Source of the DNA: Streptomyces sp. P3
GTDB taxonomy: Bacteria > Actinomycetota > Actinomycetes > Streptomycetales > Streptomycetaceae
Length of the DNA: 64,000 bases
Direction: 5' to 3'
Assembly: GCF_003032475.1 (NCBI RefSeq)
Contig: NZ_CP028369.1
Coordinates: forward strand, 7,874,001 to 7,938,000
Position numbers and translations under genes: made by a program. Shown here piece after piece: positions 1-64,000 of this stretch. Below the pieces are notes generated by a model, which was not told the DNA's origin, did not search any database, and saw only the letters and a list, made by a program, of their open reading frames with translations. Positions within the stretch are counted from its first letter, which is position 1; every line of letters starts with the position of its first letter.

Positions 1-723
1 GAGGACGTCCTCCTTCTCGCCGCGCAGCATCGCCAGGATCCGGTGCGAGGGCAGCGCGGTGAACGGCTCCGCGAAGTCGAAGTAGTCGGCGAACTTCGCG
101 CCTGCCTCCTCCTTGCCCTCGCGCACCCGGGCGGCGAGCCGCCCGCGCGCCCACATGCGTTCGCGCAGCTCGCCGATCAGGTCGGCGTCCTCCGAGAACC
201 GCTCGGTGAGGATGGCCCGCGCGCCGTCCAGCGCGGCCTGCGGATCGGCGACGCCCCTGTCGGCGTCCACGAACGCGGCGGCGGCCGCGTGCGGGTCGAC
301 CGAGGCGTCCGCGAGCAGGCCGTCGGCGAGCGGCTCGAGACCCGCCTCGCGCGCGATCTGCGCCTTGGTGCGCCGCTTGGGCTTGAACGGGAGATAGATG
401 TCCTCCAGGCGCGCCTTGGTCTGCGCGCCGCGGATCTGCGCCTCGAGCGCGTCGGTGAGCCTGCCCTGCTCACGGACCGACTCCAGGACCGCCGACCGCC
501 GCTCCTCCAGCTCCCGCAGGTAGCGCAGCCGCTCCTCGAGCGTGCGCAGCTGCGCGTCGTCGAGCATCTCGGTCGCTTCCTTGCGGTAGCGGGCGATGAA
601 GGGCACCGTCGAGCCGCCGTCGAGCAGCTCCACGGCGGCCTTGACCTGCCGCTCCCGTACGCCGAGTTCCTCGGCGATCCTGCCTTCGATGGATCCTGCT
701 TCGATGGACCCGGGTGTCGTCAC
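1..723 (-). CDS. tex: Tex-family transcriptional accessory protein, N-terminal part
   Basis: The N-terminal 241 residues of a Tex-type RNA-binding protein (full length usually 750-800 aa); the rest lies beyond the left edge. Visible are the helical Tex N domain with the hallmark FIARYRKE stretch near residue 35, the segment YLPFKPKRRTKAQIARE near residue 118, and the GKEEAGAKFADYFDF segment leading to the YqgF-like nuclease fold. Tex is a cytoplasmic protein that binds nucleic acid and influences transcription; the catalytic-like and S1 domains cannot be judged here. The start is the GTG at 721-723, chosen because it opens directly into the domain. The first codons contain a short duplicated GSIE segment. 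Identification is by family resemblance and is secure. Confidence 0.9.
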   Translation of the reverse strand, partial: MTTPGSIEAGSIEGRIAEELGVRERQVKAAVELLDGGSTVPFIARYRKEATEMLDDAQLRTLEERLRYLRELEERRSAVLESVREQGRLTDALEAQIRGAQTKARLEDIYLPFKPKRRTKAQIAREAGLEPLADGLLADASVDPHAAAAAFVDADRGVADPQAALDGARAILTERFSEDADLIGELRERMWARGRLAARVREGKEEAGAKFADYFDFAEPFTALPSHRILAMLRGEKEDVL

Positions 724-790
724 GATCCCGTACCGCCTTCTCCACTGAGGTTGCGCGGCAATTGTGGCAGGTGGCGCCGACAATCATGGA

Positions 791-1570
791 TCAGGGCGCG
801 GTCATCCGGCCGCGGCCGTCCCAGCCCGGCGTGCTCCAGGTGAAGTGCGGCTCCCGGCGCTGCAGGAACGCGGCGACGCCTTCCGCGGTGTCGCCGTTGC
901 CGCGCGCCTGCGCGCTCCAGTGGGCGTCCCGGTCGGTGCGGCCGTTCGCGAACTCCTTGGCGGCGGCCTGGGTCAGCTGCGAGCGCGACGTCAGCAGGCG
1001 GGTGAACTCGCCGACCCGCTCGTCGAGCGCGTCCGCGGGGAGCACCTCGTCGACGAGACCGGTGCGCAGCGCCCGCCCGGAGTCGATCAACTCGCCGGAG
1101 AACAGCAGGTACTTGGCGGTGGCGGGCCCCACCAGGGACACCAGTCGCCGGGTGGCGGAGGACGGGTAGACGATGCCGAGCCGGGCCGGCGTCACCCCGA
1201 ACAGCGCGCCCTCCTCGGCGAACCGCAGGTCGCAGGCGGCGGCCAGCTGGGCGCCGCCGCCGACGCAGTAGCCCCGCACGGCGGCCAGCGTCGGCTTCGG
1301 GAACGCCGCCAGGGCCTCCTCGGCCCGCACCGCCAGCGCCTGCGCCTCGTCCGGAGAGTCCTGCAGCGTGGAGATGTCGGCGCCCGCGCAGAACGTGCCG
1401 CCCGCCCCCGTCAGCACCAGCGCCCGTACCGCGGGGTCGGCGGCCAGGGCGTCCAGCAGCGGGGGCAGCCCCGCCCACATCGCGGCCGTCATGGCATTGC
1501 GCTTCGCAGGGTGGTGCAGGACGACGGTGGCGACCGCGTCCGTGACGCCGTGCAGCAGTTCGGGCTCCAT
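791..1570 (-). CDS. enoyl-CoA hydratase/isomerase family protein
   Basis: A 259-aa crotonase-fold protein. The oxyanion-hole segments are clear: CAGADI near residue 67 and the glycine-rich GYCVGGGAQLAAACDLRFA near residue 100. In the segment that normally carries a catalytic glutamate (consensus FGxPE) this protein reads FGVTPARLG, so an Ala stands where Glu is expected; simple hydration of enoyl-CoA is therefore doubtful and an isomerase, hydrolase or other crotonase chemistry is possible. It probably acts on an acyl-CoA in the cytoplasm. A longer reading from 1654 is open, but the ATG at 1570 begins right at the domain. It is divergent from the ATP-binding protein gene and about 70 bp from tex, so it could be the head of a short unit with tex. 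Confidence 0.85.
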   Translation of the reverse strand: MEPELLHGVTDAVATVVLHHPAKRNAMTAAMWAGLPPLLDALAADPAVRALVLTGAGGTFCAGADISTLQDSPDEAQALAVRAEEALAAFPKPTLAAVRGYCVGGGAQLAAACDLRFAEEGALFGVTPARLGIVYPSSATRRLVSLVGPATAKYLLFSGELIDSGRALRTGLVDEVLPADALDERVGEFTRLLTSRSQLTQAAAKEFANGRTDRDAHWSAQARGNGDTAEGVAAFLQRREPHFTWSTPGWDGRGRMTAP

Positions 1571-1870
1571 TCCCCGGATGCTAACCGCCCGGTTCGTCCC
1601 ATGATCACGTGGGCCGACCGGTGCGGGAACGGCATCGGCGGCAAAAGGAGCCAAAACGGGAAGAGCGTCGCCGCCGGACCCGTACGACCCGAAGAGGGCG
1701 CGAAGGTGGCGTGAACGCGAAAGAAACGGTCCTGCGGTCGCCCTGCTCTCCCGGATGTGGTCGAAAACGCTCGATAACTGCTGACTTCTGTTCAGTCATC
1801 CGAAGCGGACCGCCTCGTCGTCAACATTTCGGATGTGGCGACAATCGAGCGCGAGGGCGGGGACCGGACG

Positions 1871-2389
1871 ATGGACGATCACGGGCGCGGGCCCGACCCA
1901 CGCCCAGAGGGCGGACCAGGCGCACTCCCCGAGCCCGCCGGGGAGTCCGTGCCGCGCCCGCTGCCCTACGAAGGCGTCTGGCGGTTCACCGCCTCCGCCG
2001 TGGACGCCTCGGTCCCGCAGGCCCGGCACGCCGTGCGGGACCTGCTGTACCGCCAGGGGGTACCGCTCTCCGACGACCTGACCCAGGGGCTCCTGCTGAT
2101 CGTCTCCGAGCTGGTGACCAACGCCGTCCGGCATGCGGCCCTGCTGTCGCCGGTGCTCGCGGTGGAGGTCGCCGTCGGAGCCGAGTGGGTGCGGGTCGCC
2201 GTGGAGGACGCCCACCCCTACCGCCCGACCGCCCTGGAGGCCGATCACGGCCGCACCGGCGGCCGGGGACTGCTCCTGGTACGGGAGATCGCCAGGGAGG
2301 CGGGCGGGGTGTGCGACGTCGAGCACACGGCGGGCGGCGGCAAGGTGATCTGGGCCGCCCTGCCGCTCAAGCCCGTGCGGACGCCCTGA
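1871..2389 (+). CDS. anti-sigma-type ATP-binding protein (HATPase_c_2)
   Basis: A 172-aa single-domain protein of the GHKL ATPase fold used by anti-sigma-factor kinases in Streptomyces. The N box reads SELVTNAVRHA, the G1 region VAVEDAHPY, and the G2 region GGRGLLLVREIA. There is no sensor, dimerisation or receiver domain. By family it would phosphorylate or sequester a partner (anti-anti-sigma or sigma factor), but no partner gene is next to it, so its target is unknown. Two starts are possible: GTG at 1835 and ATG at 1871; I prefer 1871, which has a GGGGAC stretch upstream. It converges with idi, separated by only 3 bp. Confidence 0.8.
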   Translation: MDDHGRGPDPRPEGGPGALPEPAGESVPRPLPYEGVWRFTASAVDASVPQARHAVRDLLYRQGVPLSDDLTQGLLLIVSELVTNAVRHAALLSPVLAVEVAVGAEWVRVAVEDAHPYRPTALEADHGRTGGRGLLLVREIAREAGGVCDVEHTAGGGKVIWAALPLKPVRTP

Positions 2390-2392
2390 GCC

Positions 2393-2986
2393 TCACCAGC
2401 CGGCCGAGGGGCCGGTCAGCTCGCGGACCGCGGGCCGTGCCGCGTCCAGGACGGTCATGAACCAGGACGAGAACGGCTCCTTCGCGTGCCGTTCCGCCAG
2501 CTCGGCGGGGGTCACGAAGGCCGTGTCGCCGACCTCGTCCGCCTGCGGCCGCAGCGGGGACTGCACCAGCCCGACGAACAGGTGGTTGTACTCCTGCTCC
2601 ACCAGGCCCGAGTCCGGGTCCGGATGGTTGTAGCGGACGGTGCCCGCCTCGGCGAGCAGTGACGGGGAGACGCCCAGCTCCTCATGGGTGCGCCGGGCGG
2701 CCGCCGCGAACGGCGCCTCGTTCGGGTAGGGGTGGCCGCAGCAGGTGTTGGACCACACGCCGGGGGAGTGGTACTTGGCGAGCGCGCGCTGCTGGATCAG
2801 CAGCCGGCCCCGCTCGTCGAAGAGGAACACCGAGAACGCGCGGTGCAGCTGCCCGGGCGGCTGATGGGCGGCGAGCTTCTCCGCGGTGCCGATCGTGACG
2901 CCGTTCTCGTCGACCAGCTCCAGCAAGATCGCTTCGGCGATCCCGTTCGACGAGTCGTGTGTCGCGGTGGCAGGTGTGATCGGCAT
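2393..2986 (-). CDS. idi: isopentenyl-diphosphate delta-isomerase, type I
   Basis: A 197-aa NUDIX-fold enzyme that interconverts isopentenyl and dimethylallyl diphosphate, the two building blocks of all isoprenoids. The active-site cysteine lies in SNTCCGHP (residues 80-86), the Nudix helix in RRTHEELG near residue 100, and the catalytic acidic segment in LVEQEYNHLF near residue 128. ATG at 2986 is the usual start; the longer reading has no family similarity. It sits about 10 kb from the hopanoid operon, whose own ispG and dxs make the same C5 units, so joint use is likely but not shown. The IDI reaction is established for the family; the pathway link here is inference. Confidence 0.95.
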   Translation of the reverse strand: MPITPATATHDSSNGIAEAILLELVDENGVTIGTAEKLAAHQPPGQLHRAFSVFLFDERGRLLIQQRALAKYHSPGVWSNTCCGHPYPNEAPFAAAARRTHEELGVSPSLLAEAGTVRYNHPDPDSGLVEQEYNHLFVGLVQSPLRPQADEVGDTAFVTPAELAERHAKEPFSSWFMTVLDAARPAVRELTGPSAGW

Positions 2987-3185
2987 ACCCATCCTTAGCA
3001 TCGGTCCTCGCGTCCCAGTCTGCCGCACTCGCCCGGCGCTCCCGGCCGTTCGCGGGAAAGCGCGCATGTCCCGCGCGCGTGTCCCGTCGGCGCGGCGGGG
3101 ACCCCGGAGGTGATCTTGCCCGGTGACGGGTCCGCGGAACCGCATCGAACTTCTGTATGAATCGGGTGGCGCGGCCAGAGAGCGT

Positions 3186-4127
3186 TCAGTGGCAGAGCCG
3201 CGCCTCGTGTTCGGCGTGCCCGCTCGGCTCCAGCTGGAAGGTGCAGTGCTCCACGTCGAAGTGGTCGCCCAGGCAGCCCTGGAGCTCGTGCAGCATCTTC
3301 TCGTGGCCGATCGCGTTGAGCGCCTCCGAACTGACCACCACGTGCGCCGACAGCACCGGCATGCCGGAGGTGATCGTCCAGGCGTGCAGATCGTGGACGT
3401 CCTCCACCCCGTCCAGGGCGAGGATGTGGGACCGCACCTCGGCCATGTCGACGTCCTTCGGGGCCGACTCCAGCAGCACGTCGAGCGTCTCGCGCAGCAG
3501 CTTCACCGTCCGCGGCACGATCATCAGGCCGATGACCAGCGAGGCGATCGGGTCGGCGGTCTGCCAGCCGGTGGTCAGGATCACCACCGCCGAGATCAGC
3601 ACCGCCACCGAGCCCAGCGCGTCGGCGGCCACCTCCAGGAACGCCCCGCGCACGTTCAGGCTCTCCGCCCGGCCGCGCATCAGCAGGGTCAGCGAGACCA
3701 TGTTCGCCGCCAGGCCGATCGCGCCGAACCAGATCATCAGTGCGCCCTCGGTGGCGGCCGGCGTGAAGAACCGCTGGACCGCCTCGTACAGGACGTAGCC
3801 GCCCACCCCGAGCAGCAGCAGGCAGTTGGCGAGGGCGGCCAGGATCTCGGCGCGGGCGAGCCCGAAGGTGCGGTTCGCGCTCGGCGGCCGGCCCGCGAAG
3901 TGGATGGCGAGCAGCGCCATGCCCAGCCCCAGGGCGTCCGTCGCCATGTGCGCCGCGTCCGCGACCAGCGCCAGGGAGTCCGCGAGCACCCCGCCGACGA
4001 TCTCCACCACCATGACGCCGAGCGTGATCGCCAGAGCGCCGCGCAGCCTGCCGCGGTACGCCGCCGCGGCCGTGCCGGTGGGCGGCACCTGCGCGTGCGT
4101 GTGGCCGTGGTCGTGCCCAGCCCCCAT
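3186..4127 (-). CDS. cation diffusion facilitator (Zn/Co/Cd-type efflux)
   Basis: A 313-aa CDF transporter, of the family that exports divalent metals by proton antiport at the cytoplasmic membrane. It has a histidine-rich N-terminus (GHDHGHTHAQV), about six membrane segments, metal-site motifs of the AxxAHMxxD type in helix 2 (ADAAHMATDA) and EVAADALGSV in helix 5, and a C-terminal cytoplasmic domain with HDLHAWTI. The C-terminal tail is again histidine-rich. The helix-2 pair His/Asp suggests zinc, but metal specificity cannot be fixed by eye. ATG at 4127 is chosen. It is transcribed in the same direction as galE but separated from it by a strong hairpin, so it is probably a separate unit. 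Confidence 0.92.
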   Translation of the reverse strand: MGAGHDHGHTHAQVPPTGTAAAAYRGRLRGALAITLGVMVVEIVGGVLADSLALVADAAHMATDALGLGMALLAIHFAGRPPSANRTFGLARAEILAALANCLLLLGVGGYVLYEAVQRFFTPAATEGALMIWFGAIGLAANMVSLTLLMRGRAESLNVRGAFLEVAADALGSVAVLISAVVILTTGWQTADPIASLVIGLMIVPRTVKLLRETLDVLLESAPKDVDMAEVRSHILALDGVEDVHDLHAWTITSGMPVLSAHVVVSSEALNAIGHEKMLHELQGCLGDHFDVEHCTFQLEPSGHAEHEARLCH

Positions 4128-4223
4128 GGATACAGCCTTCCCGTGATCCGTGCGCTGCCCGGGCTCACAGTGAACTACGGGTGGGGGGTATCCGGCAACG
4201 CGGCACTGAACACCGTTGTCATG

Positions 4224-4260
4224 TGCCCTGACCTGCGGAAACGAAGTGCAGGTCAGGGCA
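4224..4260 (-). terminator. strong hairpin terminator after galE
   Basis: A perfect 13-bp inverted repeat (TGCCCTGACCTGC / GCAGGTCAGGGCA) with an 11-nt loop lies 12 bp beyond the galE stop. No clear U-tract follows, which is usual in Streptomyces. It separates galE from the downstream CDF gene. Confidence 0.75.
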
Positions 4261-4271
4261 GCTCCACCAGG

Positions 4272-5240
4272 TCAGGGGCGGTGCAGCCGCCAGCCCTGCC
4301 ACGCCGACCCGACCATCTCCCGCACCCCTCGCCGGGCCGTCCACCCCAGTTCCCGGGCCGCCAGGTCCGCCGCGGCCACGGCGCGCGGCGCGTCCCCGGG
4401 CCTGCGTCCCTCGACGACGGGCGGGCGGGTGTCGCCGGTGACCTCGCCGATGAGGGTGACCAGCTCGCGCACCGAGACGCCCTCGCCCCGGCCGATGTTC
4501 ACCGTCAGGTCGCCCGCCGCGTCCGGCGCGCTCAGCCGCCGGGCCGCCGCGAGATGGGCCTCCGCCAGGTCCGCCACGTGGATGTAGTCGCGCACACAGG
4601 TCCCGTCCGGCGTCGGGTAGTCGGCGCCGAAGATCCGCGGGGCCTCGCCGCGGGTGAGCCGGTCGAAGACCATCGGCACGACGTTGAAGATCCCGGTGTC
4701 GGCCAGCTCGGGCGCCGCCGCCCCGGCCACGTTGAAGTAGCGCAGACATGTCGTCGCGATGCCGTGCGCCTGCCCCGCCGCCCGCACCAGCCACTCTCCG
4801 GCGAGCTTGGTCTCGCCGTACGGGTTCACCGGAGCGCACGGGGTGTCCTCGGTGATGAGGTCCACATCGGGATTGCCGTAGACGGCCGCGGAGGAGGAGA
4901 ACAGGAACCGCCGGATCCCGGCCTCGGCCACCGCCTCGAGCAGCGTGGCGAGACCGCCCACGTTGTCCCGGTAGTAACGGGTGGGCTGCGCCACCGACTC
5001 GCCCACCTGCTTGTGCGCGGCCAGGTGCACCACACCGGTCACGGCGTGCTCCGCGAGGGTCTTCCCGAGCAGGTCGGCGTCGAGTGCCGAGCCTCTGACG
5101 AGCGGGACGTCCGCCCCGAGCCGAGCGGTGACGCCGGACGAGAGGTCGTCCAGCACGACGACCCTTTCGCCGGCCCCCGTCACGGCCCGCGCCACATGTG
5201 CCCCAATGTATCCGGCTCCGCCGGTGATCAGCCACGTCAT
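4272..5240 (-). CDS. galE: UDP-glucose 4-epimerase
   Basis: A 322-aa extended short-chain dehydrogenase that interconverts UDP-glucose and UDP-galactose. The NAD-binding motif TGGAGYIGAHV is at the N-terminus, the catalytic serines are in FSSSAAVYG, and the catalytic YxxxK is in NPYGETKLAGE. The C-terminal part carries the GTCVRDYIHVADLAEAH segment typical of GalE. ATG at 5240 starts exactly at the fold; the longer open frame upstream has no similarity. It is divergent from the 5570 phosphopolymer-like locus and could supply UDP-galactose to the glycosyltransferase there or elsewhere; that connection is inferred only from position. Related 4-epimerases of other sugars cannot be excluded. Confidence 0.88.
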   Translation of the reverse strand: MTWLITGGAGYIGAHVARAVTGAGERVVVLDDLSSGVTARLGADVPLVRGSALDADLLGKTLAEHAVTGVVHLAAHKQVGESVAQPTRYYRDNVGGLATLLEAVAEAGIRRFLFSSSAAVYGNPDVDLITEDTPCAPVNPYGETKLAGEWLVRAAGQAHGIATTCLRYFNVAGAAAPELADTGIFNVVPMVFDRLTRGEAPRIFGADYPTPDGTCVRDYIHVADLAEAHLAAARRLSAPDAAGDLTVNIGRGEGVSVRELVTLIGEVTGDTRPPVVEGRRPGDAPRAVAAADLAARELGWTARRGVREMVGSAWQGWRLHRP

Positions 5241-5569
5241 GCCTGTGACCCTATGCCGACCTCGGTCAGGGCCCGGGCCGCGGGCGGTGTCCGGGATGTC
5301 GGCTCCGGGGGACGCGGTTTGTCGGCCGGGCCGCCGATCACCCATGATGATCTCGGCGAAGGCCGGTTCCACCGGGGGCCGGTGGCGCCGGGGGACCGTG
5401 TCGGCCGTGCCGCAACGGGCGGTGAACGCGGCCTTCCCGGCATCCGATAGCCTCTGCCGACATGCCGCCCGCCTGGTGCGGCGCCGGTGAGGTCGCCGGT
5501 GCGGCCAAGGGGCGCCCCCCATCGTTCATCACCGGCGTGAAGCGCGCCGGACCCAGGGAGTGAGTTCGG
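5241..5569 (+). other. divergent promoter region between galE and the 5570 locus
   Basis: A 329-bp region. A -10-like TAGCCT lies at 5448-5453 without a good -35. From ATG 5462 a 33-codon open frame runs to a TGA at 5561-5563, only 6 bp before the TTG start of the next gene; it may be a leader peptide or chance. A GGGAG ribosome-binding site at 5556-5560 serves the TTG start. Nothing else recognised. Confidence 0.4.
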
Positions 5570-7372
5570 TTGTCGACCGCCATCCTCACCGGCTCGCCGG
5601 TCCCCGGATCGTCGATCGAGGGCGACCTGCGGTCCCTCGGCTTCGACGTCCTGACCGCCTCCGACGCCGGTGACGCCGAGGCACTCCTCGCCGCCGTCCC
5701 CGGCGACCAGCGCGTCGCCGTGGTGGACGCCCGCTTCGTCGGTCACGAGCACGCCCTGCGCCTGGGGCTCACCGATCCCCGCTTCCCGCTCGCCGCGATC
5801 CCGGGCGCGCTGACCGCGCAGCCGGCCGCCCGCCGGGCCCTGACCCGCGCGATGGCCCGCGAGAACTCCGCGAGCGGCGGCACCCTGCTGGCCGTCGAGA
5901 GCCTCGCCGACCGCGTGGTCGCCGCCCTCGACGCCGACGGCGCCGACGTGCACCACCCCGAACTGGGCAGTCTGGTCGCGCAGGTGCCGGTCGACCCGCA
6001 GACCCGCAACGAGGCACGGCAGGCCGTGGCCGCCCTGGACGACGAGGCGGTGCGCCTGAAGTCGGCCGTCAAGGCCCGCGACGGCTTCTTCACCACCTAC
6101 TTCATCAGCCCGTACTCCCGCTACATCGCCCGCTGGTGCGCCCGCCGCGGCCTGACCCCGAACCAGGTCACGACCGCCTCGCTGATCACCGCGCTGATCG
6201 CGGCGGGCTGCGCGGCCACCGGCACCCGCGGCGGGTTCGTCGCGGCCGGCGTCCTGCTGATCGCCTCCTTCGTCCTGGACTGCGTCGACGGCCAGCTCGC
6301 CCGCTACTCCCTGCAGTACTCCACCCTGGGCGCCTGGCTCGACGCCACCTTCGACCGGGCCAAGGAGTACGCCTACTACGCGGGCCTCGCCCTGGGAGCG
6401 GCCCGCGGCGGCGACGACGTGTGGGCGCTCGCGCTGGGCGCCATGGTCCTGCAGACCTGCCGGCACGTCGTGGACTTCTCCTTCAACGAGGCCAACCACG
6501 ACGCGACCGCCAACACCAGCCCCACCGCCGCCCTCTCCGACAAGCTCGACAGCGTCGGCTGGACGGTCTGGGTGCGGCGGATGATAGTTCTGCCCATCGG
6601 CGAACGATGGGCCATGATCGCCGTGCTGACCGCGGCCACCACCCCCCGCATCACCTTCTACGCGCTGCTCGTCGGCTGCGCCTTCGCGGCGACGTACACC
6701 ACGGCGGGCCGTGTCCTGCGCTCCCTCACCCGCAAGGCCAGGCGGACGGACCGGGCGGCGCAGGCGCTCGCGGACCTCGCGGACAGCGGGCCGCTGACCG
6801 AGGCGCTGGTCCGCTTCCTTCCCGGCAGGCCCCGGCCGACCGCGCTCCTCAGCGCCGCCGTCGGCGCCGTGCTGGTCACCCTCGCGGCCTGGATGTGGGG
6901 CCCGAGCTGGTGGGTCGTCCTGATGGCCGGCGCGTACGTCCTGTTGTCCGCCGAGGCCGTCGCCCATCCCCTCAAGGGCGCCCTCGACTGGCTGGTCCCC
7001 CCGCTGTTCCGCGCCGCCGAGTACGGCACGATCCTGATCCTGGCGGCCCGGGCCGACGTGGACGGAGCGCTTCCCGCGGCTTTCGGGCTGGTCGCCGCCG
7101 TCGCCTACCATCACTACGACACGGTGTACCGCATCCGCGGCGACGCCGGAGCGCCGCCGGCCTGGCTGGTGCGCACCGTCGGGGGGCAGGAGGGGCGGAC
7201 GCTGCTCGTGGCCGTGCTGGCCGCGCTGCTCACCGCTTCGCAGTTCACGGTCGCGCTCACGGTTCTCGCCGTGGCCGTCGCCGTCGTGGGGCTCGTCGAG
7301 AGCATCCGCTTCTGGGTGTCCGCCCACAAGGGCGGCGCTCCCGCCGTACACGATGAAGGAGAACCCGCATGA
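5570..7372 (+). CDS. membrane CDP-alcohol phosphotransferase with extra N- and C-terminal domains
   Basis: A 600-aa protein in three parts. Residues 1-160 form a soluble domain I do not recognise. Residues 165-400 are a CDP-alcohol phosphotransferase with the complete motif D237..D240-G..AR(244-245)..G254..D258..D262, preceded by the segment GLTPNQVTTAS. Residues about 420-590 form a second multi-helix membrane region (DUF5941-like from memory). The family moves a phospho-alcohol from a CDP carrier to an acceptor alcohol in the membrane. The segment before the motif resembles the linker in archaeal IPCT-DIPPS fusions, where an N-terminal nucleotidyltransferase makes CDP-inositol; here that job may fall to the next gene. 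The start is TTG 5570 with GGGAG 9 bp upstream. The stop overlaps the next start (ATGA). Substrate unknown. Confidence 0.82.
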   Translation: MSTAILTGSPVPGSSIEGDLRSLGFDVLTASDAGDAEALLAAVPGDQRVAVVDARFVGHEHALRLGLTDPRFPLAAIPGALTAQPAARRALTRAMARENSASGGTLLAVESLADRVVAALDADGADVHHPELGSLVAQVPVDPQTRNEARQAVAALDDEAVRLKSAVKARDGFFTTYFISPYSRYIARWCARRGLTPNQVTTASLITALIAAGCAATGTRGGFVAAGVLLIASFVLDCVDGQLARYSLQYSTLGAWLDATFDRAKEYAYYAGLALGAARGGDDVWALALGAMVLQTCRHVVDFSFNEANHDATANTSPTAALSDKLDSVGWTVWVRRMIVLPIGERWAMIAVLTAATTPRITFYALLVGCAFAATYTTAGRVLRSLTRKARRTDRAAQALADLADSGPLTEALVRFLPGRPRPTALLSAAVGAVLVTLAAWMWGPSWWVVLMAGAYVLLSAEAVAHPLKGALDWLVPPLFRAAEYGTILILAARADVDGALPAAFGLVAAVAYHHYDTVYRIRGDAGAPPAWLVRTVGGQEGRTLLVAVLAALLTASQFTVALTVLAVAVAVVGLVESIRFWVSAHKGGAPAVHDEGEPA

Positions 7373-8121
7373 TCGGCCTCGTGCTGGCGGCCGGCGCCGG
7401 ACGGCGTCTGCGCCCCTACACCGACACCCTGCCCAAGGCGCTGGTGCCGGTGGGGCCCGCGGGCATAGAAGGCGAGCCCACGGTCCTGGACCTGACGCTC
7501 GGCAACTTCGCCGAGATCGGGCTGACCGAGGTCGCGGTCATCGTCGGCTACCGCAAGGAGGCCGTGTACGAGCGCAAGGCGGCGCTGGAGGCGAAGTACG
7601 GCCTCAAGCTCACCCTCATCGACAACGACAAGGCCGAGGAGTGGAACAACGCGTACTCCCTGTGGTGCGGTCGTGACGCGCTCAAGGACGGCGTGATCCT
7701 CGCCAACGGCGACACCGTGCACCCGGTCTCCGTCGAGAGGACGCTACTCGCCGCCCGTGGTGAGGGCAGGCGGATCATCCTCGCGCTGGACACCGTGAAG
7801 TCCCTCGCGGACGAGGAGATGAAGGTCGTCGTCGACCCCGAGCGGGGCATGACGAAGATCACCAAGCTGATGGACCCGGCCGAGGCCACCGGTGAGTACA
7901 TCGGCGTCACCCTCATCGAGGGCGACGCGGCCCCCGAACTGGCCGACGCCCTCAAGACCGTGTGGGAGACCGACCCGCAGCAGTTCTACGAGCACGGGTA
8001 CCAGGAACTGGTGAACCGCGGCTTCCGCATCGACGTGGCGCCGATCGGCGACGTCAAGTGGGTGGAGATCGACAACCACGACGATCTCGCCCGCGGACGG
8101 GAGATCGCGTGCCAGTACTGA
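7369..8121 (+). CDS. phospho-alcohol/sugar-phosphate nucleotidyltransferase
   Basis: A 250-aa NTP_transferase-fold enzyme with the N-terminal signature LAAGAGRRLRPYTDTLPKAL (residues 6-25) that binds NTP and a metal. The next segment, LIDNDKAEEWNNAYSLW, resembles the LicC/IPCT branch, which loads phosphocholine or inositol phosphate onto CTP, more than the hexose-1-phosphate branch. Because both partners that use CDP-alcohols are in the same operon, I infer that it makes a CDP-activated alcohol, perhaps from the glycerol phosphate produced by the next gene. It is translationally coupled on both sides (ATGA upstream, 13-bp overlap downstream). Choice of nucleotide and substrate needs assay. 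Confidence 0.8.
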   Translation: MIGLVLAAGAGRRLRPYTDTLPKALVPVGPAGIEGEPTVLDLTLGNFAEIGLTEVAVIVGYRKEAVYERKAALEAKYGLKLTLIDNDKAEEWNNAYSLWCGRDALKDGVILANGDTVHPVSVERTLLAARGEGRRIILALDTVKSLADEEMKVVVDPERGMTKITKLMDPAEATGEYIGVTLIEGDAAPELADALKTVWETDPQQFYEHGYQELVNRGFRIDVAPIGDVKWVEIDNHDDLARGREIACQY

Positions 8122-9170
8122 CCCGGCTGATCCCCTCACCGGTCGTCGTGGACATCCGCCCGGGTGCCCTGGACGACCTGGTCGGGGTCCTCGCCGACGA
8201 GCGCATCTCGCACTCGGGCAAGCTCGCGATCGCCGTCAGCGGCGGCTCGGGCGCCCGGCTGCGCGAGCGGCTCACCCCGGCCCTGTCCGGCGCCACCTGG
8301 TACGAGGTGGGCGGCGGCACCCTCGACGACGCGGTCCGGCTGGCCGGCGACATAAAGGCCGGCCGTTACGACGCCGTCGTGGGCCTGGGCGGCGGCAAGA
8401 TCATCGACTGCGCCAAGTTCGCCGCGGCGCGGGTGGGCCTGCCGCTGGTCGCCGTGCCGACGAACCTCGCGCACGACGGCCTGTGCTCGCCGGTCGCCAC
8501 CCTCGACAACGACGCGGGACGCGGCTCCTACGGCGTGCCGAACCCGATCGCGGTCGTGATCGACCTGGACGTCATCCGCGAGGCCCCGGTGCGGTTCGTG
8601 CGCGCCGGCATCGGCGACGCGGTGTCCAACATCTCGGCGATCGCCGACTGGGAGCTCGCCAACCGGGTCAAGGGCGAGAAGATCGACGGTCTCGCGGCCG
8701 CGATCGCCCGGCAGGCCGGCGAGGCCGTGCTGCGCCACCCGGGCGGCATCGGCGACACCGGCTTCCTCCAGGTGCTGGCCGAGGCGCTGGTGCTCAGCGG
8801 CATCGCGATGTCGGTGTCGGGCGACTCCCGCCCCTCCTCCGGCGCGTGCCACGAGATCAACCACGCCTTCGACCTGCTCTTCCCCCGGCGGGCCGCCGCC
8901 CACGGCGAGCAGTGCGGACTCGGCGCGGCCTTCGCGATGTACCTGCGCGGAGCCCACGAGGAGTCGGCCTACATGGCCCAGGTGCTGCGCCGGCACGGAC
9001 TGCCCGTCCTGCCGGAGGAGATCGGCTTCACGGTGGACGAGTTCGTCCGCGCCGTGGGGTTCGCTCCCGAGACCAGGCCCGGCCGCTACACGATCCTCGA
9101 ACACCTCGACCTCAAGCCCGACCAGATCAAGGACGTCTACACCGAATATGTCAAGGCCATCGGTAGCTGA
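8109..9170 (+). CDS. sn-glycerol-1-phosphate dehydrogenase-like (AraM/EgsA family)
   Basis: A 353-aa iron-alcohol-dehydrogenase-fold protein. NAD-binding GLGGGKIID is at residues 92-100, followed by AVPTNLAHDG, and the metal-binding histidines are in GACHEINHAFD and AAHGEQCG. This set is typical of the branch that reduces dihydroxyacetone phosphate to sn-glycerol 1-phosphate, known from archaeal lipids and Bacillus AraM. If that activity holds, the locus would make the mirror-image glycerol phosphate rather than the usual sn-3 form. The GTG at 8109 overlaps the upstream gene by 13 bp; the longer open frame from 7962 is a shadow of that gene. It sits between the nucleotidyltransferase and the second transferase, consistent with supplying the substrate to be activated. 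Confidence 0.82.
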   Translation: MPVLTRLIPSPVVVDIRPGALDDLVGVLADERISHSGKLAIAVSGGSGARLRERLTPALSGATWYEVGGGTLDDAVRLAGDIKAGRYDAVVGLGGGKIIDCAKFAAARVGLPLVAVPTNLAHDGLCSPVATLDNDAGRGSYGVPNPIAVVIDLDVIREAPVRFVRAGIGDAVSNISAIADWELANRVKGEKIDGLAAAIARQAGEAVLRHPGGIGDTGFLQVLAEALVLSGIAMSVSGDSRPSSGACHEINHAFDLLFPRRAAAHGEQCGLGAAFAMYLRGAHEESAYMAQVLRRHGLPVLPEEIGFTVDEFVRAVGFAPETRPGRYTILEHLDLKPDQIKDVYTEYVKAIGS

Positions 9171-9927
9171 ACTCAGACCGGTCGTCCACCCCCCGGGGGT
9201 GAAGGACCGGCGCAGCGGTGAGCACTGGATGGGACGCCTCTACATGCGTGAGGTGTCCCTGCGGGTGGACCGCTATCTGGTGAACACCAGGGTCACGCCC
9301 AACCAGCTCACGTATCTGATGACCGTCTTCGGGGTGCTCGCGGCCCCGGCCCTGCTGGTGCCGGGGATCACGGGCGCCGTGCTCGGCGTGGTCTGCGTCC
9401 AGATGTACCTGCTGCTGGACTGCGTGGACGGCGAGATCGCGCGCTGGAAGAAGCAGTACTCGCTGGCGGGCGTCTACCTGGACCGGGTCGGCGCGTACCT
9501 GACCGACGCGGCGGTGCTCGTCGGCTTCGGTCTGCGCGCCGCCGACCTGTGGGGCAGCGGGCGCATCGACTGGCTGTGGGCCTTCCTCGGCACCCTGGCC
9601 GCGCTCGGCGCCATCCTGATCAAGGCGGAGACCGACCTCGTCGGCGTCGCCCGTCATCAGGGAGGGCTGCCGCCGGTCAAGGAGGCGGCGTCCGAGCCGC
9701 GCTCCTCCGGCATGGCGCTGGCCCGCCGGGCCGCCGCGGCCCTCAAGTTCCACCGGCTGATCCTCGGCATCGAGGCGTCCCTGCTCATCCTGGTCCTGGC
9801 CGTGGCCGACCAGCTGCGCGGCGACCTGTTCTTCTCCCGGCTCGGCGTGGCCGTGCTGGCGGGCATCGCGCTCCTGCAGACGCTGCTGCACCTGGTGTCC
9901 ATCCTCGCCTCGAGCAGGCTCAAGTGA
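9148..9927 (+). CDS. second CDP-alcohol phosphotransferase, altered active site
   Basis: A 259-aa membrane protein with about six helices. The segment NTRVTPNQLTYL precedes a CDP-alcohol motif D91..D94-G95..A98-R99..G108..D112, but the fourth aspartate (expected at 116, the proposed catalytic base) is Ala in LDRVGAYLTD. The DNA at 9493-9498 reads GGCGCG, so this is not a reading error within the given sequence. The protein may use another base, accept a different substrate, or act as a non-catalytic partner of the first transferase. ATG 9148 overlaps the upstream stop by 23 bp, and its own stop overlaps the glycosyltransferase start (GTGA), so it is expressed as part of the operon. Confidence 0.82.
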   Translation: MSRPSVAELRPVVHPPGVKDRRSGEHWMGRLYMREVSLRVDRYLVNTRVTPNQLTYLMTVFGVLAAPALLVPGITGAVLGVVCVQMYLLLDCVDGEIARWKKQYSLAGVYLDRVGAYLTDAAVLVGFGLRAADLWGSGRIDWLWAFLGTLAALGAILIKAETDLVGVARHQGGLPPVKEAASEPRSSGMALARRAAAALKFHRLILGIEASLLILVLAVADQLRGDLFFSRLGVAVLAGIALLQTLLHLVSILASSRLK

Positions 9928-10808
9928 GCGCGGCGAAGAAGGTCGGCGCGGTCGTCATCACCATGGGCAACCGCCCCGGCGAGCTGCGCGCCCTGCTCGA
10001 CTCGGTCGCGGGGCAGGACGGCGACCGGGTGGAGGTGGTCGTGGTCGGCAACGGCGCGCCCGTCCCGGAAGTCCCCGAGGGCGTCCGGACGATCGAGCTG
10101 CCCGAGAACCTCGGCATCCCCGGCGGCCGCAACGTCGGCATCGAGGCCTTCGGGCCCGGCGGCCGCGACGTCGACATCCTGCTGTTCCTGGACGACGACG
10201 GCCTGCTGGCCCGCACGGACACCGCCGAACTGTGCCGCCGTGCCTTCGACGCCGATCCGGAACTGGGCATCATCAGCTTCCGGATCGCCGACCCGGACAC
10301 CGGCGTCACCCAGCGCCGCCACGTGCCCCGGCTGCGCGCCTCCGACCCGATGCGCTCGTCCCGGGTGACCACCTTCCTCGGCGGCGCGAACGCCGTCCGC
10401 ACGGAGGTGCTCGCGCAGGTCGGCGGTCTCCCCGGCGAGTTCTTCTACGCCCACGAGGAGACCGACCTGGCGTGGCGGGCGCTCGACGCGGGCTGGATGA
10501 TCGACTACCGGTCGGACATGGTGCTCCACCACCCGACGACCGCACCCTCACGGCACGCGGTGTACCACCGCATGGTGGCCCGCAACCGGGTGTGGCTGGC
10601 CCGCCGGAACCTGCCCGCCCCGCTGGTCCCGGTCTACCTCGGGGTCTGGATGCTGCTCACGCTGGCCCGCCGCCCCTCGGGGCCGGCCCTGAAGGCGTGG
10701 TTCGGCGGTTTCCGGGAGGGCTGGAGCACTCCCTGCGGGCCGCGCAGGCCCATGAAGTGGCGTACGGTGTGGCGGCTGACCCGACTGGGCCGGCCTCCGG
10801 TGATCTGA
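9924..10808 (+). CDS. family 2 glycosyltransferase
   Basis: A 294-aa GT-A fold enzyme. It starts with the nucleotide-binding strand GAVVITMGNRPGELRALL, has the metal-binding acidic cluster FLDDDG near residue 88, the acceptor-side FLGGANAVR segment, and the catalytic-base region YAHEETDLAWR near residue 175. It lacks membrane helices apart from a weakly hydrophobic stretch near residue 235. The family transfers a sugar from a nucleotide donor with inversion, often in rhamnan, galactan or O-antigen assembly at the inner face of the membrane. The GTG start at 9924 overlaps the upstream stop. UDP-galactose from the divergent galE is a possible donor, which is inference. A 97-bp gap follows before the exporter genes. 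Confidence 0.87.
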   Translation: MSAAKKVGAVVITMGNRPGELRALLDSVAGQDGDRVEVVVVGNGAPVPEVPEGVRTIELPENLGIPGGRNVGIEAFGPGGRDVDILLFLDDDGLLARTDTAELCRRAFDADPELGIISFRIADPDTGVTQRRHVPRLRASDPMRSSRVTTFLGGANAVRTEVLAQVGGLPGEFFYAHEETDLAWRALDAGWMIDYRSDMVLHHPTTAPSRHAVYHRMVARNRVWLARRNLPAPLVPVYLGVWMLLTLARRPSGPALKAWFGGFREGWSTPCGPRRPMKWRTVWRLTRLGRPPVI

Positions 10809-10905
10809 CAAGCTCGTCCCTGAGGGCCCCGGGACGTACCGCGGGCCCCCGGCTCATGCGGGTCCCCCAGGGGCTGCGCATCCCGAAGACGAAGGTTTCC
10901 TACCT

Positions 10906-11835
10906 GTGAGTGAGACAACGCATGACGTCGGAGTCGCCGTGAGCGCGCTTCCGTCGCCCGACGAGGGCCTCACGGCGGCGCAGCTGGCAGCCAGGTACGG
11001 GCTGGCCGTGAGCGGCGCCCGGCCTCCGCTGCGGGAGTACGTCCGCCAGCTGTGGGGGCGCCGTCACTTCATCCTGGCGTTCTCCCGGGCGAAGCTGGCC
11101 GCGCAGTACAGCCAGGCCAAGCTGGGCCAGCTGTGGCAGGTGGCCACGCCCCTGCTGAACGCGGCCGTGTACTTCATGATCTTCGGCCTGCTCCTCAACG
11201 CCAGCCGCGGGATGCCCAAGGACGTGTACATCCCGTTCCTGGTCACGGGCGTCTTCGTGTTCACCTTCACGCAGACCTCGGTGATGAGCGGCGTCCGGGC
11301 GATCTCCGGCAACCTCGGCCTGGTGCGGGCACTGCACTTCCCGCGCGCCTCGCTGCCGATCTCCTTCGCGCTGCAGCAGCTCCAGCAGTTGCTGTACTCG
11401 ATGCTGGTGCTGTTCGCCGTGGTGATCGGCATGGGCAGCTACCCGGACCTGTCCTGGACGCTGATCGTCCCGGTGCTGGCCCTGCAGTTCTGCTTCAACA
11501 CCGGCCTGGCGCTGGTGTTCGCGCGGGCCGGCGCCAAGACCCCCGACCTGGCGCAGCTGATGCCGTTCGTGATGCGGACGTGGATGTACGCCTCCGGCGT
11601 GATGTTCTCCATCCCCGTCTTCCTCGCGGACAAGCCGCAGTGGGTGGCGAACGTCCTGCAGTGGAATCCCGCCGCCATCTACATGGACCTCATGCGCTTC
11701 GCGCTCATCGAGGAGTACGGCGCGGAGAACCTGCCCGACCACGTGTGGGCGGTCGCGGGCGGCTGGGCGGTCCTCATGGCCGTCGGCGGGTTCGTGTACT
11801 TCTGGAAGGCGGAGGAGAGGTACGGCCGTGGTTGA
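10906..11835 (+). CDS. ABC-2 type polymer export permease (Wzm/TagG-like)
   Basis: A 309-aa membrane subunit with six predicted helices and the ABC2_membrane features of polysaccharide and teichoic-acid exporters: an amphipathic N-terminal segment (RQLWGRRHFILAFSRAKLAAQYSQAKLGQLWQV) before helix 1, and a C-terminal NPAAIYMDLMRFAL segment that contacts the ATPase. It pairs with the next gene, whose start overlaps its stop by 8 bp. By family it carries an undecaprenyl- or lipid-linked glycan or polyol-phosphate polymer across the cytoplasmic membrane. The GTG at 10906 is the first start after a 97-bp gap. The cargo is inferred from the operon to be the product of genes 5570-10808. Confidence 0.9.
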   Translation: MSETTHDVGVAVSALPSPDEGLTAAQLAARYGLAVSGARPPLREYVRQLWGRRHFILAFSRAKLAAQYSQAKLGQLWQVATPLLNAAVYFMIFGLLLNASRGMPKDVYIPFLVTGVFVFTFTQTSVMSGVRAISGNLGLVRALHFPRASLPISFALQQLQQLLYSMLVLFAVVIGMGSYPDLSWTLIVPVLALQFCFNTGLALVFARAGAKTPDLAQLMPFVMRTWMYASGVMFSIPVFLADKPQWVANVLQWNPAAIYMDLMRFALIEEYGAENLPDHVWAVAGGWAVLMAVGGFVYFWKAEERYGRG

Positions 11836-12619
11836 TCCGCTTCCGGGGGACCGGGCGGGACGCAGGGTCCCGACGGTCATCGCCGACGAGGTCCACATCG
11901 TCTACCGCGTCAACGGCGCCAAGAGCGGGAAGGGCAGCGCCACCGCCGCCCTCAGCCGGATCGTCAAGCGCGGTGAGGAGCGCGGCGTGCGCAAGGTGCA
12001 CGCGGTGCGCGGCGTCTCCTTCGTCGCCCACCGGGGCGAGGCCATCGGCCTGATCGGCTCCAACGGCTCGGGCAAGTCCACGCTGCTGCGCGCCATCGCC
12101 GGGCTGCTGCCGCCGGAGAGCGGCAGGGTGTACACCGACGGACAGCCCTCCCTGCTCGGCGTCAACGCCGCGATGATGAACGACCTCACCGGCGAACGCA
12201 ACGTCACCCTGGGCGGTCTGGCCATGGGCATGTCCCGTGAGGAGATCAGGGAGCGCTACCAGGGGATCGTCGACTTCTCGGGAATCAACGAGAAGGGTGA
12301 CTTCATCAGCCTGCCGATGCGCACCTACTCCTCCGGCATGCAGGCCCGGCTGCGGTTCTCCATCGCCGCGGCCAAGGACCACGACGTCCTGATGATCGAC
12401 GAGGCCCTCGCCACCGGCGACGCCAAGTTCCGCAGGCGCTCCGAGGCGCGGGTGCGGGAGCTGCGCGAGCAGGCCGGCACGGTGTTCCTGGTGAGCCACA
12501 GCAACCAGTCGATCAGGGACACCTGCGACCGCGTGCTCTGGCTGGAACGCGGCGAACTGCGCCTGGACGGGCCGACCGAAGAGGTCCTGCGGGAGTACGA
12601 GAAGTTCTCGGGCAAGTAG
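11828..12619 (+). CDS. ABC transporter ATP-binding subunit (Wzt/TagH-like)
   Basis: A 263-aa ATPase with Walker A GSNGSGKS (77-84), the signature YSSGMQ (167-172), Walker B VLMIDE (187-192) and the H-loop in SHSNQS. A roughly 60-residue N-terminal extension precedes the conserved HAVRGVSF segment, as in TagH and Wzt proteins. It has no C-terminal carbohydrate-binding domain, so it probably exports a polymer without reading a terminal cap. It overlaps the permease gene by 8 bp and is followed by a strong terminator, so it closes the operon. Assignment to polymer export rather than drug efflux rests on this sequence subtype and on its partner. Confidence 0.9.
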   Translation: MVDPLPGDRAGRRVPTVIADEVHIVYRVNGAKSGKGSATAALSRIVKRGEERGVRKVHAVRGVSFVAHRGEAIGLIGSNGSGKSTLLRAIAGLLPPESGRVYTDGQPSLLGVNAAMMNDLTGERNVTLGGLAMGMSREEIRERYQGIVDFSGINEKGDFISLPMRTYSSGMQARLRFSIAAAKDHDVLMIDEALATGDAKFRRRSEARVRELREQAGTVFLVSHSNQSIRDTCDRVLWLERGELRLDGPTEEVLREYEKFSGK

Positions 12620-12629
12620 GCCGCCCGGT

Positions 12630-12663
12630 CGGGGCCCCGCCGGAACTGTCCGGCGGGGCCCCG
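12630..12663 (+). terminator. hairpin terminator closing the 5570-12619 operon
   Basis: A perfect 14-bp G+C-rich stem (12630-12643 with 12650-12663) and a 6-nt loop, 10 bp after the ATPase stop codon. It separates this operon from the hopanoid operon. Confidence 0.85.
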
Positions 12664-12699
12664 CGTCTGCAAAGGAAGCGCCAACTCCCCTCCGGGTAA

Positions 12700-12726
12700 G
12701 GAATCTTGACGCCAATCGGTGTGTTG
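12700..12726 (+). promoter_or_regulatory. sigma-R-like promoter for the hopanoid operon
   Basis: GGAAT at 12700-12704 is followed after exactly 18 bp by GTTG at 12723-12726, which matches the Streptomyces sigma-R consensus GGAAT-N18-GTT used in thiol-oxidative stress. An overlapping TTGACG at 12706-12711 could instead serve as a vegetative -35, although no good -10 follows it. The match to the consensus is observed; the assignment is inference. Confidence 0.5.
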
Positions 12727-12762
12727 TTGTGATGTGCAGAACACCCCCTGCGCACCAGGCTG

Positions 12763-12774
12763 CGTTGTACAACG
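12763..12774. promoter_or_regulatory. 12-bp perfect palindrome, candidate operator
   Basis: CGTTGTACAACG, a perfect 12-bp palindrome about 30 bp downstream of the expected transcription start. It could be a repressor site for the hopanoid operon or chance; no regulator is assigned. Confidence 0.3.
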
Positions 12775-12905
12775 TAAGCTGGACCGGTCCCGAAACGCGT
12801 CAAGTGGGGCGATAACGCTCAGCGCCACGGCCGAAGCCTCGCGCCGACGTGCGGGCGGCGTGTCCGAAATAGTGTGTATTGGGTCGGCAGTGTAGAACGG
12901 GAGAT

Positions 12906-12980
12906 GTGACGGCATTGGCTACGGAAACTCCCCAGCTCAGCGCGGGCCGCGCCGTTTCCGCAGCGGGCGGCCGGGGATGA
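12906..12980 (+). CDS. possible 24-aa leader peptide overlapping hpnC
   Basis: A GTG-initiated frame of 24 codons whose TGA overlaps the hpnC ATG (ATGA). A GGGAG sequence lies just 2 bp before the GTG, closer than usual, so the true start may be the in-frame TTG at 12915. The overlap would allow translational coupling into hpnC. No homology is known to me. It may be an unrecognised leader or a chance frame. Confidence 0.3.
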   Translation: MTALATETPQLSAGRAVSAAGGRG

Positions 12981-13879
12981 CGGCGTCCGTCGCGCCGCGC
13001 ACCGGCGACCCGGTGGACGGCACGCTGGACAAGGCCGCGCACGAGAACTTCCCCGTGGCTCCCTTCTTCCTGCCCCGGGCCTGGCGTGACGACCTCATGG
13101 CCGTCTACGGCTTCGCCCGTCTCGTCGACGACATCGGCGACGGGGACCTCGCCCCGGGCGGCGCCGACGCCCGGCTGCTCGGCGTGTCGGCCGCCGAGGC
13201 GACTGACCGCACGGTCCTGCTGGACGCGTTCGAGGCCGATCTGCGACGGGTCTTCGACGGCACGCCCCGGCACCCCCTGCTGCGCCGCCTCCAGCCGGCC
13301 GTCCGCCGCCGCGCGCTCCGTCCCGAGCCCTTCCTCGGCCTGATCGCCGCCAACCGGCAGGACCAGATCGTCACGCGGTACGAGACCTACGACGACCTCC
13401 TCGCCTACTGCGAGCTGTCCGCCAATCCCGTGGGCCGCCTGGTCCTCGCCGTCACCGGCGCCTCGACCCCCGAGCGGATCCGCCTCTCCGACGCGATCTG
13501 CACCGCGCTGCAGATCGTCGAACACCTGCAGGACGTGTCCGAGGACCTCGGCCGCGACCGTGTGTACCTGCCCGCCGCGGACATGAAGCGCTTTCACGTC
13601 CGGGAAACGGACCTCGCCGCGGCGAGCGCGGGGGCGTCGGTGCGCGCGCTGGTGGCGTACGAGGCGCAACGCGCGCGCGATCTCCTGAATGAAGGCGCCC
13701 CCTTGGTGGGTAGCGTCCACGGCAGGCTGAGACTGCTGCTCGCGGGGTTCGTGGCGGGAGGAAGGGCCGCGATCCGAGCGATCGCCGCCGCCGAGTACGA
13801 CGTACTTCCCGGCCCGCCCAAGCCCGGCAAGCTCCAGTTGCTGCGCGAGGTGGGCGTGACCTTGCGAGGAGAGGGGTGA
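12977..13879 (+). CDS. hpnC: squalene synthase HpnC (hydroxysqualene-forming partner)
   Basis: A 300-aa all-helical prenyl transferase of the squalene/phytoene synthase family. The first aspartate-rich motif is in RLVDDIGDGD near residue 50, the second site in EHLQDVSEDLGRDRVYLP near residue 180. In the established HpnCDE route, HpnD first condenses two farnesyl diphosphates to presqualene diphosphate, HpnC converts this to hydroxysqualene and HpnE reduces it to squalene. It is the first clear gene of the operon and overlaps the next one by 4 bp (GTGA). The order hpnC-hpnD-hpnE with shc downstream makes the assignment firm, although C and D are similar and are separated here by sequence subtype and order. 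Confidence 0.92.
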   Translation: MTASVAPRTGDPVDGTLDKAAHENFPVAPFFLPRAWRDDLMAVYGFARLVDDIGDGDLAPGGADARLLGVSAAEATDRTVLLDAFEADLRRVFDGTPRHPLLRRLQPAVRRRALRPEPFLGLIAANRQDQIVTRYETYDDLLAYCELSANPVGRLVLAVTGASTPERIRLSDAICTALQIVEHLQDVSEDLGRDRVYLPAADMKRFHVRETDLAAASAGASVRALVAYEAQRARDLLNEGAPLVGSVHGRLRLLLAGFVAGGRAAIRAIAAAEYDVLPGPPKPGKLQLLREVGVTLRGEG

Positions 13880-14826
13880 TCCGGACCGTGGAGTCGTCCG
13901 TGCACGTGTCCGCACCGGTACTCGCCGCCTACGGCTACTGCGAGACCGTCACCGGACAGCAGGCCCGCAACTTCGCGTACGGGATCCGGCTGCTGCCCAC
14001 GCCCGAACGCCGCGCGATGTCCGCGCTCTACGCCTTCTCGCGCCGCGTCGACGACATCGGCGACGGCGCGCTGGACGGCGACGTCAAGAGCGCCCGGCTC
14101 GAGGACACCCGGGCACTGCTCACCCGCATCCGCGCGGGCGAGATCGAGGAGGACGACACCGACCCCGTCGCGGTCGCCCTCGCGCACACGGCCCGGGCCT
14201 TCCCGGTCCCGCTGGGCGGCCTGGACGAGCTGATCGACGGCGTGCTGATGGACGTGCGCGGCGAGACGTACGAGACCTGGGACGACCTGAAGGTGTACTG
14301 CCGCTGCGTGGCGGGCGCCATCGGGCGGCTCTCCCTCGGGGTGTTCGGCACCCAGCCGGGGGCGCGTGGCGCCGAGCGCGCGCCGGAGTACGCCGACACG
14401 CTCGGGCTCGCACTCCAGCTCACGAACATCCTCCGAGACGTCCGCGAGGACGCGGCGGGAGGCCGGACCTATCTGCCCGCCGACGACCTCGCCAAGTTCG
14501 GCTGCTCGGCCGGGTTCGAGGGGCCGAAGCCGCCGGAGGGCTCCGACTTCGCGGGTCTCGTCCACTTCGAGGTGCGGCGCGCCCGCGCCCTGTTCGCCGA
14601 GGGCTACCGGCTGCTGCCCATGCTCGACCGGCGCAGCGGCGCCTGCGTCGCCGCCATGGCCGGCATCTACCGCCGGCTCCTCGACCGCATCGAGCGCGAC
14701 CCCGAGGCCGTGCTGCGCGGCCGCGTCTCGCTGCCCGGCCGGGAGAAGGCCTATGTCGCCGTGCGCGGCCTGTCGGGCCTGGACGCCCGGCACGCGTCGC
14801 GACGGAGCGTCAGGAGGCACGTCTGA
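13876..14826 (+). CDS. hpnD: presqualene diphosphate synthase HpnD
   Basis: A 316-aa squalene/phytoene synthase-family enzyme. The motifs are stronger than in hpnC: RRVDDIGDG near residue 55 and LTNILRDVREDAAGGRTYLP near residue 180, the two Mg-diphosphate sites. By family HpnD joins two farnesyl diphosphate molecules to presqualene diphosphate. GTG at 13876 overlaps the hpnC stop; its TGA overlaps the ATG of the following small gene (TGATG). It has an N-terminal AAYGYCETVTGQQARNFAYGI segment typical of the family. Expected to be cytosolic or membrane-associated. Confidence 0.93.
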   Translation: MIRTVESSVHVSAPVLAAYGYCETVTGQQARNFAYGIRLLPTPERRAMSALYAFSRRVDDIGDGALDGDVKSARLEDTRALLTRIRAGEIEEDDTDPVAVALAHTARAFPVPLGGLDELIDGVLMDVRGETYETWDDLKVYCRCVAGAIGRLSLGVFGTQPGARGAERAPEYADTLGLALQLTNILRDVREDAAGGRTYLPADDLAKFGCSAGFEGPKPPEGSDFAGLVHFEVRRARALFAEGYRLLPMLDRRSGACVAAMAGIYRRLLDRIERDPEAVLRGRVSLPGREKAYVAVRGLSGLDARHASRRSVRRHV

Positions 14827-14978
14827 TGGACGTGCCGGGCGACCACGTGGACCGCGGTGACGTCACCGCGGAAAAGCGGTGCGCAACCCTCCGGTGCGGC
14901 GCGGCGTCCCTGACTGCGACGGCCTGCGGTGCAGCATTCAGGCACCGTGGCCGGCCGGCACAGAAGGGTGCACGATGA
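14826..14978 (+). CDS. 50-aa conserved-looking small protein between hpnD and hpnE
   Basis: A 50-codon gene fitted exactly between hpnD and hpnE: its ATG shares a base with the hpnD stop (TGATG) and its TGA overlaps the hpnE ATG (ATGA). The product is basic, with EKRCATLRCGAASLTATACG in the middle and an Arg/Gly/Pro-rich end; four cysteines are present. From memory it resembles the Streptomyces small-protein family DUF6380, which has no known function; I could not search this. The double coupling suggests it is translated. It might instead simply carry ribosomes from hpnD to hpnE. No membrane segment or known motif is visible. Confidence 0.55.
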   Translation: MDVPGDHVDRGDVTAEKRCATLRCGAASLTATACGAAFRHRGRPAQKGAR

Positions 14979-16480
14979 ACGACGAGCAGCTCGCGGACGC
15001 CGCCCGGGCGCCCGAACCCGCGGGACGCACCGCCGTCGTCGTCGGGGGCGGGCTGGCCGGAGTCACCGCCGCGCTCGCGCTCGCCGACGCGGGCGTGCGC
15101 GTCACCCTGCTCGAGGGCCGGCCCCGGCTCGGCGGCCTCGCCTTCTCCTTCCGCCGCGGCGAACTGACCGTCGACAACGGACAGCACGTCTACCTGCGCT
15201 GCTGCACCGCCTACCGGTGGTTCCTCGACCGCATCGACGCCGGCGCGCTCGCGCCGCTGCAGAATCGTCTCGATGTGCCCGTCGTCGACGTCGACAGGCC
15301 CGAGGGGCGACGGCTCGGCAGGCTGCGCCGCGACGCGCTGCCGGTGCCCCTGCATCTGGGGCGCAGCCTCGCCGTGTATCCGCATCTCTCGCTCGCCGAA
15401 CGCGCCGGGGTGGGCCGCGCCGCACTGGCGCTCAAGGGGCTCGACCTCGCCGATCCGGCCCTGGACGCCCAGGACTTCGGCAGTTGGCTGACCGCGCACG
15501 GACAGTCGGCGCGCGCCGTCGAGGCCCTGTGGGACCTCGTCGGGGTCGCCACCCTCAACGCGGTCGCCGGCGACTGCTCGCTGGGACTCGCCGCGATGGT
15601 GTTCAAGACCGGCCTGCTCTCCGAGCCGGGCGCGGCCGACATCGGCTGGGCGCACGTCCCGCTGGGCGAGCTGCACGACCGGCTGGCCCGCAAGGCGCTC
15701 GACGCCGCGGGCGTGCGCACCGAGGTCCGTGCCCGCGTCACCTCCCTCGTACCCGACGACGACGGGACCTGGCGCGTGCGGGTTCCCGGCGCGACGCTCC
15801 GCACGGACGCCGTCGTGCTCGCCGTACCGCAGCGCGAGGCCTACGACCTGCTGCCCGACGGAGCGCTCCACGACGCCGGGCGACTCCTCGAGATCGGCAC
15901 CGCGCCCATCCTCAACGTGCACGTCGTCTACGACCGCAAGGTGCTCGACGCGCCCTTCTTCGCGGCCCTCGGCACCCCCGTGCAATGGGTGTTCGACCGC
16001 ACCCACGCCTCCGGGCTGCGCGAGGGCCAGTACCTCGCCCTCTCCCAGTCCGCCGCGCAGGACGAGATCGACGAGCCCGTCGCCGCCCTGCGCGAGCGGT
16101 ACCTGCCCGAGCTGCGAAGGCTGCTGCCGGGCGCGCGCCGCGCCGAGGTGAAGGACTTCTTCGTGACCCGGGAGCGGACCGCCACGTTCGCCCCCGCCCC
16201 CGGCGTCGGGCGGCTTCGCCCCGGCGCCCGCACCGAAGCACCCGGCCTGTACCTGGCCGGAGCGTGGACCGCCACAGGGTGGCCCGCGACCATGGAGAGT
16301 GCGGTCCGCAGCGGTGTGAGCGCGGCGGACGCCGCGCTCGGCGCCCTGGGCCGGCCCCGACCACGCCGCCTCTTCGACTTCGAGGAAGCGGCCCACTGCA
16401 TCGTCCCGGGGGGCGACCCCCGCACCCCCGGCCGACGGCCGGAGGGGACCGGCGTGCCCCTGCGAGGTGGGACCCGGTGA
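14975..16480 (+). CDS. hpnE: hydroxysqualene dehydroxylase HpnE
   Basis: A 501-aa FAD-dependent amine-oxidase/phytoene-desaturase-type flavoprotein. The dinucleotide motif VVGGGLAGVTAALALADAGVRV is near residue 18 and continues into LLEGRPRLGG; the C-terminal FAD segment LYLAGAWTATGWPATMESAVRSG is near residue 425. It catalyses the last step of the HpnCDE squalene route, reductive removal of the hydroxyl group from hydroxysqualene. ATG 14975 overlaps the small gene's stop; an open frame from 14879 is its upstream shadow. The stop overlaps a GTG (16477) of the next frame, so translation is coupled. Firm by sequence and by order. Confidence 0.93.
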   Translation: MNDEQLADAARAPEPAGRTAVVVGGGLAGVTAALALADAGVRVTLLEGRPRLGGLAFSFRRGELTVDNGQHVYLRCCTAYRWFLDRIDAGALAPLQNRLDVPVVDVDRPEGRRLGRLRRDALPVPLHLGRSLAVYPHLSLAERAGVGRAALALKGLDLADPALDAQDFGSWLTAHGQSARAVEALWDLVGVATLNAVAGDCSLGLAAMVFKTGLLSEPGAADIGWAHVPLGELHDRLARKALDAAGVRTEVRARVTSLVPDDDGTWRVRVPGATLRTDAVVLAVPQREAYDLLPDGALHDAGRLLEIGTAPILNVHVVYDRKVLDAPFFAALGTPVQWVFDRTHASGLREGQYLALSQSAAQDEIDEPVAALRERYLPELRRLLPGARRAEVKDFFVTRERTATFAPAPGVGRLRPGARTEAPGLYLAGAWTATGWPATMESAVRSGVSAADAALGALGRPRPRRLFDFEEAAHCIVPGGDPRTPGRRPEGTGVPLRGGTR

Positions 16481-16545
16481 CGTTCGATCAGCACGGCTCG
16501 GCACACCCCCGCACCCCCTCCGGTACCGCGACAAGAGGAGAATCT

Positions 16546-17619
16546 GTGCCCACTGTGCCCCCGGCCACGTCGGCCGTCCGGCGGACCGCGGTGGACGTGA
16601 CCGCGCTCCTGGAGCGCGGCCGCACCCTGGCCACACCGGTGCTGCGGGCGGCCGTCGACCGTCTGGCGCCGCCCATGGACACGGTCGCCGCCTACCACTT
16701 CGGCTGGATCGACGCGCAGGGCAACCCGACCGACGGCGACGGCGGCAAGGCGGTGCGCCCCGCGCTCGCCGTGCTCTCCGCGGAGGTCGCCGGCGCCGCT
16801 CCCGAGGTCGGCGTCCCCGGCGCGGTCGCCGTGGAGCTGGTCCACAACTTCTCGCTCCTGCACGACGACCTTATGGACGGCGACGAGCAGCGCCGGCACC
16901 GCGACACCGTCTGGAAGGTGCACGGCCCCGCCCAGGCCATCCTGGTCGGCGACGCCCTGTTCGCCCTCGCCAACGAGATCCTGCTGGAACTCGGCACCGT
17001 CGAGGCCGGTCGCGCCACGCGCCGGCTGACCACCGCCACCCGCGCCCTCATCGACGGCCAGGCCCAGGACATCTCCTACGAACACCGCGACCGGGTCAGC
17101 GTCGAGGAGTGCCTGGAGATGGAGGGCAACAAGACCGGCGCGCTGCTGGCCTGCGCCAGCTCCATCGGCGCGGTGCTCGGCGGCGCCGACGAGCGCACCG
17201 CGGACACCCTGGAGAAGTACGGCCACCACCTCGGTCTCGCCTTCCAGGCCGTCGACGACCTCCTCGGCATCTGGGGCGACCCCGAGGCCACCGGCAAGCA
17301 GACCTGGAGCGACCTGCGCCAGCGCAAGAAGTCGCTGCCCGTGGTCGCCGCCCTCGCCGCGGGCGGTCCCGCCTCCGAGCGGCTCGGCGAGATCCTCGCC
17401 GCGGACGCCAAGAGCAGCGACTTCGACAACTTCTCCGAGGAGGAGTTCGCGGCCCGGGCCGCCCTGATCGAGGAGGCGGGCGGCCGCGAGTGGACCGCCG
17501 GGGAGGCACGCCGGCAGCACGCGGTCGCCATCGAGGCCCTGAACGCCGTGGACATGCCCGAGCCGGTGCGGGAGCGGTTCACGGCGCTCGCCGACTTCGT
17601 CGTCGTACGAAAGAGATGA
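16546..17619 (+). CDS. polyprenyl diphosphate synthase
   Basis: A 357-aa trans-isoprenyl diphosphate synthase that elongates allylic diphosphates with isopentenyl diphosphate. The first aspartate-rich motif is in LLHDDLMDGDEQRRH near residue 105; the second reads AVDDLLGIWGD, with Gly at the fifth position, as I recall in Streptomyces paralogues. Substrate-binding GGKAVRPAL is near residue 67. In this operon it presumably makes farnesyl diphosphate for hpnD, although chain length cannot be read with certainty. Two starts exist: GTG 16477, overlapping hpnE, and GTG 16546, which has a good AGAGGAG 5 bp upstream; I prefer 16546. The N-terminal part of the longer version shows no family similarity. 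Confidence 0.9.
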   Translation: MPTVPPATSAVRRTAVDVTALLERGRTLATPVLRAAVDRLAPPMDTVAAYHFGWIDAQGNPTDGDGGKAVRPALAVLSAEVAGAAPEVGVPGAVAVELVHNFSLLHDDLMDGDEQRRHRDTVWKVHGPAQAILVGDALFALANEILLELGTVEAGRATRRLTTATRALIDGQAQDISYEHRDRVSVEECLEMEGNKTGALLACASSIGAVLGGADERTADTLEKYGHHLGLAFQAVDDLLGIWGDPEATGKQTWSDLRQRKKSLPVVAALAAGGPASERLGEILAADAKSSDFDNFSEEEFAARAALIEEAGGREWTAGEARRQHAVAIEALNAVDMPEPVRERFTALADFVVVRKR

Positions 17620-17738
17620 TCACTATCGGTCGAATAGCCCTCGCGTAGTCGCCGGCCGGTGTGCGAGGAGAGAGAGCACCGGCCGACGGCGGACCCACAG
17701 CAGACGCAACGACATGCACACTGCACGAAGGGGAAGCC

Positions 17739-19763
17739 ATGACAGCGACGACCGACGGAAGCACCGGGGCGGCCCTGCCGCCCCGCGCTGCCGCGGCCAG
17801 CGAAACCGCCCTCACCATCCCCGTGGCGGCCGGGGTACAAGAAGCCGCCGCACGCGCCACGCAACGCGCCACCGACTTCCTGCTCGCCCGGCAGGACGCC
17901 GAGGGCTGGTGGAAGGGCGACCTCGAGACGAACGTCACGATGGACGCCGAGGACCTGCTGCTCCGCCAGTTCCTGGGCATCCGCGACGAGGCCACCACCC
18001 GGGCCACCGCGCTCTTCGTCCGCGGCGAGCAGTGCGAGGACGGCACCTGGGCCACCTTCTACGGCGGGCCGCCCGACCTCTCCGCCACCGTCGAGGCGTA
18101 CGTCGCCCTGCGACTGGCCGGCGACGAACCCGACGCGCCCCACATGGCCCGGGCCTCCGCCTGGATCCGCGACCAGGGGGGCATCGCCGCCGCCCGGGTC
18201 TTCACCCGGATCTGGCTGGCCCTGTTCGGCTGGTGGAAGTGGGAGGACCTGCCCGAACTGCCGCCCGAGCTGTTGTTCTTCCCCAAATGGTTCCCGCTGA
18301 GCATCTACAACTTCGGCTGCTGGGCCCGCCAGACGATCGTGCCGCTCACCGTCGTCTCGGCGAAGCGCCCGGTGCGCCCCGCGCCGTTCCCGCTCGACGA
18401 GCTGCACACCGACCCGGCGAACCCGAACCCGCCCAGGCCCCTTGCCCCCGTGAACAGCTGGGACGGCCTCTTCCAGCGGCTCGACAAGGTGGTGCGCGGC
18501 TACCGGACGGTCGCGGTGCGCAGACTGCGCAGGGCGGCCCTGAACTCCGCCGCCCGGTGGATCGTCGAGCGGCAGGAGAACGACGGCTGCTGGGGCGGGA
18601 TCCAGCCGCCCGCCGTGTACTCGGTCATCGCCCTGCACCTGCTCGGCTACGACCTCGGACATCCCGTGATGCGGGCCGGGCTCGCGTCGCTCGACCGGTA
18701 CGCGGTGTGGCGCGAGGACGGCGCCCGGATGATCGAGGCCTGCCAGTCGCCGGTGTGGGACACCTGCCTGGCGACCATCGCGCTGGCCGACGCGGGAGTG
18801 CCCGCCGACCATCCGCAACTGGTCAAGGCCGCCGACTGGATGCTCGGCGAACAGGTCGTGCGCCCCGGCGACTGGTCGCAACGACGGCCCCAACTGCCGC
18901 CGGGCGGCTGGGCGTTCGAGTTCCACAACGACAACTACCCGGACATCGACGACACCGCCGAGGTGGTGCTCGCCCTGCGCCGGGTCGCGCACCACGACCC
19001 GGAGCGGATGGACCGCGCCATCGCACGCGGGGTGCGGTGGAACCTCGGGATGCAGTCGAAGAACGGCGCGTGGGGCGCCTTCGACGTCGACAACACCAGC
19101 CCGTTCCCCAACCGGCTGCCGTTCTGCGACTTCGGCGAGGTCATCGACCCGCCGTCCGCCGACGTCACCGCCCACGTGGTCGAGATGCTGGCCGTCGAGG
19201 GGCTCTCCCACGACCCGCGCACCCGGCGCGGCATCACCTGGCTGCTGGCCGAACAGGAGCCGGAGGGCTCGTGGTTCGGACGCTGGGGCGTCAACTACGT
19301 CTACGGCACCGGGTCGGTGGTGCCCGCCCTCACCGCGGCCGGACTGTCCCCACGGCATCCCGCGATCCGCCGGGCGGTGGCCTGGCTGGAACGGGTGCAG
19401 AACGACGACGGCGGCTGGGGCGAGGACCTGCGCTCCTACCGGGACCCCGTCCGCTGGAGCGGCCGGGGCGCCTCGACGGCCTCGCAGACCGCCTGGGCCC
19501 TGATGGCGCTGCTGGCGGCGGGGGAGCGCGACTCCAAGGCCGTCGAACGCGGTGTCGCCTGGCTGGCGGCGACACAGCGGCAGGACGGCTCCTGGGACGA
19601 GCCGTACTTCACCGGCACCGGCTTCCCCTGGGACTTCTCGATCAACTACCACCTCTACCGGCAGGTCTTCCCGCTGACCGCACTGGGCCGGTACCTGCAC
19701 GGAGAGCCGTTCAGCAAGAAGCCCGTCCCGCACGCGGTGTCCACCGAGGCCGAGGGGAGCTGA
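17739..19763 (+). CDS. shc: squalene-hopene cyclase
   Basis: A 674-aa triterpene cyclase that turns squalene into hopene/hopanol. The catalytic protonating motif DIDD lies at residues 402-405, and several QW repeats (QxxxGxW type: ERQENDGCWGG, EQEPEGSWFGRWG, QNDDGGWGED, TQRQDGSWDE) are spread through both barrel domains. Length fits the family (about 630-720). The first 45 residues are low-complexity and variable. ATG 17739 has AAGGGGAAG just upstream. The 119-bp gap before it is the largest between these synthesis genes, so a secondary promoter is possible. Its TGA overlaps the next ATG (TGATG). It acts on the membrane surface. Confidence 0.96.
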   Translation: MTATTDGSTGAALPPRAAAASETALTIPVAAGVQEAAARATQRATDFLLARQDAEGWWKGDLETNVTMDAEDLLLRQFLGIRDEATTRATALFVRGEQCEDGTWATFYGGPPDLSATVEAYVALRLAGDEPDAPHMARASAWIRDQGGIAAARVFTRIWLALFGWWKWEDLPELPPELLFFPKWFPLSIYNFGCWARQTIVPLTVVSAKRPVRPAPFPLDELHTDPANPNPPRPLAPVNSWDGLFQRLDKVVRGYRTVAVRRLRRAALNSAARWIVERQENDGCWGGIQPPAVYSVIALHLLGYDLGHPVMRAGLASLDRYAVWREDGARMIEACQSPVWDTCLATIALADAGVPADHPQLVKAADWMLGEQVVRPGDWSQRRPQLPPGGWAFEFHNDNYPDIDDTAEVVLALRRVAHHDPERMDRAIARGVRWNLGMQSKNGAWGAFDVDNTSPFPNRLPFCDFGEVIDPPSADVTAHVVEMLAVEGLSHDPRTRRGITWLLAEQEPEGSWFGRWGVNYVYGTGSVVPALTAAGLSPRHPAIRRAVAWLERVQNDDGGWGEDLRSYRDPVRWSGRGASTASQTAWALMALLAAGERDSKAVERGVAWLAATQRQDGSWDEPYFTGTGFPWDFSINYHLYRQVFPLTALGRYLHGEPFSKKPVPHAVSTEAEGS

Positions 19764-20404
19764 TGAGCACGCAGCCCGTCCCGGCGCCGCTGCTGATCGC
19801 CTGCGCGCTCGGCATCGAGCACCTCGCCCTGCGCCTGGGCGACCGCAGCGGGGCCGACGGGCCGGTCACCGTCCTGCGGACGGGCATGGGCCCCAGAGCG
19901 GCGGAACGCTCCGTCACCCGGGTGCTGGCCGGCCCGGTGCTCGGCGGCGCGGCCGTGCTGGCCACCGGCTTCTGCGCCGGACTCGCCCCCGGCATGCACC
20001 CCGGCGACCTGGTCGTCGCCGAGGAGACCCGGGACCCGCGCGGCCGGGTGCCCTGCGTCGGCGCCGACCTGCTGGTCAAGGAACTCGTGCGCATCCTGCC
20101 GGGGCGCACCGTGCACACCGGCCCGCTCACCGGCTCCGACCACGTGGTACGCGGACACGAGCGGGCCGACCTGCGCGCGACGGGCGCGATCGCGGTCGAC
20201 ATGGAGTCGGCGTCCACGCTCCTGAGCGCCGTGCGCGCCGAACCGCGCCCGGTTGCGGCCGTACGGGTGGTCGTGGACGCTCCTGAACATGAACTCGTCC
20301 GGATCGGCACGGTGCGCGGTGGAATATCGGCTTTCCGCGTCCTTCGTTCAGTGCTGCCTGCTTTTTTCGAATGGCACCGTAATGTTCTGCTCCCCCGGAG
20401 GTGA
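19763..20404 (+). CDS. hpnG: hopanoid nucleosidase/phosphorylase HpnG
   Basis: A 213-aa phosphorylase-superfamily protein. In hopanoid side-chain synthesis HpnH adds an adenosyl group to diploptene and HpnG removes adenine from adenosylhopane, leading to ribosylhopane. Visible are the phosphate-site segment GFCAGLAPGMHPGDLVVAEE near residue 72, a substrate-side GSDHVV near residue 125, and VDMESAS near residue 147, the purine/ribose-binding Met-Glu-Ser motif of the family. ATG 19763 overlaps the shc stop. It is followed by hpnH with a 5-bp gap. Weakly conserved sequence, but neighbours make the assignment good. Confidence 0.85.
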   Translation: MSTQPVPAPLLIACALGIEHLALRLGDRSGADGPVTVLRTGMGPRAAERSVTRVLAGPVLGGAAVLATGFCAGLAPGMHPGDLVVAEETRDPRGRVPCVGADLLVKELVRILPGRTVHTGPLTGSDHVVRGHERADLRATGAIAVDMESASTLLSAVRAEPRPVAAVRVVVDAPEHELVRIGTVRGGISAFRVLRSVLPAFFEWHRNVLLPRR

Positions 20405-20409
20405 GCCAC

Positions 20410-21432
20410 ATGGCCATGCCGCTGCGCCAGTCCATCAAGGTCGCTACATACCTGGCTGAACAGAAGCTCCGCAAGCGGGACAAGTTCCCGCTCATCGTCG
20501 AGCTGGAACCCCTCTTCGCCTGCAACCTCAAGTGCGAGGGCTGCGGCAAGATCCAGCACCCGGCGGGAGTGCTCAAACAGCGCATGCCGGTCGCCCAGGC
20601 CGTCGGCGCGGTGCTGGAGTCCGGCGCGCCCATGGTGTCCATCGCGGGCGGCGAGCCCCTGATGCATCCTCAGATCGACGAGATCGTCCGGCAGTTGGTG
20701 GCGAAGAGGAAGTACGTGTTCCTCTGCACCAACGCCATGCTGCTGCGCAAGAAGATGGAGAAGTTCACGCCCTCGCCCTACTTCGCCTTCGCCGTGCACA
20801 TCGACGGTCTGCGCGAGCGGCACGACGAGTCGGTGGCGAAGGAGGGCGTCTTCGACGAGGCCGTGGCGGCCATCAAGGAGGCCAAGCGGCGCGGCTTCCG
20901 GGTGACCACCAACTCCACCTTCTTCAACACCGACACCCCGCAGACCATCGTCGAGGTGCTCAACTTCCTCAACGACGACCTCAAGGTCGACGAGATGATG
21001 ATCTCGCCCGCCTACGCCTACGAGAAGGCGCCCGACCAGGAGCACTTCCTGGGGGTGGAGCAGACCCGCGAACTGTTCAAGAAGGCCTTCTCGGGCGGCA
21101 ACCGGCGTCGCTGGCGGCTCAACCACTCGCCGCTGTTCCTCGACTTCCTCGAGGGCAAGGTCGACTTCCCGTGCACCGCGTGGGCCATCCCGAACTACTC
21201 GCTGTTCGGCTGGCAGAGGCCCTGCTACCTGATGAGCGACGGATACGTGCCCACGTACCGCGAGCTCATCGAGGAGACCGACTGGGACCGGTACGGCCGC
21301 GGGAAGGACCCGCGCTGCGCCAACTGCATGGCGCACTGCGGCTACGAGCCGACCGCCGTCCTGGCCACCATGGGGTCGCTGAAGGAGTCCCTGCGCGCGT
21401 TGCGCGAGACCGTCAACGGAAACCGGGAGTGA
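20410..21432 (+). CDS. hpnH: radical SAM adenosylhopane synthase HpnH
   Basis: A 340-aa radical SAM enzyme. The 4Fe-4S/SAM-binding cysteines are C38, C42 and C45 ([11 protein letters not shown]), and the SAM-side GGEP is in [13 protein letters not shown]-terminal SPASM-like or DUF3463 region has clustered cysteines ([14 protein letters not shown]). It joins a 5'-deoxyadenosyl radical to diploptene, opening the C35 hopanoid pathway. I chose ATG 20410 ([10 protein letters not shown], as in other HpnH), which has GGAGG 9 bp upstream; GTG 20401, overlapping hpnG, is an alternative. Ends 4 bp before ispG. Confidence 0.95.
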
Positions 21433-21436
21433 GGCG

Positions 21437-22612
21437 ATGACCGCGGTCTCGCTGGGCGTCCCCGGGATGCCGGTCCGGCCGCCGGCGCCGCGCCGCAGGA
21501 GCCGGCGGATCCAGGTCGGCTCCGTGGCGGTGGGCGGAGACGCCCCGGTGTCGGTGCAGTCGATGACGACGACGCGGACGTCGGACGTGGGCGCGACGCT
21601 GCAGCAGATCGCGGAGCTGACGGCGTCGGGGTGCCAGATCGTGCGGGTGGCGTGTCCGACGCAGGACGACGCGGACGTGCTGTCGACGATCGCGCGCAAG
21701 TCGCAGATCCCGGTGATCGCGGACATCCACTTCCAGCCGAAGTACGTGTTCGCGGCGATCGAGGCGGGCTGCGCGGCGGTGCGGGTGAACCCGGGCAACA
21801 TCAGGCAGTTCGACGACAAGGTGCGGGAGATCGCGAAGGCGGCGAAGGAGCACGGCACGCCGATCCGCATCGGTGTCAACGCCGGTTCGCTGGACCGCCG
21901 GCTGCTGCAGAAGTACGGGAAGGCCACCCCGGAGGCGCTGGTGGAGTCGGCGCTGTGGGAGGCGTCGCTGTTCGAGGAGCACGACTTCCGCGACATCAAG
22001 ATCTCGGTCAAGCACAACGACCCGGTGGTGATGATCGAGGCGTACCGGCAGCTCGCCGCGCAGTGCGACTACCCCCTGCACCTCGGCGTCACCGAGGCCG
22101 GCCCCGCCTTCCAGGGCACGATCAAGTCGGCGGTCGCCTTCGGCGCGCTGCTCTGCGAGGGCATCGGCGACACCATCCGGGTCTCCCTCTCGGCGCCGCC
22201 GGTGGAGGAGGTCAAGGTCGGCAACCAGATCCTGGAGTCCCTCAACCTCAAGCAGCGCGGTCTGGAGATCGTCTCCTGCCCGTCCTGCGGCCGCGCGCAG
22301 GTCGACGTCTACAAGCTCGCCGAAGAGGTGACGGCGGGGCTGGAGGGCATGGAGGTCCCGCTGCGCGTCGCCGTGATGGGCTGCGTGGTCAACGGCCCCG
22401 GCGAGGCCCGCGAGGCCGACCTCGGCGTCGCCTCCGGCAACGGCAAGGGGCAGATCTTCGTGAAGGGCGAGGTCATCAAGACCGTCCCCGAGTCGAAGAT
22501 CGTCGAGACCCTCATCGAGGAGGCCATGAAGCTGGCCGAGCAGTTGGAGCGGGACGGGGCCGCCACCGGGGTCCCCGTGGCCACGGGGACCCCGGCAGTG
22601 ACGGTGAGTTGA
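21437..22612 (+). CDS. ispG: 4-hydroxy-3-methylbut-2-enyl diphosphate synthase, operon copy
   Basis: A 391-aa enzyme of the MEP pathway that reductively opens methylerythritol cyclodiphosphate. The 4Fe-4S cluster ligands are C281 and C284 (SCPSCGR) and C316 ([11 protein letters not shown]), with the TIM-barrel segment [11 protein letters not shown] near residue 42. Streptomyces normally keeps another housekeeping ispG elsewhere, so this is probably a dedicated second copy. Odd features: codons from about 21545 to 21860 are almost all G-ending, unlike the C-ending codons after about 22060; and a 30-bp perfect palindrome lies in the last codons. Expressed with dxs 30 bp downstream to raise C5 supply for hopanoids. 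Confidence 0.95.
22566..22595. repeat. 30-bp perfect palindrome in the 3' end of ispG
   Basis: Two uninterrupted 15-nt arms (22566-22580 and 22581-22595) that are exact reverse complements, encoding part of the variable C-terminal tail of IspG. In RNA it could form a 13-bp stem with a 4-nt loop. It lies about 48 bp before the dxs start and may act as an attenuator or RNA stabiliser. Confidence 0.7.
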
Positions 22613-22642
22613 GGCAGGGCACGGACCGAGAGGGGGCCCGAC

Positions 22643-24565
22643 GTGACGATCCTGGAGACCATCCGGCAACCACGCGACCTGAAGGCGCTGTCCGAGGCGG
22701 AACTCGGTGAACTGGCTGACGAGATAAGAGAGTTCCTGATCCACGCGGTCGCCCGGACCGGTGGACATCTGGGACCCAACCTGGGCGTGGTGGAACTGAC
22801 CGTCGCCCTGCACCGGGTGTTCGAGTCGCCGGACGACCGCATCCTGTGGGACACCGGCCACCAGAGCTATGTGCACAAGCTTCTGACCGGGCGTCAGGAC
22901 TTCTCCAAGCTGCGCGGGAAGGGCGGCCTGTCCGGTTACCCCGCGCGCGAGGAGTCCGCCCACGACGTCATCGAGAACAGTCACGCCTCCACCGCGCTGG
23001 GCTGGGCCGACGGTCTCGCCAAGGCGCGCCAGGTGCAGGGCGGGAAGGGCCATGTGGTCGCGGTGGTCGGCGACGGCGCGCTCACTGGCGGCATGGCCTG
23101 GGAGGCGCTGAACAACATCGCGGCCGCCAGGGACCGGCCGCTGATCATCGTCGTCAACGACAACGAGCGGTCGTACGCGCCCACCATCGGCGGCCTCGCC
23201 AACCACCTGGCGGCGCTGCGCACGACCGACGGCTACGAGAGGATGCTGGCCTGGGGGAAGGACGTCCTGCTGCGCACTCCGCTGGTCGGGCACACCGTCT
23301 ACGAGTCCCTGCACGGCGCGAAGAAGGGCTTCAAGGACGCCTTCGCCCCGCAGGGCATGTTCGAGGACCTCGGTCTGAAGTACGTCGGTCCGATCGACGG
23401 GCACGACGTCAAGGCCGTCGAGTCCGCGCTGCGGCGGGCGAAGCGCTTCCACGGGCCGGTGCTGGTGCACTGCCTGACCGAGAAGGGCCGCGGCTACGAA
23501 CCCGCTCTCGCCCACGAGGAGGACCACTTCCACACCGTGGGCGCGATGGATCCGCTGACCTGCGCCCCGCTCGCGCCCGCCGGGGGGCCGTCCTGGACGT
23601 CCGTCTTCGGCGACGAGATCGTGGCGATCGGTGAGGAGCGCGACGACGTCGTGGCGATCACCGCGGCGATGCTCCACCCGGTGGGGCTCGGCAGGTTCGC
23701 CGAACGCTTCCCCGACCGCGTCTGGGACGTCGGCATAGCCGAGCAGCACGCGACGGTGAGCGCGGCGGGCCTGGCGACCGGCGGCCTGCACCCCGTCGTG
23801 GCCGTCTACGCGACCTTCCTCAACCGCGCCTTCGACCAGTTGCTGATGGACGTGGCGCTGCACCGCTGCGGGGTGACGTTCGTCCTGGACCGGGCCGGGG
23901 TCACCGGCGTGGACGGGGCGTCCCACAACGGGATGTGGGACATGTCCGTGCTGCAGGTGGTGCCCGGGCTCAGGATCGCCGCCCCGCGCGACGCCGAGCA
24001 GCTCCGCGCCCAGCTGCGGGAGGCCGTCGCGGTGGACGACGCGCCCACCCTGGTCCGTTTCCCCAAGGAGTCGGTCGGACCGGAGATCCCCGCGGTCGGC
24101 ACGGTGGGCGGCATGGACGTCCTGCACCGCGCCGAACGGCCCGAGGTGCTGCTGGTGGCCGTCGGCGTGATGGCGCCGGTGTGCCTGCGGGCCGCCGAGC
24201 TGCTGCAGGCGCGGGGTGTCGCCTGCACGGTCGTCGACCCCCGGTGGGTCAAACCCGTCGATCCGGCCCTGCCCGGCCTCGCCGCCGAGCACCGGCTGGT
24301 GGCGGTCGTGGAGGACAACAGCCGGGCGGCGGGCGTCGGCTCGGCGGTGGCGCTGGCCCTCGGTGACGCCGAGGTCGACGTGCCCGTGCGGCGGTTCGGC
24401 ATTCCGGAGCAGTTCCTCGCGCACGCCAAGCGCGGCGAGGTGCTCGCCGACGTCGGTCTCACGCCCGTCGAGATCGCCGGCCGGATCAGCGCGAGCCTGG
24501 CCGTGCGGGGCGTCAGGTCCGCCGACGCCCCGCTCGCCGGCCCACTCAAGGAGAAGGCTGAATGA
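22643..24565 (+). CDS. dxs: 1-deoxy-D-xylulose-5-phosphate synthase, operon copy
   Basis: A 640-aa thiamine-diphosphate enzyme that condenses pyruvate and glyceraldehyde 3-phosphate, the first step of the MEP pathway. TPP/Mg-binding [16 protein letters not shown] is near residue 145, catalytic histidines are in GHQSYVHK and PIDGHDVKA, and the transketolase-like pyrimidine domain follows ([15 protein letters not shown] near residue 370). A Dxs-type C-terminal domain is complete. GTG 22643 is the start. The pair ispG-dxs inside a hopanoid operon gives a local precursor supply. Its stop overlaps the next ATG (ATGA). Probably a second copy alongside a housekeeping dxs. Confidence 0.96.
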
Positions 24566-25947
24566 CCACGGAGTTCGACCTCGGCGCGCTGCTGGCCGAG
24601 CGCGGGGCCGAGCGCTACGAGCTGCACGGCAGGTATCTCAACCACCAACTGCCGCGCATGCTGCACACCATCGGCTTCGACAAGGTCTACGAGCGGGGCG
24701 AGGGCGCCTACTTCTGGGACGCCGAGGGCCACGACTACCTGGACATGCTCGCCGGGTTCGGGGTCATGGGTCTCGGCCGTCACCACCCCGTCGTCCGCAA
24801 GGCGCTGCACGACGTCCTCGACGCGGGGCTCGCCGACCTCACCCGTTTCGACTGCCAGCCGCTGCCGGGGCTGCTGGCCGAGAAGCTGCTCGCGCACAGC
24901 CCCCACCTGGACCGGGCGTTCTTCGGCAACAGCGGCACCGAAGCCGTGGAGACGGCGCTGAAGTTCGCCCGGTACGCCACCGGCCGGCCCAGGATCCTGT
25001 ACTGCGACCACGCCTTCCACGGGCTCACCACGGGCTCGCTGTCGGTGAACGGCGAGCCGGGGTTCCGGGACGGCTTCGCCCCGCTGCTGCCCGACACGGC
25101 GGTCCCCCTCGGCGATCTCGACGCGCTGGCCCGCGAGGTGAAGAAGGGCGACGTCGCCGCCCTGGTCGTCGAGCCGGTCCAGGGCAAGGGCGTCCACGAG
25201 GCGCCGCCGGGCTATCTGCGCGCCGCGCAGGAGCTGCTGCACCGCCACAAGGCGCTGCTCATCGCGGACGAGGTGCAGACGGGCCTCGGGCGCACCGGCG
25301 ACTTCTACGCCTACCAGCACGAGGAGGGGGTCGAACCGGACCTCGTGTGCGTGGCCAAGGCGCTGTCCGGCGGCTATGTGCCGGTCGGGGCCACCCTCGG
25401 CAAGGACTGGATCTTCAAGAAGGTCTACTCCTCGATGGACCGGGTGCTGGTGCACTCGGCGAGCTTCGGCTCCAACGCGCAGGCCATGGCTGCCGGGCTC
25501 GCCGTGCTGTCCGTCATGGAGAACGAGCAGATCGTGGCGAACGCCCGGGCCACCGGCGACCTGCTCAGAACAAGGCTGGCGGCCCTCGTCGACACGTACG
25601 AACTGCTGGCCGACGTCCGCGGCCGGGGTCTGATGATCGGCATCGAGTTCGGAAAGCCCAGATCGCTGAAGCTGCGCGGCCGCTGGACGATGCTCCAGGC
25701 GGCCCGCAAGGGGCTCTTCGCGCAGATGGTGGTCGTGCCGCTGCTGCAGCGCCACCGGATCCTCACCCAGGTCTCCGGCGACCATCTGGAAGTGATCAAG
25801 CTGATCCCGCCGTTGATCGTCGGGGAGCGGGAGGTGGACCGGTTCGTCGACGCCTTCACCGCGGTGATGGACGACGCGCACAGCGGCGGCGGACTGATGT
25901 GGGACTTCAGCAAGACCCTGGTCAAACAGGCGGTCGCCAACCGCTGA
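24562..25947 (+). CDS. hpnO: class III aminotransferase, HpnO-like (aminobacteriohopanetriol)
   Basis: A 461-aa PLP-dependent class III aminotransferase. The Schiff-base lysine is K266 ([11 protein letters not shown]), preceded by the [11 protein letters not shown] segment, and [15 protein letters not shown] binds the phosphate. At the end of a hopanoid operon it matches HpnO, which converts ribosylhopane to aminobacteriohopanetriol; this is the known family role and the context fits, but acetylornithine-type enzymes share the motifs. The start ATG overlaps dxs. An unusual segment rich in Arg/Lys ([20 protein letters not shown], near residue 370) may bind the membrane surface. It is the last gene of the operon. 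Confidence 0.85.
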
Positions 25948-26027
25948 CGCCGACCGCTGACGCCACCGGCGGCGCAGCCCCGAGCCTGCCGCCGCGCCGG
26001 TCGCGGGCGGCCAGGTCGGCCGGTGCT

Positions 26028-26042
26028 TTGCCTCTGAGGCAA
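26028..26042. promoter_or_regulatory. operator 1 for the cupin regulator: TTGCC-N5-GGCAA
   Basis: TTGCCTCTGAGGCAA, an inverted repeat with 5-bp identical arms (7 bp if the inner bases are counted). It has the same arm sequence and spacing as the second site; their centres are 20 bp apart, about two helical turns. Probably bound by the adjacent regulator. Confidence 0.6.
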
Positions 26043-26046
26043 GGGA

Positions 26047-26063
26047 TTTGCCAAAGAGGCAAA
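26047..26063. promoter_or_regulatory. operator 2 for the cupin regulator: TTTGCC-N5-GGCAAA
   Basis: A perfect 6-bp-arm inverted repeat 19 bp before the ATG of the regulator gene, on the same helix face as operator 1. Its position next to the start implies autoregulation. Confidence 0.6.
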
Positions 26064-26082
26064 AGGGGCGTCCAATGGAGGC

Positions 26083-26715
26083 ATGAGCTCAACCGAGTCC
26101 GGGCACCCGGCGGAACAGAGCGAGGCGCTCTCCGCCGTCGCCCCGCAACTGCATGACCTGCGCCGCCGGGCCGCCCTCACCCTCGAGGCCGCCGCCCGGG
26201 CGGCCGGGCTCTCGCCCGCGCATCTCTCCCGGCTGGAGACCGGGCGGCGCCAGCCCTCGCTGCCGATGCTGCTCGCTCTCGCCCGGGTCTACGGTACGAC
26301 GGTCTCTGAGCTGCTCGGCGAGACGGCCGCCGACCGGGACGCCGTCGTGCGCGCCGCCGCCATCGAGCCGACCCGCGCCGGCGGCTGGACGTACTGGCAG
26401 ACCGGCGCCTCCGGGCGGGCGATGCAGGCCCTGCGGGTCCACGTGCCGCACGGGGCGCAGGGGGACATCGTGCGGGTGCACCCGGGCGAGGAATGGCTGC
26501 ACGTGCTGCGCGGGCGGCTGCGGCTGCGGCTGGCGGACGCCGCGGAGCTGCTCGGGCCCGGTGACAGCGCGCACTTCGACTCGCTCACCCCGCACCGCAT
26601 CGCCGCCCAGGACGCCGACGGGGTCGAGCTCCTGTTCGTACACACGCTGCTGCACAGCCCCACGGCCACGATGTGCCTGGGCCCGAACCCGCCGGAGACC
26701 GGAGTGACGTCATGA
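26083..26715 (+). CDS. XRE-family regulator with C-terminal cupin
   Basis: A 210-aa transcription factor. Residues about 22-78 are a helix-turn-helix XRE domain (LRRRAALTLEAAARAAGLSPAHLSRLETGRRQPSLPML), residues about 120-195 a cupin barrel (VHPGEEWLHVLRGRLRLRL ... PGDSAHFDSLTPHRI) that may bind a small effector. This architecture is known for regulators of amino-acid, polyamine and sugar metabolism. Two operators directly upstream suggest self-control. GGAGG lies 5 bp before the ATG. It directly overlaps the next small gene (ATGA) and follows the hopanoid operon by 135 bp; whether it regulates that operon is unknown. Confidence 0.9.
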   Translation: MSSTESGHPAEQSEALSAVAPQLHDLRRRAALTLEAAARAAGLSPAHLSRLETGRRQPSLPMLLALARVYGTTVSELLGETAADRDAVVRAAAIEPTRAGGWTYWQTGASGRAMQALRVHVPHGAQGDIVRVHPGEEWLHVLRGRLRLRLADAAELLGPGDSAHFDSLTPHRIAAQDADGVELLFVHTLLHSPTATMCLGPNPPETGVTS

Positions 26716-26834
26716 GCGACATCGAGGAGAAGTTCCCCCGCACCCTCTGGATCCGGCTGATCATCTACATCGCCGTGGGACATCTCCTCGCGGGGTTCCT
26801 CTGGCTGCTGTTCGAGGTGGGCGCCAAGCAGTAG
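26712..26834 (+). CDS. 40-aa single-helix membrane peptide (DUF6126-like)
   Basis: A 40-codon gene whose ATG overlaps the stop of the cupin regulator. The product has an acidic start (MSDIEEKFPR), then one hydrophobic helix from about residue 12 to 35 (LWIRLIIYIAVGHLLAGFLWLLF) and a short tail. It resembles, from memory, DUF6126, a Streptomyces family of tiny membrane proteins that follow such regulators. The tight coupling suggests a joint function, for example tethering the regulator or its target at the membrane; that is inference. It ends 8 bp before the convergent phosphatase gene. Confidence 0.7.
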   Translation: MSDIEEKFPRTLWIRLIIYIAVGHLLAGFLWLLFEVGAKQ

Positions 26835-26842
26835 AGGGGCCG

Positions 26843-27640
26843 TCAGTCCAGGAGCCGCTCGCGCAGTCGGGCGCGGGTCTCGGGGGAGACGCCGAGGCCC
26901 TGCTCCAGATAGGCGTCGACGCCGCCCCAGGTCTGCTGCACGGTCTCGAAGGCCGCCTCGAGGTACTCCGCGCGGGCGTCGAAGAGGGGGTCGAGCAGTT
27001 CCATGACCTCGGGGGAGTAGGCCGCGGCCGAGGTGGCGCTGCGGCGCACCTTGTAGCGGCGGTGCTTGGCGTTGGACTGCAGGTAGTCGTCGAGGATCGC
27101 CTCGCGCTCCACGCCCACGGCGAGCAGTGTCACCGCGACGGACAGGCCCGCGCGGTCCTTGCCCGCCGCGCAGTGCATCAGCGCCGGCACGCTGTCCTCG
27201 GCGAGCGCGTGCAGCACCTGTGAGTGCTCTGCCGTGCGCTCCGTGACGATCCTGCGGTAGGAGGAGATCATCCGGCCGGCCGCCCTGCCGTCTCCGAGGA
27301 TCCCGCGCAGCTGGTCGATCTCGCCGTCCCGCACCATCTTCCAGAACTCGGCGCCGTCCGCCGGGTCCGACAGGGGCAGGTTCACGTTGCGCACGCCCGG
27401 CAGCTCGACGTCCGGGCCCTCCAGCCTCTGGTCCGCGGCGTTGCGGAAGTCGAAGACGGTGTGCAGGCCCAGGCCGGCGAGGAACGCGGCGTCCTCGTCG
27501 GTCGCGTGCGCGAGATGGCCGCTGCGGAACAGCACACCGTGGCGCACGCGCCGGCCGTCGACGGTCGGCAGACCCCCCACGTCCCGGAAGTTGCGCACGC
27601 CGGCCAGCTCGGGCTCGGTCGACGGGATCTGCTGCGTCAC
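26843..27640 (-). CDS. tyrosine-protein phosphatase (Y_phosphatase3 family)
   Basis: A 265-aa phosphatase with the P-loop MHCAAGKDRAG, catalytic cysteine C157, and the N-terminal NFRDVGG segment of this family. These enzymes act on phosphotyrosine, phosphoserine or phosphoinositides; the Lys and Asp of the KDR loop are those of the atypical lipid/dual-specificity branch. It is cytoplasmic with no signal peptide. GTG at 27640 has a GGGAGGGAG site upstream. It converges with the 40-aa membrane gene and diverges from the alpha-galactosidase gene. Its true substrate cannot be inferred from the neighbours. Confidence 0.92.
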   Translation of the reverse strand: MTQQIPSTEPELAGVRNFRDVGGLPTVDGRRVRHGVLFRSGHLAHATDEDAAFLAGLGLHTVFDFRNAADQRLEGPDVELPGVRNVNLPLSDPADGAEFWKMVRDGEIDQLRGILGDGRAAGRMISSYRRIVTERTAEHSQVLHALAEDSVPALMHCAAGKDRAGLSVAVTLLAVGVEREAILDDYLQSNAKHRRYKVRRSATSAAAYSPEVMELLDPLFDARAEYLEAAFETVQQTWGGVDAYLEQGLGVSPETRARLRERLLD

Positions 27641-27822
27641 GGGGGCTCCCTCCCAGTCGGTCCGCGTCGGCGCGGCTCGTGGTGGCCGACAGGACCTCCT
27701 CGACCATACGACACCGGTCGTCGGGGCAACGGGGCGACCGCAGGCCGCCCAGGTCGGACGTCCGCCCAGGTGGGGCGTCGTCCGCCGGAAGTTGCCCGAC
27801 GGGCGGACCGCGTTCGATGATG

Positions 27823-27852
27823 TTGACGCTTGATCGCACCTGTTCGTATCAG
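27823..27852 (+). promoter_or_regulatory. candidate promoter of the GH36 gene
   Basis: TTGACG at 27823-27828 and TATCAG at 27847-27852 with an 18-bp spacer. Start of transcription would fall only about 6 bp before the ATG at 27865, giving a nearly leaderless mRNA. Confidence 0.4.
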
Positions 27853-27864
27853 TGGGGGTTTTTG

Positions 27865-29940
27865 ATGCCCGAGATCGCCGACGCCGGCCGCACCTGGGTC
27901 CTTTCCGGGCCCACCAGCAGTTATGCCCTCCACCTCACCGAGGCGGACGAACTGGTCCATCTGCACTGGGGCCCGGCCATCGCCCTCGCCGACGCCGAGG
28001 CCCTGGCCGCGCTTCCGTGGTCGGAGCGCGGGGCGTCCTTCGAGTCCCCGCTCGACGGCCGTGAGGAGTACCCGGTCGAGGGTGGCCCCCGGTTCGTCCG
28101 GCCCGCCCTGTCGGTGCGTACCGACGAGCGTCGCGGCACCGAGTGGACCTTCGAGGCGCACGAGCGGGACGGCGACGAACTGCGGCTGCGCTTCCGGGAC
28201 AACGGACTCGCCGTCACCCTGCACTACCGGATGCGCGGCGACGTCGTCGAGCGGTGGACGACCCTGCGCAACGAGGGCGAGCAGCCGCTGGAGCTGCTCC
28301 GCGCGGACTCGGCCACCTGGACCCTGCCCGAGCGGGACGACTGGCGGCTGTCGCAGCTGCACGGCCGTTGGGCCGCCGAGTCGCGGCTCGCGCGCACCCC
28401 GCTCGGCCACGGCGAGACGGTCATCGGCAGCCGTCGCGGCCACACCGGCCACCAGCACCTGCCCTGGGTCGCCCTCGACACCGACGCCATCGAGGAGCGC
28501 GGCGAGGTCTACGGCTGTGCCCTCGGCTGGTCGGGATCCTGGCGGATCGCCGTCGCCCGGCTCCCCGACGCGCGCGTGCAGATCACCGGCGGCGCCGGGT
28601 ACGACGACTCGGGCCTGCTGCGTCTCGCGGCGGGCGACTCCTTCACCACGCCGGTCTTCGCCGGCCTGTGGAGCGACGCCGGCTTCGGCGGGGCGAGCCG
28701 CGCCTGGCACGCCTACCAGCGGGCCCATGTCGTCCCGGACGCCGAGCAGGACCGGCCGGTGCTGTTCAACTCCTGGGAGGCCACCTACTTCGACATCTCC
28801 GAGGAGCAGCAGGCGACCCTCGCCCGGCGCGCCGCGGCGATCGGCGTCGAGCTCTTCGTGGTGGACGACGGCTGGTTCGGGGCCCGCACCGGCGACCACG
28901 CCGGGCTCGGCGACTGGCAGCCCAACCCGGACCGCTTCCCGAACGGGCTGAAGCCCCTCGCCGACTACGTGCGCGCCCTCGGCATGCAGTTCGGCATCTG
29001 GGTGGAGCCCGAGATGGTCAACCCGGACAGCGACCTCTACCGGGCGCACCCGGACTGGGTACAGTTCCAAACAGGACGAAAGCGGACGGAGTTCCGTAAT
29101 CAGCTCATGTTGAACCTCGCGCGTGAAGACGTCCGGGAATACCTCTGGGAACAGCTGGACGGGCTCTTGTCCAGCGCGCCGATCGACTACGTCAAGTGGG
29201 ACTTCAACCGCTGCTTCACCGACGCCGGCTGGCCGGACGACCCCTACCCGCAACGCCTGTGGGTGGACCACGTACGGGCCCTGTACGGCCTCCTGGACCG
29301 GCTGCGGGCGGCCCACCCGGGCGTCGCCTTCGAGTCCTGCTCGGGCGGCGGCGGACGAGTCGACCTGGGGATCATGAGCCGCACCGACCAGGTGTGGACC
29401 TCCGACAACACCGACCCGCTGGACCGGCTCGACATCCAGCACGGCTTCAGCCAGATCCACCCCGCCCGGGTCATGGCCGCGTGGGTCACCGACAGCCCCA
29501 ACACGCAGCTCAACGGGCGGGTCAGCTCGCTGCGCTTCCGGTTCGTCAGCGCGATGGCCGGGGTGCTCGGCGTCGGCGGGGACCTCGCCGAGTGGAGTGA
29601 GGAGGAGCTCGCCGAGGCCCGCCGGTGGGTGGACCTCTACAAGGACATCCGGACGATCGTGCAGCAGGGCGACCTGTATCGGCTGCGTCCCCCGGCGGGC
29701 GGCCTGAGCGCCGTCCAGTACGTGCTCGGCGACGAGACGGTCGTCCTCGCCTGGCTCCAGGCGCAGCGGTTCGGCGAGCCCGTTCCGGCGCTGCGGCTGC
29801 GCGGACTCGACCCGACGGCGTCGTACGAATGCCGTGAAACTGGTGAAATCCACCGAGGTGCGGTGCTTCTGCATCACGGAATGGGCACGGGGCTGCGAGG
29901 CGACCTTGATGCGACGGTTATCCGACTGCGTCGCATCTGA
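27865..29940 (+). CDS. GH36 alpha-galactosidase
   Basis: A 691-aa glycoside hydrolase with the usual GH36 layout: N-terminal beta-sandwich, central TIM barrel, C-terminal sheet. The catalytic nucleophile is D446 in KWDFNR and the acid/base D514 in TSDNTDPLD; the sugar-binding CSGGGGRVDLG and WFGARTGDHAGLGDWQ segments are intact. It hydrolyses terminal alpha-galactosides such as melibiose and raffinose-type sugars. No signal peptide is visible, so it acts in the cytoplasm. I chose ATG 27865, close to GGGGG; an earlier in-frame ATG at 27817 and a longer open frame exist but precede a candidate promoter. No transporter or regulator is adjacent. Confidence 0.92.
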   Translation: MPEIADAGRTWVLSGPTSSYALHLTEADELVHLHWGPAIALADAEALAALPWSERGASFESPLDGREEYPVEGGPRFVRPALSVRTDERRGTEWTFEAHERDGDELRLRFRDNGLAVTLHYRMRGDVVERWTTLRNEGEQPLELLRADSATWTLPERDDWRLSQLHGRWAAESRLARTPLGHGETVIGSRRGHTGHQHLPWVALDTDAIEERGEVYGCALGWSGSWRIAVARLPDARVQITGGAGYDDSGLLRLAAGDSFTTPVFAGLWSDAGFGGASRAWHAYQRAHVVPDAEQDRPVLFNSWEATYFDISEEQQATLARRAAAIGVELFVVDDGWFGARTGDHAGLGDWQPNPDRFPNGLKPLADYVRALGMQFGIWVEPEMVNPDSDLYRAHPDWVQFQTGRKRTEFRNQLMLNLAREDVREYLWEQLDGLLSSAPIDYVKWDFNRCFTDAGWPDDPYPQRLWVDHVRALYGLLDRLRAAHPGVAFESCSGGGGRVDLGIMSRTDQVWTSDNTDPLDRLDIQHGFSQIHPARVMAAWVTDSPNTQLNGRVSSLRFRFVSAMAGVLGVGGDLAEWSEEELAEARRWVDLYKDIRTIVQQGDLYRLRPPAGGLSAVQYVLGDETVVLAWLQAQRFGEPVPALRLRGLDPTASYECRETGEIHRGAVLLHHGMGTGLRGDLDATVIRLRRI

Positions 29941-30406
29941 GGTTTCTGTCCGAATTGGATTCTTCGTTCCAACTCGCTCTGGAACAGGAAAAGCTGGAGA
30001 AGCGTCACGTGAGCAGCGTCATATCCGTGACCGTACGTCGCCCGTCATGTTCACGTAATTCATGCGGATTTCCAGGGTGCTTGCGCCGAAAAGGCTGTTC
30101 TGATTCACGGAGCGTGACCGGGAATTCAGGCGGCGGATCAAGATAAAAGCCATCACCGTGCAACCTCTGCTTGTCCCTGTGCGTCCCGGTCGCTTACGTT
30201 CCACACCAATCCGGACGGACGCCCAATCCTGCCGCCGCCCGGAATCCGCACACTCACCCGTACACGGCAGGAGCGGGGGACCCACAGGCATCACCGCCTG
30301 TTCCGGTCCCGGAACAGGCTCGGGGTAAAGCCGCGTCCCGACGCGGCCGGACATCTCCAGTCCGCACCCGACAGCTCACCTCGCAGGCGCCGGAGAGGAA
30401 TTCGTC
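29941..30406 (+). other. 466-bp leader region upstream of the LysM-M23 gene
   Basis: Positions 29941-30170 are relatively A+T-rich for this genome and contain no gene I can support. The rest holds a promoter candidate (TTGTCC 30171-30176, 18 bp, TACGTT 30195-30200) and a c-di-AMP riboswitch. Confidence 0.6.
30205..30394 (+). promoter_or_regulatory. c-di-AMP riboswitch (ydaO/yuaA class)
   Basis: The region carries the conserved blocks of the ydaO class in order: ATCCGGACGGACGCC with CAATCCTGCC at 30209-30233, GGCAGGAGCGGGGGACCCA at 30267-30285, CGGGGTAAAGCCGCG at 30321-30335, and CCCGACAGCTCACCTCGCAGGC at 30367-30388, whose last bases precede the ribosome-binding site. A candidate promoter at 30171-30200 would start transcription at about 30207, exactly at its 5' end. 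In Streptomyces this class controls cell-wall hydrolase genes such as rpfA; ligand binding usually turns expression off. Boundaries are approximate. Confidence 0.85.
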
Positions 30407-31372
30407 ATGCCCGCGAAGGGTAAGCACCGCCGTCCCAAGGCCCAGCGCCTCACCCGTTCCATAGCCGCCGCCGGAACCGGTGGTGCCGCGCTCGCCCTTC
30501 CGTTCATGGCCGCCTCCGGCGCCCACGCGGCAACTCCGGAGTCCGCGCCCCAGGGCGTCTCCCGGGCCGTCGCGCAGACGGTTTCCCAAAAGGCCGCGCC
30601 GACCGCTCCGGTGACCCGGAAGTCCGCCGCCACGACCTACACCGTGCGCTCCGGCGACTACCTCTCGAAGATCGCGGCCGAGCAGCACGTCGGCGGCGGC
30701 TGGAAGAAGCTGTACCAGGACAACCGTGAGGCCGTCGGCGCCGACCCCTCGCTGATCCACCCCGGCCTCAAGCTGTCCATCGGCGCGAAGGCCGCGTCCG
30801 GCGCCCCCAAGTCGTCCGGTTCGTCGTCTTCTTCGTCCTCGGCGCACTCCTTCGCGAAGTCCTCGAGGTCCGCGACGACCTCGAAGTCCCCGGAGGCGTC
30901 GAAGTCGTCGTCCTCCGGGTCCTCCGCGAAGGCGGCCGCCCAGGCCGCCGAGAGCAGCGCGAGCGGCTTCACCCTGCCCGTGTCCGGCGCGACCGTCGGC
31001 ACCCCGTACCACCAGTCGGGCAGCATGTGGTCCAGCGGCTACCACACCGGCGTCGACTTCGTCGTCCCGACCGGCACCTCGCTGAAGGCCGTCGCCGCGG
31101 GCACCGTCGTCTCCGCGGGATGGGGCGGCGCCTACGGCAACCAGGTCGTCATCAAGCTGAACGACGGCTACTACGCCCAGTACGCCCACCTGTCCCAGCT
31201 CTCCGTCTCGGCCGGCCAGACCGTCGGCGCGGGCCAGCAGGTCGGGCTCTCCGGCGCGACGGGCAACGTGACCGGACCGCACCTGCACTTCGAGATCCGC
31301 ACCACGCCGGACTACGGCTCGGACGTCGACCCGGTCGCCTACCTCCGCGCCCACGGCGTCTCCGTCGGCTGA
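30407..31372 (+). CDS. secreted LysM-M23 peptidoglycan endopeptidase
   Basis: A 321-aa exported cell-wall hydrolase. Residues 1-41 are a signal peptide ending at AHA; a LysM peptidoglycan-binding domain occupies about 76-126 (TYTVRSGDYLSKIA); a Ser/Ala/Lys-rich linker runs 130-185; the M23 metallopeptidase domain covers 188-315 with zinc ligands H213 and D217 (HTGVDF) and H294 in HLHFE. It cleaves peptide cross-links in the wall. Control by the upstream c-di-AMP riboswitch ties it to cell-wall remodelling during germination or growth, as known for related Streptomyces hydrolases. ATG 30407 has GGAGAGGA upstream. Confidence 0.93.
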   Translation: MPAKGKHRRPKAQRLTRSIAAAGTGGAALALPFMAASGAHAATPESAPQGVSRAVAQTVSQKAAPTAPVTRKSAATTYTVRSGDYLSKIAAEQHVGGGWKKLYQDNREAVGADPSLIHPGLKLSIGAKAASGAPKSSGSSSSSSSAHSFAKSSRSATTSKSPEASKSSSSGSSAKAAAQAAESSASGFTLPVSGATVGTPYHQSGSMWSSGYHTGVDFVVPTGTSLKAVAAGTVVSAGWGGAYGNQVVIKLNDGYYAQYAHLSQLSVSAGQTVGAGQQVGLSGATGNVTGPHLHFEIRTTPDYGSDVDPVAYLRAHGVSVG

Positions 31373-31698
31373 CACCGCCGACGCCCCCGCGCCCGACACG
31401 CAGCCCGAGGCCGGACCCCGATCGCACGATCCGGGGCCGGCCTTCGGCGTGTCCGGCGTGCGTGCGTCACGGACACCGCCGGCTCCGCTCATTCATGATC
31501 GTTCGATTGCGGTCCTGTGGCGTGTCCGGTCGCACCGTCGACAGGCGAGGCCGATACGGACACAGTGGTCCGGTCAGACGGCAAGCGCTTTCGGCGTCGG
31601 CCCGGGACCCGACGGACGCCGACCGGGCGTCTGCGCGGGGCCCGCCGCACACCGAAGCCGCCCCGCCGCCCCGGTCCCACCCGAAGGAGCCGCATCCC
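31373..31698 (+). other. 326-bp intergenic region between M23 gene and DUF6250 gene
   Basis: Holds the terminator at 31408-31443. No gene or clear promoter was recognised in the rest; AAGGAGC at 31684-31690 is the ribosome-binding site of the next gene. Confidence 0.5.
31408..31443 (+). terminator. hairpin terminator after the M23 gene
   Basis: Two 17-nt arms around a 2-3-nt loop, complementary except for two one-base bulges, 35 bp after the stop codon of the M23 gene. Confidence 0.65.
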
Positions 31699-32406
31699 GT
31701 GACGACGACGCGCAGAGCATTCGGCACACTCGCCGCCTCCGCCGCCCTGGCCGCCCTCGCACCCGCGACGACGGCGAGCGCCGCGCCCCGCCGCCGGCGG
31801 CTCCTCGCCCACGACGACTTCCGGCACGGGCTCGGCCGGTGGGCCGTCGAGCGGGAGCAGGGCGGCACGGTCGCCGCCTCCTGCGGGAGCCTCGAGATCG
31901 ACGTGCCCGCCGGCGCGACCGTCTGGTTCACGCGGCGGCTCGACGGGCCGTACGTCCTCGAGTACGTCGCCACGCCCGTGTCCGCCGGCGGCCCCAACGA
32001 CCGCGTGTCCGATCTCAACAACTTCTGGAACGCCGTCGACGTCCGTTCCCCGGACGATCTCTTCGCCACCCCGCGCGGCGGCGCCCTCGCCGAGTACGAC
32101 CACCTCACGACGTACTACGTGGGCTACGGCGCCAACGGCAACACCACGACCAGGCTGCGCCGTTACGTGGGCGAGCCGGGTGTGCGCCCGCTGCTGTACG
32201 ACTACACCGAGCCGCTGCTCGTCGCGAACCGGCCGCACCACGTGCGGATCGTCTCCGACGGCTCGGTCGTCCGCTGGTGGAACAACGGCCGGCTGGTGTT
32301 CGACCACACCGACCCGGAGCCCTACACGAGCGGCCACTTCGCCTTCCGCACCACCTGGAGCCACTTCCGCATCAACGACTTCCGCGTGTGGTCCCTTGTT
32401 CCCTGA
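31699..32406 (+). CDS. Tat-exported DUF6250-like protein
   Basis: A 235-aa secreted protein. The N-terminus MTTTRRAFGTLAASAALAAL with a twin-arginine and AAPRR cleavage region is a Tat signal peptide of about 32 residues. The mature part (about 200 aa) is a beta-sandwich-like domain with FRHGLGRWAVE, YVLEYVATP, NDLNNFW-type and HHVRIVSDGSVVRWWNNGRLVF segments, resembling DUF6250 domains that accompany plant-polysaccharide enzymes. It may bind or cut a polysaccharide such as rhamnogalacturonan; no catalytic residues can be named. GTG 31699 is placed 8 bp after AAGGAGC. It stands alone, without sugar-transport genes. Confidence 0.75.
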   Translation: MTTTRRAFGTLAASAALAALAPATTASAAPRRRRLLAHDDFRHGLGRWAVEREQGGTVAASCGSLEIDVPAGATVWFTRRLDGPYVLEYVATPVSAGGPNDRVSDLNNFWNAVDVRSPDDLFATPRGGALAEYDHLTTYYVGYGANGNTTTRLRRYVGEPGVRPLLYDYTEPLLVANRPHHVRIVSDGSVVRWWNNGRLVFDHTDPEPYTSGHFAFRTTWSHFRINDFRVWSLVP

Positions 32407-32499
32407 TTGGCAAATTCTTTAGGCGTGGCTTTTCTCACCGACCGTCAAGCCCTGCCTACGGTCGCGTAGGTCACATTCGAAGGTGAATGATGATCTGCC

Positions 32500-33318
32500 G
32501 TGGCAGACGATTCGAAGAGTGACAACAGATCAGTGATCGGGTCGTACGTGGCGGTGGGGGACAGCTTCACCGAAGGCGTCGGCGACCCCGGCCCCGACGG
32601 GGCGTTCGTCGGCTGGGCCGACCGGTTCGCGGTGCTTCTCGCGGACCGGCGGCCCGAAGGCGACTTCACCTACGCCAACCTCGCGGTCCGCGGAAAGCTG
32701 CTCGACCAGATCATGGAGGACCAGCTCCCCAGGGCGGTGGAACTCGCCCCGGACCTGGTCTCCTTCTGCGCGGGCGGCAACGACATCCTCCGTCCCGGCA
32801 CCGACCCGGACGAGGTCGCCGAGCGTTTCGAGCGCGCGATCTCGTCCCTGACCGCCGTCGCCGGCACGGTCATGGTGACCACCGGCTTCGACACTCGTGG
32901 CGTCCCCGTGCTGAAACACCTGCGCGGCAAGATCGCCACCTACAACGGGCACGTCCGCGCCGTCGCCGACCGGTACGGCTGTCCCGTGCTCGACCTGTGG
33001 TCCCTGAAGTCCGTGCAGGACCGCAGGGCCTGGGACGGCGACCGGCTCCACCTCTCCCCGGAGGGGCACACGCGGGTGGCCCTGCGCGCCGGGCAGGTCC
33101 TCGGCCTCGACGTGCCGGCCGATCCGGAGCAGCCCTGGCCGCTGCTGCCGCCGCGTGGCGCCCTCGACGTACGGCGCGACGACGTGCACTGGGCGCGCGA
33201 GTACCTGGTGCCCTGGATCGGGCGCCGGCTGCGCGGGGAGTCCTCCGGCGATCATGTGATCGCCAAGGGGACGCTCTCGCCGGACGACATCAGGATGCGC
33301 ATCGCGGCCGTCGCGTAG
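32500..33318 (+). CDS. SGNH/GDSL hydrolase
   Basis: A 272-aa cytosolic esterase/lipase-like protein. Block I GDSFTEG carries the nucleophile S22, block III GGND is near residue 92, and the Asp/His pair is in DRLHLSPEG near residue 178. The Gly and Asn needed for the oxyanion hole are present. It has no signal peptide, so it likely acts on an intracellular acyl or acetyl ester; the substrate is unknown. GTG 32500 is the start with GATGATC-like weak ribosome-binding sequence. A terminator follows 32 bp after the stop. Confidence 0.87.
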   Translation: MADDSKSDNRSVIGSYVAVGDSFTEGVGDPGPDGAFVGWADRFAVLLADRRPEGDFTYANLAVRGKLLDQIMEDQLPRAVELAPDLVSFCAGGNDILRPGTDPDEVAERFERAISSLTAVAGTVMVTTGFDTRGVPVLKHLRGKIATYNGHVRAVADRYGCPVLDLWSLKSVQDRRAWDGDRLHLSPEGHTRVALRAGQVLGLDVPADPEQPWPLLPPRGALDVRRDDVHWAREYLVPWIGRRLRGESSGDHVIAKGTLSPDDIRMRIAAVA

Positions 33319-33841
33319 CGGGTCCCGAGTCACGGCTCGCACCCGAGGAACGGCCGGCCGTGGGCGTCGTACGGCCGGCCGCTCCACCAGTGAGGTGGGC
33401 GCACGGGAGTGGCGCCGGGGAGGGACCGTCGGCCGGTGCTCGGATGACCGCACCCCCACCGTCCGCGCCGACACCTCTGCCTGAACGCCCCTCAGGCCGC
33501 ACGCCCCTGTGAGGGGTGTGAGCTGCCGGCGATCGACTGCGCACGCGTGCCGTCGGGCGTGCAGGGCAAGCGGCGGGCTACGGCCCTCCCGCATCCGCCG
33601 CATCCGCAGAAGGCCGCTGCGGACGGCGCGCACGAGAGCGTCGACGACCAGGAAGCCCCGACGGCCGGTGACGTCGTCCGTCCAGGTCAGGGACAAACAG
33701 GGGGCGCCGGACACCCGGACCCCGGGACCGGGGCGTCACTGAACAGTGGGTCGGTATCGGGAGGTGGTACGAGGGCCGGAAACGCGTTGTCGGGGGAGGC
33801 GACCATAATGGAATGCCTCAGCGACTCCACCTGGAGGTACC
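33319..33841 (+). other. 523-bp region between SGNH and metallo-hydrolase genes
   Basis: Contains the terminator at 33351-33381. I see no convincing gene; open frames in it lack similarity and ribosome-binding sites. GGAGG at 33833-33837 belongs to the following gene. Confidence 0.5.
33351..33381 (+). terminator. hairpin terminator after the SGNH gene
   Basis: A perfect 11-bp stem (CGGCCGGCCGT / ACGGCCGGCCG) with a 9-nt loop, 32 bp beyond the stop. Confidence 0.7.
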
Positions 33842-35032
33842 GTGTCCGGTTTCCGTCCCCTGAGCTCCGGGCTCCGCGGTCTGCAGCCCGAGGCCTTCGG
33901 CGCGGATCCGAGCGGTGGGCGCCTGGCGCGCATCCGCAGATCGCCCCACTACAAGGACGGCGTCTTCCAGAACCCCGGCGGCCCGGCGCGCATCCGCCCC
34001 GCGGGTTCGATGACGGAGTTCGCCAAGGTCTTCTTCGACAAGGAGCAGCGCCCCCGGCGTGCTCCCACGGGCACCGTGCCGGTGCACGCCACCACCCTCG
34101 CCGACCTCGCCAAGCCGCCGGTCACCGGCCTCAGGGTGACCTGGATGGGGCACTCCAGCGTGCTCGCCGAGATCGACGGGCAGCGGGTGCTGTTCGACCC
34201 CGTCTGGGGCGAGCGCTGCTCCCCGTTCGCCTTCGTGGGACCCAGGCGGCTGCACCCGGTGCCGCTTCCGCTGGCCGCGCTCGGCCCGGTCGACGTCGTC
34301 GTCATCTCGCACGACCACTACGACCACCTGGACCTGCCCACCATCAAGGCGCTGGCCGGCACGGACACCCTGTTCGCGGTGCCGCTCGGCGTCGGCGCCC
34401 ATCTCGAGCACTGGGGCGTGTCCGCCGGGCGGCTGCGCGAGCTGGACTGGTACGAGGCGACCGAGGTCGGCGGGCTGACCCTGACGGCCACCCCGGCCCG
34501 GCACTTCTGCGGCCGGGGCCTGCGCAACACCCAGCACACCCTGTGGGCCTCGTGGGTGGTGGCGGGTGCGGAGCACCGGATCTTCCACAGCGGGGACACC
34601 GGTTACTTCGACGGTTTCCGGGACATCGGCGCCGCGCACGGCCCGTTCGACGCGACGATGATCCAGGTCGGGGCGTACTCCGACTTCTGGCCGGACATCC
34701 ACATGACGCCCGAGGAGGGCATGCGGGCCCACCTCGACCTCCAGGGGGGCGTCGCCGGGGTGATGATGCCGATCCACTGGGCCACCTTCAACCTCGCCAC
34801 GCACGCGTGGGCCGAGCCGGGGGAGTGGATGAAGGATGCGGGCGACGAGGTCGGTCAGGCGGTGGCGATCCCGCGGCCGGGCGAGCCGTTCGAGCCGGCG
34901 GGGAAGCTGCCGGAGGAGGCGTGGTGGCGGGCCGTCTCGGGCCCGATCGCGCGCCCCTGGCGACGTCCTCGAAGTGCTGAGCCCGTGGCCGGGACGAGCA
35001 AGAAGGATCTCGACCTCGCGGGTGAGCGGTGA
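33842..35032 (+). CDS. metallo-beta-lactamase-fold hydrolase (NAPE-PLD-like)
   Basis: A 396-aa protein with a metallo-beta-lactamase fold. The zinc motif is SHDHYDHLD near residue 150, the further ligands are in ATPARHFCGRG near residue 220, HSGDTGY near residue 245 and MPIHWATF near residue 303. The 100-residue N-terminal part, with RIRRSPHYKDGVFQNP, is typical of the UlaG/NAPE-PLD branch that cleaves phosphodiesters or phospholipids. No signal peptide is seen. GTG 33842 has GGAGG 4 bp upstream. The natural substrate is unknown; membrane-lipid turnover is one possibility. A strong terminator follows. Confidence 0.88.
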   Translation: MSGFRPLSSGLRGLQPEAFGADPSGGRLARIRRSPHYKDGVFQNPGGPARIRPAGSMTEFAKVFFDKEQRPRRAPTGTVPVHATTLADLAKPPVTGLRVTWMGHSSVLAEIDGQRVLFDPVWGERCSPFAFVGPRRLHPVPLPLAALGPVDVVVISHDHYDHLDLPTIKALAGTDTLFAVPLGVGAHLEHWGVSAGRLRELDWYEATEVGGLTLTATPARHFCGRGLRNTQHTLWASWVVAGAEHRIFHSGDTGYFDGFRDIGAAHGPFDATMIQVGAYSDFWPDIHMTPEEGMRAHLDLQGGVAGVMMPIHWATFNLATHAWAEPGEWMKDAGDEVGQAVAIPRPGEPFEPAGKLPEEAWWRAVSGPIARPWRRPRSAEPVAGTSKKDLDLAGER

Positions 35033-35370
35033 CACCTTCACGGCGTCCGTCACCAGGAAGATCACGTCCCGGGGCGTCCTGCGCGAAGACCGCGGGTCGC
35101 CGTCGGTCCCGTGCTGCCCGACGGCGACCCGCAGCAACGGCGTGACCGGGAGCGGTCCATCGGCCGGGTGACCGGGCTCAGCCGTTCCCGCAGCGCGGGC
35201 AGTTCCTCTCCCCGGCCACTCCGGTGCCCTCGGACACCGGGCCGGCGTTGCACGCCAGGCTGCTCAGAACCGGGCTTGGCAACAGGCCCGCAAACGGCCG
35301 CCGGTCTCTGACCGCATGGGAGCGGGCGGCCGCACGGAGCCGCCACCGGATCCGCTGCGTCGCCTTTCGG
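35033..35370. other. 338-bp region between convergent genes
   Basis: Contains the terminator at 35092-35132. No further feature recognised. Confidence 0.45.
35092..35132 (+). terminator. hairpin terminator after the metallo-hydrolase gene
   Basis: A perfect 15-bp stem (35092-35106 with 35118-35132) and an 11-nt loop, about 60 bp after the stop. Confidence 0.75.
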
Positions 35371-35784
35371 TCACCTCAACCGGGCTCCTGCCGCTGCCAG
35401 TCGGGTGCACCAGTCACGCATCCGTGCCGCCGCGCCACCGTTGAGCAACTGGTCCACCGCGCCGCCGGCAGCGCCCGGCGGCGGTGATCCCTGTCCGGTG
35501 TCCTCGAGTGCTTGCTGCTGGTCGGCGCTGGGCGCGGGGGACAGGGAGGCACCGCGCCCCACGAGGGTGTAGCGCCGTCCGTCGACGGTCAGCACGAGGG
35601 TGCCGAGCCGGGTGAGGCGACCGGTCACGGTGCGTGGGTCGGCCTGCACAACCGTGCCGAGGGAGCGATCCCGCACGTGCAGGCTGTCGGGACGCAGGGT
35701 GACCAGGACGGGCTCGCAGCGGGCGCCGTTCCACACGCTGCGCCTCCAGTGGACGATCCCCGAGTGTCCGGTGTCTGTGCTCAT
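35371..35784 (-). CDS. hypothetical protein
   Basis: A 137-aa protein that I do not recognise. The N-terminal half has alternating strands with short turns (VHWRRSVWNGARCEPVLVTLRPDSLHVRD ... TLVLTVDGRRYTLVGRG), reminiscent of a small PH-like beta barrel, and the C-terminal half is Ala/Gly-rich and probably helical. There is no signal peptide or membrane segment. ATG 35784 is chosen; an in-frame ATG lies four codons upstream at 35796. Codon usage is coherent over the full length, which supports a real gene. No neighbour hints at function. Confidence 0.6.
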   Translation of the reverse strand: MSTDTGHSGIVHWRRSVWNGARCEPVLVTLRPDSLHVRDRSLGTVVQADPRTVTGRLTRLGTLVLTVDGRRYTLVGRGASLSPAPSADQQQALEDTGQGSPPPGAAGGAVDQLLNGGAAARMRDWCTRLAAAGARLR

Positions 35785-36283
35785 GCCACCGATCATGGCA
35801 TGGGCCCGAGACTGCCCGTCGTGGGCCCGGCCGGGGGTGCGGTTCGCGGCCGAATGGCCCGGACGGAGGATGGAGGCGCCCCGGCACGCGGTCAGCGTCA
35901 GCGCGGGGCAGGGCAGTTGCCGCAGAACGGTCGCCCCGCCGCCGGCCTTTGCTCCGGGCGCATGCGGGGGCCGGGCAGTTGCCTCGCTCTGGCTCCACCC
36001 CATACCTACGAAGCACAGGTGTGGGCGCGGGGAGGGGCCGACTCCCGCGACGGCGGTTTCTGGGGAGCGTAGCCGCCCCTTCGGAGCAGGACGCGAAAAG
36101 CAACTGGTACGAGGCGTACGTCGTCGTCCGCACACCGCCCGGAAGGTGGACAGCACCAGCTTCGGCGCCGACCGGGTGCCACTCGTGATCCCCGCTGACG
36201 AAGCGGGGCCGGTAGCGCCGTTTCCCTGAGCGAACCGGCTTTCGGTGACTCGTCGCAGCGGCCGGCCGGCCGCTGCCGTTCCT
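35785..36283. other. 499-bp region without a supported gene
   Basis: Around 36105-36229 on the + strand two frames together read like the end of a protein (VVVRTPP, then a frame change to VDSTSFGADRVPLVIPADEAGPVAPF and a stop), possibly a gene remnant. The rest holds no feature I can support. Confidence 0.35.
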
Positions 36284-37003
36284 TCAGGTGGCGAGACCGA
36301 GGGCTGCGCCGAGGCGGCGGGCTTCGTGGTCGAAGAAGGCGCGGGGGTCGGCGATGATCTCTCGGCGGTGGCCGAAGACCTCGAAGGAGATGGCGCCCAG
36401 TAGGTAGGTCCAGGCCATCAGGCTGCTCATGACCAGGTCGGCCGGGGTGTGCGCAGGGAGCCCGGCGAGCAGTGGCGCCAGTGACTGCCGGGCGTCGTCG
36501 GGCATCGCGGGCCGGGTGTCGGCGGGGCGGTGACCGTCGTTGCCGGGCGGGTCGGTGAAGAGGGCGCCGATCAGGTAGGGGAGCCGGGTCGCCTGCGCCA
36601 CGGTGTCCTGGGGGGCGGTGTAGCCGGGCACCGGCGAGCCGTAGATCAGCGCGTACTCGTGCGGATGTGCCAACGCCCAGTCCCGCACCGCGTGGCAGAC
36701 GCCGACCCAGCGCTCCAGCGCGGCCCCCGGCTCCGCGTCCGGCGCGGCGTGGGCGGCCTCGGCGGCGTCGCTCAGTGAGGTGTAGCCGTCCAGGATGAGC
36801 GCGGTGAGCAGGGCGTCGCGGCCCGGGAAGTAGCGGTAGAGCGCGGAAGCGGAGGCGAGGCCGAGCTCTCTGGCGACGGCGCGCAGCGAGAGCGCGGCGG
36901 CGCCGCTCTCGGCGAGCTGCCGACGGGCCACCGCCTTGATCTCCGCGGTGAACTCGATCCGGGCCCGTTCCCGTGCGGTGGGGGGCTTGTGAGGGGTGGA
37001 CAT
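36284..37003 (-). CDS. TetR-family transcriptional regulator
   Basis: A 239-aa repressor. Residues about 15-60 hold the helix-turn-helix (FTAEIKAVARRQLAESGAAALSLRAVARELGLASASALYRYFPGRDALL), the rest a ligand-binding helical domain with a TetR_C_13-type end (LGAISFEVFGHRREI). It is divergent from an epimerase gene, and the 142-bp gap contains two perfect palindromes it probably binds. The ligand is unknown; these repressors commonly respond to small organic molecules processed by the divergent gene. ATG 37003 is chosen. Confidence 0.9.
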   Translation of the reverse strand: MSTPHKPPTARERARIEFTAEIKAVARRQLAESGAAALSLRAVARELGLASASALYRYFPGRDALLTALILDGYTSLSDAAEAAHAAPDAEPGAALERWVGVCHAVRDWALAHPHEYALIYGSPVPGYTAPQDTVAQATRLPYLIGALFTDPPGNDGHRPADTRPAMPDDARQSLAPLLAGLPAHTPADLVMSSLMAWTYLLGAISFEVFGHRREIIADPRAFFDHEARRLGAALGLAT

Positions 37004-37053
37004 GAGTCCATGCTGACACGGATCAAGCGGAACGAGAACACCGGACGCAAACG

Positions 37054-37066
37054 AGAACACTGTTCT
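37054..37066. promoter_or_regulatory. TetR operator 1, AGAACA-C-TGTTCT
   Basis: A perfect 13-bp inverted repeat overlapping the first base of a consensus -35 (TTGACA 37066-37071) directed at the epimerase gene. A degenerate copy, GAGAACACCGG, lies at 37034-37044. Confidence 0.65.
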
Positions 37067-37094
37067 TGACAACGCCCTCGGGCTGCGCCACTCT
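37066..37094 (+). promoter_or_regulatory. candidate promoter of the epimerase gene
   Basis: TTGACA at 37066-37071 and a weak CACTCT at 37089-37094 with a 17-bp spacer, lying between two operator copies, so binding there would block it. Confidence 0.45.
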
Positions 37095-37112
37095 CTCGGC
37101 ATCGACCAAACG

Positions 37113-37125
37113 AGAACACTGTTCT
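37113..37125. promoter_or_regulatory. TetR operator 2, AGAACA-C-TGTTCT
   Basis: Identical 13-bp repeat 59 bp downstream of operator 1 (centre to centre), 20 bp before the epimerase start. Having the same palindrome twice in one gap is strong evidence for a real operator. Confidence 0.65.
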
Positions 37126-37145
37126 CTGGCGCACCGGAGGAAACC

Positions 37146-38102
37146 GTGGGTAAGCACCTGATCGTCGGCATGGGCCCCATCGGCTCGGCCGCCGCCCGGC
37201 TCCTCGCCGCACGCGGCGAGGAGGTCGTCATGGTCAGCCGCTCGGGAGCAGCGCCCGCCACGGCCGGTCCGACCGACCTGCTGCCGGGCATACGGCGCCT
37301 GCGGCTGGACGCCACCGACGCCGCCGCGCTCGGTGAGCTGGCCACGGGCGCGGCTGTGCTCTACAACTGCGCCAGCCCGGCCTATCACCGATGGGCCACG
37401 GACTGGCCCCCACTCGCAGCCGCCCTGCTGGCCGCCGCCGAACGCTCCGGCGCCGTCCTGGCCACGGTCGGCAACCTCTACGGCTACGGCGCGGTCACCG
37501 CCCCGATGACCGAGGACACCCCGCTCGACCCCAACTCGGTCAAGGGCCGGGTGCGCGCCCGGATGTGGGAGGACGCGCTGGCACTGCACCGGGCCGGACG
37601 GATCCGGGCCACCGAGATCCGCAGCTCCGACTACATCGGCCCGCACGCCGAGAGCCCGCTCGGGGCCCGGGTGGTGCCACGCCTGCTGGCCGGCCGCGGC
37701 GTCCAGGTGCTGCGCAGCGCCGACACCGCCCACAGCTGGACCTACACCGAGGACGCCGCCCGGCTGCTGGTCGCCGTCGGCAGCGAGGAACGGGCCTGGG
37801 GCCGCCCCTGGCACGTCCCTACCAACCCGCCCCGTACCCAGCGCGAGGCCGTCGCCGACCTCGCCGAGGCCGCCGGGGTCGCGCCGGTCCGGGTCGGTGA
37901 GGTCCCGGCCGTCGTGCTGGCGGCACTGGGGGTGCTCAACCCGACCGTGCGGGCCCTGCGCGAGGTCAACTACCAGTTCGAACGCCCCTTTGTGATGGAC
38001 TCGGGTGCGGCCACCGCTGCCTTCGGCCTCACGGCCACCCCCTGGACGGAGGTGCTCGGCGCCACCGTGGACTCCTACCGACCCCCGGCCGCCCACCGCT
38101 GA
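37146..38102 (+). CDS. NAD-dependent epimerase/dehydratase family protein
   Basis: A 318-aa Rossmann-fold protein. It begins with IVGMGPIGSAAARLLAARGEEV (dinucleotide binding), has the sequence NLYGYG near residue 110, and an atypical SDR in which the YxxxK is not clearly present; KGRVRARMWEDAL sits where the catalytic helix would be. It may be an NAD(P)-binding reductase or isomerase of a small molecule. GGAGG lies 5 bp before the GTG start. The gene is under a TetR-type operator pair and is monocistronic. The substrate may be the ligand of the divergent repressor or related to it; that is inference. Confidence 0.8.
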   Translation: MGKHLIVGMGPIGSAAARLLAARGEEVVMVSRSGAAPATAGPTDLLPGIRRLRLDATDAAALGELATGAAVLYNCASPAYHRWATDWPPLAAALLAAAERSGAVLATVGNLYGYGAVTAPMTEDTPLDPNSVKGRVRARMWEDALALHRAGRIRATEIRSSDYIGPHAESPLGARVVPRLLAGRGVQVLRSADTAHSWTYTEDAARLLVAVGSEERAWGRPWHVPTNPPRTQREAVADLAEAAGVAPVRVGEVPAVVLAALGVLNPTVRALREVNYQFERPFVMDSGAATAAFGLTATPWTEVLGATVDSYRPPAAHR

Positions 38103-38765
38103 GCCGGCCGGAGGTGAGACCACAGGTTCGATCAGCCCTCCCTCGGCGGGGTGCGGCCGCGGCCAGACCCGTCGCGTGATCCGGGGTGATCTGCCCGACG
38201 CCCGCGCTGGGTCGTGGAGGGGTCCGGCGACATCACCGTCACCACAGGGGGAGCCGTACCGGGGTCGCCCTGGTCGGCGAGGGCGCGGGCGAGATCGTGC
38301 ACGGTGGGGGTGTCGGTGGACGTGACCACTCCTCGGATGACGCTGATGGAGTCTGGGCGATCCGACATCCAAGGCCAATACCGATACCCAGAGTGACATT
38401 CGGGTGGGTGTCGCCGAGGGTGGCGAGGCGCCGGAAGCGGCTCCGGCGGGCCGACCGGAACGCCGTGACGTTCCATCGTGCGGGTCGGGGGTGCATCGCC
38501 CCTCGGCCCGCACAGTCGCTTTCGGATCGCCTCTGACCAGGTCTGATCGAACTCTTTTCATGCTGCCTCGTGCGACGCGCGGGCATATCGGTCTGCCGTG
38601 CGATCCCTCATACCAGAGCGGGACGCCGACTGGGGGACTTTGTCAACTGCCCACCGCACATGATGGGTTGCCGACTACTGTGAGTGGCCGTCGGGCGACA
38701 CCGGGCCGTGTTTCCCGGCTCTCCCGACCGACGACCCGGCTCGACGGACCAGTACGAGGACACCG
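38103..38765. other. 663-bp region between epimerase gene and conservon
   Basis: No strong gene. A minus-strand frame, 38132-38368 (78 aa from ATG 38368, containing ISVIRGVVTSTDTPTVHDLA), has some gene-like character but no recognised family; I give it low weight. Upstream of 38766 GAGGAC serves the conservon start. Confidence 0.4.
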
Positions 38766-41279
38766 ATGTCTCACCTCCGCGCACCCGCCGCACGAGCAGA
38801 CCGCCGTGAGGGCGGGCGGCACGGGCGGCCCGTCGCCCGCATCGCACCGGCGCCGGCCGAGACGCACATACGGCCCCAGTTGGTGCGGCTCGCCGTGCTC
38901 CCGCCGACCGCGGTGGCGTTGAGCGCCTGCGCGGTGGTCCTGTTCACGGTGCGCTCCAGCGGTGTGCGCCCCGGCCCGACCCTGTGGGCGGTCCTGGCCG
39001 GCGCCGCCGCGGTGACCGGCGTCGGCATCGTGATCGCGGCGGTGGCCGCCGACCGCGCGGCCCGCTCCGTCAGCGACCGCATCGCCGCCCTGCGCCGCGG
39101 CAGCGCACGCGGCGAGGCCGACCTGCGCGCCGCCGTCGAGGCGCTGCGCCGCGGCGAGGTCCCCCCGCAACGCGCCTCGCGGGGCGGACTGCCCGCCGGC
39201 GCGGACGACTTCGAGCTCCTCGCGGCCGACCTGGCACGCGCCCACGACGGGGCCGTCACCGCCGTCGTGCAGGCCGCACAGCTGTCGAGCCAGACCGGCA
39301 GCGAACAGAAGCTGGAGGTGTTCGTCAACCTCGCGCGGCGTCTGCAATCCCTGGTGCACCGTGAAATCTCGATCCTCGACGAGCTGGAGAACGAGATCGA
39401 GGACCCCGATCTGCTCAAGGGCCTCTTCCACGTCGACCACCTCGCCACCCGCATCCGCCGGCACGCCGAGAACCTCGCCGTCCTCGGCGGGGCGGTGTCG
39501 CGCCGGCAGTGGAGCAACCCGGTTCCCATGACCGAGGTGCTGCGCTCCGCCATCGCCGAGGTCGAGCAGTACGCCCGCGTGAAACTCGTCCCGCCCGTCG
39601 AGGGTGAACTGCGCGGTCATGCCGTGGCCGACGTCATCCACCTGCTCGCCGAACTCGTCGAGAACGCCACGGTGTTCTCCGCGCCGCACACCCAGGTGCT
39701 GCTGCGGGCCAACCTGGTCACCTCCGGCCTGGCCGTCGAGGTCGAGGACCGCGGGCTCGGCCTGCCGGTCGAGGAACAGAGCCGGATGAACGCCCTGCTC
39801 GCCGACCCCGACCAGGTCAACGTCGGGCGGCTGCTGGCCGACGGGCGCATCGGTCTGTTCGTCGTCTCCCAACTGGCCCGGCGGCACGGCATCCGGGTCC
39901 GCCTGCAGAGCAACATCTACGGCGGCGTCCAGGCCGTCCTCGTCGTGCCGCAGGCCCTGCTCGGCTCCGCGCCGGGCGTCCTCGCGGCGGCGTCGCCGGG
40001 CCCGGACACCGACGGTGCGGGACGGCCGCTCGTGCCCGCCACGCCTTCCGCAGTGACCCCGGTGGCGACGCCGCGTACGACGGCCGTGGCCCCGCCGCTG
40101 CCCGCGGTCTCGCCGACCCGACCCGGCCGCCCCGGACCGCGACTCGTCGCCGGAGACGAGCGGACGACGGCACGGGACACGAGGGACGCGGGCCGGCCGT
40201 TCGCCCCCGCCGACGCCCCGGCGCACGTCACGGCCGCGGCGCACACCCGGACCGAGCTCTCGTCGGCGCAGGCCTACCCGCAGACACAGGACGCCGCGTC
40301 CGTCCTCTCGTCGGGCGGCGGTATGCCGGGGGGAGCCGGCGTCCAGTCCGCACCGGCACGGCCGCCGGGGCCGACCGCGTCCTCGCCGGCCCGGAACACG
40401 CCCGAGCCCGGAGAGCGTGCGGGCCTTCTGCCGCCGCAGGGCGCCTCCGGAGCCGGGCGCACCTCTCACGCCCCGCAGACACCGGAGACCGGCGCTCCGC
40501 GGGGCGACGGCGACCGGCCCATCCCGCTCCCCGTCCGCGACGCCCGGGCGGCGAGACCCAACCCGGCCGAGGCCGTGCCCGGCATCCGGAGCGGCGACCG
40601 CCCCGTCGTCGAGGAGCACGAGGGCATCGCGCCCACGCCGCGTGTCGGCACGGTGCGCGGCACCATGGGCAAGCCCCACCTGCCCCGCCGCCGCGCCCAG
40701 GAGCACATCGTCCCCCAGCTGCGCGGCGGGCCGGCGCCCCGTCCGGACGTCGAATCGTCCGCCGGTCACGACCCCGGTCTGATGGCCGCCTTCCAACGGG
40801 GCGTCGGTCTCGCCGAGGCCCAGCAGAGCCTGCAGGCGGACGCGGCGGAGCCGGCCCCGTACCCGCCGACGGACTCCTCGCAGCCGACCACCCGCCCCGA
40901 GCCGTACGGATCGCAGCGCGCATTCCGGCCCGAGCCCCATGGATCGCAGCCGGCCGCCCGGCCCGAGCCGTCCCCGACTGAGCAGCCCTGGCACACGGGA
41001 TCGCTCCACCCGTCGGCGCAGGGCCGCGGCGAGCATCCGGACGACGCCGGTCGTAGCGGCGGCGCGACGGCCGCAGCCGCCCGGGGCGTCCCGCTCCCGC
41101 TCCTGCCGCCCGCGCCGCTCCCCGTCGACACACGACGGGCGCACCGGTCCCAGATGTCCGAGGCACGCCCCGCCCATGCCGCCGCGCCCCCCGAGGCGTA
41201 CGGCGCGCGGGGCGGGCCCGACCTGCCCGAACCCGACCGATCCACCGCCCGGCACGACGGGAGCGCACCAGCCGGATGA
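38766..41279 (+). CDS. cvnA: conservon sensor-like ATPase CvnA
   Basis: An 837-aa membrane protein, the histidine-kinase-like member of a Streptomyces conservon. Two membrane helices lie near residues 37-61 and 75-100 with a very short outer loop; a helical region follows, then a GHKL ATPase domain about residues 250-395 (HLLAELVENATVFS, VEDRGLGLPVEE, DGRIGLFVVSQLARRHGI). No phospho-accepting His is clear. The remaining 430 residues are Pro/Ala/Arg-rich and probably disordered. CvnA proteins act with CvnB-D as a membrane complex resembling eukaryotic G-protein signalling. ATG 38766 is preceded by GAGGAC. Its stop overlaps a possible cvnB start (ATGA). Confidence 0.88.
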   Translation: MSHLRAPAARADRREGGRHGRPVARIAPAPAETHIRPQLVRLAVLPPTAVALSACAVVLFTVRSSGVRPGPTLWAVLAGAAAVTGVGIVIAAVAADRAARSVSDRIAALRRGSARGEADLRAAVEALRRGEVPPQRASRGGLPAGADDFELLAADLARAHDGAVTAVVQAAQLSSQTGSEQKLEVFVNLARRLQSLVHREISILDELENEIEDPDLLKGLFHVDHLATRIRRHAENLAVLGGAVSRRQWSNPVPMTEVLRSAIAEVEQYARVKLVPPVEGELRGHAVADVIHLLAELVENATVFSAPHTQVLLRANLVTSGLAVEVEDRGLGLPVEEQSRMNALLADPDQVNVGRLLADGRIGLFVVSQLARRHGIRVRLQSNIYGGVQAVLVVPQALLGSAPGVLAAASPGPDTDGAGRPLVPATPSAVTPVATPRTTAVAPPLPAVSPTRPGRPGPRLVAGDERTTARDTRDAGRPFAPADAPAHVTAAAHTRTELSSAQAYPQTQDAASVLSSGGGMPGGAGVQSAPARPPGPTASSPARNTPEPGERAGLLPPQGASGAGRTSHAPQTPETGAPRGDGDRPIPLPVRDARAARPNPAEAVPGIRSGDRPVVEEHEGIAPTPRVGTVRGTMGKPHLPRRRAQEHIVPQLRGGPAPRPDVESSAGHDPGLMAAFQRGVGLAEAQQSLQADAAEPAPYPPTDSSQPTTRPEPYGSQRAFRPEPHGSQPAARPEPSPTEQPWHTGSLHPSAQGRGEHPDDAGRSGGATAAAARGVPLPLLPPAPLPVDTRRAHRSQMSEARPAHAAAPPEAYGARGGPDLPEPDRSTARHDGSAPAG

Positions 41280-41344
41280 GCCCTGTGAGCACCCCCACCC
41301 CCAGTGCTCCCGCAGACCTTCGTACCCCAAGGAGTCGATCCACC

Positions 41345-41779
41345 ATGGCGAGCGATGCGCCGACCGGCCATGTATCCGACCTCGACTGGCTGATGAGCGG
41401 CCTCGTGCAGCGCGTGCCGCACACCATGAGCGCGGTGCTGCTCTCCTGCGACGGACTGGTGAAGTCGGTCCACGGCCTCGATGCGGACAGCGCCGACCAC
41501 ATGGCGGCGCTGGCGTCCGGCCTGTACTCCCTCGGCCGCAGCGCCGGCGTCCGGTTCGCCGACGGCGGCGACGTCCGGCAGGTCGTCGTCGAACTCGACT
41601 CGACGCTGCTCTTCGTCACCACCGCCGGCTCCGGCACGTGCCTCGCGGTGCTCGCCGGACGGGAGGCCGACGCCGCCGTGCTCGGCTACGAGATGGCGAT
41701 GCTGGTGAAGAGCGTCCGGCCGTATCTGACGACCGCGCCCCGGCAGCACGCCGTCGAACCGTCGGTGATGGGACCTTGA
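41345..41779 (+). CDS. cvnB: roadblock/LC7 protein CvnB
   Basis: A 144-aa Roadblock/LC7 protein (residues about 12-110: DLDWLMSGLVQRVPHTMSAVLLSCDGLV), the type that binds small GTPases and often acts as a GTPase-activating or scaffolding partner. In conservons it associates with CvnD. Two starts are in frame: ATG 41276, overlapping cvnA, and ATG 41345 (MASDAPTG), with AAGGAG 10 bp upstream and matching the usual length of about 140 aa; I chose the latter. The next gene overlaps its stop if TTG 41776 is used. Confidence 0.88.
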   Translation: MASDAPTGHVSDLDWLMSGLVQRVPHTMSAVLLSCDGLVKSVHGLDADSADHMAALASGLYSLGRSAGVRFADGGDVRQVVVELDSTLLFVTTAGSGTCLAVLAGREADAAVLGYEMAMLVKSVRPYLTTAPRQHAVEPSVMGP

Positions 41780-41781
41780 GG

Positions 41782-42153
41782 GTGGCGGCGGCCGGCGACG
41801 GGCCGTGGCTCGACGACGCGGCCGGACGGCTGGTGCGCCCTTTCACGGTCAGCGGCGGCCGCACCAGGCCCAGCGTCGCCCTCGACCTCATGTCGCAGGT
41901 GATGGCCACCGGAGCGACCCCCCTCGGCTATCTCGGCCCCGAACACGCACTGGCGCTCGACCTGACCCGTGCACCCGTGTCGGTCGCCGAGATCGCGGCC
42001 CATCTGAAGCTGCCGGCGGCGGTCACCAAGGTGCTGCTGTCCGACCTCCTCGACTGCGGGGCGCTGACCACCAAACCCCCCGAGTACCACCACATCCCCA
42101 CCGACCGGGCCCTTCTGGAGGCAGTGCTCGATGGACTACGACGACAGCTCTGA
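41782..42153 (+). CDS. cvnC: DUF742 protein CvnC
   Basis: A 123-aa DUF742 protein, the third member of every conservon, probably a winged-helix adaptor (RPFTVSGGRTRP near residue 20; VSVAEIAAHLKLPAAVTKVLLSDLLDCGALTT near residue 70 is helix-turn-helix-like). GTG 41782 is chosen; TTG at 41776 overlapping the cvnB stop is equally possible and would add two codons. It overlaps the start of cvnD by 23 bp. Function in the complex is unknown. Confidence 0.85.
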   Translation: MAAAGDGPWLDDAAGRLVRPFTVSGGRTRPSVALDLMSQVMATGATPLGYLGPEHALALDLTRAPVSVAEIAAHLKLPAAVTKVLLSDLLDCGALTTKPPEYHHIPTDRALLEAVLDGLRRQL

Positions 42154-42802
42154 GCACGACGACGCGTACGAGGCGTACGGTGCGCACCGCCGCCGCGGAG
42201 CGCACGACGGCGGCGGCCCGGACCCCTTCCCCACCGCACTGAAGATCCTGGTCGCGGGCGGCTTCGGCGTCGGCAAGACGACCTTCGTGGGCGCCGTGAG
42301 CGAGATCGCGCCGCTCAGCACGGAGGAACTGCTCACCACCGTCAGCGCCGAGACCGACAACCTCGACGGCATCGAGAACAAGGTCGAGACGACCGTCGCC
42401 ATGGACTTCGGCCGGATCAGCCTCGACCCGCAGCATGTGCTGTACCTGTTCGGGACGCCCGGACAGGAGCGGTTCTGGTTCATGTGGGACGAGTTGTCCG
42501 AGGGCGCCCTCGGCGCGGTCGTCCTGGCCGACACCCGGCGCCTCGAGGAGTGTTTCGCGGCCGTCGACTTCTTCGAGGAACGGGGACTCGCCTTCATCGT
42601 CGCCGTCAACGAGTTCGACGGCTCCCACCGCTACGACCCCGAGGAGGTGCGGGCCGCCATCGACCTGGACCCGGAGATCCCCGTGGTGCGCTGCGACGCG
42701 CGGATCTCCGCCTCGGGCGTCCAGACCCTGCTCACCCTCGTCAAACACCTCATCGCCCACGCGCCGGCCGCACCCCAGCCGAGCCGCGGCGCGCACATGT
42801 GA
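42131..42802 (+). CDS. cvnD: conservon GTPase CvnD
   Basis: A 223-aa small GTPase-like protein. The P-loop is GGFGVGKT (residues 43-50), switch II region GTPGQERF near residue 105 (a Gly replaces the usual Asp of DTPGQ), and the base-specificity motif is NEFDG near residue 160 (NKxD in standard GTPases). The deviations are those of the CvnD family, which binds GTP. It works at the membrane with CvnA, B and C. ATG 42131 overlaps cvnC. A 61-bp gap leads to the GAF protein. Confidence 0.88.
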   Translation: MDYDDSSEHDDAYEAYGAHRRRGAHDGGGPDPFPTALKILVAGGFGVGKTTFVGAVSEIAPLSTEELLTTVSAETDNLDGIENKVETTVAMDFGRISLDPQHVLYLFGTPGQERFWFMWDELSEGALGAVVLADTRRLEECFAAVDFFEERGLAFIVAVNEFDGSHRYDPEEVRAAIDLDPEIPVVRCDARISASGVQTLLTLVKHLIAHAPAAPQPSRGAHM

Positions 42803-42863
42803 CGCCCGCACCCAACGCCCCGGAGCCGCATATGACGTTCGTCCACAGCGACGGAGCCCGGCC

Positions 42864-43433
42864 ATGAGCTACGACCCACCGCGTCCGGTCGGTCGTCTGC
42901 TGCTCACCCCGCAGGACACGGAGGCTCCTGCCCGTGCCCGCAGGCTGCGCCGACTCGGTCTCGGGGAACAGCCCGAACCCGCCCTGGACGCCTTCGCGGA
43001 CCGCCTCGCCGAGGTGACCGGAGCGCCGTACGCCATGGTCAACTTCCTCGACGGGGAACGCCAGTTCTTCGCCGGGCTGCACACCCCGCAGGGCGGCCGG
43101 GCCGCTCGCGGCGGCAAGCCGGAGGTGGGCCGCCGACTGCCCCGCGAGTACGGCTACTGCCCGCACGTCGTCGTCCGGCGCAAGGCGCTGGTCCTGGAGG
43201 ACGTCGGCGACTACCCGCGCTTCGCGGGCAACCCGGTGGTCGACGAGTACGGCATCCGCTCCTACCTCGGCGCACCGCTCATCGACACCACCGGGATGGT
43301 GCTGGGCACGGTGTGCGTCGCCGCCCTCGCGCCCCGGCCCTGGGGCAAGGCCGGCCTGGAGACCATCAAGGCCACGGCCGCCGACCTCGCCGGACGGCTG
43401 CAGCGGCGCGACGCCGGCGATCTCCCGCCCTGA
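42864..43433 (+). CDS. GAF-domain protein of the conservon
   Basis: A 189-aa protein with a single GAF domain (residues about 35-180: ALDAFADRLAEVTGAPYAMVNFLDGERQFFAGLH ... YGYCPHVVVRRKALVLEDVGDYPRFAGNPVVDEYGIRSYLGAPL). GAF domains bind small molecules such as cyclic nucleotides, heme or chromophores. It has no output domain, so it may act as the sensory input for the CvnA-D complex. The cysteine in GYCPH could bind a ligand, which is speculative. ATG 42864. Converges with the GPP34 gene, 7 bp away. Confidence 0.85.
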   Translation: MSYDPPRPVGRLLLTPQDTEAPARARRLRRLGLGEQPEPALDAFADRLAEVTGAPYAMVNFLDGERQFFAGLHTPQGGRAARGGKPEVGRRLPREYGYCPHVVVRRKALVLEDVGDYPRFAGNPVVDEYGIRSYLGAPLIDTTGMVLGTVCVAALAPRPWGKAGLETIKATAADLAGRLQRRDAGDLPP

Positions 43434-43440
43434 GCGCCGG

Positions 43441-44034
43441 TCAGGGAGCCCGCCAGACGTTGTCGAACGCCGCCTTCTCGATGGACCGCCGCTGCCGGAC
43501 GGCCTCGAGTTCCGTCACCGCGTCGGCCACCGTCGCCACCACCGTCACGACTGATTCGCCGAGGGCGTCCGGGAGGCCGCCGGCCGGTTCCTCGCGCAGA
43601 CCGACGGCGGCCGCCAGCCCGGCGAGGACCGGTTCCTGTGACGTCCAGCGGGCGGTGGCGGCGCCGCGGGCCGGCGAGTCCACGGGCGCGGTCCGCGCGC
43701 CGATCAGGCGACGGGGGCGGCCGAGCACGCCGTCCGCCTCAAGCCGGGCCGTGTAGGCGGCCGCCAGACCGCGCCCGCGACGCCACAGCCAGTCCTCGAC
43801 CGACTCGTACGGCGGCTCGCGCAGCAGTGCCGAGGCGGCCTCCTGAAGGAGCGGGTCGTGCGGTGCCGAAGGCGGGCCGGGCACGAGGAGGCCGCCGTCC
43901 ACGGCGAGCACCCCGGCCCCGACCAGGTCGAGCACCTCGGCGCCCGCGAGCGCGAGCGACAGATCGCCCTGCCCGACGGGTCGGGCCGCCGTCATGTCGA
44001 TCGCGACGATCATCAGGTCCCGTGCTGTGGTCAT
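43441..44034 (-). CDS. GPP34 (GOLPH3-like) family protein
   Basis: A 197-aa helical protein of the GPP34/GOLPH3 family, first known as a Golgi phosphoinositide-binding protein and widespread in actinomycetes without a settled function. Typical segments are DLMIVAIDM at the N-terminus, a [10 protein letters not shown] segment near residue 40, and a helical bundle of about 120 residues with [20 protein letters not shown] and [14 protein letters not shown] role in membrane or secondary-metabolite regulation has been proposed for relatives; nothing here decides. ATG 44034. Between it and tdh lies a 303-bp divergent region. Confidence 0.85.
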
Positions 44035-44337
44035 CAGGGGCTCCAGGTCAGTCGGCCGGCCTCGTGCGGGTTGCGGTCCAGGGTGGCACGGCCCACCGTG
44101 GTGTGCGGGAAGCCGGACCAGGCGGGCGCCGCCACGCGGGTGAACCGGGTGAACGCCGGTCCACGCGGTGGGACCCGTGGGAACCGGTGTGAAGCGGAGC
44201 TGTGGCGGCGCTTAAGAAAAGCTCGATGGACCTGGCCCGGCGGAGTGCGGCAGATTGCTGGGCGAATCCACCCGTCTTCCCGGTTGCGGGGCCTGTCGGC
44301 CTGCCCGCGCCGGGCCCTCATCACAGGAGCCGTTGCG
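44035..44337. other. 303-bp divergent region upstream of tdh
   Basis: Holds the promoters of the GPP34 gene and of tdh-kbl; I could not pick a convincing -35/-10 pair. A locally A+T-rich element, CTTAAGAAAAGCTCGATGG (44211-44229), and AGGAG at 44325-44329 before the TTG start of tdh are the notable parts. Confidence 0.45.
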
Positions 44338-45366
44338 TTGAAGGCGCTGGTCAAGGAGAAGGCGGAGCCCGGACTGTGGCTCACGGACGTCCCGGAGCCC
44401 GTGGTGGGGCACGGCGACGTGCTGATCAAGGTGCTGCGCACCGGCATCTGCGGCACCGACCTGCACATCAGGTCCTGGGACGGCTGGGCGCAGCAGACGA
44501 TCAGCGCGCCCCTGGTGCTCGGTCACGAGTTCGTCGGCGAGGTCGTCGGGACCGGCCGGGACGTCACGGACATCGCGGTGGGCGACCTGGTCAGCGGCGA
44601 GGGACACCTCGTCTGCGGCAAGTGCCGCAACTGCCTGGCGGGCCGTCGCCATCTGTGCCGGGCCACCGTCGGCCTCGGCGTCGGGCGGGACGGCGCCTTC
44701 GCCGAGTACGTCGCCCTGCCCGCGTCCAACGTGTGGGTGCACCGGGTGCCGGTGGACCTCGACGTGGCGGCGATCTTCGACCCGTTCGGCAACGCGGTCC
44801 ACACCGCGCTGTCCTTCCCGCTCGTCGGCGAGGACGTCCTGATCACCGGCGCCGGCCCGATCGGCCTGATGGCCGCCGCCGTGGCCCGGCACGCCGGAGC
44901 CCGCAACGTCATGGTCACCGACGTCAGCGAGGAACGGCTGGAGCTGGCCCGGAAGATCGGCGCGAGCCTCGCGCTGAACGTCTCCGAGGCGTCCATCGCC
45001 GACGGACAGCGCGAGCTGGGGCTGCGCGAGGGCTTCGACATCGGCCTGGAGATGTCCGGCCGGCCCGAGGCGATGCGCGACATGATCGCCAACATGACGC
45101 ACGGCGGGCGGATCGCGATGCTGGGGCTGGCCGCCGAGGAGTTCCCCGTCGACTGGGCCCGGATCGTCACCTCGATGATCACGATCAAGGGCATCTACGG
45201 CCGCGAGATGTTCGAGACCTGGTACGCGATGTCGGTGCTGCTGGAGGGCGGCCTGGACCTCGCCCCCGTGATCACCGGCCGGTACGGCCACCGCGACTTC
45301 GAGGCGGCCTTCGCCGACGCGGCGAGCGGCCGCGGCGGCAAGGTCATCCTCGACTGGACCGCGTGA
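44338..45366 (+). CDS. tdh: L-threonine 3-dehydrogenase
   Basis: A 342-aa zinc-dependent dehydrogenase that oxidises L-threonine to 2-amino-3-ketobutyrate with NAD. The catalytic zinc ligand is C38 (GICGTDLH), followed by the GHEFVGEV segment; the structural zinc site has four cysteines in the segment from LVCGKCRNC to RHLC near residue 100; the NAD fold has [18 protein letters not shown] near residue 173. Its length is exactly that of bacterial Tdh. The start is TTG 44338, 8 bp after AGGAG. It is followed 46 bp later by kbl, the enzyme that uses its product, forming the classical threonine-to-glycine pathway. Confidence 0.95.
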
Positions 45367-45412
45367 GCCGTCCGTTTCCGACGCTTCCGAGTGCTTCCCT
45401 AGGAGCTTTGCG

Positions 45413-46624
45413 ATGTTCGACTCCGTGCGCGACGACCTGCGCGTCACCCTCGACGAGATCCGCGCCGCCGGTCTGCACAAGCCCGAGCGCGTGATCGGCA
45501 GCCCGCAGTCCGCGACCGTCGCGGTGACCGCGGGCGGCCGGCCGGGCGAGGTCCTCAACTTCTGCGCCAACAACTACCTGGGGCTCGCCGACCACCCCGA
45601 GGTGATCGCCGCCGCCCACGAGGCCCTGGACCGCTGGGGCTACGGCATGGCTTCCGTGCGCTTCATCTGCGGGACGCAGGAGGTGCACAAGGAGCTGGAG
45701 GCGCGGCTGTCCGCGTTCCTCGGCCAGGAGGACACGATCCTGTACTCCTCCTGCTTCGACGCCAACGGCGGCGTCTTCGAGACGCTCCTCGGCCCCGAGG
45801 ACGCGGTGATCTCCGACGCCCTCAACCACGCCTCGATCATCGACGGCATCCGGCTGTCCAAGGCGCGCCGGTTCCGGTACGCCAACCGTGATCTGGCGGA
45901 CCTGGAGCGGCAGTTGAAGGACGCGTCGGACGCGCGCCGCCGCCTGGTCGTCACCGACGGCGTCTTCTCCATGGACGGCTATCTGGCGCCCCTCGCCGAG
46001 ATCTGCGACCTCGCCGACCGCTACGACGCCATGGTCATGGTCGACGACTCGCACGCCGTCGGCTTCGTCGGCCCCGGCGGCCGCGGGACGCCCGAGCTGC
46101 ACGGTGTGATGGACCGGGTGGACATCCTCACCGGCACCCTGGGCAAGGCGCTGGGCGGGGCGTCCGGCGGCTATGTGGCCGCCCGCGCGGAGATCGTCGC
46201 CCTGCTCCGCCAGCGCTCGCGCCCGTACCTGTTCTCCAACACCCTCGCCCCGGTCATCGCCGCGGCCTCCCTGAAGGTCCTCGACCTGTTGGAGTCGGCG
46301 GACGACCTGCGGGTGCGGCTCGCCGAGAACACCGCGTTGTTCCGGCGCCGGATGACGGCCGAGGGCTTCGACGTGCTCCCCGGCGAGCACGCCATCGCCC
46401 CCGTGATGATCGGCGACGCGGCGAAGGCGGGCCGGATGGCGGAGCTGCTGCTGGAGCGCGGGGTGTACGTGATCGGGTTCTCGTACCCCGTCGTTCCGCA
46501 GGGGCAGGCCCGCATCCGCGTCCAGTTGTCCGCCGCGCACTCCACGGCCGACGTCGACCGAGCCGTCGACGCGTTCGTCGCGGCCCGGGCGGAGCTGGGG
46601 GAGTCGGCGGCCGCGACGGTCTGA
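45413..46624 (+). CDS. kbl: glycine C-acetyltransferase (2-amino-3-ketobutyrate CoA ligase)
   Basis: A 403-aa alpha-oxoamine synthase with PLP. The Schiff-base lysine is K245 ([15 protein letters not shown]); conserved [16 protein letters not shown] and FSMDG are present. It cleaves 2-amino-3-ketobutyrate with CoA to glycine and acetyl-CoA. Related enzymes (AONS, ALAS) share these motifs, but the pairing with tdh settles the assignment. ATG 45413 with AGGAG upstream. The hairpin after its stop ends the operon. Confidence 0.95.
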
Positions 46625-46635
46625 ACCGCGGGGCT

Positions 46636-46668
46636 CCGCTGCCGGCCGCGGCCCGCAACCGGCAGCGG
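46636..46668 (+). terminator. hairpin terminator after kbl
   Basis: A perfect 10-bp stem CCGCTGCCGG / CCGGCAGCGG with a 13-nt loop, 12 bp after the kbl stop. Confidence 0.65.
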
Positions 46669-46779
46669 TCCGCAGTCGGTGGTCGGTGCGTCCGTACCCG
46701 GGGGCGGGCGGGACGCGCCGCGGACGGTCCGGTCGGGCAGTGGTCCTGAGAGCCCCGACATATTGCGATAATCGATCCC

Positions 46780-47682
46780 ATGATCGAAGCGCGGCGGCTC
46801 CACATCCTCCGTGCGGTGGCCGACCACCGCACCGTGACGGCGGCGGCCGCCGCGCTGTATCTCACCCCGTCCGCCGTCTCCCAGCAGCTGGCGGCCCTGG
46901 AGCAGGAGACCGGGCACCGGCTGGTCGAGCGCGGCGCCAAGGGCGTACGGCTCACCCCCGCCGGCGAGATCCTGCTCGGTCACACCAACGCCGTCCTCGC
47001 CCAGCTGGAGCGGGCCGAGGCGGAACTGGCCGCGTACAGCTCCGGCGCGGCGGGCACGGTCACCGTCGCGGCCTTCGCGACCGGCATCGCCCTCGTGGTG
47101 GCTCCCGCGGTGGCGCGGCTCGCCCGCACCGCCCCGGGCATACGGATGCGCGTCCAGGACGCCGAGGGCGACGCCAGCCTGCCGATGGTGCTCGACCGGC
47201 AGGTCGACGTCGCCGTGGCGGTCGAGTACCGCGGGGCCCCGGCCGCCGACGATCCGCGGCTGACGCACCTGCCGCTGTACGCGGAGCCCTTCGACGCGGT
47301 GGTGCCCGTCTCCCATCGGCTCGCCGACGCCGCCGAGGTCCCGCTGGCCGAGCTGGCCAAGGACCCCTGGATCGGCCCCTACCCTGGCAACCCCTGCCAT
47401 GACGTGGTCGTCCTGGCCTGTGAGAACGCGGGTTTCCAGCCTCGCCTGGAGCATTCCTCCGACGACTTCCGCGCCGTCGTCGCGCTGGCCTCGGCGGATG
47501 CGGGCGTCGCGCTCGTCCCGCGTTCGGCGCTGCGCGGCATGGACCTCACGGGGGTGGTCGTGCGGCCGGTCGACGGCATCGCGCCGACCCGGCGGGTCTT
47601 CGCGGCCGTCCGCCGGGGCGCCGAGGGCCACCCGCTGATCCGGCCGGTGCTGGAGGCCCTCGGCGAGGCCGCCGCGGTGTGA
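46780..47682 (+). CDS. LysR-family transcriptional regulator
   Basis: A 300-aa LysR-type regulator. The winged helix-turn-helix is at residues 1-60 (RRLHILRAVADHRTVTAAAAALYLTPSAVSQQLAALE), followed by a linker helix and an effector-binding domain (about 85-295). Just upstream lies ACATATTGCGATAATCGATC (46757-46776), with CGAT-A-ATCG as a short dyad and a T-N11-A pattern, consistent with an autoregulatory box. It might control tdh-kbl or the next gene; this is unproven. ATG 46780. It ends 118 bp before the MmcQ gene. Confidence 0.9.
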   Translation: MIEARRLHILRAVADHRTVTAAAAALYLTPSAVSQQLAALEQETGHRLVERGAKGVRLTPAGEILLGHTNAVLAQLERAEAELAAYSSGAAGTVTVAAFATGIALVVAPAVARLARTAPGIRMRVQDAEGDASLPMVLDRQVDVAVAVEYRGAPAADDPRLTHLPLYAEPFDAVVPVSHRLADAAEVPLAELAKDPWIGPYPGNPCHDVVVLACENAGFQPRLEHSSDDFRAVVALASADAGVALVPRSALRGMDLTGVVVRPVDGIAPTRRVFAAVRRGAEGHPLIRPVLEALGEAAAV

Positions 47683-47800
47683 GGCTCCGCGGTGTGAGGC
47701 CTCGCGGGGTGGGGCGTCCCGCCGTGAGGTGTCGCGTCGGGAGATCCGCGAACACCTCGCCGCGAGGTGACTGTCAGCGGCAGCCGCTACCGTGCGGAGC

Positions 47801-48160
47801 ATGCCGGACGCCGAAGACGTACGCCGTATCGCCCTGTCCCTGCCGGACACCACGGAGAAGACCGCCTGGAGCATGCCCACCTTCCGGGTCGCGGGGAAGA
47901 TGTTCGCCACCCTGCCCGAGGAGGAGACCTCCCTCGCCGTGCGCTGCCCCAAGGAGGAGCGCGACGAACTGGTGCTCGCGGAGCCCGGGAAGTTCTGGAT
48001 CGCCGACCACGAGGCCCCGTTCGCCTGGGTGCGCGCCCGGCTGGCCGCCCTCGACGACGAGGAGGAGCTGCGCGACGTCCTCGCCGACTCCTGGCGGCAG
48101 GCGGCCCCGCAGCGCCTGCTGGAGGCCTATCCGGACCTCGGCGTCGCCCGCGGCGGCTGA
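47801..48160 (+). CDS. MmcQ/YjbR-family protein
   Basis: A 119-aa protein of the MmcQ/YjbR family, a small alpha/beta fold (CyaY-like/double-wing) often called DNA-binding but of unknown role. Typical segments are DVRRIALSLPDTTEKTAWSMPTFRVAGKMFATL and ELVLAEPGKFWIADHEA, with W-V near residue 70. ATG 47801 is chosen; a GTG three codons earlier is an alternative. The gene stands alone before the tRNA gene. Confidence 0.87.
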   Translation: MPDAEDVRRIALSLPDTTEKTAWSMPTFRVAGKMFATLPEEETSLAVRCPKEERDELVLAEPGKFWIADHEAPFAWVRARLAALDDEEELRDVLADSWRQAAPQRLLEAYPDLGVARGG

Positions 48161-48268
48161 CGGCGCCGGCGTGCCGCGGCCCGGGAAACGGGTGCGCGAC
48201 CACCGACCCGAGTGCGGTATGGTTTCCCTGCACGTTCGGCCAGGGGAAACCCCAGGTCAGGCGAGCAA

Positions 48269-48342
<74 letters not shown>

Positions 48343-48361
48343 CTTTTCGAAGTCGCGGATC

Positions 48362-48396
48362 AGGAGCCGTTTCAGAGGAGATCTGAAACGGCTCCT
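48362..48396. terminator. perfect 14-bp hairpin downstream of the tRNA gene
   Basis: AGGAGCCGTTTCAG (48362-48375) and its exact complement (48383-48396) with a 7-nt loop, 19 bp after the tRNA. It may terminate the tRNA transcript; similar hairpins lie next to actinomycete integrase genes. Confidence 0.65.
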
Positions 48397-48425
48397 TGTC
48401 GTTCCTGGGGACTGGCTGGGGACCA

Positions 48426-48441
48426 GCGCACTTGACTGGGG
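48426..48441 (+). repeat. 16-bp copy of the tRNA-Pro anticodon arm (attachment-site remnant?)
   Basis: GCGCACTTGACTGGGG at 48426-48441 repeats positions 48291-48306 of the tRNA exactly. It is preceded by a GGGGACTGGCTGGGGACCA stretch like the ends of actinomycete integrase genes. It might be the trace of an integrated element, although 16 bp within the tRNA interior is shorter than usual att cores. Confidence 0.4.
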
Positions 48442-48444
48442 TGC

Positions 48445-48714
48445 AGCGCACCTTGACCCGGTCAACGTGCGCTGCGTGGAGGCCTCGAACTGGTGGAGGA
48501 CGGCGCCGGCGCGTAGTTCGCGCAGGTCCGGAGCGAACAACTTCCGCCCGGCTGCCGGGAATTCGTCGCCGACCAGCGGCTTGACGATGGTCTCCGTGAA
48601 GGCGCGGCCGCGGACGGTGCCCGGGAGGCGGGCGGCGCGGTCGAAAGCGAGCGCGCCGCCCCGGTCGAGGAACGCTTCTGCGACGGACGGAAGTCGGAAG
48701 GTGAGGCGGCTCAT
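48445..48714 (-). pseudogene. truncated gene, translationally coupled to the NAD(P)-binding gene
   Basis: From ATG 48714, which overlaps the stop of the upstream oxidoreductase gene (ATGA), about 80 sensible codons follow (MSRLTFRLPSVAEAFLDRG ... ETIVKPLVGDEFPAAGRKLFAPDLREL), then the frame runs into tRNA-flanking sequence and continues antisense through the tRNA. The coding part resembles no family I know. It appears to have lost its 3' part when the locus was rearranged at the tRNA; the left boundary given is approximate. Confidence 0.5.
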
Positions 48715-49403
48715 TTCTTCCTCACGCCCTCGTTCCAGATCAGCTTGGCGATGTTCGGCTTCACGGCCGTGGTGATGACGCCCATGGCCGTACGGACGTA
48801 CCGCCGCTCCGTCATTTCGCGCAGCATGCTCGCGGCGAGGTCGGCACGGGCGGTGAAGACGCCGTCGGCGCTTGTCTCGGCAGTGTGGTAGTCCGTGACG
48901 ACGGGGTGCTCGAACAGGCCCGAAGGCCGGACGAAGGTCCAGTCGAGGCCCGTCTGACCGATCACGGCCTCCATACGGCGCATGTCCTCGTGGAGGGTAC
49001 GGCCGAGACGTCGGTTCACCAGCGGGTCGAGCACGTGGTTGAAGAAATGCGCGCCGGTAGGGCGCCAGTTCGGGTCAGCGATGCTGGAGCTGACGGCGAG
49101 CAGCCGCTTGATGCCGTGGCGGGCCATGGCCCCGGTGATGACGGCGGCGCTCGCGGAGTAGGTGGTGATGGTCTCCTTGCTGAAGCGCGCGCCCAGCGCG
49201 GAGAGGACGGCGTCCGCTCCGTCGATCGCGGCGTCGACAGCCGCCGGGTCGGTGGCGTCGGCGACGGCCACGGCAAGGCCGGGCCGCGCGGACAGGGAGC
49301 CGGGTCTGCGGGTCACGGCGACGACCTCGTGGCCGGCGGCCAGGGCCTGCTCGGTGAGGCGGCGTCCGGTCGGTCCGTTGGCGCCGAAGACTGCGATACG
49401 CAT
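48711..49403 (-). CDS. NAD(P)-binding oxidoreductase (NmrA-like atypical SDR)
   Basis: A 230-aa Rossmann-fold protein starting with IAVFGANGPTGRRLTEQALAAGHEVVAVTRRPG, then ALGARFS near residue 73 and VSSS near residue 105, as in the atypical SDR_a5/NmrA group; a canonical YxxxK is absent. Such proteins reduce small molecules or bind NADP as sensors. ATG 49403 faces a TetR gene (76-bp gap) that may regulate it. It is coupled to the truncated gene downstream. Confidence 0.85.
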   Translation of the reverse strand: MRIAVFGANGPTGRRLTEQALAAGHEVVAVTRRPGSLSARPGLAVAVADATDPAAVDAAIDGADAVLSALGARFSKETITTYSASAAVITGAMARHGIKRLLAVSSSIADPNWRPTGAHFFNHVLDPLVNRRLGRTLHEDMRRMEAVIGQTGLDWTFVRPSGLFEHPVVTDYHTAETSADGVFTARADLAASMLREMTERRYVRTAMGVITTAVKPNIAKLIWNEGVRKK

Positions 49404-49479
49404 GGTGTCGGGTCATCCCTTCGTGTGGTAGCGGGAACGCCCTTGACTGTGCTGCTCATTCACCGCAGGCTCAACGCTG

Positions 49480-50214
49480 ATGAATAACGCCGTCCCTGCC
49501 CGCGCCCGCACCCGAGGCCGCCCGCGCGGCAACCCGCCGACCCGTGAGTCGATCGTCTCGGCGGCCCGTTCGCTGTTCCTGGAGCACGGCTACCGGGGCA
49601 CCACCCTGCGCGCGGTGGCCGGGGCCGTCGGAGTCGACCCGGCGCTGATCGCGTACCACTTCGGCTCGAAGAAGGGCCTGTTCGCGGACGTGATGCAGTT
49701 CCAGTGCGCCAGTGCGCTGGCGGTGGACGACGTCCTCGGCGGCGATCCGGCCACCCTCCCCGACCGCCTGGTCGACGCGGTGACCGACCTGTGGGAGGAC
49801 GCCGACTTCCAGCAGCTCACCGTCCAGGGCGACGAAGCCGCCGAGGTGATCCGCGAATACCTGGAACGCGAGCTGCTGGCCCGGCTTGTTGAATTTCTCG
49901 GCGGCCGGGACGCGACCGCCCGCGCCACGGCCGTGGTGACGATCCTCGGCGGCCTCATCTACACCCGCTACCTCAACCCCCTCCCCACCCCCGCCGCCCT
50001 CACCCCGTCCGAGATCCGTCACAGCCTGACCCCGGCGCTGCGCGCGGTACTGGCCCCGAGGCCACGCGCCGCGGCGCCCACCACTGCCGGCCGTCGGGGC
50101 TCGCCGACCTCGGGCAAAGGCGCCGTCCGGGACACTGCGTCCCGACCTGACCGACCTCTGGCCGCTGCCCGAGAGGCTGACTTTCACGCTGGATTCGACC
50201 TCGCCCTTCGGTGA
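49480..50214 (+). CDS. TetR-family regulator with atypical C-terminal extension
   Basis: A TetR repressor of 244 aa by its open frame. Residues about 12-70 are the helix-turn-helix region (ESIVSAARSLFLEHGYRGTTLRAVAGAVGVDPALIAYHFGSKKGLF). The ligand-binding domain is complete by about residue 192 (LTPALRAVL), after which about 50 residues of low-complexity Arg/Ala-rich sequence follow; this tail reads into what looks like debris of another gene (50108-50516), so the original stop has probably been lost. The gene is divergent from the NmrA-like gene and probably represses it. ATG 49480. Confidence 0.8.
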   Translation: MNNAVPARARTRGRPRGNPPTRESIVSAARSLFLEHGYRGTTLRAVAGAVGVDPALIAYHFGSKKGLFADVMQFQCASALAVDDVLGGDPATLPDRLVDAVTDLWEDADFQQLTVQGDEAAEVIREYLERELLARLVEFLGGRDATARATAVVTILGGLIYTRYLNPLPTPAALTPSEIRHSLTPALRAVLAPRPRAAAPTTAGRRGSPTSGKGAVRDTASRPDRPLAAAREADFHAGFDLALR

Positions 50215-50516
50215 TCCCCGCAGCGAGTCAGACCCCGACCGTACCGATGAGGAACTGGATGAGACGGTGTCCGTTCTCGGTCCGCTGTCTCTGGACGTGA
50301 GTTGGGCCTGTGGACGGCGGGATCTGTCGGAATCCGGGGACTGCGGCGTGCAACTCTGCCGGAACAGCGTCCGGCTGGAGCAGATCGCCAAGCCGTCCCC
50401 GGCGAGTTCGGCTGCGGGTCTCCGGCGGCCCCCGCGTCGCCCGGACGCCCGAGGGCGAAGCCTGGCTCCGCGACCGCGGACTTCCGCTGGGCGAACACCG
50501 GCAAGGCTGGTGACTC
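50108..50516 (+). pseudogene. gene remnant overlapping the TetR 3' end
   Basis: In one frame from about 50117 a protein-like segment reads TLRPDLTDLWPLPERLTFTLD, later DEELDETVSVLGPLSLDVSWACG; in another frame near 50430-50513 VSGGPRVARTPEGEAWLRDRGLPLGEH and a stop. The pieces look like parts of one broken gene with frameshifts. I cannot name the family; low confidence. Confidence 0.3.
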
Positions 50517-50756
50517 GGACGCCCGGAGCCCTACGCCCCGGTGGAGGCGAGGTGTGCCGGCCACCCGTGCGGGGTGACGCCGGGATGGGGCGGAGGGCGT
50601 GGAAGTCGCGCCACTCGCGCCCCTCCCGTACGCGGTACGGGTGAAAGCATTGATGGTTTCGCTCGGGGACGGTGGCGAGTCTCTACGGTTTCCGAGTGGA
50701 TCCGGTGATTGCGGGAGAGACCCGGCGGACGGGGGACCGGTGGAGAGGCGCACCTG
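50215..50756. other. 542-bp region of gene debris before the membrane protein
   Basis: Holds the end of the remnant at 50108-50516 and, at 50742-50748, the ribosome-binding sequence of the next gene. I see no intact gene. Confidence 0.4.
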
Positions 50757-51788
50757 ATGTCGGGGTTGGGAAAGCCGCCGGACACGCTCAGGCTCCGGGC
50801 CTGCCGCCGCCAACGGGCCTGGGCGCGGAGCTGGGCGGCGGTCGGCGTGGCATGCCTGGCGGGGGCGGTGCTGACCTTCGGCGGGTCCTGGGCGGCCGGC
50901 GGCGGGGCGGCGCGGATCACGGCTTTCGGGCCGTCCGCCGGCAGCTGGGCGTTGGCGGCCTCCCTGATGCTCCGCGCGAGGGGCATCAGCGGGCGGGTGC
51001 GGACGCGTGCGCTGCTGTTGGGCGCCTCCGCGGTCGCCGGAGGCGTGTACCGGGCCGTGGTCGCCGTGCTGTCGGCTCAGCCCACGGCGTCGGGGTGGGA
51101 CGTGCGATCGTTGCCGGGTTCGGTGATGGTCACCGGGGTGACACTGACGGTCGGTCTGGGGATGGCCGGTCTGGTGGTCGCGGCCGATGCCGGTACGGGT
51201 CGGCATGCGCTGCTGCGGCGCCTGCTCGACGGGGTCGTCACCGCGGGGGCCGTCTTCATGACCGTATGGGTCCTGCTGCGGGGCGCCGGTGACGGCTGGC
51301 GGCTGGGGACGGGGATGGTCGGTGTCCTGTGGGCCGCCGAAGTGGTGTTCCTCGGGTTTCTCTTCGCCGTGCGCCGCCTGGTGCGCAGCGACCGGAGAGC
51401 CACCCTGTGGGCCGGGATCGCCGGGCTGTCCCTCATGCTGGTCGGTGACACCCTGCGGCTGCGGACGGTCGGCCCGCACGGCCCCGAGGTGCTGTCCTGC
51501 CAACTGGTCGACATCTGCGCCACCGCGGGACTGCTGGTGGTCGCCGTCGGCCCCTGGGTGCCCGGCGGGGCGAGCGCGCTGGGCACCGCTCGGCCCGCGC
51601 TGCGAAGCGGGATGGAGGGTGTTGCGGGGTTCGTTCCCCTGACGGTCTGCACGGCGACGGCGCTGGGATTCGCGCTGGGTCCGTCTGTTCGGGACCCGGT
51701 GCCGCTGTTGGTCGGGGGAGCGGCACTGCTGAGCCTCTGGGTCCGCCAGAGATTCCTGCCGAGCGAGAACACCGGACACGAGACTTGA
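50757..51788 (+). CDS. polytopic membrane protein, possible truncated signalling protein
   Basis: A 343-aa protein with about nine hydrophobic helices and short loops. The sequence, for example GMVGVLWAAEVVFLGFLFAVRRLVRSDRRATLWAGIAGLSLMLVGDTLRLR, recalls the N-terminal membrane sensors of Streptomyces GGDEF/EAL proteins. The frame ends soon after the last helix (LWVRQRFLPSENTGHET), exactly where a PAS or GGDEF domain would begin, so this may be the surviving sensor module of a lost c-di-GMP enzyme. Alternatively it is a whole membrane protein of unknown role. ATG 50757 has GGAGAGG 8 bp upstream. Lies in the rearranged zone next to the tRNA. Confidence 0.6.
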   Translation: MSGLGKPPDTLRLRACRRQRAWARSWAAVGVACLAGAVLTFGGSWAAGGGAARITAFGPSAGSWALAASLMLRARGISGRVRTRALLLGASAVAGGVYRAVVAVLSAQPTASGWDVRSLPGSVMVTGVTLTVGLGMAGLVVAADAGTGRHALLRRLLDGVVTAGAVFMTVWVLLRGAGDGWRLGTGMVGVLWAAEVVFLGFLFAVRRLVRSDRRATLWAGIAGLSLMLVGDTLRLRTVGPHGPEVLSCQLVDICATAGLLVVAVGPWVPGGASALGTARPALRSGMEGVAGFVPLTVCTATALGFALGPSVRDPVPLLVGGAALLSLWVRQRFLPSENTGHET

Positions 51789-52117
51789 GTCCGCGGATCG
51801 GCGTGGCGTCGCCCGGGGCCCGACGTCCAGGCAGGTACGGCGCTTCGCCGACGGTGGCCGGGAGTCCGCCGGGCAACCCGTGTACGCGCCCGGCCCGGCG
51901 TGGCGCTCCTCGCGGTCCGCATCCGTGCCCAGGTGGAGGAGGTGCCGGCGCTCCGCCGTCCGGCCGCGCCTGTCGGACGGGCCGGCCGCCGGCCCTCGAG
52001 CTCGCCCAGCCGCGCGGGCTTCCCGGCTTCGACGAGGGTGTCGTCCTGCGGGACATACATCCGAGGGGCCGGCGGGAGGCGTTCGCGCCGACCCGGTTGC
52101 CCGGGGTGCCCCGCGCG
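51789..52117. other. 329-bp region without a supported gene
   Basis: Open frames exist on both strands but none has a ribosome-binding site, coherent codon use or recognisable family. Probably rearranged, non-coding or debris. Confidence 0.4.
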
Positions 52118-52552
52118 CTACTTCCGGATCGCGTCCTGACGGCGGCCGCGGGTCCGCGCGCCCCTGGGCGGGGCGATGAACTGCAGCTCCAGCGTCGTCG
52201 GCGGGTCGGCCAGGCCCGGACCGCCCGCCGCCGCCCACGCCAGGATCTCCTCCGTGCAGTCGTCGTCCATGGCGAAGCCGACCCAGCAGGCCCGGCCGCC
52301 CGCCCGGCGGCCGACGGCCGAGGGCTGGACGACGATCACGTTCGCCTGGTCGCAGGGACCGAGGCAGTCCGTCGTGCGGACGGCGAAGGCGCCGCCCGAA
52401 GCGCCCGCGGCCGCCCGCAGCCGGGCCAGCTGCCGGTGGTGGTCGAAGCCGGGATGCTTGCGGCCGTCGCCGCAACAGCAGCCCCTGCACACGACGAGTG
52501 TGCAGGGACGGCTCCCGGCGGCGCCCACCAGCGCTCGCCGGGCCGGCGGCAT
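52118..52552 (-). CDS. (2Fe-2S) ferredoxin-like protein
   Basis: A 144-aa thioredoxin-fold [2Fe-2S] ferredoxin-type protein. The cysteine pattern is VVCRGCCCGDG near residue 20 and TTDCLGPCDQANVIVV near residue 61, matching the C-x(n)-C ... C-x3-C arrangement of the family found in NuoE and small actinobacterial proteins. It may carry electrons to an unknown partner. ATG 52552 is chosen; a longer frame reaches into the next gene. It lies 5 bp after the NUDIX-like gene, so they probably form an operon. Confidence 0.75.
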   Translation of the reverse strand: MPPARRALVGAAGSRPCTLVVCRGCCCGDGRKHPGFDHHRQLARLRAAAGASGGAFAVRTTDCLGPCDQANVIVVQPSAVGRRAGGRACWVGFAMDDDCTEEILAWAAAGGPGLADPPTTLELQFIAPPRGARTRGRRQDAIRK

Positions 52553-52557
52553 CCCGG

Positions 52558-53097
52558 TCAGGAGGCCGAGAGGCCCACGTGGGCCAGGGCCTGCCGGAGC
52601 AGGAACCCGTGCCCGCCGGGCATCTCGCTCTGCACCGCCAGGGATGCGGCCTCCTGCGGGCTGAACCACACCAGGTCCAGCGCGTCCTGCCGGGGCCGGC
52701 AGTCGCCCGTCACCGGCACGATGTAGGCCAGTGACACGGCGTGCTGACGCGGGTCGTGGTACGGGGTGATGCCCTGCGTCGGAAAGTACTCGGCGACCGT
52801 GAACGGCTGGAGCGAGGTCGGCACCCGGGGCAGCGCCACCGGGCCGAGGTCCTTCTCGAGGTGGCGCAGCAGGGCGTCCCGGACGCGCTCGTGGTGCAGC
52901 ACGCGGCCGGACACCAGGGTCCGGTTGACATTGCCGTCCGGCCCCATGCGCAGCAACAGGCCGACGCTGGTGACTTCGCCGCTGTCGTCGACGCGCACGG
53001 GCACGGCCTCGACGTACAGGATCGGCATACGGGCGCGTGCCATCTCGAGCTCGTCGGAGCTCAGCCAACCCGGTGTGGTCTCGGTCAAGTCAGACAT
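52558..53097 (-). CDS. DUF4916 (NUDIX-like) protein
   Basis: A 179-aa protein similar, from memory, to DUF4916, a NUDIX-fold family. It begins with the typical TPGWLSSDELEMARARMPILYVEAVPVRVDDSGEV segment; a complete NUDIX box GX5EX7REUXEEXGU is not visible: only GRVLHHERVRDALLRHLEKDLG corresponds, so the classical metal-binding glutamates are partly missing. Likely a hydrolase or binding protein of nucleotides with altered chemistry. ATG 53097. Divided from the amidohydrolase by 15 bp. Confidence 0.8.
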   Translation of the reverse strand: MSDLTETTPGWLSSDELEMARARMPILYVEAVPVRVDDSGEVTSVGLLLRMGPDGNVNRTLVSGRVLHHERVRDALLRHLEKDLGPVALPRVPTSLQPFTVAEYFPTQGITPYHDPRQHAVSLAYIVPVTGDCRPRQDALDLVWFSPQEAASLAVQSEMPGGHGFLLRQALAHVGLSAS

Positions 53098-53112
53098 TGT
53101 TCGATCATACTT

Positions 53113-54249
53113 TCAGTGTCCGTCGGGAAGCCGGTAGACCCGGCGGGCGTTGTCGGCTCCGGCCCGGCGCGCCAGGCGCAGCGCGTCGGGCAGGCTCAGC
53201 TCGTCCGCGTCCACCCGGTCCTGGAGCAGGTCTCCGAGACCCCGGCGGAAGGCCAGCGCGCCGAGCCAGTAGAACTCCGACACACCATAGGCGTCCGAGC
53301 TGTACAGCAGTTTGCGGAACGGTGTGATCTCCAGTGCCTCCTCCAGGACCGCCCGCGCTCGCACGGGACCCACATGGTGCAGGGTGAGCCCCACGTCCAG
53401 GTACACCTGCTCGAACACCGCCGCCAGGTAGGCGGCTTGCCGCTGGTAGGGCCAACAGTGCAGGAGCAGCACGGGGATCTTGCCCGCCGTGAGGTGCAGC
53501 CAGTCCGTGAGAAGCGTCGGATCCGCCCGGTGCAGCCGGATGTCGTTGTCGCCGAAGCCGGTGTGCAGTTGCAGGGGCAGCCCCAGATCGACCGCCGTCC
53601 ACAGCAGATGCCGGGTCAGCACCGGGTCCGCCGGCCGTCCGCCGCCCGCCAGCCAGCGCCGGGCGGCCCGGGTGACGTCGGCGTCCGGGGGCCGGGCCGG
53701 GTCGAGGTCGAAACCGGTCCGGTAGGCGGCGACCGACTTGACCGCCACCACGCCCGGCCGCCCGACCGCGGCCAGCGCTGCCGCCCGGAACGCGTCGGCG
53801 TACCCGTCGGCGTCGACGCCGCGCGCGGCGACGGCCTCGGCGACCGCCTCCAGCCGCACGACCTCGTGCGCGACCGCCGGTGCCGCGGCCGTGGCCAGCT
53901 CGGCGGGCGTCGTGACGCGGTGCGGGGCGAACCCGGTGTCGACGCAGAACACACCGGTGCGGGCGGCCTGGAGGAACCGCCGGTTCACCTCCCGCGGGCC
54001 CAGTGCGGCGCGCCGGGCCAGATAGGCGTCGGCGGGGGCGTGCGGGTCGAGGCCGAGCAGGGGCGCGCAGTGGCGGCGCACCGCCACACCGACGGGCGTG
54101 TCGAAGGTGGAGAACCCCGGCCAGGCGTCCCCCTCGGTCAGCAGCGCCTCGAAGGCCGGCCGCTCCAGCGGGTCGGTGACCACGCCGTGGCAGTGGTGGT
54201 CCACCAGCTCCAGCTCGGCGAGCGCCTCGTGGACCGCTCGGCCGGCCAT
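53113..54249 (-). CDS. amidohydrolase partner of the glutamine synthetase-like gene
   Basis: A 378-aa Amidohydrolase_2 family TIM-barrel enzyme. Metal ligands are in VDHHCHG near residue 17, LQLHTGFGDND near residue 228, LLHCWPY near residue 265, and the late Asp in YSSDAYG near residue 317. It would hydrolyse or decarboxylate a small compound. It sits 1 bp after the glutamine synthetase-like gene, and fusions or pairs of these two families are known from nitrogen catabolism; it may process the gamma-glutamylated product. ATG 54249. Assignment of the family is firm, the substrate open. Confidence 0.87.
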   Translation of the reverse strand: MAGRAVHEALAELELVDHHCHGVVTDPLERPAFEALLTEGDAWPGFSTFDTPVGVAVRRHCAPLLGLDPHAPADAYLARRAALGPREVNRRFLQAARTGVFCVDTGFAPHRVTTPAELATAAAPAVAHEVVRLEAVAEAVAARGVDADGYADAFRAAALAAVGRPGVVAVKSVAAYRTGFDLDPARPPDADVTRAARRWLAGGGRPADPVLTRHLLWTAVDLGLPLQLHTGFGDNDIRLHRADPTLLTDWLHLTAGKIPVLLLHCWPYQRQAAYLAAVFEQVYLDVGLTLHHVGPVRARAVLEEALEITPFRKLLYSSDAYGVSEFYWLGALAFRRGLGDLLQDRVDADELSLPDALRLARRAGADNARRVYRLPDGH

Positions 54250-54250
54250 C

Positions 54251-55654
54251 TCAGTACACCCAGCGGTACGCGGCGGCCACCTGGTCGTCGTCGAGCCCGT
54301 CGACGGCGTCGATCTCGCCCTGCCGCACGGCGGTCACCGCGTCGGCGAGGACCGGACCGAGGGCGGCGCGCAGCACCTCGTCGGCGCGGAACTCGGCCAC
54401 GGCCCCGGCCAGCGAGGACGGCAGCCGGCGCACGCCCCGCGCGGCTGCCTCCCCGGCGCCGAGCCGCACCGGGTCCCCGGTGCTCTCCTCGGGCAGCACC
54501 GCGCCCGAGGCCACTGCGTCCAGCCCGGCCGCGATGACGCAGCCGAGGGCCAGATAGGGGTTGGCGGCCAGGTCGACCGGCTTGACCTCCAGGTTCGCCT
54601 GCTCCGCGCGCCGGCCCGCGGTGCCCCGCACCAGACGCACCGCGCACTCACGGGTCTCCAGGCCCCACGCGGTGAAGACCCCCGCCCACTGCGAGGGCTG
54701 GAGGCGCAGGGCACTCGCCGGGCTGGGCGCGGTCACCGCCGTCAGCGCCGGGAGGCGGGCCAGGATTCCGGCGGCGAACGCCTCGGCGTCGGCCGTCATG
54801 CCGTGCCGCCGGTCGCCGCCCGCGTGCAGGTTCACGCCGTCCCGCCACGCGGAGAGATGGATGTGGCCGCCGTTGCCGACGCCCTTCGCGACGACCGCGG
54901 GGGAGAAGGAGACCCGCAGCCCGTGCCGGCGGGCCACCGCCCGCACCGTCTGCCGGACGAGGACGCTGCGGTCGGCCGCCGCCACCGGGTCGAGGGCGCC
55001 CACGGAGATCTCGAACTGGCCGGGCGCGTACTCGGGATGGATCTGTTCGACGTCGACTCCCTGCGCCGCGCACGCGGCCAGCAGGTCGGCGGTGTAGTCG
55101 CTCAGCTCGACCTGACGCGTCGCGCCGTACGCCGGTCCGCCGGTGGCCGGGACGAACGTGTCGGCGGGCGCGGAGTCCAGGCCGACCGCCCACTCGATCT
55201 CGACGGCGGCCCGGAAGGCGAGCCCGTGCGCGCGGGCCGCGTGGGCCACGACGTGCCGCAGGAACGTGCGGGAGCAGCCCGGATGGCGGTCGCCGTCCTG
55301 GGTGACACGGTCGACCGGCGCCCACGCCCAGCCGGGCTGACCCGCCAGGACGACCAGCCCGTCGAGGTCCGGGTAGAGACGCAGATCGCCGTCGGGCGAG
55401 CCCAGCGCGTCGGTCGTGACGATGGCGTCGTTGGCCAGGAACGTGTCGAACACCGGCGACATCCCGACGCCCCAGGCCGCCGCCGAGGCCAGCCTGCCCG
55501 TGGGGACCGCCTTCACCCGGCCGATCCCCGCGGTGTCGACGTAGGCCAGCACGACGCCGTGCACGCCCGCCGCGGCCAGCTCCCCGCTGAGCGCGGTCGC
55601 CCGCTCGACGTCTCCGGGACGCCCGCCGGGGACGGGATCGGCAAGGGTGGTCAT
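54251..55654 (-). CDS. glnA3: glutamine synthetase-like gamma-glutamyl ligase (GlnA3-like)
   Basis: A 467-aa protein of the glutamine-synthetase fold without the adenylylation-site Tyr of GlnA. Family motifs are VEIEWAVG near residue 145, GVGNGGHIHLSAW near residue 255, RECAVRLVRG near residue 330 and EVKPVDLAANPYLALG near residue 355. Several residues of true GlnA's ammonium site are changed. It resembles GlnA3 of S. coelicolor, which attaches glutamate to polyamines and so detoxifies them, and, as I recall, is also next to an amidohydrolase. ATG 55654. Symbol given from this resemblance, not from a search. Confidence 0.7.
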   Translation of the reverse strand: MTTLADPVPGGRPGDVERATALSGELAAAGVHGVVLAYVDTAGIGRVKAVPTGRLASAAAWGVGMSPVFDTFLANDAIVTTDALGSPDGDLRLYPDLDGLVVLAGQPGWAWAPVDRVTQDGDRHPGCSRTFLRHVVAHAARAHGLAFRAAVEIEWAVGLDSAPADTFVPATGGPAYGATRQVELSDYTADLLAACAAQGVDVEQIHPEYAPGQFEISVGALDPVAAADRSVLVRQTVRAVARRHGLRVSFSPAVVAKGVGNGGHIHLSAWRDGVNLHAGGDRRHGMTADAEAFAAGILARLPALTAVTAPSPASALRLQPSQWAGVFTAWGLETRECAVRLVRGTAGRRAEQANLEVKPVDLAANPYLALGCVIAAGLDAVASGAVLPEESTGDPVRLGAGEAAARGVRRLPSSLAGAVAEFRADEVLRAALGPVLADAVTAVRQGEIDAVDGLDDDQVAAAYRWVY

Positions 55655-55689
55655 ACGTCCTCCACGATCGGCGCGTGCCCGTACGTCCG

Positions 55690-56481
55690 TCAGGGTTTCA
55701 CGGCTACCGCGCCGTACTGCGGCACCACCGGGAGGGAGTCGGCCGCGCCGCGCCAGCGCGAGCACGACACCAGGCCCGGTTCCAGCAGCTCCAGACCCTC
55801 GAAGAAGGCGGCGATCTCCGCGCCGCTGCGGGCGGTGATCGGCGGCTTGGCGTTCTCGTTCCAGAACCTCATCGCCGGGATCTGGCCCTCGCCGCCCACC
55901 TCGGCGTCGTGGGTGGGGTGGGTCAGGACCAGGAAGCTGCCGGCCGGGACGTCGGCCATGACCCGCCGGACGATGTCCCGGGCCGCCTCGACGTCCAGGA
56001 CGAAGTTCAGGATGCCCAGCATCATCACGGCGACCGGCCGCGTGAAGTCCAGGGAGCGGCCCGCGCGTTCGAGGATCGCGGCCGGGTCGTGCACGTCCGC
56101 GTCGATGTAGTCGGTGCGGCCCTCGGGGGTGCCGGTCAGCAGGGTGCGGGCGTGCGCCAGCACGATGGGGTCGTTGTCGACGTAGACGATCCGCGACTCC
56201 GGCGCGACGCGCTGCGCGATCTCGTGGGTGTTGTCCGCCGTCGGCAGCCCGGTGCCGATGTCGAGGAACTGCCGCACACCGCGCTCCTCGGCGAGGAACC
56301 GCACCGCCTGTCCGAGGAACCAGCGGTCCGCGCGGGCGATGTCCCGGATGAGCGGGAACATCGCGGCGACGTGCTCGCCGACGCCGCGGTCGACCTCGTA
56401 GTTGTCCTTGCCGCCGATCCAGTAGTTCCACACCCGCGCGTTGTGCGCCACGCTGGTGTCCAGCCGTCCCGGCCCGCTCAC
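55690..56481 (-). CDS. SAM-dependent methyltransferase (DUF574 family)
   Basis: A 263-aa methyltransferase of the Streptomyces-abundant DUF574/PF04672 type. It starts with the diagnostic SxARVWNYWIGGKDNYEVDR segment, SAM motif I is in FLDIGTGLPTADNTHEIAQ, then IVYVDNDPIVLAHARTLL and VAVMMLGILNFVLD. Substrates are unknown for the family. Two starts are possible: GTG 56481 (VSGPGRLDTS, matching the usual beginning) and ATG 56541, 20 codons earlier. It is 35 bp upstream of the glnA3-like gene and could be in the same unit. Confidence 0.85.
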   Translation of the reverse strand: MSGPGRLDTSVAHNARVWNYWIGGKDNYEVDRGVGEHVAAMFPLIRDIARADRWFLGQAVRFLAEERGVRQFLDIGTGLPTADNTHEIAQRVAPESRIVYVDNDPIVLAHARTLLTGTPEGRTDYIDADVHDPAAILERAGRSLDFTRPVAVMMLGILNFVLDVEAARDIVRRVMADVPAGSFLVLTHPTHDAEVGGEGQIPAMRFWNENAKPPITARSGAEIAAFFEGLELLEPGLVSCSRWRGAADSLPVVPQYGAVAVKP

Positions 56482-56612
56482 GTGACCGCCCCTTCCCGTG
56501 TCCTGCCCGCGCCCTGCCGTCTCCCGGGCCTCTGCCGCCATTGTGCCGCCGGATGATCACCGTTGTCCCCGGTAGGGTGAAAATCCGGTCGTTCACCAAC
56601 AGGAAGCAGCAC

Positions 56613-57476
56613 ATGCCGTACTCGCACGCCCCCGGACCGGCCCTCTCCGAACCCCCGACGGGCCCCGCGGACATCCGGCTGATCGTCACCGACATGGACG
56701 GCACGCTGCTCGACGACGAGAAGAAGGCGCCCGCGGACCTGTGGCGCGTGCTGGCGCTGCTGCGCGAGCGCGGGGTGCACTTCGCCCCGGCGAGCGGACG
56801 TCAGTACGCCACGCTGGCCGCGGACTTCGCCGGGGTCGCCGGGGCGGCCGAGGGGATGGCGTTCATCGCGGAGAACGGCGCGTACGTCGTGCGCGACGGA
56901 CAGGAGCTGAGCTCGGACCCGCTGGACCCGGCCGTCGTCGTGCGGGTGACGGAGGCCGTGCGCAGGCTCGCGGCCGACGGCGTCGACCTCGGCGCCGTGG
57001 TCTGCGGGAAGCGGTCGGCGTACGTCGAGCGGGCCGACGAGCCGTTCCTGGCCGAGGCGGCCAGGTACTACCTGCGCCACGAGGTCGTCGAGGACGTCAC
57101 CGCCGTCGACGACGACATCCTCAAGGTCGCCCTGTTCGACTTCGGGTCGGCCGAGGAGAGCACCGCGCCGGCGCTCGCGCCCTTCGCGCGGACCCACCAG
57201 GTGGTGGTCTCGGGCGAGCACTGGGTCGACGTCATGAACCGCACCGCCGACAAGGGCGCCGCACTGCGCCGCCTCCAGCACGAGCTCGGGGTCACGCCCG
57301 CGCAGACCATGGTGTTCGGCGACTACCTCAACGACCTGCAGATGCTGGACGCCGCAGACTGGTCGTTCGCCATGGCCAACGCCCACCCCGAGGTGGTGCG
57401 CAGGGCCCGTCACCTGGCGCCCTCCAACAACGACGACGGGGTGCTGCGCACCATCACGCGCGTGCTGGGCCTCTGA
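56613..57476 (+). CDS. HAD superfamily (Cof-type) phosphatase
   Basis: A 287-aa HAD hydrolase. Motif I DMDGT (D27, D29) holds the nucleophile, motif II is in PASGR near residue 53, and the motif III/IV region is GDYLNDLQML near residue 233 with a Lys in NRTADKGAAL. Its Cof-type C2 cap suggests a sugar phosphate or small phospho-metabolite as substrate. ATG 56613 has AGGAAG upstream. It is convergent with the response regulator, 13 bp away. Confidence 0.9.
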   Translation: MPYSHAPGPALSEPPTGPADIRLIVTDMDGTLLDDEKKAPADLWRVLALLRERGVHFAPASGRQYATLAADFAGVAGAAEGMAFIAENGAYVVRDGQELSSDPLDPAVVVRVTEAVRRLAADGVDLGAVVCGKRSAYVERADEPFLAEAARYYLRHEVVEDVTAVDDDILKVALFDFGSAEESTAPALAPFARTHQVVVSGEHWVDVMNRTADKGAALRRLQHELGVTPAQTMVFGDYLNDLQMLDAADWSFAMANAHPEVVRRARHLAPSNNDDGVLRTITRVLGL

Positions 57477-57489
57477 ACCCGCGCCCGAC

Positions 57490-58200
57490 TCAGGTCCGGG
57501 GCCGCGCATGACCGTGCTGCCAGGCCCAGGCCGCGATCTCGACGCGGTTGCGGGCGCCCAGTTTCAGCTGGACGCTCGACAGATGCGTCTTCACCGTCGA
57601 CAGGGAGACGTAGAGCCCGGCCGCGATCTCGGCGTTGGTCCGGCCGAGTGCGACGAGCCGGACGACGTCCAGCTCGCGTTCGGTCAGCGGTTCGGTGTGC
57701 GTGTCCGGGAGGGCGACGGGGCGGTCGGCGGCCGGGGTCTGAGGGCCGGTCAGGTGCTGGAGCAGGCGTACGGTCACCGACGGCGAGACCAGGGAGTCGC
57801 CCGCGGCGGCCGCCCGGACCGCCTCCGCGAGGAGCGTGGGCCCGGAGTCCTTCAGCAGGAAGCCGCAGGCGCCGCCGCGCAGTGCCCCGTACACGTACTC
57901 GTCCAGGTCGAAGGTGGTGACCACGACCACCCGCAGCGGGTCCGCGACGTCCGGTCCGGCCAGGAGCCGGGTGGCCGCGAGACCGTCCAGCTTCGGCATC
58001 CGGATGTCCAGCAGGCACACGTCCGGCCGTACGGTGCGGGCCAGCGCGACCGCCTCCTCGCCGTCGGCGGCCTCCGCGACCACCGTGATGTCCGGCTGCG
58101 CGTCGAGGAAGAAACGGAAGCCGGTGCGGACCATGTCCTGGTCGTCGGCGAGAAGGACCCGGATGGGGGCGGCGGGGCCCGACGGGCTCGGGGCGGTCAT
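57490..58200 (-). CDS. orphan NarL/LuxR-type response regulator
   Basis: A 236-aa two-domain regulator: receiver at residues about 14-130 with phospho-acceptor D65 (CLLDIRMPK), acidic D20, and Lys in FLLKDSG; LuxR helix-turn-helix at 170-230 (LTERELDVVRLVALGRTNAEIAAGLYVSLSTVKTHLSSV). A kinase gene normally precedes it, but here the upstream gene is on the opposite strand, so it is an orphan. Target unknown. ATG 58200. The DNA-binding domain is complete. Confidence 0.92.
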   Translation of the reverse strand: MTAPSPSGPAAPIRVLLADDQDMVRTGFRFFLDAQPDITVVAEAADGEEAVALARTVRPDVCLLDIRMPKLDGLAATRLLAGPDVADPLRVVVVTTFDLDEYVYGALRGGACGFLLKDSGPTLLAEAVRAAAAGDSLVSPSVTVRLLQHLTGPQTPAADRPVALPDTHTEPLTERELDVVRLVALGRTNAEIAAGLYVSLSTVKTHLSSVQLKLGARNRVEIAAWAWQHGHARPRT

Positions 58201-58390
58201 GCCTCGATCATGCCTCAGGTCGAGGCGCGTGCGGAGGCGGCGGGGGCTGCGGCCGTCCCGAGGACCCGCTCGCGACGAGACCGCGGGCGGCCGCAGGCGG
58301 CTCCGGGGCGTCCGCCGTCCGTGCGGGGATGCCACCCCCAGCCGGACCGTTCCGCCGACCGTGCCGGGGCGGCGCGCGTAACGTGGCCGC

Positions 58391-59644
58391 ATGCGCGGAA
58401 TGACCGAACCGGCCGTCGTCGCCCGCCTGGCCCGGGAGATCACCCCGGACCTGGAATCCGGGTGGCTGGAGGACTTCTACCGGGATCTGCACCGCCACCC
58501 CGAACTGTCCTTCCAGGAACACCGCACCGCCGCCGCACTGGCCGGACGGCTGCGGGCGGCCGGGTACCGGGTGACGGAGGGCGTGGCCCGCACCGGCGTG
58601 GTCGGGGTACTGGCCAACGGCGACGGACCGGTGGTGTGGCTGCGCGGCGACATGGACGCGCTGCCCGTACGGGAGGCGACGGGCCTCGCCTACGCCTCTG
58701 TCGACGACGGCGTGATGCACGCGTGCGGCCACGACCTGCACGTCACCTGGCTGGCGGCGGCCGCCGAGGCGCTCGCCGCCGCCCGCGAGACGTGGTCCGG
58801 GACGCTCGTCGTGGTCGGGCAGCCCGCGGAGGAGGCGGGGGGCGGTGCCGCGGCGATGGTCGCCGACGGCGTCCACGACCGCTTCCCGCGACCCGACGTG
58901 CTGTTCGGCCAGCATGTCGCGCCGGGGCTCGCAGGTTTCTACCCGCACACCCCCGGGCTGACGCTGTCGGCCTCGGACGACGTGGACGTCGTCGTGCACG
59001 GCGTGGGCGGACACGGGTCGCGGCCGGAGTCCACGGTCGACCCCGTGGTGACCGCCGCCTTCGTCGTGACCCGGCTGCAGACCGTGGTCGCCCGCGAGAT
59101 CGCCGCGAACGACTCCGCGGTGCTCACCGTGGGACGCTTCCACGCGGGCACGACGTCCAACGTCATCCCCGACGAGGCGCGGCTGGGGGTGAACGTACGC
59201 ACCCGGGACACCCGGGTGCGAGGCCGCCTCCTCGCCGCGATCCGGCGGATCGTCGAGGCGGAGTGCGCCGCCGCGGGCTGCCCCCGTCCGCCGGACGTCA
59301 CCGTCCGGCCCGGTTGCCCGACCACGGTCAACGACCCTTCGCTGGACGGTGAGATCGCCGCCGTGCACCGGGAACTCTTCGGCCCGGACACGGTGTTCGA
59401 CTTCGGCCAGGCGCTCGGCAGCGAGGACTTCTCCCTGCTCGCCCCGAAAGGCGTGCCGTACGACTACTGGTACGTGACCTCGACCCCGGCGCCGGTGTGG
59501 GAGGCGGCGCCGGGGGAGGGGGTGAGGGAGAAGGCGGCGGGCGTGCCGGGCAACCACAGTCCGCTGTTCGCGCCGGACCTCTCGGTGCTCGCGCCGGGCG
59601 TGCGCACACTGGTCTCGGCGGCACTGTCCCGGCTGGCCCGCTGA
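58391..59644 (+). CDS. M20-family amidohydrolase (hippurate hydrolase-like)
   Basis: A 417-aa metallo-amidohydrolase. The N-terminal segment LHRHPELSFQEHRTA is typical of the HipO/IAA-amino-acid hydrolase group; metal ligands are in MHACGHDLHV near residue 117, the catalytic Glu pair in PAEEAGGGA near residue 152, and a dimerisation lid with GHGSRPE near residue 213. It would release carboxylates from N-acyl amino acids. ATG 58391 is used; ATG 58400 is three codons in. It stands alone, with no signal peptide. Confidence 0.88.
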   Translation: MRGMTEPAVVARLAREITPDLESGWLEDFYRDLHRHPELSFQEHRTAAALAGRLRAAGYRVTEGVARTGVVGVLANGDGPVVWLRGDMDALPVREATGLAYASVDDGVMHACGHDLHVTWLAAAAEALAAARETWSGTLVVVGQPAEEAGGGAAAMVADGVHDRFPRPDVLFGQHVAPGLAGFYPHTPGLTLSASDDVDVVVHGVGGHGSRPESTVDPVVTAAFVVTRLQTVVAREIAANDSAVLTVGRFHAGTTSNVIPDEARLGVNVRTRDTRVRGRLLAAIRRIVEAECAAAGCPRPPDVTVRPGCPTTVNDPSLDGEIAAVHRELFGPDTVFDFGQALGSEDFSLLAPKGVPYDYWYVTSTPAPVWEAAPGEGVREKAAGVPGNHSPLFAPDLSVLAPGVRTLVSAALSRLAR

Positions 59645-59671
59645 GGGTGACGCGCCGACTCCGTCCGGGGC

Positions 59672-60004
59672 CTACGGCCTGAGCGGATCGTGCCCGATCG
59701 CCATGAGGCGGTGACGTCGCCGGGTCTCCTGCGCCTCGGGCTCGTTCTCCTCGTCCGCCCGCGCGGCGACCGTGTCCACGACCCGGTACATCACCCGGAC
59801 GTCGTCGTCGGTCAGGTCGGTGCGCCGTTTCTGCAGGATCTCCAGCACCCGCTGCCCGGTGGTGCCGCCCGCCCGGTCGGGTACCGGTTCCGTGCTCTCA
59901 CCGGCGTCGCGCACCCGCAGCCAGGCGGCGAGTTCCTGCGAGGTCATGTTCACCGCGTGGTGGAACTCCTCCCAGAGAGCGTCGAGTTCGAGTGCGTCGG
60001 TCAT
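59672..60004 (-). CDS. DUF3140 family protein
   Basis: A 110-aa small cytoplasmic protein, DUF3140. Characteristic sequence: LEALWEEFHHAVNMTSQELAAWLR-type helix near residue 8 and RVLEILQKRRTDLTDDDVRVMYRVVDTV near residue 53. Function unknown. It lies 32 bp after dps in the same direction, so it is likely the third gene of a wbl-dps unit and may share a stress-related role. ATG 60004. Confidence 0.82.
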   Translation of the reverse strand: MTDALELDALWEEFHHAVNMTSQELAAWLRVRDAGESTEPVPDRAGGTTGQRVLEILQKRRTDLTDDDVRVMYRVVDTVAARADEENEPEAQETRRRHRLMAIGHDPLRP

Positions 60005-60036
60005 GGCGGGCCTTTCTCCGGGTGGGTCGGCGCGGG

Positions 60037-60519
60037 TCAGCTCTCGCGCGGCCAGTTCTCCGCCTCGAACATCCAGCGCTGCTTCTCGAGGTCCGCGGTG
60101 ATGCCGATCAGCAGGTCCTGGGTCACCGGGTCCGCCTCCTCGGTCGCCGCGATCCGCTTGCGCAGCCGTGTGACGGCGGCCCCCAGGGACTCGGCGATCA
60201 CCTGGACGACGTCCTCGTCCCGCACCCAGCCGTCCTTGGGGGAAGGCAGGGTGAACGCGGAGGCGATCGTCTCCGGGCGGCCGTCCGGCGGCAGGCCCAG
60301 CGCCGCCGCCCGCTCGGCGACGGTGTCGGCGTAGGCGCGGGCCGCGGTGACGACCTCGTCCAGCTGGAGGTGGATCGAGCGGAACCGGGGTCCCACGATG
60401 TTCCAGTGCGCCTGCTTGCCGATCAGGGAGAGGCCGAGGAGATCCACGAGGGTGCCCTGCAGCGCGTCGAACGTGATCTGGCGGGCCGGCTCGGGCAAGG
60501 GGCTCTTCACGACAGTCAT
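60037..60519 (-). CDS. Dps-family ferritin-like protein
   Basis: A 160-aa four-helix protein of the Dps family. The ferroxidase ligands are spread over KQAHWNIVGPRF near residue 35 and HLQLDEVVTAARAYAD near residue 50, as in dodecameric Dps that oxidises and stores iron and protects DNA. Overlaps the stop of the upstream wbl gene (ATGA). The N-terminus is short, without the Lys-rich tail that binds DNA in some Dps. ATG 60519. Expected in cytoplasm or nucleoid during stress or sporulation. Confidence 0.9.
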   Translation of the reverse strand: MTVVKSPLPEPARQITFDALQGTLVDLLGLSLIGKQAHWNIVGPRFRSIHLQLDEVVTAARAYADTVAERAAALGLPPDGRPETIASAFTLPSPKDGWVRDEDVVQVIAESLGAAVTRLRKRIAATEEADPVTQDLLIGITADLEKQRWMFEAENWPRES

Positions 60520-60773
60520 AGGGTGCTCCTCCTTCTCGCGTCGTGTGATGCGGTACGGAGCAGTGCCACGCGTTCCTGTTCGCCCGTCCCGCCCCAGACA
60601 CCCGAGGCCTGTCCGCTGTCGAGGGCGAAGGACAGGCACTCGGCGCGCACCGGGCAGCGGGCGCAGACCCGCTTGGCCGCCGCGGCCTCCCGCAGGGCCG
60701 GTCCGGCCGTGCCCACGGGGAAGAACAGCTCTGGGTCCTCGCCCACGCAGGCGGCGACGCGCAACCACTCCAT
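60516..60773 (-). CDS. WhiB-like (Wbl) iron-sulfur regulator
   Basis: An 85-aa Wbl protein. Four invariant cysteines that hold a [4Fe-4S] cluster are C9, C37, C40 and C46 (AACVGEDP ... VCARCPVRAEC), followed by the GVWGGT turn near residue 58. A basic C-terminal tail (ASHDARRRS) may touch DNA; there is no AT-hook as in WhiB7. Wbl proteins sense oxygen or nitric oxide and work with the main sigma factor. I chose ATG 60773 (MEWLRVAACVG), a usual start; GTG 60851 is the longer option. Overlap with dps suggests it controls iron/oxidative stress genes. Confidence 0.88.
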   Translation of the reverse strand: MEWLRVAACVGEDPELFFPVGTAGPALREAAAAKRVCARCPVRAECLSFALDSGQASGVWGGTGEQERVALLRTASHDARRRSTL

Positions 60774-60852
60774 GGAGGCGCGGGTGCCCCGGGCGTACCC
60801 CTGCAAACAGGCGTTTTCCCCGATCCGGCGCGGAGGGAGCTGAGGGAACACC

Positions 60853-61671
60853 TCAGGAGGCGAGGGCCCGGTCGAGGAAGCGGGTCAGGTCCGCGAACAC
60901 CTCATCCCTGTTCGTCTCGTGGAAGACCTCGTGCCGGGCTCCCGGGTAGATCCGCTCGGTGTGCGCGCCGCCGCCGAGCCGCTCGACGCCGGTCCTGCTG
61001 CCGGGCAGCGGCACCAGCCGGTCGTCGTCGCCGTGCAGCCACAGCAGCGGCAGCGCCCCGACGTCGCCGTGGTCGGCGACGGTCGCCAGGGTCCGTTCGA
61101 AGGCCCGCAGCGTGGGCCGCTTCATCGGTCCGTGCCAGACCAGCGGATCCGCCGCGTACGCCGCGCCGACCCCCGGGTCGCGGGAGAGCGCGGCCGGGCT
61201 GACCGCGACGTCGGGGATCTCGTCGTACGCCAGCAGTCGCGCCGGCAGCCGCCAGTCGCCGATCACCGGGCCGGAGAGCACCAGCGCGGCGAGGCCGGCG
61301 CCGTGGCGCTGCGCGTACCGGGCCGCGATCAGACCGCCCATCGAGTGCCCGATCACGACCAGCGGCAGGCCGGGGTGCGCGGCCCGGGCGAACTCGGCGA
61401 CGGCGTGCAGGTCGGTGACGACGTCCTCGAAGTCCTCGATCACCACGCGCTCGCCCGACGACCTGCCGTGCCCGCGGTGGTCGGGGGCGTAGACGGCCGC
61501 GCCGTGACCGGCCAGGACGCCGGCCAGTTCCTCGTAGCGCCCGGAGTGCTCGCCGTAACCGTGCACCACCAGGGCGAGGCTGCGGGGGACCGGAGGGGCC
61601 CACACGCGCGCGGCGATCGTGCCGTGGGTCTGGGTGAGGACGTGGGTACCGGTGACGACGGGTGCGGTCAT
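60853..61671 (-). CDS. alpha/beta hydrolase (monoacylglycerol lipase-like)
   Basis: A 272-aa serine hydrolase. The nucleophile elbow is GHSMGG near residue 107, the oxyanion region HGYGEHSGRY near residue 38, the catalytic Asp in HGDDDRLVP near residue 214 and His in GARHEVFHE near residue 245. The pattern is that of bacterial monoacylglycerol lipases. It lacks a signal peptide, so it probably acts on intracellular lipids or esters. ATG 61671 faces the thiolase gene; they are divergent with a 101-bp gap. It is next to but not overlapping the wbl gene. Confidence 0.9.
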   Translation of the reverse strand: MTAPVVTGTHVLTQTHGTIAARVWAPPVPRSLALVVHGYGEHSGRYEELAGVLAGHGAAVYAPDHRGHGRSSGERVVIEDFEDVVTDLHAVAEFARAAHPGLPLVVIGHSMGGLIAARYAQRHGAGLAALVLSGPVIGDWRLPARLLAYDEIPDVAVSPAALSRDPGVGAAYAADPLVWHGPMKRPTLRAFERTLATVADHGDVGALPLLWLHGDDDRLVPLPGSRTGVERLGGGAHTERIYPGARHEVFHETNRDEVFADLTRFLDRALAS

Positions 61672-61746
61672 CGCTGCTCCAGCTGCGTCGGCGAAGGCGT
61701 CCGGGGATCTTCCCAGGGTGCCGTGCCGGGGTCTATAGTCGAAAAC

Positions 61747-61757
61747 TAGCAGTGCTA
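61747..61757. promoter_or_regulatory. palindrome TAGCA-G-TGCTA before the thiolase gene
   Basis: A perfect 11-bp dyad (TAGCAGTGCTA) just after a -10-like TATAGT (61734-61739), at the expected transcription start and 16 bp before the GTG. Likely an operator; the regulator is unknown. Confidence 0.45.
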
Positions 61758-61772
61758 ACCAAGGAGTCCGTC

Positions 61773-62960
61773 GTGCGCCCCGTCCACTTCGCGGCCGCCC
61801 GCCGCACCCCCGTCGGCAGACTGCGCGGAGCCCTGTCCTGCGTCCGGCCCGACGACCTCGCCGCCGCCGTCGTCCGCGGCCTCGTCGCCGAGGTGCCCGC
61901 GCTCGACCCGGCGCGCGTCGACGACGTCTACTGGGGCGCGGCCAACCAGGCGGGCGAGGACAACCGCAACGTCGCCCGGATGGCCGCCCTGCTCGCCGGT
62001 CTGCCCGAGACCGTGCCGGGCGCCACCGTGAACCGGTTGTGCGCCTCCGGACTGGAGGCCGTGACGACCGCGGCCCGCGCCATCGCCGCGGGCGAGGCCG
62101 ACATCGTGATCGCGGGCGGCTCCGAGTCCATGAGCCGTGCCCCCTTCGTACTGGCCCGCCCCGAGGAGGCCCTTCCGCATCGCGTCGAGACGGTGGACAC
62201 CCGGCTCGGCTGGCGCCTGGTCAACCCCGCGATGAAGGACCTGCACGGCTTGCTGGCCATGGGGGAGACGGCCGAGGAGGTCGCCGTCCGGTACGGGATC
62301 ACGCGCGAACGCCAGGACGAGTTCGCCCTGCGCAGCCACCGGCTGGCGGCGCGGGCCCGCGAGAACGGCCACTTCGACGACGAGATGCTGCCGGTGCGGC
62401 GTCCCGACGGCGTGCTCGTCGAGGCCGACGAGGGCATCCGCGAGGACACCTCGTACGAGAAGCTGGCCCGGCTGAAGCCGGTCTTCCGGGAGGGCGGCAC
62501 GGTCACCGCCGGCAACTCCTCGCCCATGAACGACGGTGCGGCGGGACTGCTCCTGGTCAGCGAGGAGGCGCTCAACGAGCTGGGCCTGGAGTCACTCGGC
62601 CGCTATGTCGCCGGCGCCTCCGCCGGCGTCCACCCCGACGTGATGGGGCTCGGTCCGGTGCCCGCCACCCGCAAGGCGCTGGCCCGGGCGGAGTGGACCG
62701 TCGAGGACGTCCAGGAGGCCGAGTTCAACGAGGCGTTCGCCGCCCAGGCGCTCGCCTGCGTCGACCAGCTGGGCGTCGACCCCGACCTGGTCAACCCCAG
62801 CGGCGGGGCGATCGCCCTAGGTCACCCGCTGGGCGGCTCGGGGGCCCGCATCCTCACCACGCTCCTGCACCGGATGCGCCGTACCGGGGCCGAGCGCGGG
62901 CTGGCCACGATGTGCGTGGGCGTCGGGCAGGGCACCGCGGTGCTGGTCGAACGGCACTGA
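61773..62960 (+). CDS. acetyl-CoA acetyltransferase (thiolase)
   Basis: A 395-aa thiolase. The acyl-accepting Cys is C90 ([11 protein letters not shown]), the activating His is H351 (GHPLGGSG), and the second Cys is C381 (MCVGVGQG). Thiolases either join two acetyl-CoA or cleave 3-ketoacyl-CoA; the sequence NEAFAAQ near residue 320 is in both. GTG 61773 has AAGGAG 6 bp upstream; the longer frame from 61662 runs through the regulatory region. No other fatty-acid genes are adjacent, but the enoyl-CoA hydratase-like gene is elsewhere in the window. Confidence 0.93.
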
Positions 62961-63066
62961 CGGGGCGCACCGGCCGCGCGCGCCGCCTCCCGGCGCCGGC
63001 GGCACCGGTCACCTGGCGAGACGGGCCCCCGGGTGTTCGATAGATGTGCGTAGCATCGGTCCCCGC

Positions 63067-63840
63067 ATGAACACGATGACCCTGTGGCACATCACCGGCT
63101 GGGAGTTCGCCGCCCTGGCCTTCGCGGCCCTGCTCGTCGGCTTCTCCAAGACGGCCGTCAGCGGGGCCAACACGGTCAGCCTCGCCGTCTTCGCGGCGGT
63201 CCTGCCCGCCCGCGCCTCCACGGGCGTCCTGCTGCCGATCCTCATCGCCGGGGACGTCCTGGCCGTCCTCACCTACCGGCGGCACGCCCACTGGCCCACC
63301 CTGTGGCGGCTGTTCCCGGCGGTCGCGGCCGGTGTGGTCCTCGGCACGCTGTTCCTGGTGCGGGCCGACGACGGGATCGTCCGGACCTCGATCGGCGCGA
63401 TCCTGCTGCTGATGGCGGGAGTCACGGTGTGGCGGCGGCGCGCGCCCGACGCGGCGGACGACCCCGACGCCGTGGTCACCCGGGCCGGACGCCTCAAGGC
63501 CCGCTCCTACGGCGTGCTCGGCGGCTTCACCACGATGGTCGCCAACGCGGGCGGCCCGGTCATGTCGATGTACCTGCTCTCGGCCGGCTTCCGCAAACTC
63601 GGCTTCCTCGGCACGTCGGCGTTCTTCTTCCTGATCGTCAACGTGTCGAAGGTGCCGTTCAGCGTGGGCCTCGGCCTGATCGACGGCCGTTCGCTGCTGC
63701 TGGACGCCGCCCTCGTCGCGTTCGTCGTCCCCGGCGCGCTGTTCGGCAAATGGGCGGTGCACCGCATCAACCAGCGGCTGTTCGAGCAGTTGGTGATCGC
63801 GGCGACCGTCGTGGGCGGACTGCAGCTGCTGCTGCGGTAG
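63067..63840 (+). CDS. TauE/SafE-family permease
   Basis: A 257-aa inner-membrane protein with about eight hydrophobic helices, of the TauE/SafE (sulfite exporter) family. It begins with WEFAALAFAALLVGFSKTAVSG, a family signature with the GFSKT motif, and the second half repeats a similar element (GGFTTMVANAGGPVMSMYLL). The family moves sulfonates, sulfite or organic anions; the substrate here is unknown. I chose ATG 63067, seven codons after the GTG at 63046. It closes the window with no partner gene. Confidence 0.85.
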   Translation: MNTMTLWHITGWEFAALAFAALLVGFSKTAVSGANTVSLAVFAAVLPARASTGVLLPILIAGDVLAVLTYRRHAHWPTLWRLFPAVAAGVVLGTLFLVRADDGIVRTSIGAILLLMAGVTVWRRRAPDAADDPDAVVTRAGRLKARSYGVLGGFTTMVANAGGPVMSMYLLSAGFRKLGFLGTSAFFFLIVNVSKVPFSVGLGLIDGRSLLLDAALVAFVVPGALFGKWAVHRINQRLFEQLVIAATVVGGLQLLLR

Positions 63841-63859
63841 ACGGCCCGGGCGCGGCCGT
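63841..63859 (+). terminator. possible weak terminator after the permease gene
   Basis: A short stem ACGGCC / GGCCGT (7 bp with flanking G-C) with a 7-nt loop directly after the stop. The remaining bases to 64000 hold no recognised feature. Confidence 0.3.
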
Positions 63860-64000
63860 CGGGGTGCCGTGGCTGCGCCGGGCCGCGCGTCGGAAGCCTT
63901 CGCCGAGACGCGGGCCGGGCGGCGCCGGACGTCAGCCTTCGCCGGCGTACGGGACGGGCGGGGCCCGGCGCCGCCCGGCCGCGGGGTCGGGTCCGGCGTC

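Follow-up and report, generated by a model that had tools for sequence, protein, structure and literature searches.

Seven genes on the forward strand, at 5570..12619 of the 64,000-nucleotide stretch of Streptomyces sp. P3 DNA analysed here (the window), form a compact operon (Table 1). Every reading frame is open over its full extent, as the sequence-only reading of the window had claimed, and the tight coupling claimed there was confirmed, with overlaps of 4-23 bases at five of the six junctions; the sole non-overlapping junction, between the GT2 and Wzm genes, is a gap of 97 bases. The gene families named earlier, including the Wzm/Wzt-class exporter, were borne out by a Pfam scan of ten window proteins, in which the operon proteins matched CDP-OH_P_transf (genes 1 and 4), NTP_transferase, Fe-ADH_2, GT2, ABC2_membrane and ABC_tran.

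Table 1. Features of the operon and their positions in the window
Feature	Position	Strand	Assignment	Basis
Gene 1 (cdpA)	5570..7372	+	600 aa; membrane CDP-alcohol phosphotransferase, three-part	PF01066, PF19365, nearest solved chain AF2299, fold comparison
Gene 1, residues 1-156	5570..6037	+	Cytidylyltransferase-like domain (IspD/TarI/GlmU fold)	Fold comparison
Gene 1, residues 237-262	6278..6355	+	Complete signature DxxDGxxAR...GxxxDxxxD	Sequence
Gene 1, residues 394-600	6749..7369	+	DUF5941; extra C-terminal membrane helices	PF19365, E=4e-92
Gene 2	7369..8121	+	250 aa; LicC/IPCT-like nucleotidyltransferase	PF00483; closest solved 1jyk, E=1e-11
Gene 3	8109..9170	+	353 aa; AraM/EgsA-like sn-glycerol-1-phosphate dehydrogenase	Fe-ADH_2; best solved relatives
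Gene 4 (cdpB)	9148..9927	+	259 aa; CDP-alcohol phosphotransferase fold	Nearest AF2299
Gene 4, codon 116	9493..9495	+	Fourth signature Asp (catalytic base) replaced by Ala	Homologue comparison
Gene 5	9924..10808	+	294 aa; family 2 glycosyltransferase	PF00535
Gene 6	10906..11835	+	309 aa; Wzm/TagG-type ABC permease	PF01061
Gene 7	11828..12619	+	263 aa; Wzt/TagH-type ABC ATPase, no long C-terminal domain	PF00005
Terminator candidate	12630..12663	+	GC-rich hairpin, 15 bp, 4-base loop, 3' of gene 7	RNA fold

The strong terminator described earlier corresponds to a 15-bp-stem hairpin after gene 7, which has no T tail and was not returned by a consensus terminator scan; it is likely a terminator. A consensus scan gave no sigma-70 promoter. 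Upstream, 62 of 80 Streptomyces loci have a divergent galE next to gene 1, but among 28 distant loci galE scores in just 2, so we regard it as a neighbour and rejected it as a core member; the specific role once suggested for it, galactose supply, is not supported. Downstream, hpnC follows the operon in all 73 eligible Streptomyces loci. The operon region corresponds, as we take it, to SCO6751-6758 in S. coelicolor, where sco6750 is annotated as a putative IPP isomerase.

Conservation and the two phosphotransferases

Among the 73 Streptomyces loci of sufficient length, 71 have all seven genes in the same order, which is more than chance would give. The distant set comprised 28 loci of at most 20 kb each. 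Some distant actinobacteria carry genes 1-3 or the entire set at about 45-55% identity (the permease lower), and TagF-like and LCP-ligase genes lie near some of these related loci. The expectation of a conserved, unscattered set thus holds within Streptomyces, but in many of the distant loci only part of it is found together. Among the 26 distant loci having a cdpB-type match, a gene 5-type GT2 is present in 19.

Gene 1 had been called a CDP-alcohol transferase, which PF01066 supports but which is incomplete, as the protein also has a cytidylyltransferase-like N-terminal domain and a C-terminal DUF5941. It carries the family signature, and the fourth Asp (D4) is retained in 120/120 homologues among the matches listed. 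By analogy with AF2299, the N-terminal domain is probably without activity. DUF5941 is a distinct adjacent ORF in several distant genomes (loci L108-L110, L112-L114 and L165). A by-eye suspicion that it is a degenerate second phosphotransferase domain gave profile-profile P values of 0.018 and 0.18 and is not claimed. A low-confidence model of gene 1 aligned, over its residues 171-593, with most of the 8ul9 chain; with CEPT1 (8gyw) it aligned over 139 residues only.

Gene 4 has the membrane fold of the same family and keeps the eight-residue signature except for D4. Among the matches listed, position 116 is Ala in 120/120 Streptomyces-side homologues and its equivalent is His in 120/120 distant ones, while the other three Asp, the remainder of the signature and many further residues are invariant. 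On this sequence comparison, gene 4 is a member of a widespread family with Ala or His at D4; a search with a cdpB profile returned mostly metagenome proteins among the matches listed, and few named ones. An acidic residue four positions after D4 was considered as a substitute base and rejected, being equally found in the family of gene 1. These observations bring to light a large family of phosphotransferases: all the homologues checked have a substitution at a residue that has been described as essential and absolutely conserved.

Predicted donor supply and export

The best solved relative of gene 2, 1jyk, is a CTP:phosphocholine cytidylyltransferase, and we propose that gene 2 encodes a CTP:glycerol-1-phosphate cytidylyltransferase. 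The best solved relatives of gene 3 are glycerol-1-phosphate (G1P) dehydrogenases (E=3e-43); its D170, H248 and H265, which we take to be candidate metal ligands, align with Asp/His residues of these enzymes. Its score against NCBIfam NF002022 is 242 bits, the cut-off being 413. The earlier suggestion of a CDP-activated, mirror-image glycerol phosphate is plausible as a predicted substrate. An archaeal-type ether lipid route was rejected, as the genome has no match to PcrB/GGGP synthase.

Besides TagF-like enzymes, the genome encodes a candidate CDP-ribitol synthase; PF04464 lies at 3.055-3.061 Mb, outside the operon, and the scan of ten window proteins gave neither a PF04464 polymerase nor an LCP ligase. 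As TagD and TagA were not found in this genome, the most evident candidate source of CDP-glycerol is the pair of genes 2 and 3, which would start from sn-G1P. By TIGR01518, TagD/TarD scored above the cut-off in 0 of 41 genomes and in 2 of 14 controls. The two weak TIGR01518 matches in this genome were inspected by eye and are presumably heptose-type adenylyltransferase domains.

Genes 6 and 7 are related in sequence to TagGH. The top NCBIfam match of gene 7 is TagH, at 176 bits and below the cut-off of 320, and the genome's TagF-like locus holds a permease 67-68% identical to gene 6 and an ATPase 77% identical to gene 7. We predict that genes 6 and 7 form a TagGH-class exporter of a lipid-linked product.

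Proposed pathway and competing readings

The idea of a phosphopolymer or phosphoglycan export system survives as a phospho-glycopolymer system and is modified here to a teichoic-acid-type one, on the grounds that exporter and TagF-like-locus pair are close paralogues and that some distant relatives have TagF-like and LCP genes nearby. Our preferred reading, to which we give a little less than an even chance, is that the operon makes a glycerol-phosphate primer, anchor or linkage unit of teichoic-acid type. Gene 3 would reduce dihydroxyacetone phosphate to sn-G1P, and gene 2 would join this with CTP to give CDP-glycerol of the hand opposite to the TagD product. Gene 1 would transfer glycerol phosphate from CDP-glycerol to an acceptor linked to a membrane lipid, which could be a lipid-linked sugar or else a glycolipid or diacylglycerol, and gene 5 would add a sugar. 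Gene 4, lacking the usual catalytic base, would perform a second transfer or act as a partner of gene 1. Genes 6 and 7 would flip the product outward, where TagF-like polymerases and LCP ligases from other loci would extend and attach it as wall teichoic acid; alternatively, it would remain lipid-bound as lipoteichoic acid. The basis of this reading is the gene families, signatures, conservation, exporter paralogy and the failure to find TagD/TagA, from which we infer the substrates, product and order of steps.

Several observations take weight from the preferred reading, namely that lipoteichoic acid is not in all Streptomyces, that the S. coelicolor polymers named in the available literature text lack glycerol phosphate, and that best NCBIfam matches are of inositol type. 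The second of these also favours a stand-alone, genus-wide phosphoglycolipid, in which a lipid would bear one sugar and one or two glycerol phosphates, exported in its own right and unrelated to wall or lipoteichoic acid. With a single glycosyltransferase, no polymerase, a TagGH pair distinct from the TagF-like locus, and conservation throughout a sampled genus whose wall polymers vary, the operon would suit such a product; yet its exporter shares 67-77% identity with the TagF-like-locus pair, whose ATPase may replace gene 7 in two genomes, and TagF-like and LCP genes are close to some distant relatives, so that we consider it unlikely. The inositol-type matches may instead mean that the activated alcohol is inositol or another polyol, with gene 2 an inositol-1-phosphate-type cytidylyltransferase, G1P the acceptor and a glycero-phospho-inositol-type product. 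The IPCT/DIPPS model NF041135 is matched by genes 1, 2 and 4 and ranks first in NCBIfam for gene 4, the top two NCBIfam models for gene 1 are archaetidylinositol-phosphate and phosphatidylinositol-phosphate synthases, and 4mnd is among the nearest structures, narrowly first for gene 1 in Foldseek. However, all these NCBIfam scores are far under their cut-offs (40-55 of 580 bits for NF041135), AF2299, which uses a CDP-glycerol donor, beats DIPPS by sequence for both phosphotransferases, and the best solved match of gene 2 is LicC; we judge this reading improbable. The constant presence of hpnC downstream raises a hopanoid modification, in which the operon would add glycerol phosphate or sugar to products of the adjacent hpn genes. 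This was rejected as a first choice and is highly improbable, since a strong hairpin separates the operon from the hpn unit and neither hpnC nor hpnD had a match at E<=1e-10 in the 28 distant loci of at most 20 kb.

A further alternative leaves the preferred pathway otherwise intact with a single phosphotransfer, gene 4 being a pseudoenzyme that partners gene 1 but is itself inactive. An Asp-to-Asn change at the D4 position nearly abolished the activity of M. tuberculosis PIP synthase, in the part of that study available (PMC4634129), and each of the 240 gene 4 homologues among the matches listed has Ala or His at D4. The invariance of the other three Asp, the remaining signature and many other residues, however, suggests selection for chemistry, and of the 26 distant loci having a cdpB-type match 12 show no match to gene 1 (a few at contig ends). 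We find an inactive gene 4 somewhat unlikely.

By what route Actinobacteria, lacking a clear LtaS orthologue, produce poly(glycerol phosphate) lipoteichoic acid is stated to be an open question in the text available (PMC3196553). The operon could be a missing glycerol-phosphate source for Streptomyces teichoic acids, and it offers concrete candidate genes, found across sampled Streptomyces. A broader proposal, which we consider doubtful, is that actinobacterial wall and lipoteichoic glycerol phosphate both come from sn-G1P by a route that needs neither TagD nor LtaS, runs inside the cell through membrane CDP-alcohol phosphotransferases and ends in ABC export, these enzymes including a new catalytic class without D4. 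If true, wall polymers would have the lipoteichoic (sn-1) hand, which would account for the near-identical wall and lipoteichoic acids in a Streptomyces. The predicted mirror-image hand would be readable by a stereospecific phosphodiesterase, such as GlpQ of B. subtilis, whose specificity is for the sn-3 hand (PMC7086022).

Comparison with known systems

Wall teichoic acid in Firmicutes is made by the TagO-TagA-TagB-TagD-TagF-TagGH-TagTUV pathway. The operon resembles it in the predicted CDP-polyol donor, glycerol-phosphate chemistry and TagGH-class exporter, and in that some distant relatives have LCP and TagF-like genes close by. It differs in that TagD and TagA were not found, the proposed donor coming from sn-G1P via an AraM-like dehydrogenase and a LicC-type enzyme, and in having membrane CDP-alcohol phosphotransferases where Firmicutes have a TagB-type enzyme. 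Archaeoglobus AF2299, the nearest solved structure to genes 1 and 4 by sequence, and IPCT-DIPPS share the signature, the membrane core and the N-terminal cytidylyltransferase-like domain of gene 1, whereas the added DUF5941, the loss of D4 in gene 4 and the export-operon setting distinguish the present system. The eukaryotic CPT1/CEPT1 choline/ethanolamine phosphotransferases, lipid-acceptor enzymes with 3-4 additional C-terminal transmembrane helices, may be alike in their soluble CDP-alcohol donor and in these helices, a likeness that for gene 1 comes from the helices added by DUF5941 and the low-confidence model aligned with 8ul9.

The locus had been called undescribed, which is nearly right. 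The open-access full text yields just a passing remark of 2026 on araM/tagG/tagH/CDP-alcohol/GT2/NTase synteny in Streptomyces, tied to teichoic acid and secondary metabolism; it evidently concerns the same locus and, in the portion available, comes without a mechanism or an analysis of DUF5941, active sites or other lineages (PMC13118837). The S. roseosporus TagGH/TagR wall-teichoic-acid transporter, as described in the accessible part of its report (PMC10269677), belongs to the same transporter family, and a similarly arranged pair in the present genome is the one 67-77% identical to genes 6 and 7; in contrast, the operon has a further copy of the pair, separate from that one and linked to genes for phosphotransferases.

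Organization and conservation of the operon

The seven-gene operon is real, conserved and little described. Overlaps occur at five of the six junctions between genes 1–7, a 97-base gap lies 5' of the permease gene, and a 15-bp hairpin is found 3' of gene 7. Upstream lies a divergent galE, and the hopanoid synthesis genes hpnC and hpnD follow downstream on the same strand. The source genome is a single contig of 9.85 Mb, and its closest named relatives are Streptomyces.

Coordinates of the operon and of features in homologous loci (L-numbers)
Feature	Locus	Position	Strand
Gene 1 (cdpA), CDP-alcohol phosphotransferase, 600 aa	window	within 5570-12619	+
Gene 2, nucleotidyltransferase, 250 aa	window	within 5570-12619	+
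Gene 3, Fe-ADH_2 protein, 353 aa	window	within 5570-12619	+
Gene 4 (cdpB), second CDP-alcohol phosphotransferase, 259 aa	window	within 5570-12619	+
Gene 5, GT2	window	within 5570-12619	+
Genes 6–7, Wzm/Wzt pair	window	within 5570-12619	+
hpnC, adjoining the operon	window	12977-14826	+
Gene 6 kept, gene 7 absent	L022	about 16280-16600	
Gene 6 kept, gene 7 absent	L083	about 16270-16350	
Second gene 4 copy	L175	9828-10595	-
Second gene 4 copy	L176	9394-10131	
Cytidylyltransferase–dehydrogenase fusion	L191 (source genome)	1366-2970	+
Sulfotransferase gene	L108	11826-13010	-

Among the best 80 Streptomyces loci kept for gene 1, 73 were long enough for all seven genes, and 71 of these carry genes 1–7 in order, L022 and L083 being the exceptions. 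A lasting neighbourhood is seen downstream, where hpnC adjoins the operon in 73/73 eligible loci; galE lies upstream in 62/80. The domain at the C-terminus of gene 1, DUF5941, scored above the cut-off in 19 of the 396 genomes of the phylum set, of which 12 belong to the same genus (source genome included), and was found in 109 of 150 family genomes; the family listing, from which 18 genomes without a match are absent, has it in every one of the 38 same-genus genomes that it names. Gene 4 is far wider (137/394 class genomes at E<=1e-20). Some Streptomyces hold a second gene 4 copy away from the operon, 52–55% identical; near it, no GT2, exporter or gene 2–3 matches were found in the two loci read (L175 and L176).

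The distant set comprised eight outside-genus loci with DUF5941 and 20 hand-picked from the gene 4 class survey to span families, two Streptomyces second copies included. At E<=1e-10 and >60 bits, cdpB-type matches occur in 26 of these 28 loci (one, in L110, being gene 1 scoring), GT2 in 19, gene 1 in 16, Wzt in 14, Wzm in 11, the glycerol-1-phosphate (G1P) dehydrogenase in 10, gene 2 in nine (in eight of them together with the dehydrogenase) and galE in two, all lower bounds on presence as several loci stop at contig ends; hpnC and hpnD gave 0/28. L112 retains the full order 1–7, and L113 and L108 genes 1–5, at identities of ~44–56% (permease 28–39%). DUF5941 is an ORF of its own adjoining gene 1 in L108–L110, L112–L114 and L165. 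Among neighbours chosen as candidates for their recurrence across distant loci, and given as raw counts, TagF-like PF04464 was found in 7/8 tested (L160, L163, L167, L168, L171, L172, L174; not L114) and LytR-CpsA-Psr ligases in 5/6 (L113, L157, L162, L165, L170; not L167). L108 has a sulfotransferase gene between GT2 and Wzm, with similar genes in other distant loci, hinting at a sulfated product in L108. Where a G1P dehydrogenase match is lacking, L161, L162 and L172 instead have a MobA-like nucleotidyltransferase, so the alcohol that is activated could vary from lineage to lineage.

No functional study of this gene set was found in open-access full text. One paper describes orphan CDP-alcohol, GT2 and nucleotidyltransferase clusters syntenic with tagH, tagG, araM and crtB, which it links to teichoic acid and to secondary metabolism (PMC13118837). 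The covered text of a sigma-E regulon paper gives sco6750, a putative IPP isomerase, as a target, and none of the operon genes is mentioned in that text.

Gene 4 and candidate sources of CDP-polyols

The motif of gene 4, DxxDGExARW...GVYLDRVGA, keeps the first three signature aspartates and has Ala for the fourth (D4), the catalytic base. Taking the best 120 of 1723, 4086 and 5713 matches, which are not whole families, D4 is Ala in 120/120 Streptomyces-side gene 4 homologues, His in 120/120 distant ones and Asp in 120/120 gene 1 homologues; every gene 4 row with the motif found in the hand-picked distant loci has His or Ala. Because D4 is replaced, and D4-to-Asn nearly abolished activity of M. 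tuberculosis PIP synthase (PMC4634129), gene 4 should be either a pseudoenzyme partner or an enzyme that relies on a different base (the His, for example) or acts on a substrate needing none.

TagD (TIGR01518) was over the cut-off in 0/41 genomes and in 2/14 controls. By eye, the two weak matches in the source genome fall in a frame that joins a sugar kinase to an adenylyltransferase and in a domain resembling it, presumably of the heptose type. Against TagD being absent, TagD-like matches of 58–70 bits (cut-off 165) occur in 7/41 genomes; the three read (L181, L182, L183), small cytidylyltransferase genes, adjoin what by eye is an apparent GT4 gene, and in L183 a further CDP-alcohol phosphotransferase, likewise labelled by eye, is next to it as well. 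They perhaps belong to a different CDP-alcohol pathway. The source genome gave no match for TagA (PF03808; 7/14 controls have one) or PcrB. In its L191 protein, a short-chain dehydrogenase is fused to a domain of the ribitol-5-phosphate cytidylyltransferase type (167.8 bits against NF001183, cut-off 166), so a source of CDP-ribitol is likely, this protein being the probable synthase. For CDP-glycerol, no candidate source other than genes 2–3 was found in the genome.

Proposed route and comparison with teichoic acids

In the proposed route, DHAP would be converted to G1P and G1P to CDP-glycerol, gene 1 and perhaps also gene 4 would transfer glycerol phosphate from it onto a membrane lipid-linked acceptor, gene 5 would add a sugar, and genes 6–7 would flip the product, with completion by functions encoded elsewhere. 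Origin from G1P would imply the sn-1 hand of glycerol phosphate. In B. subtilis, lipoteichoic acid has this hand and wall teichoic acid the opposite one (PMC7086022).

The operon is best read as a variant of the teichoic-acid kind, with a chance somewhat short of even. In S. hygroscopicus the lipoteichoic and wall teichoic acids are both poly(glycerol phosphate) and nearly identical in structure, and clear LtaS orthologues are described as absent from actinobacteria (PMC3196553). The S. griseus wall polymer shows ribitol-phosphate signals and a terminal glycerol phosphate that the authors interpret as substitution by glycerol (PMC13274773). Two points count against a simple link between operon and teichoic acid: some Streptomyces are reported to lack lipoteichoic acid (PMC3196553), and the S. 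coelicolor polymers named in the literature seen are without glycerol phosphate.

The sole other Wzm match in the source genome at E<=0.001 lies at 3.049 Mb (68%). Next to it are a TetR gene and a TagH-like ATPase that shares 77% identity with gene 7. Within 11 kb beyond this exporter pair there are three PF04464 matches; one of these proteins was scanned, a GT2-PF04464 fusion with TarF, under its cut-off, as top NCBIfam match. TagH-like ATPases may be interchangeable, because the L022 and L083 genomes, without gene 7, each hold one elsewhere (76% or 80% identity); in a control genome (that of L008), a 75% copy accompanies the genome's gene 7 (91%). In S. roseosporus, tagG deletion reportedly led to slower growth, less sporulation and plasmolysis, and the authors set out to complement it with tagG of B. 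subtilis (PMC10269677). The tagH-tagG/tagR genes described there are similar in arrangement to the 3.049-Mb locus.
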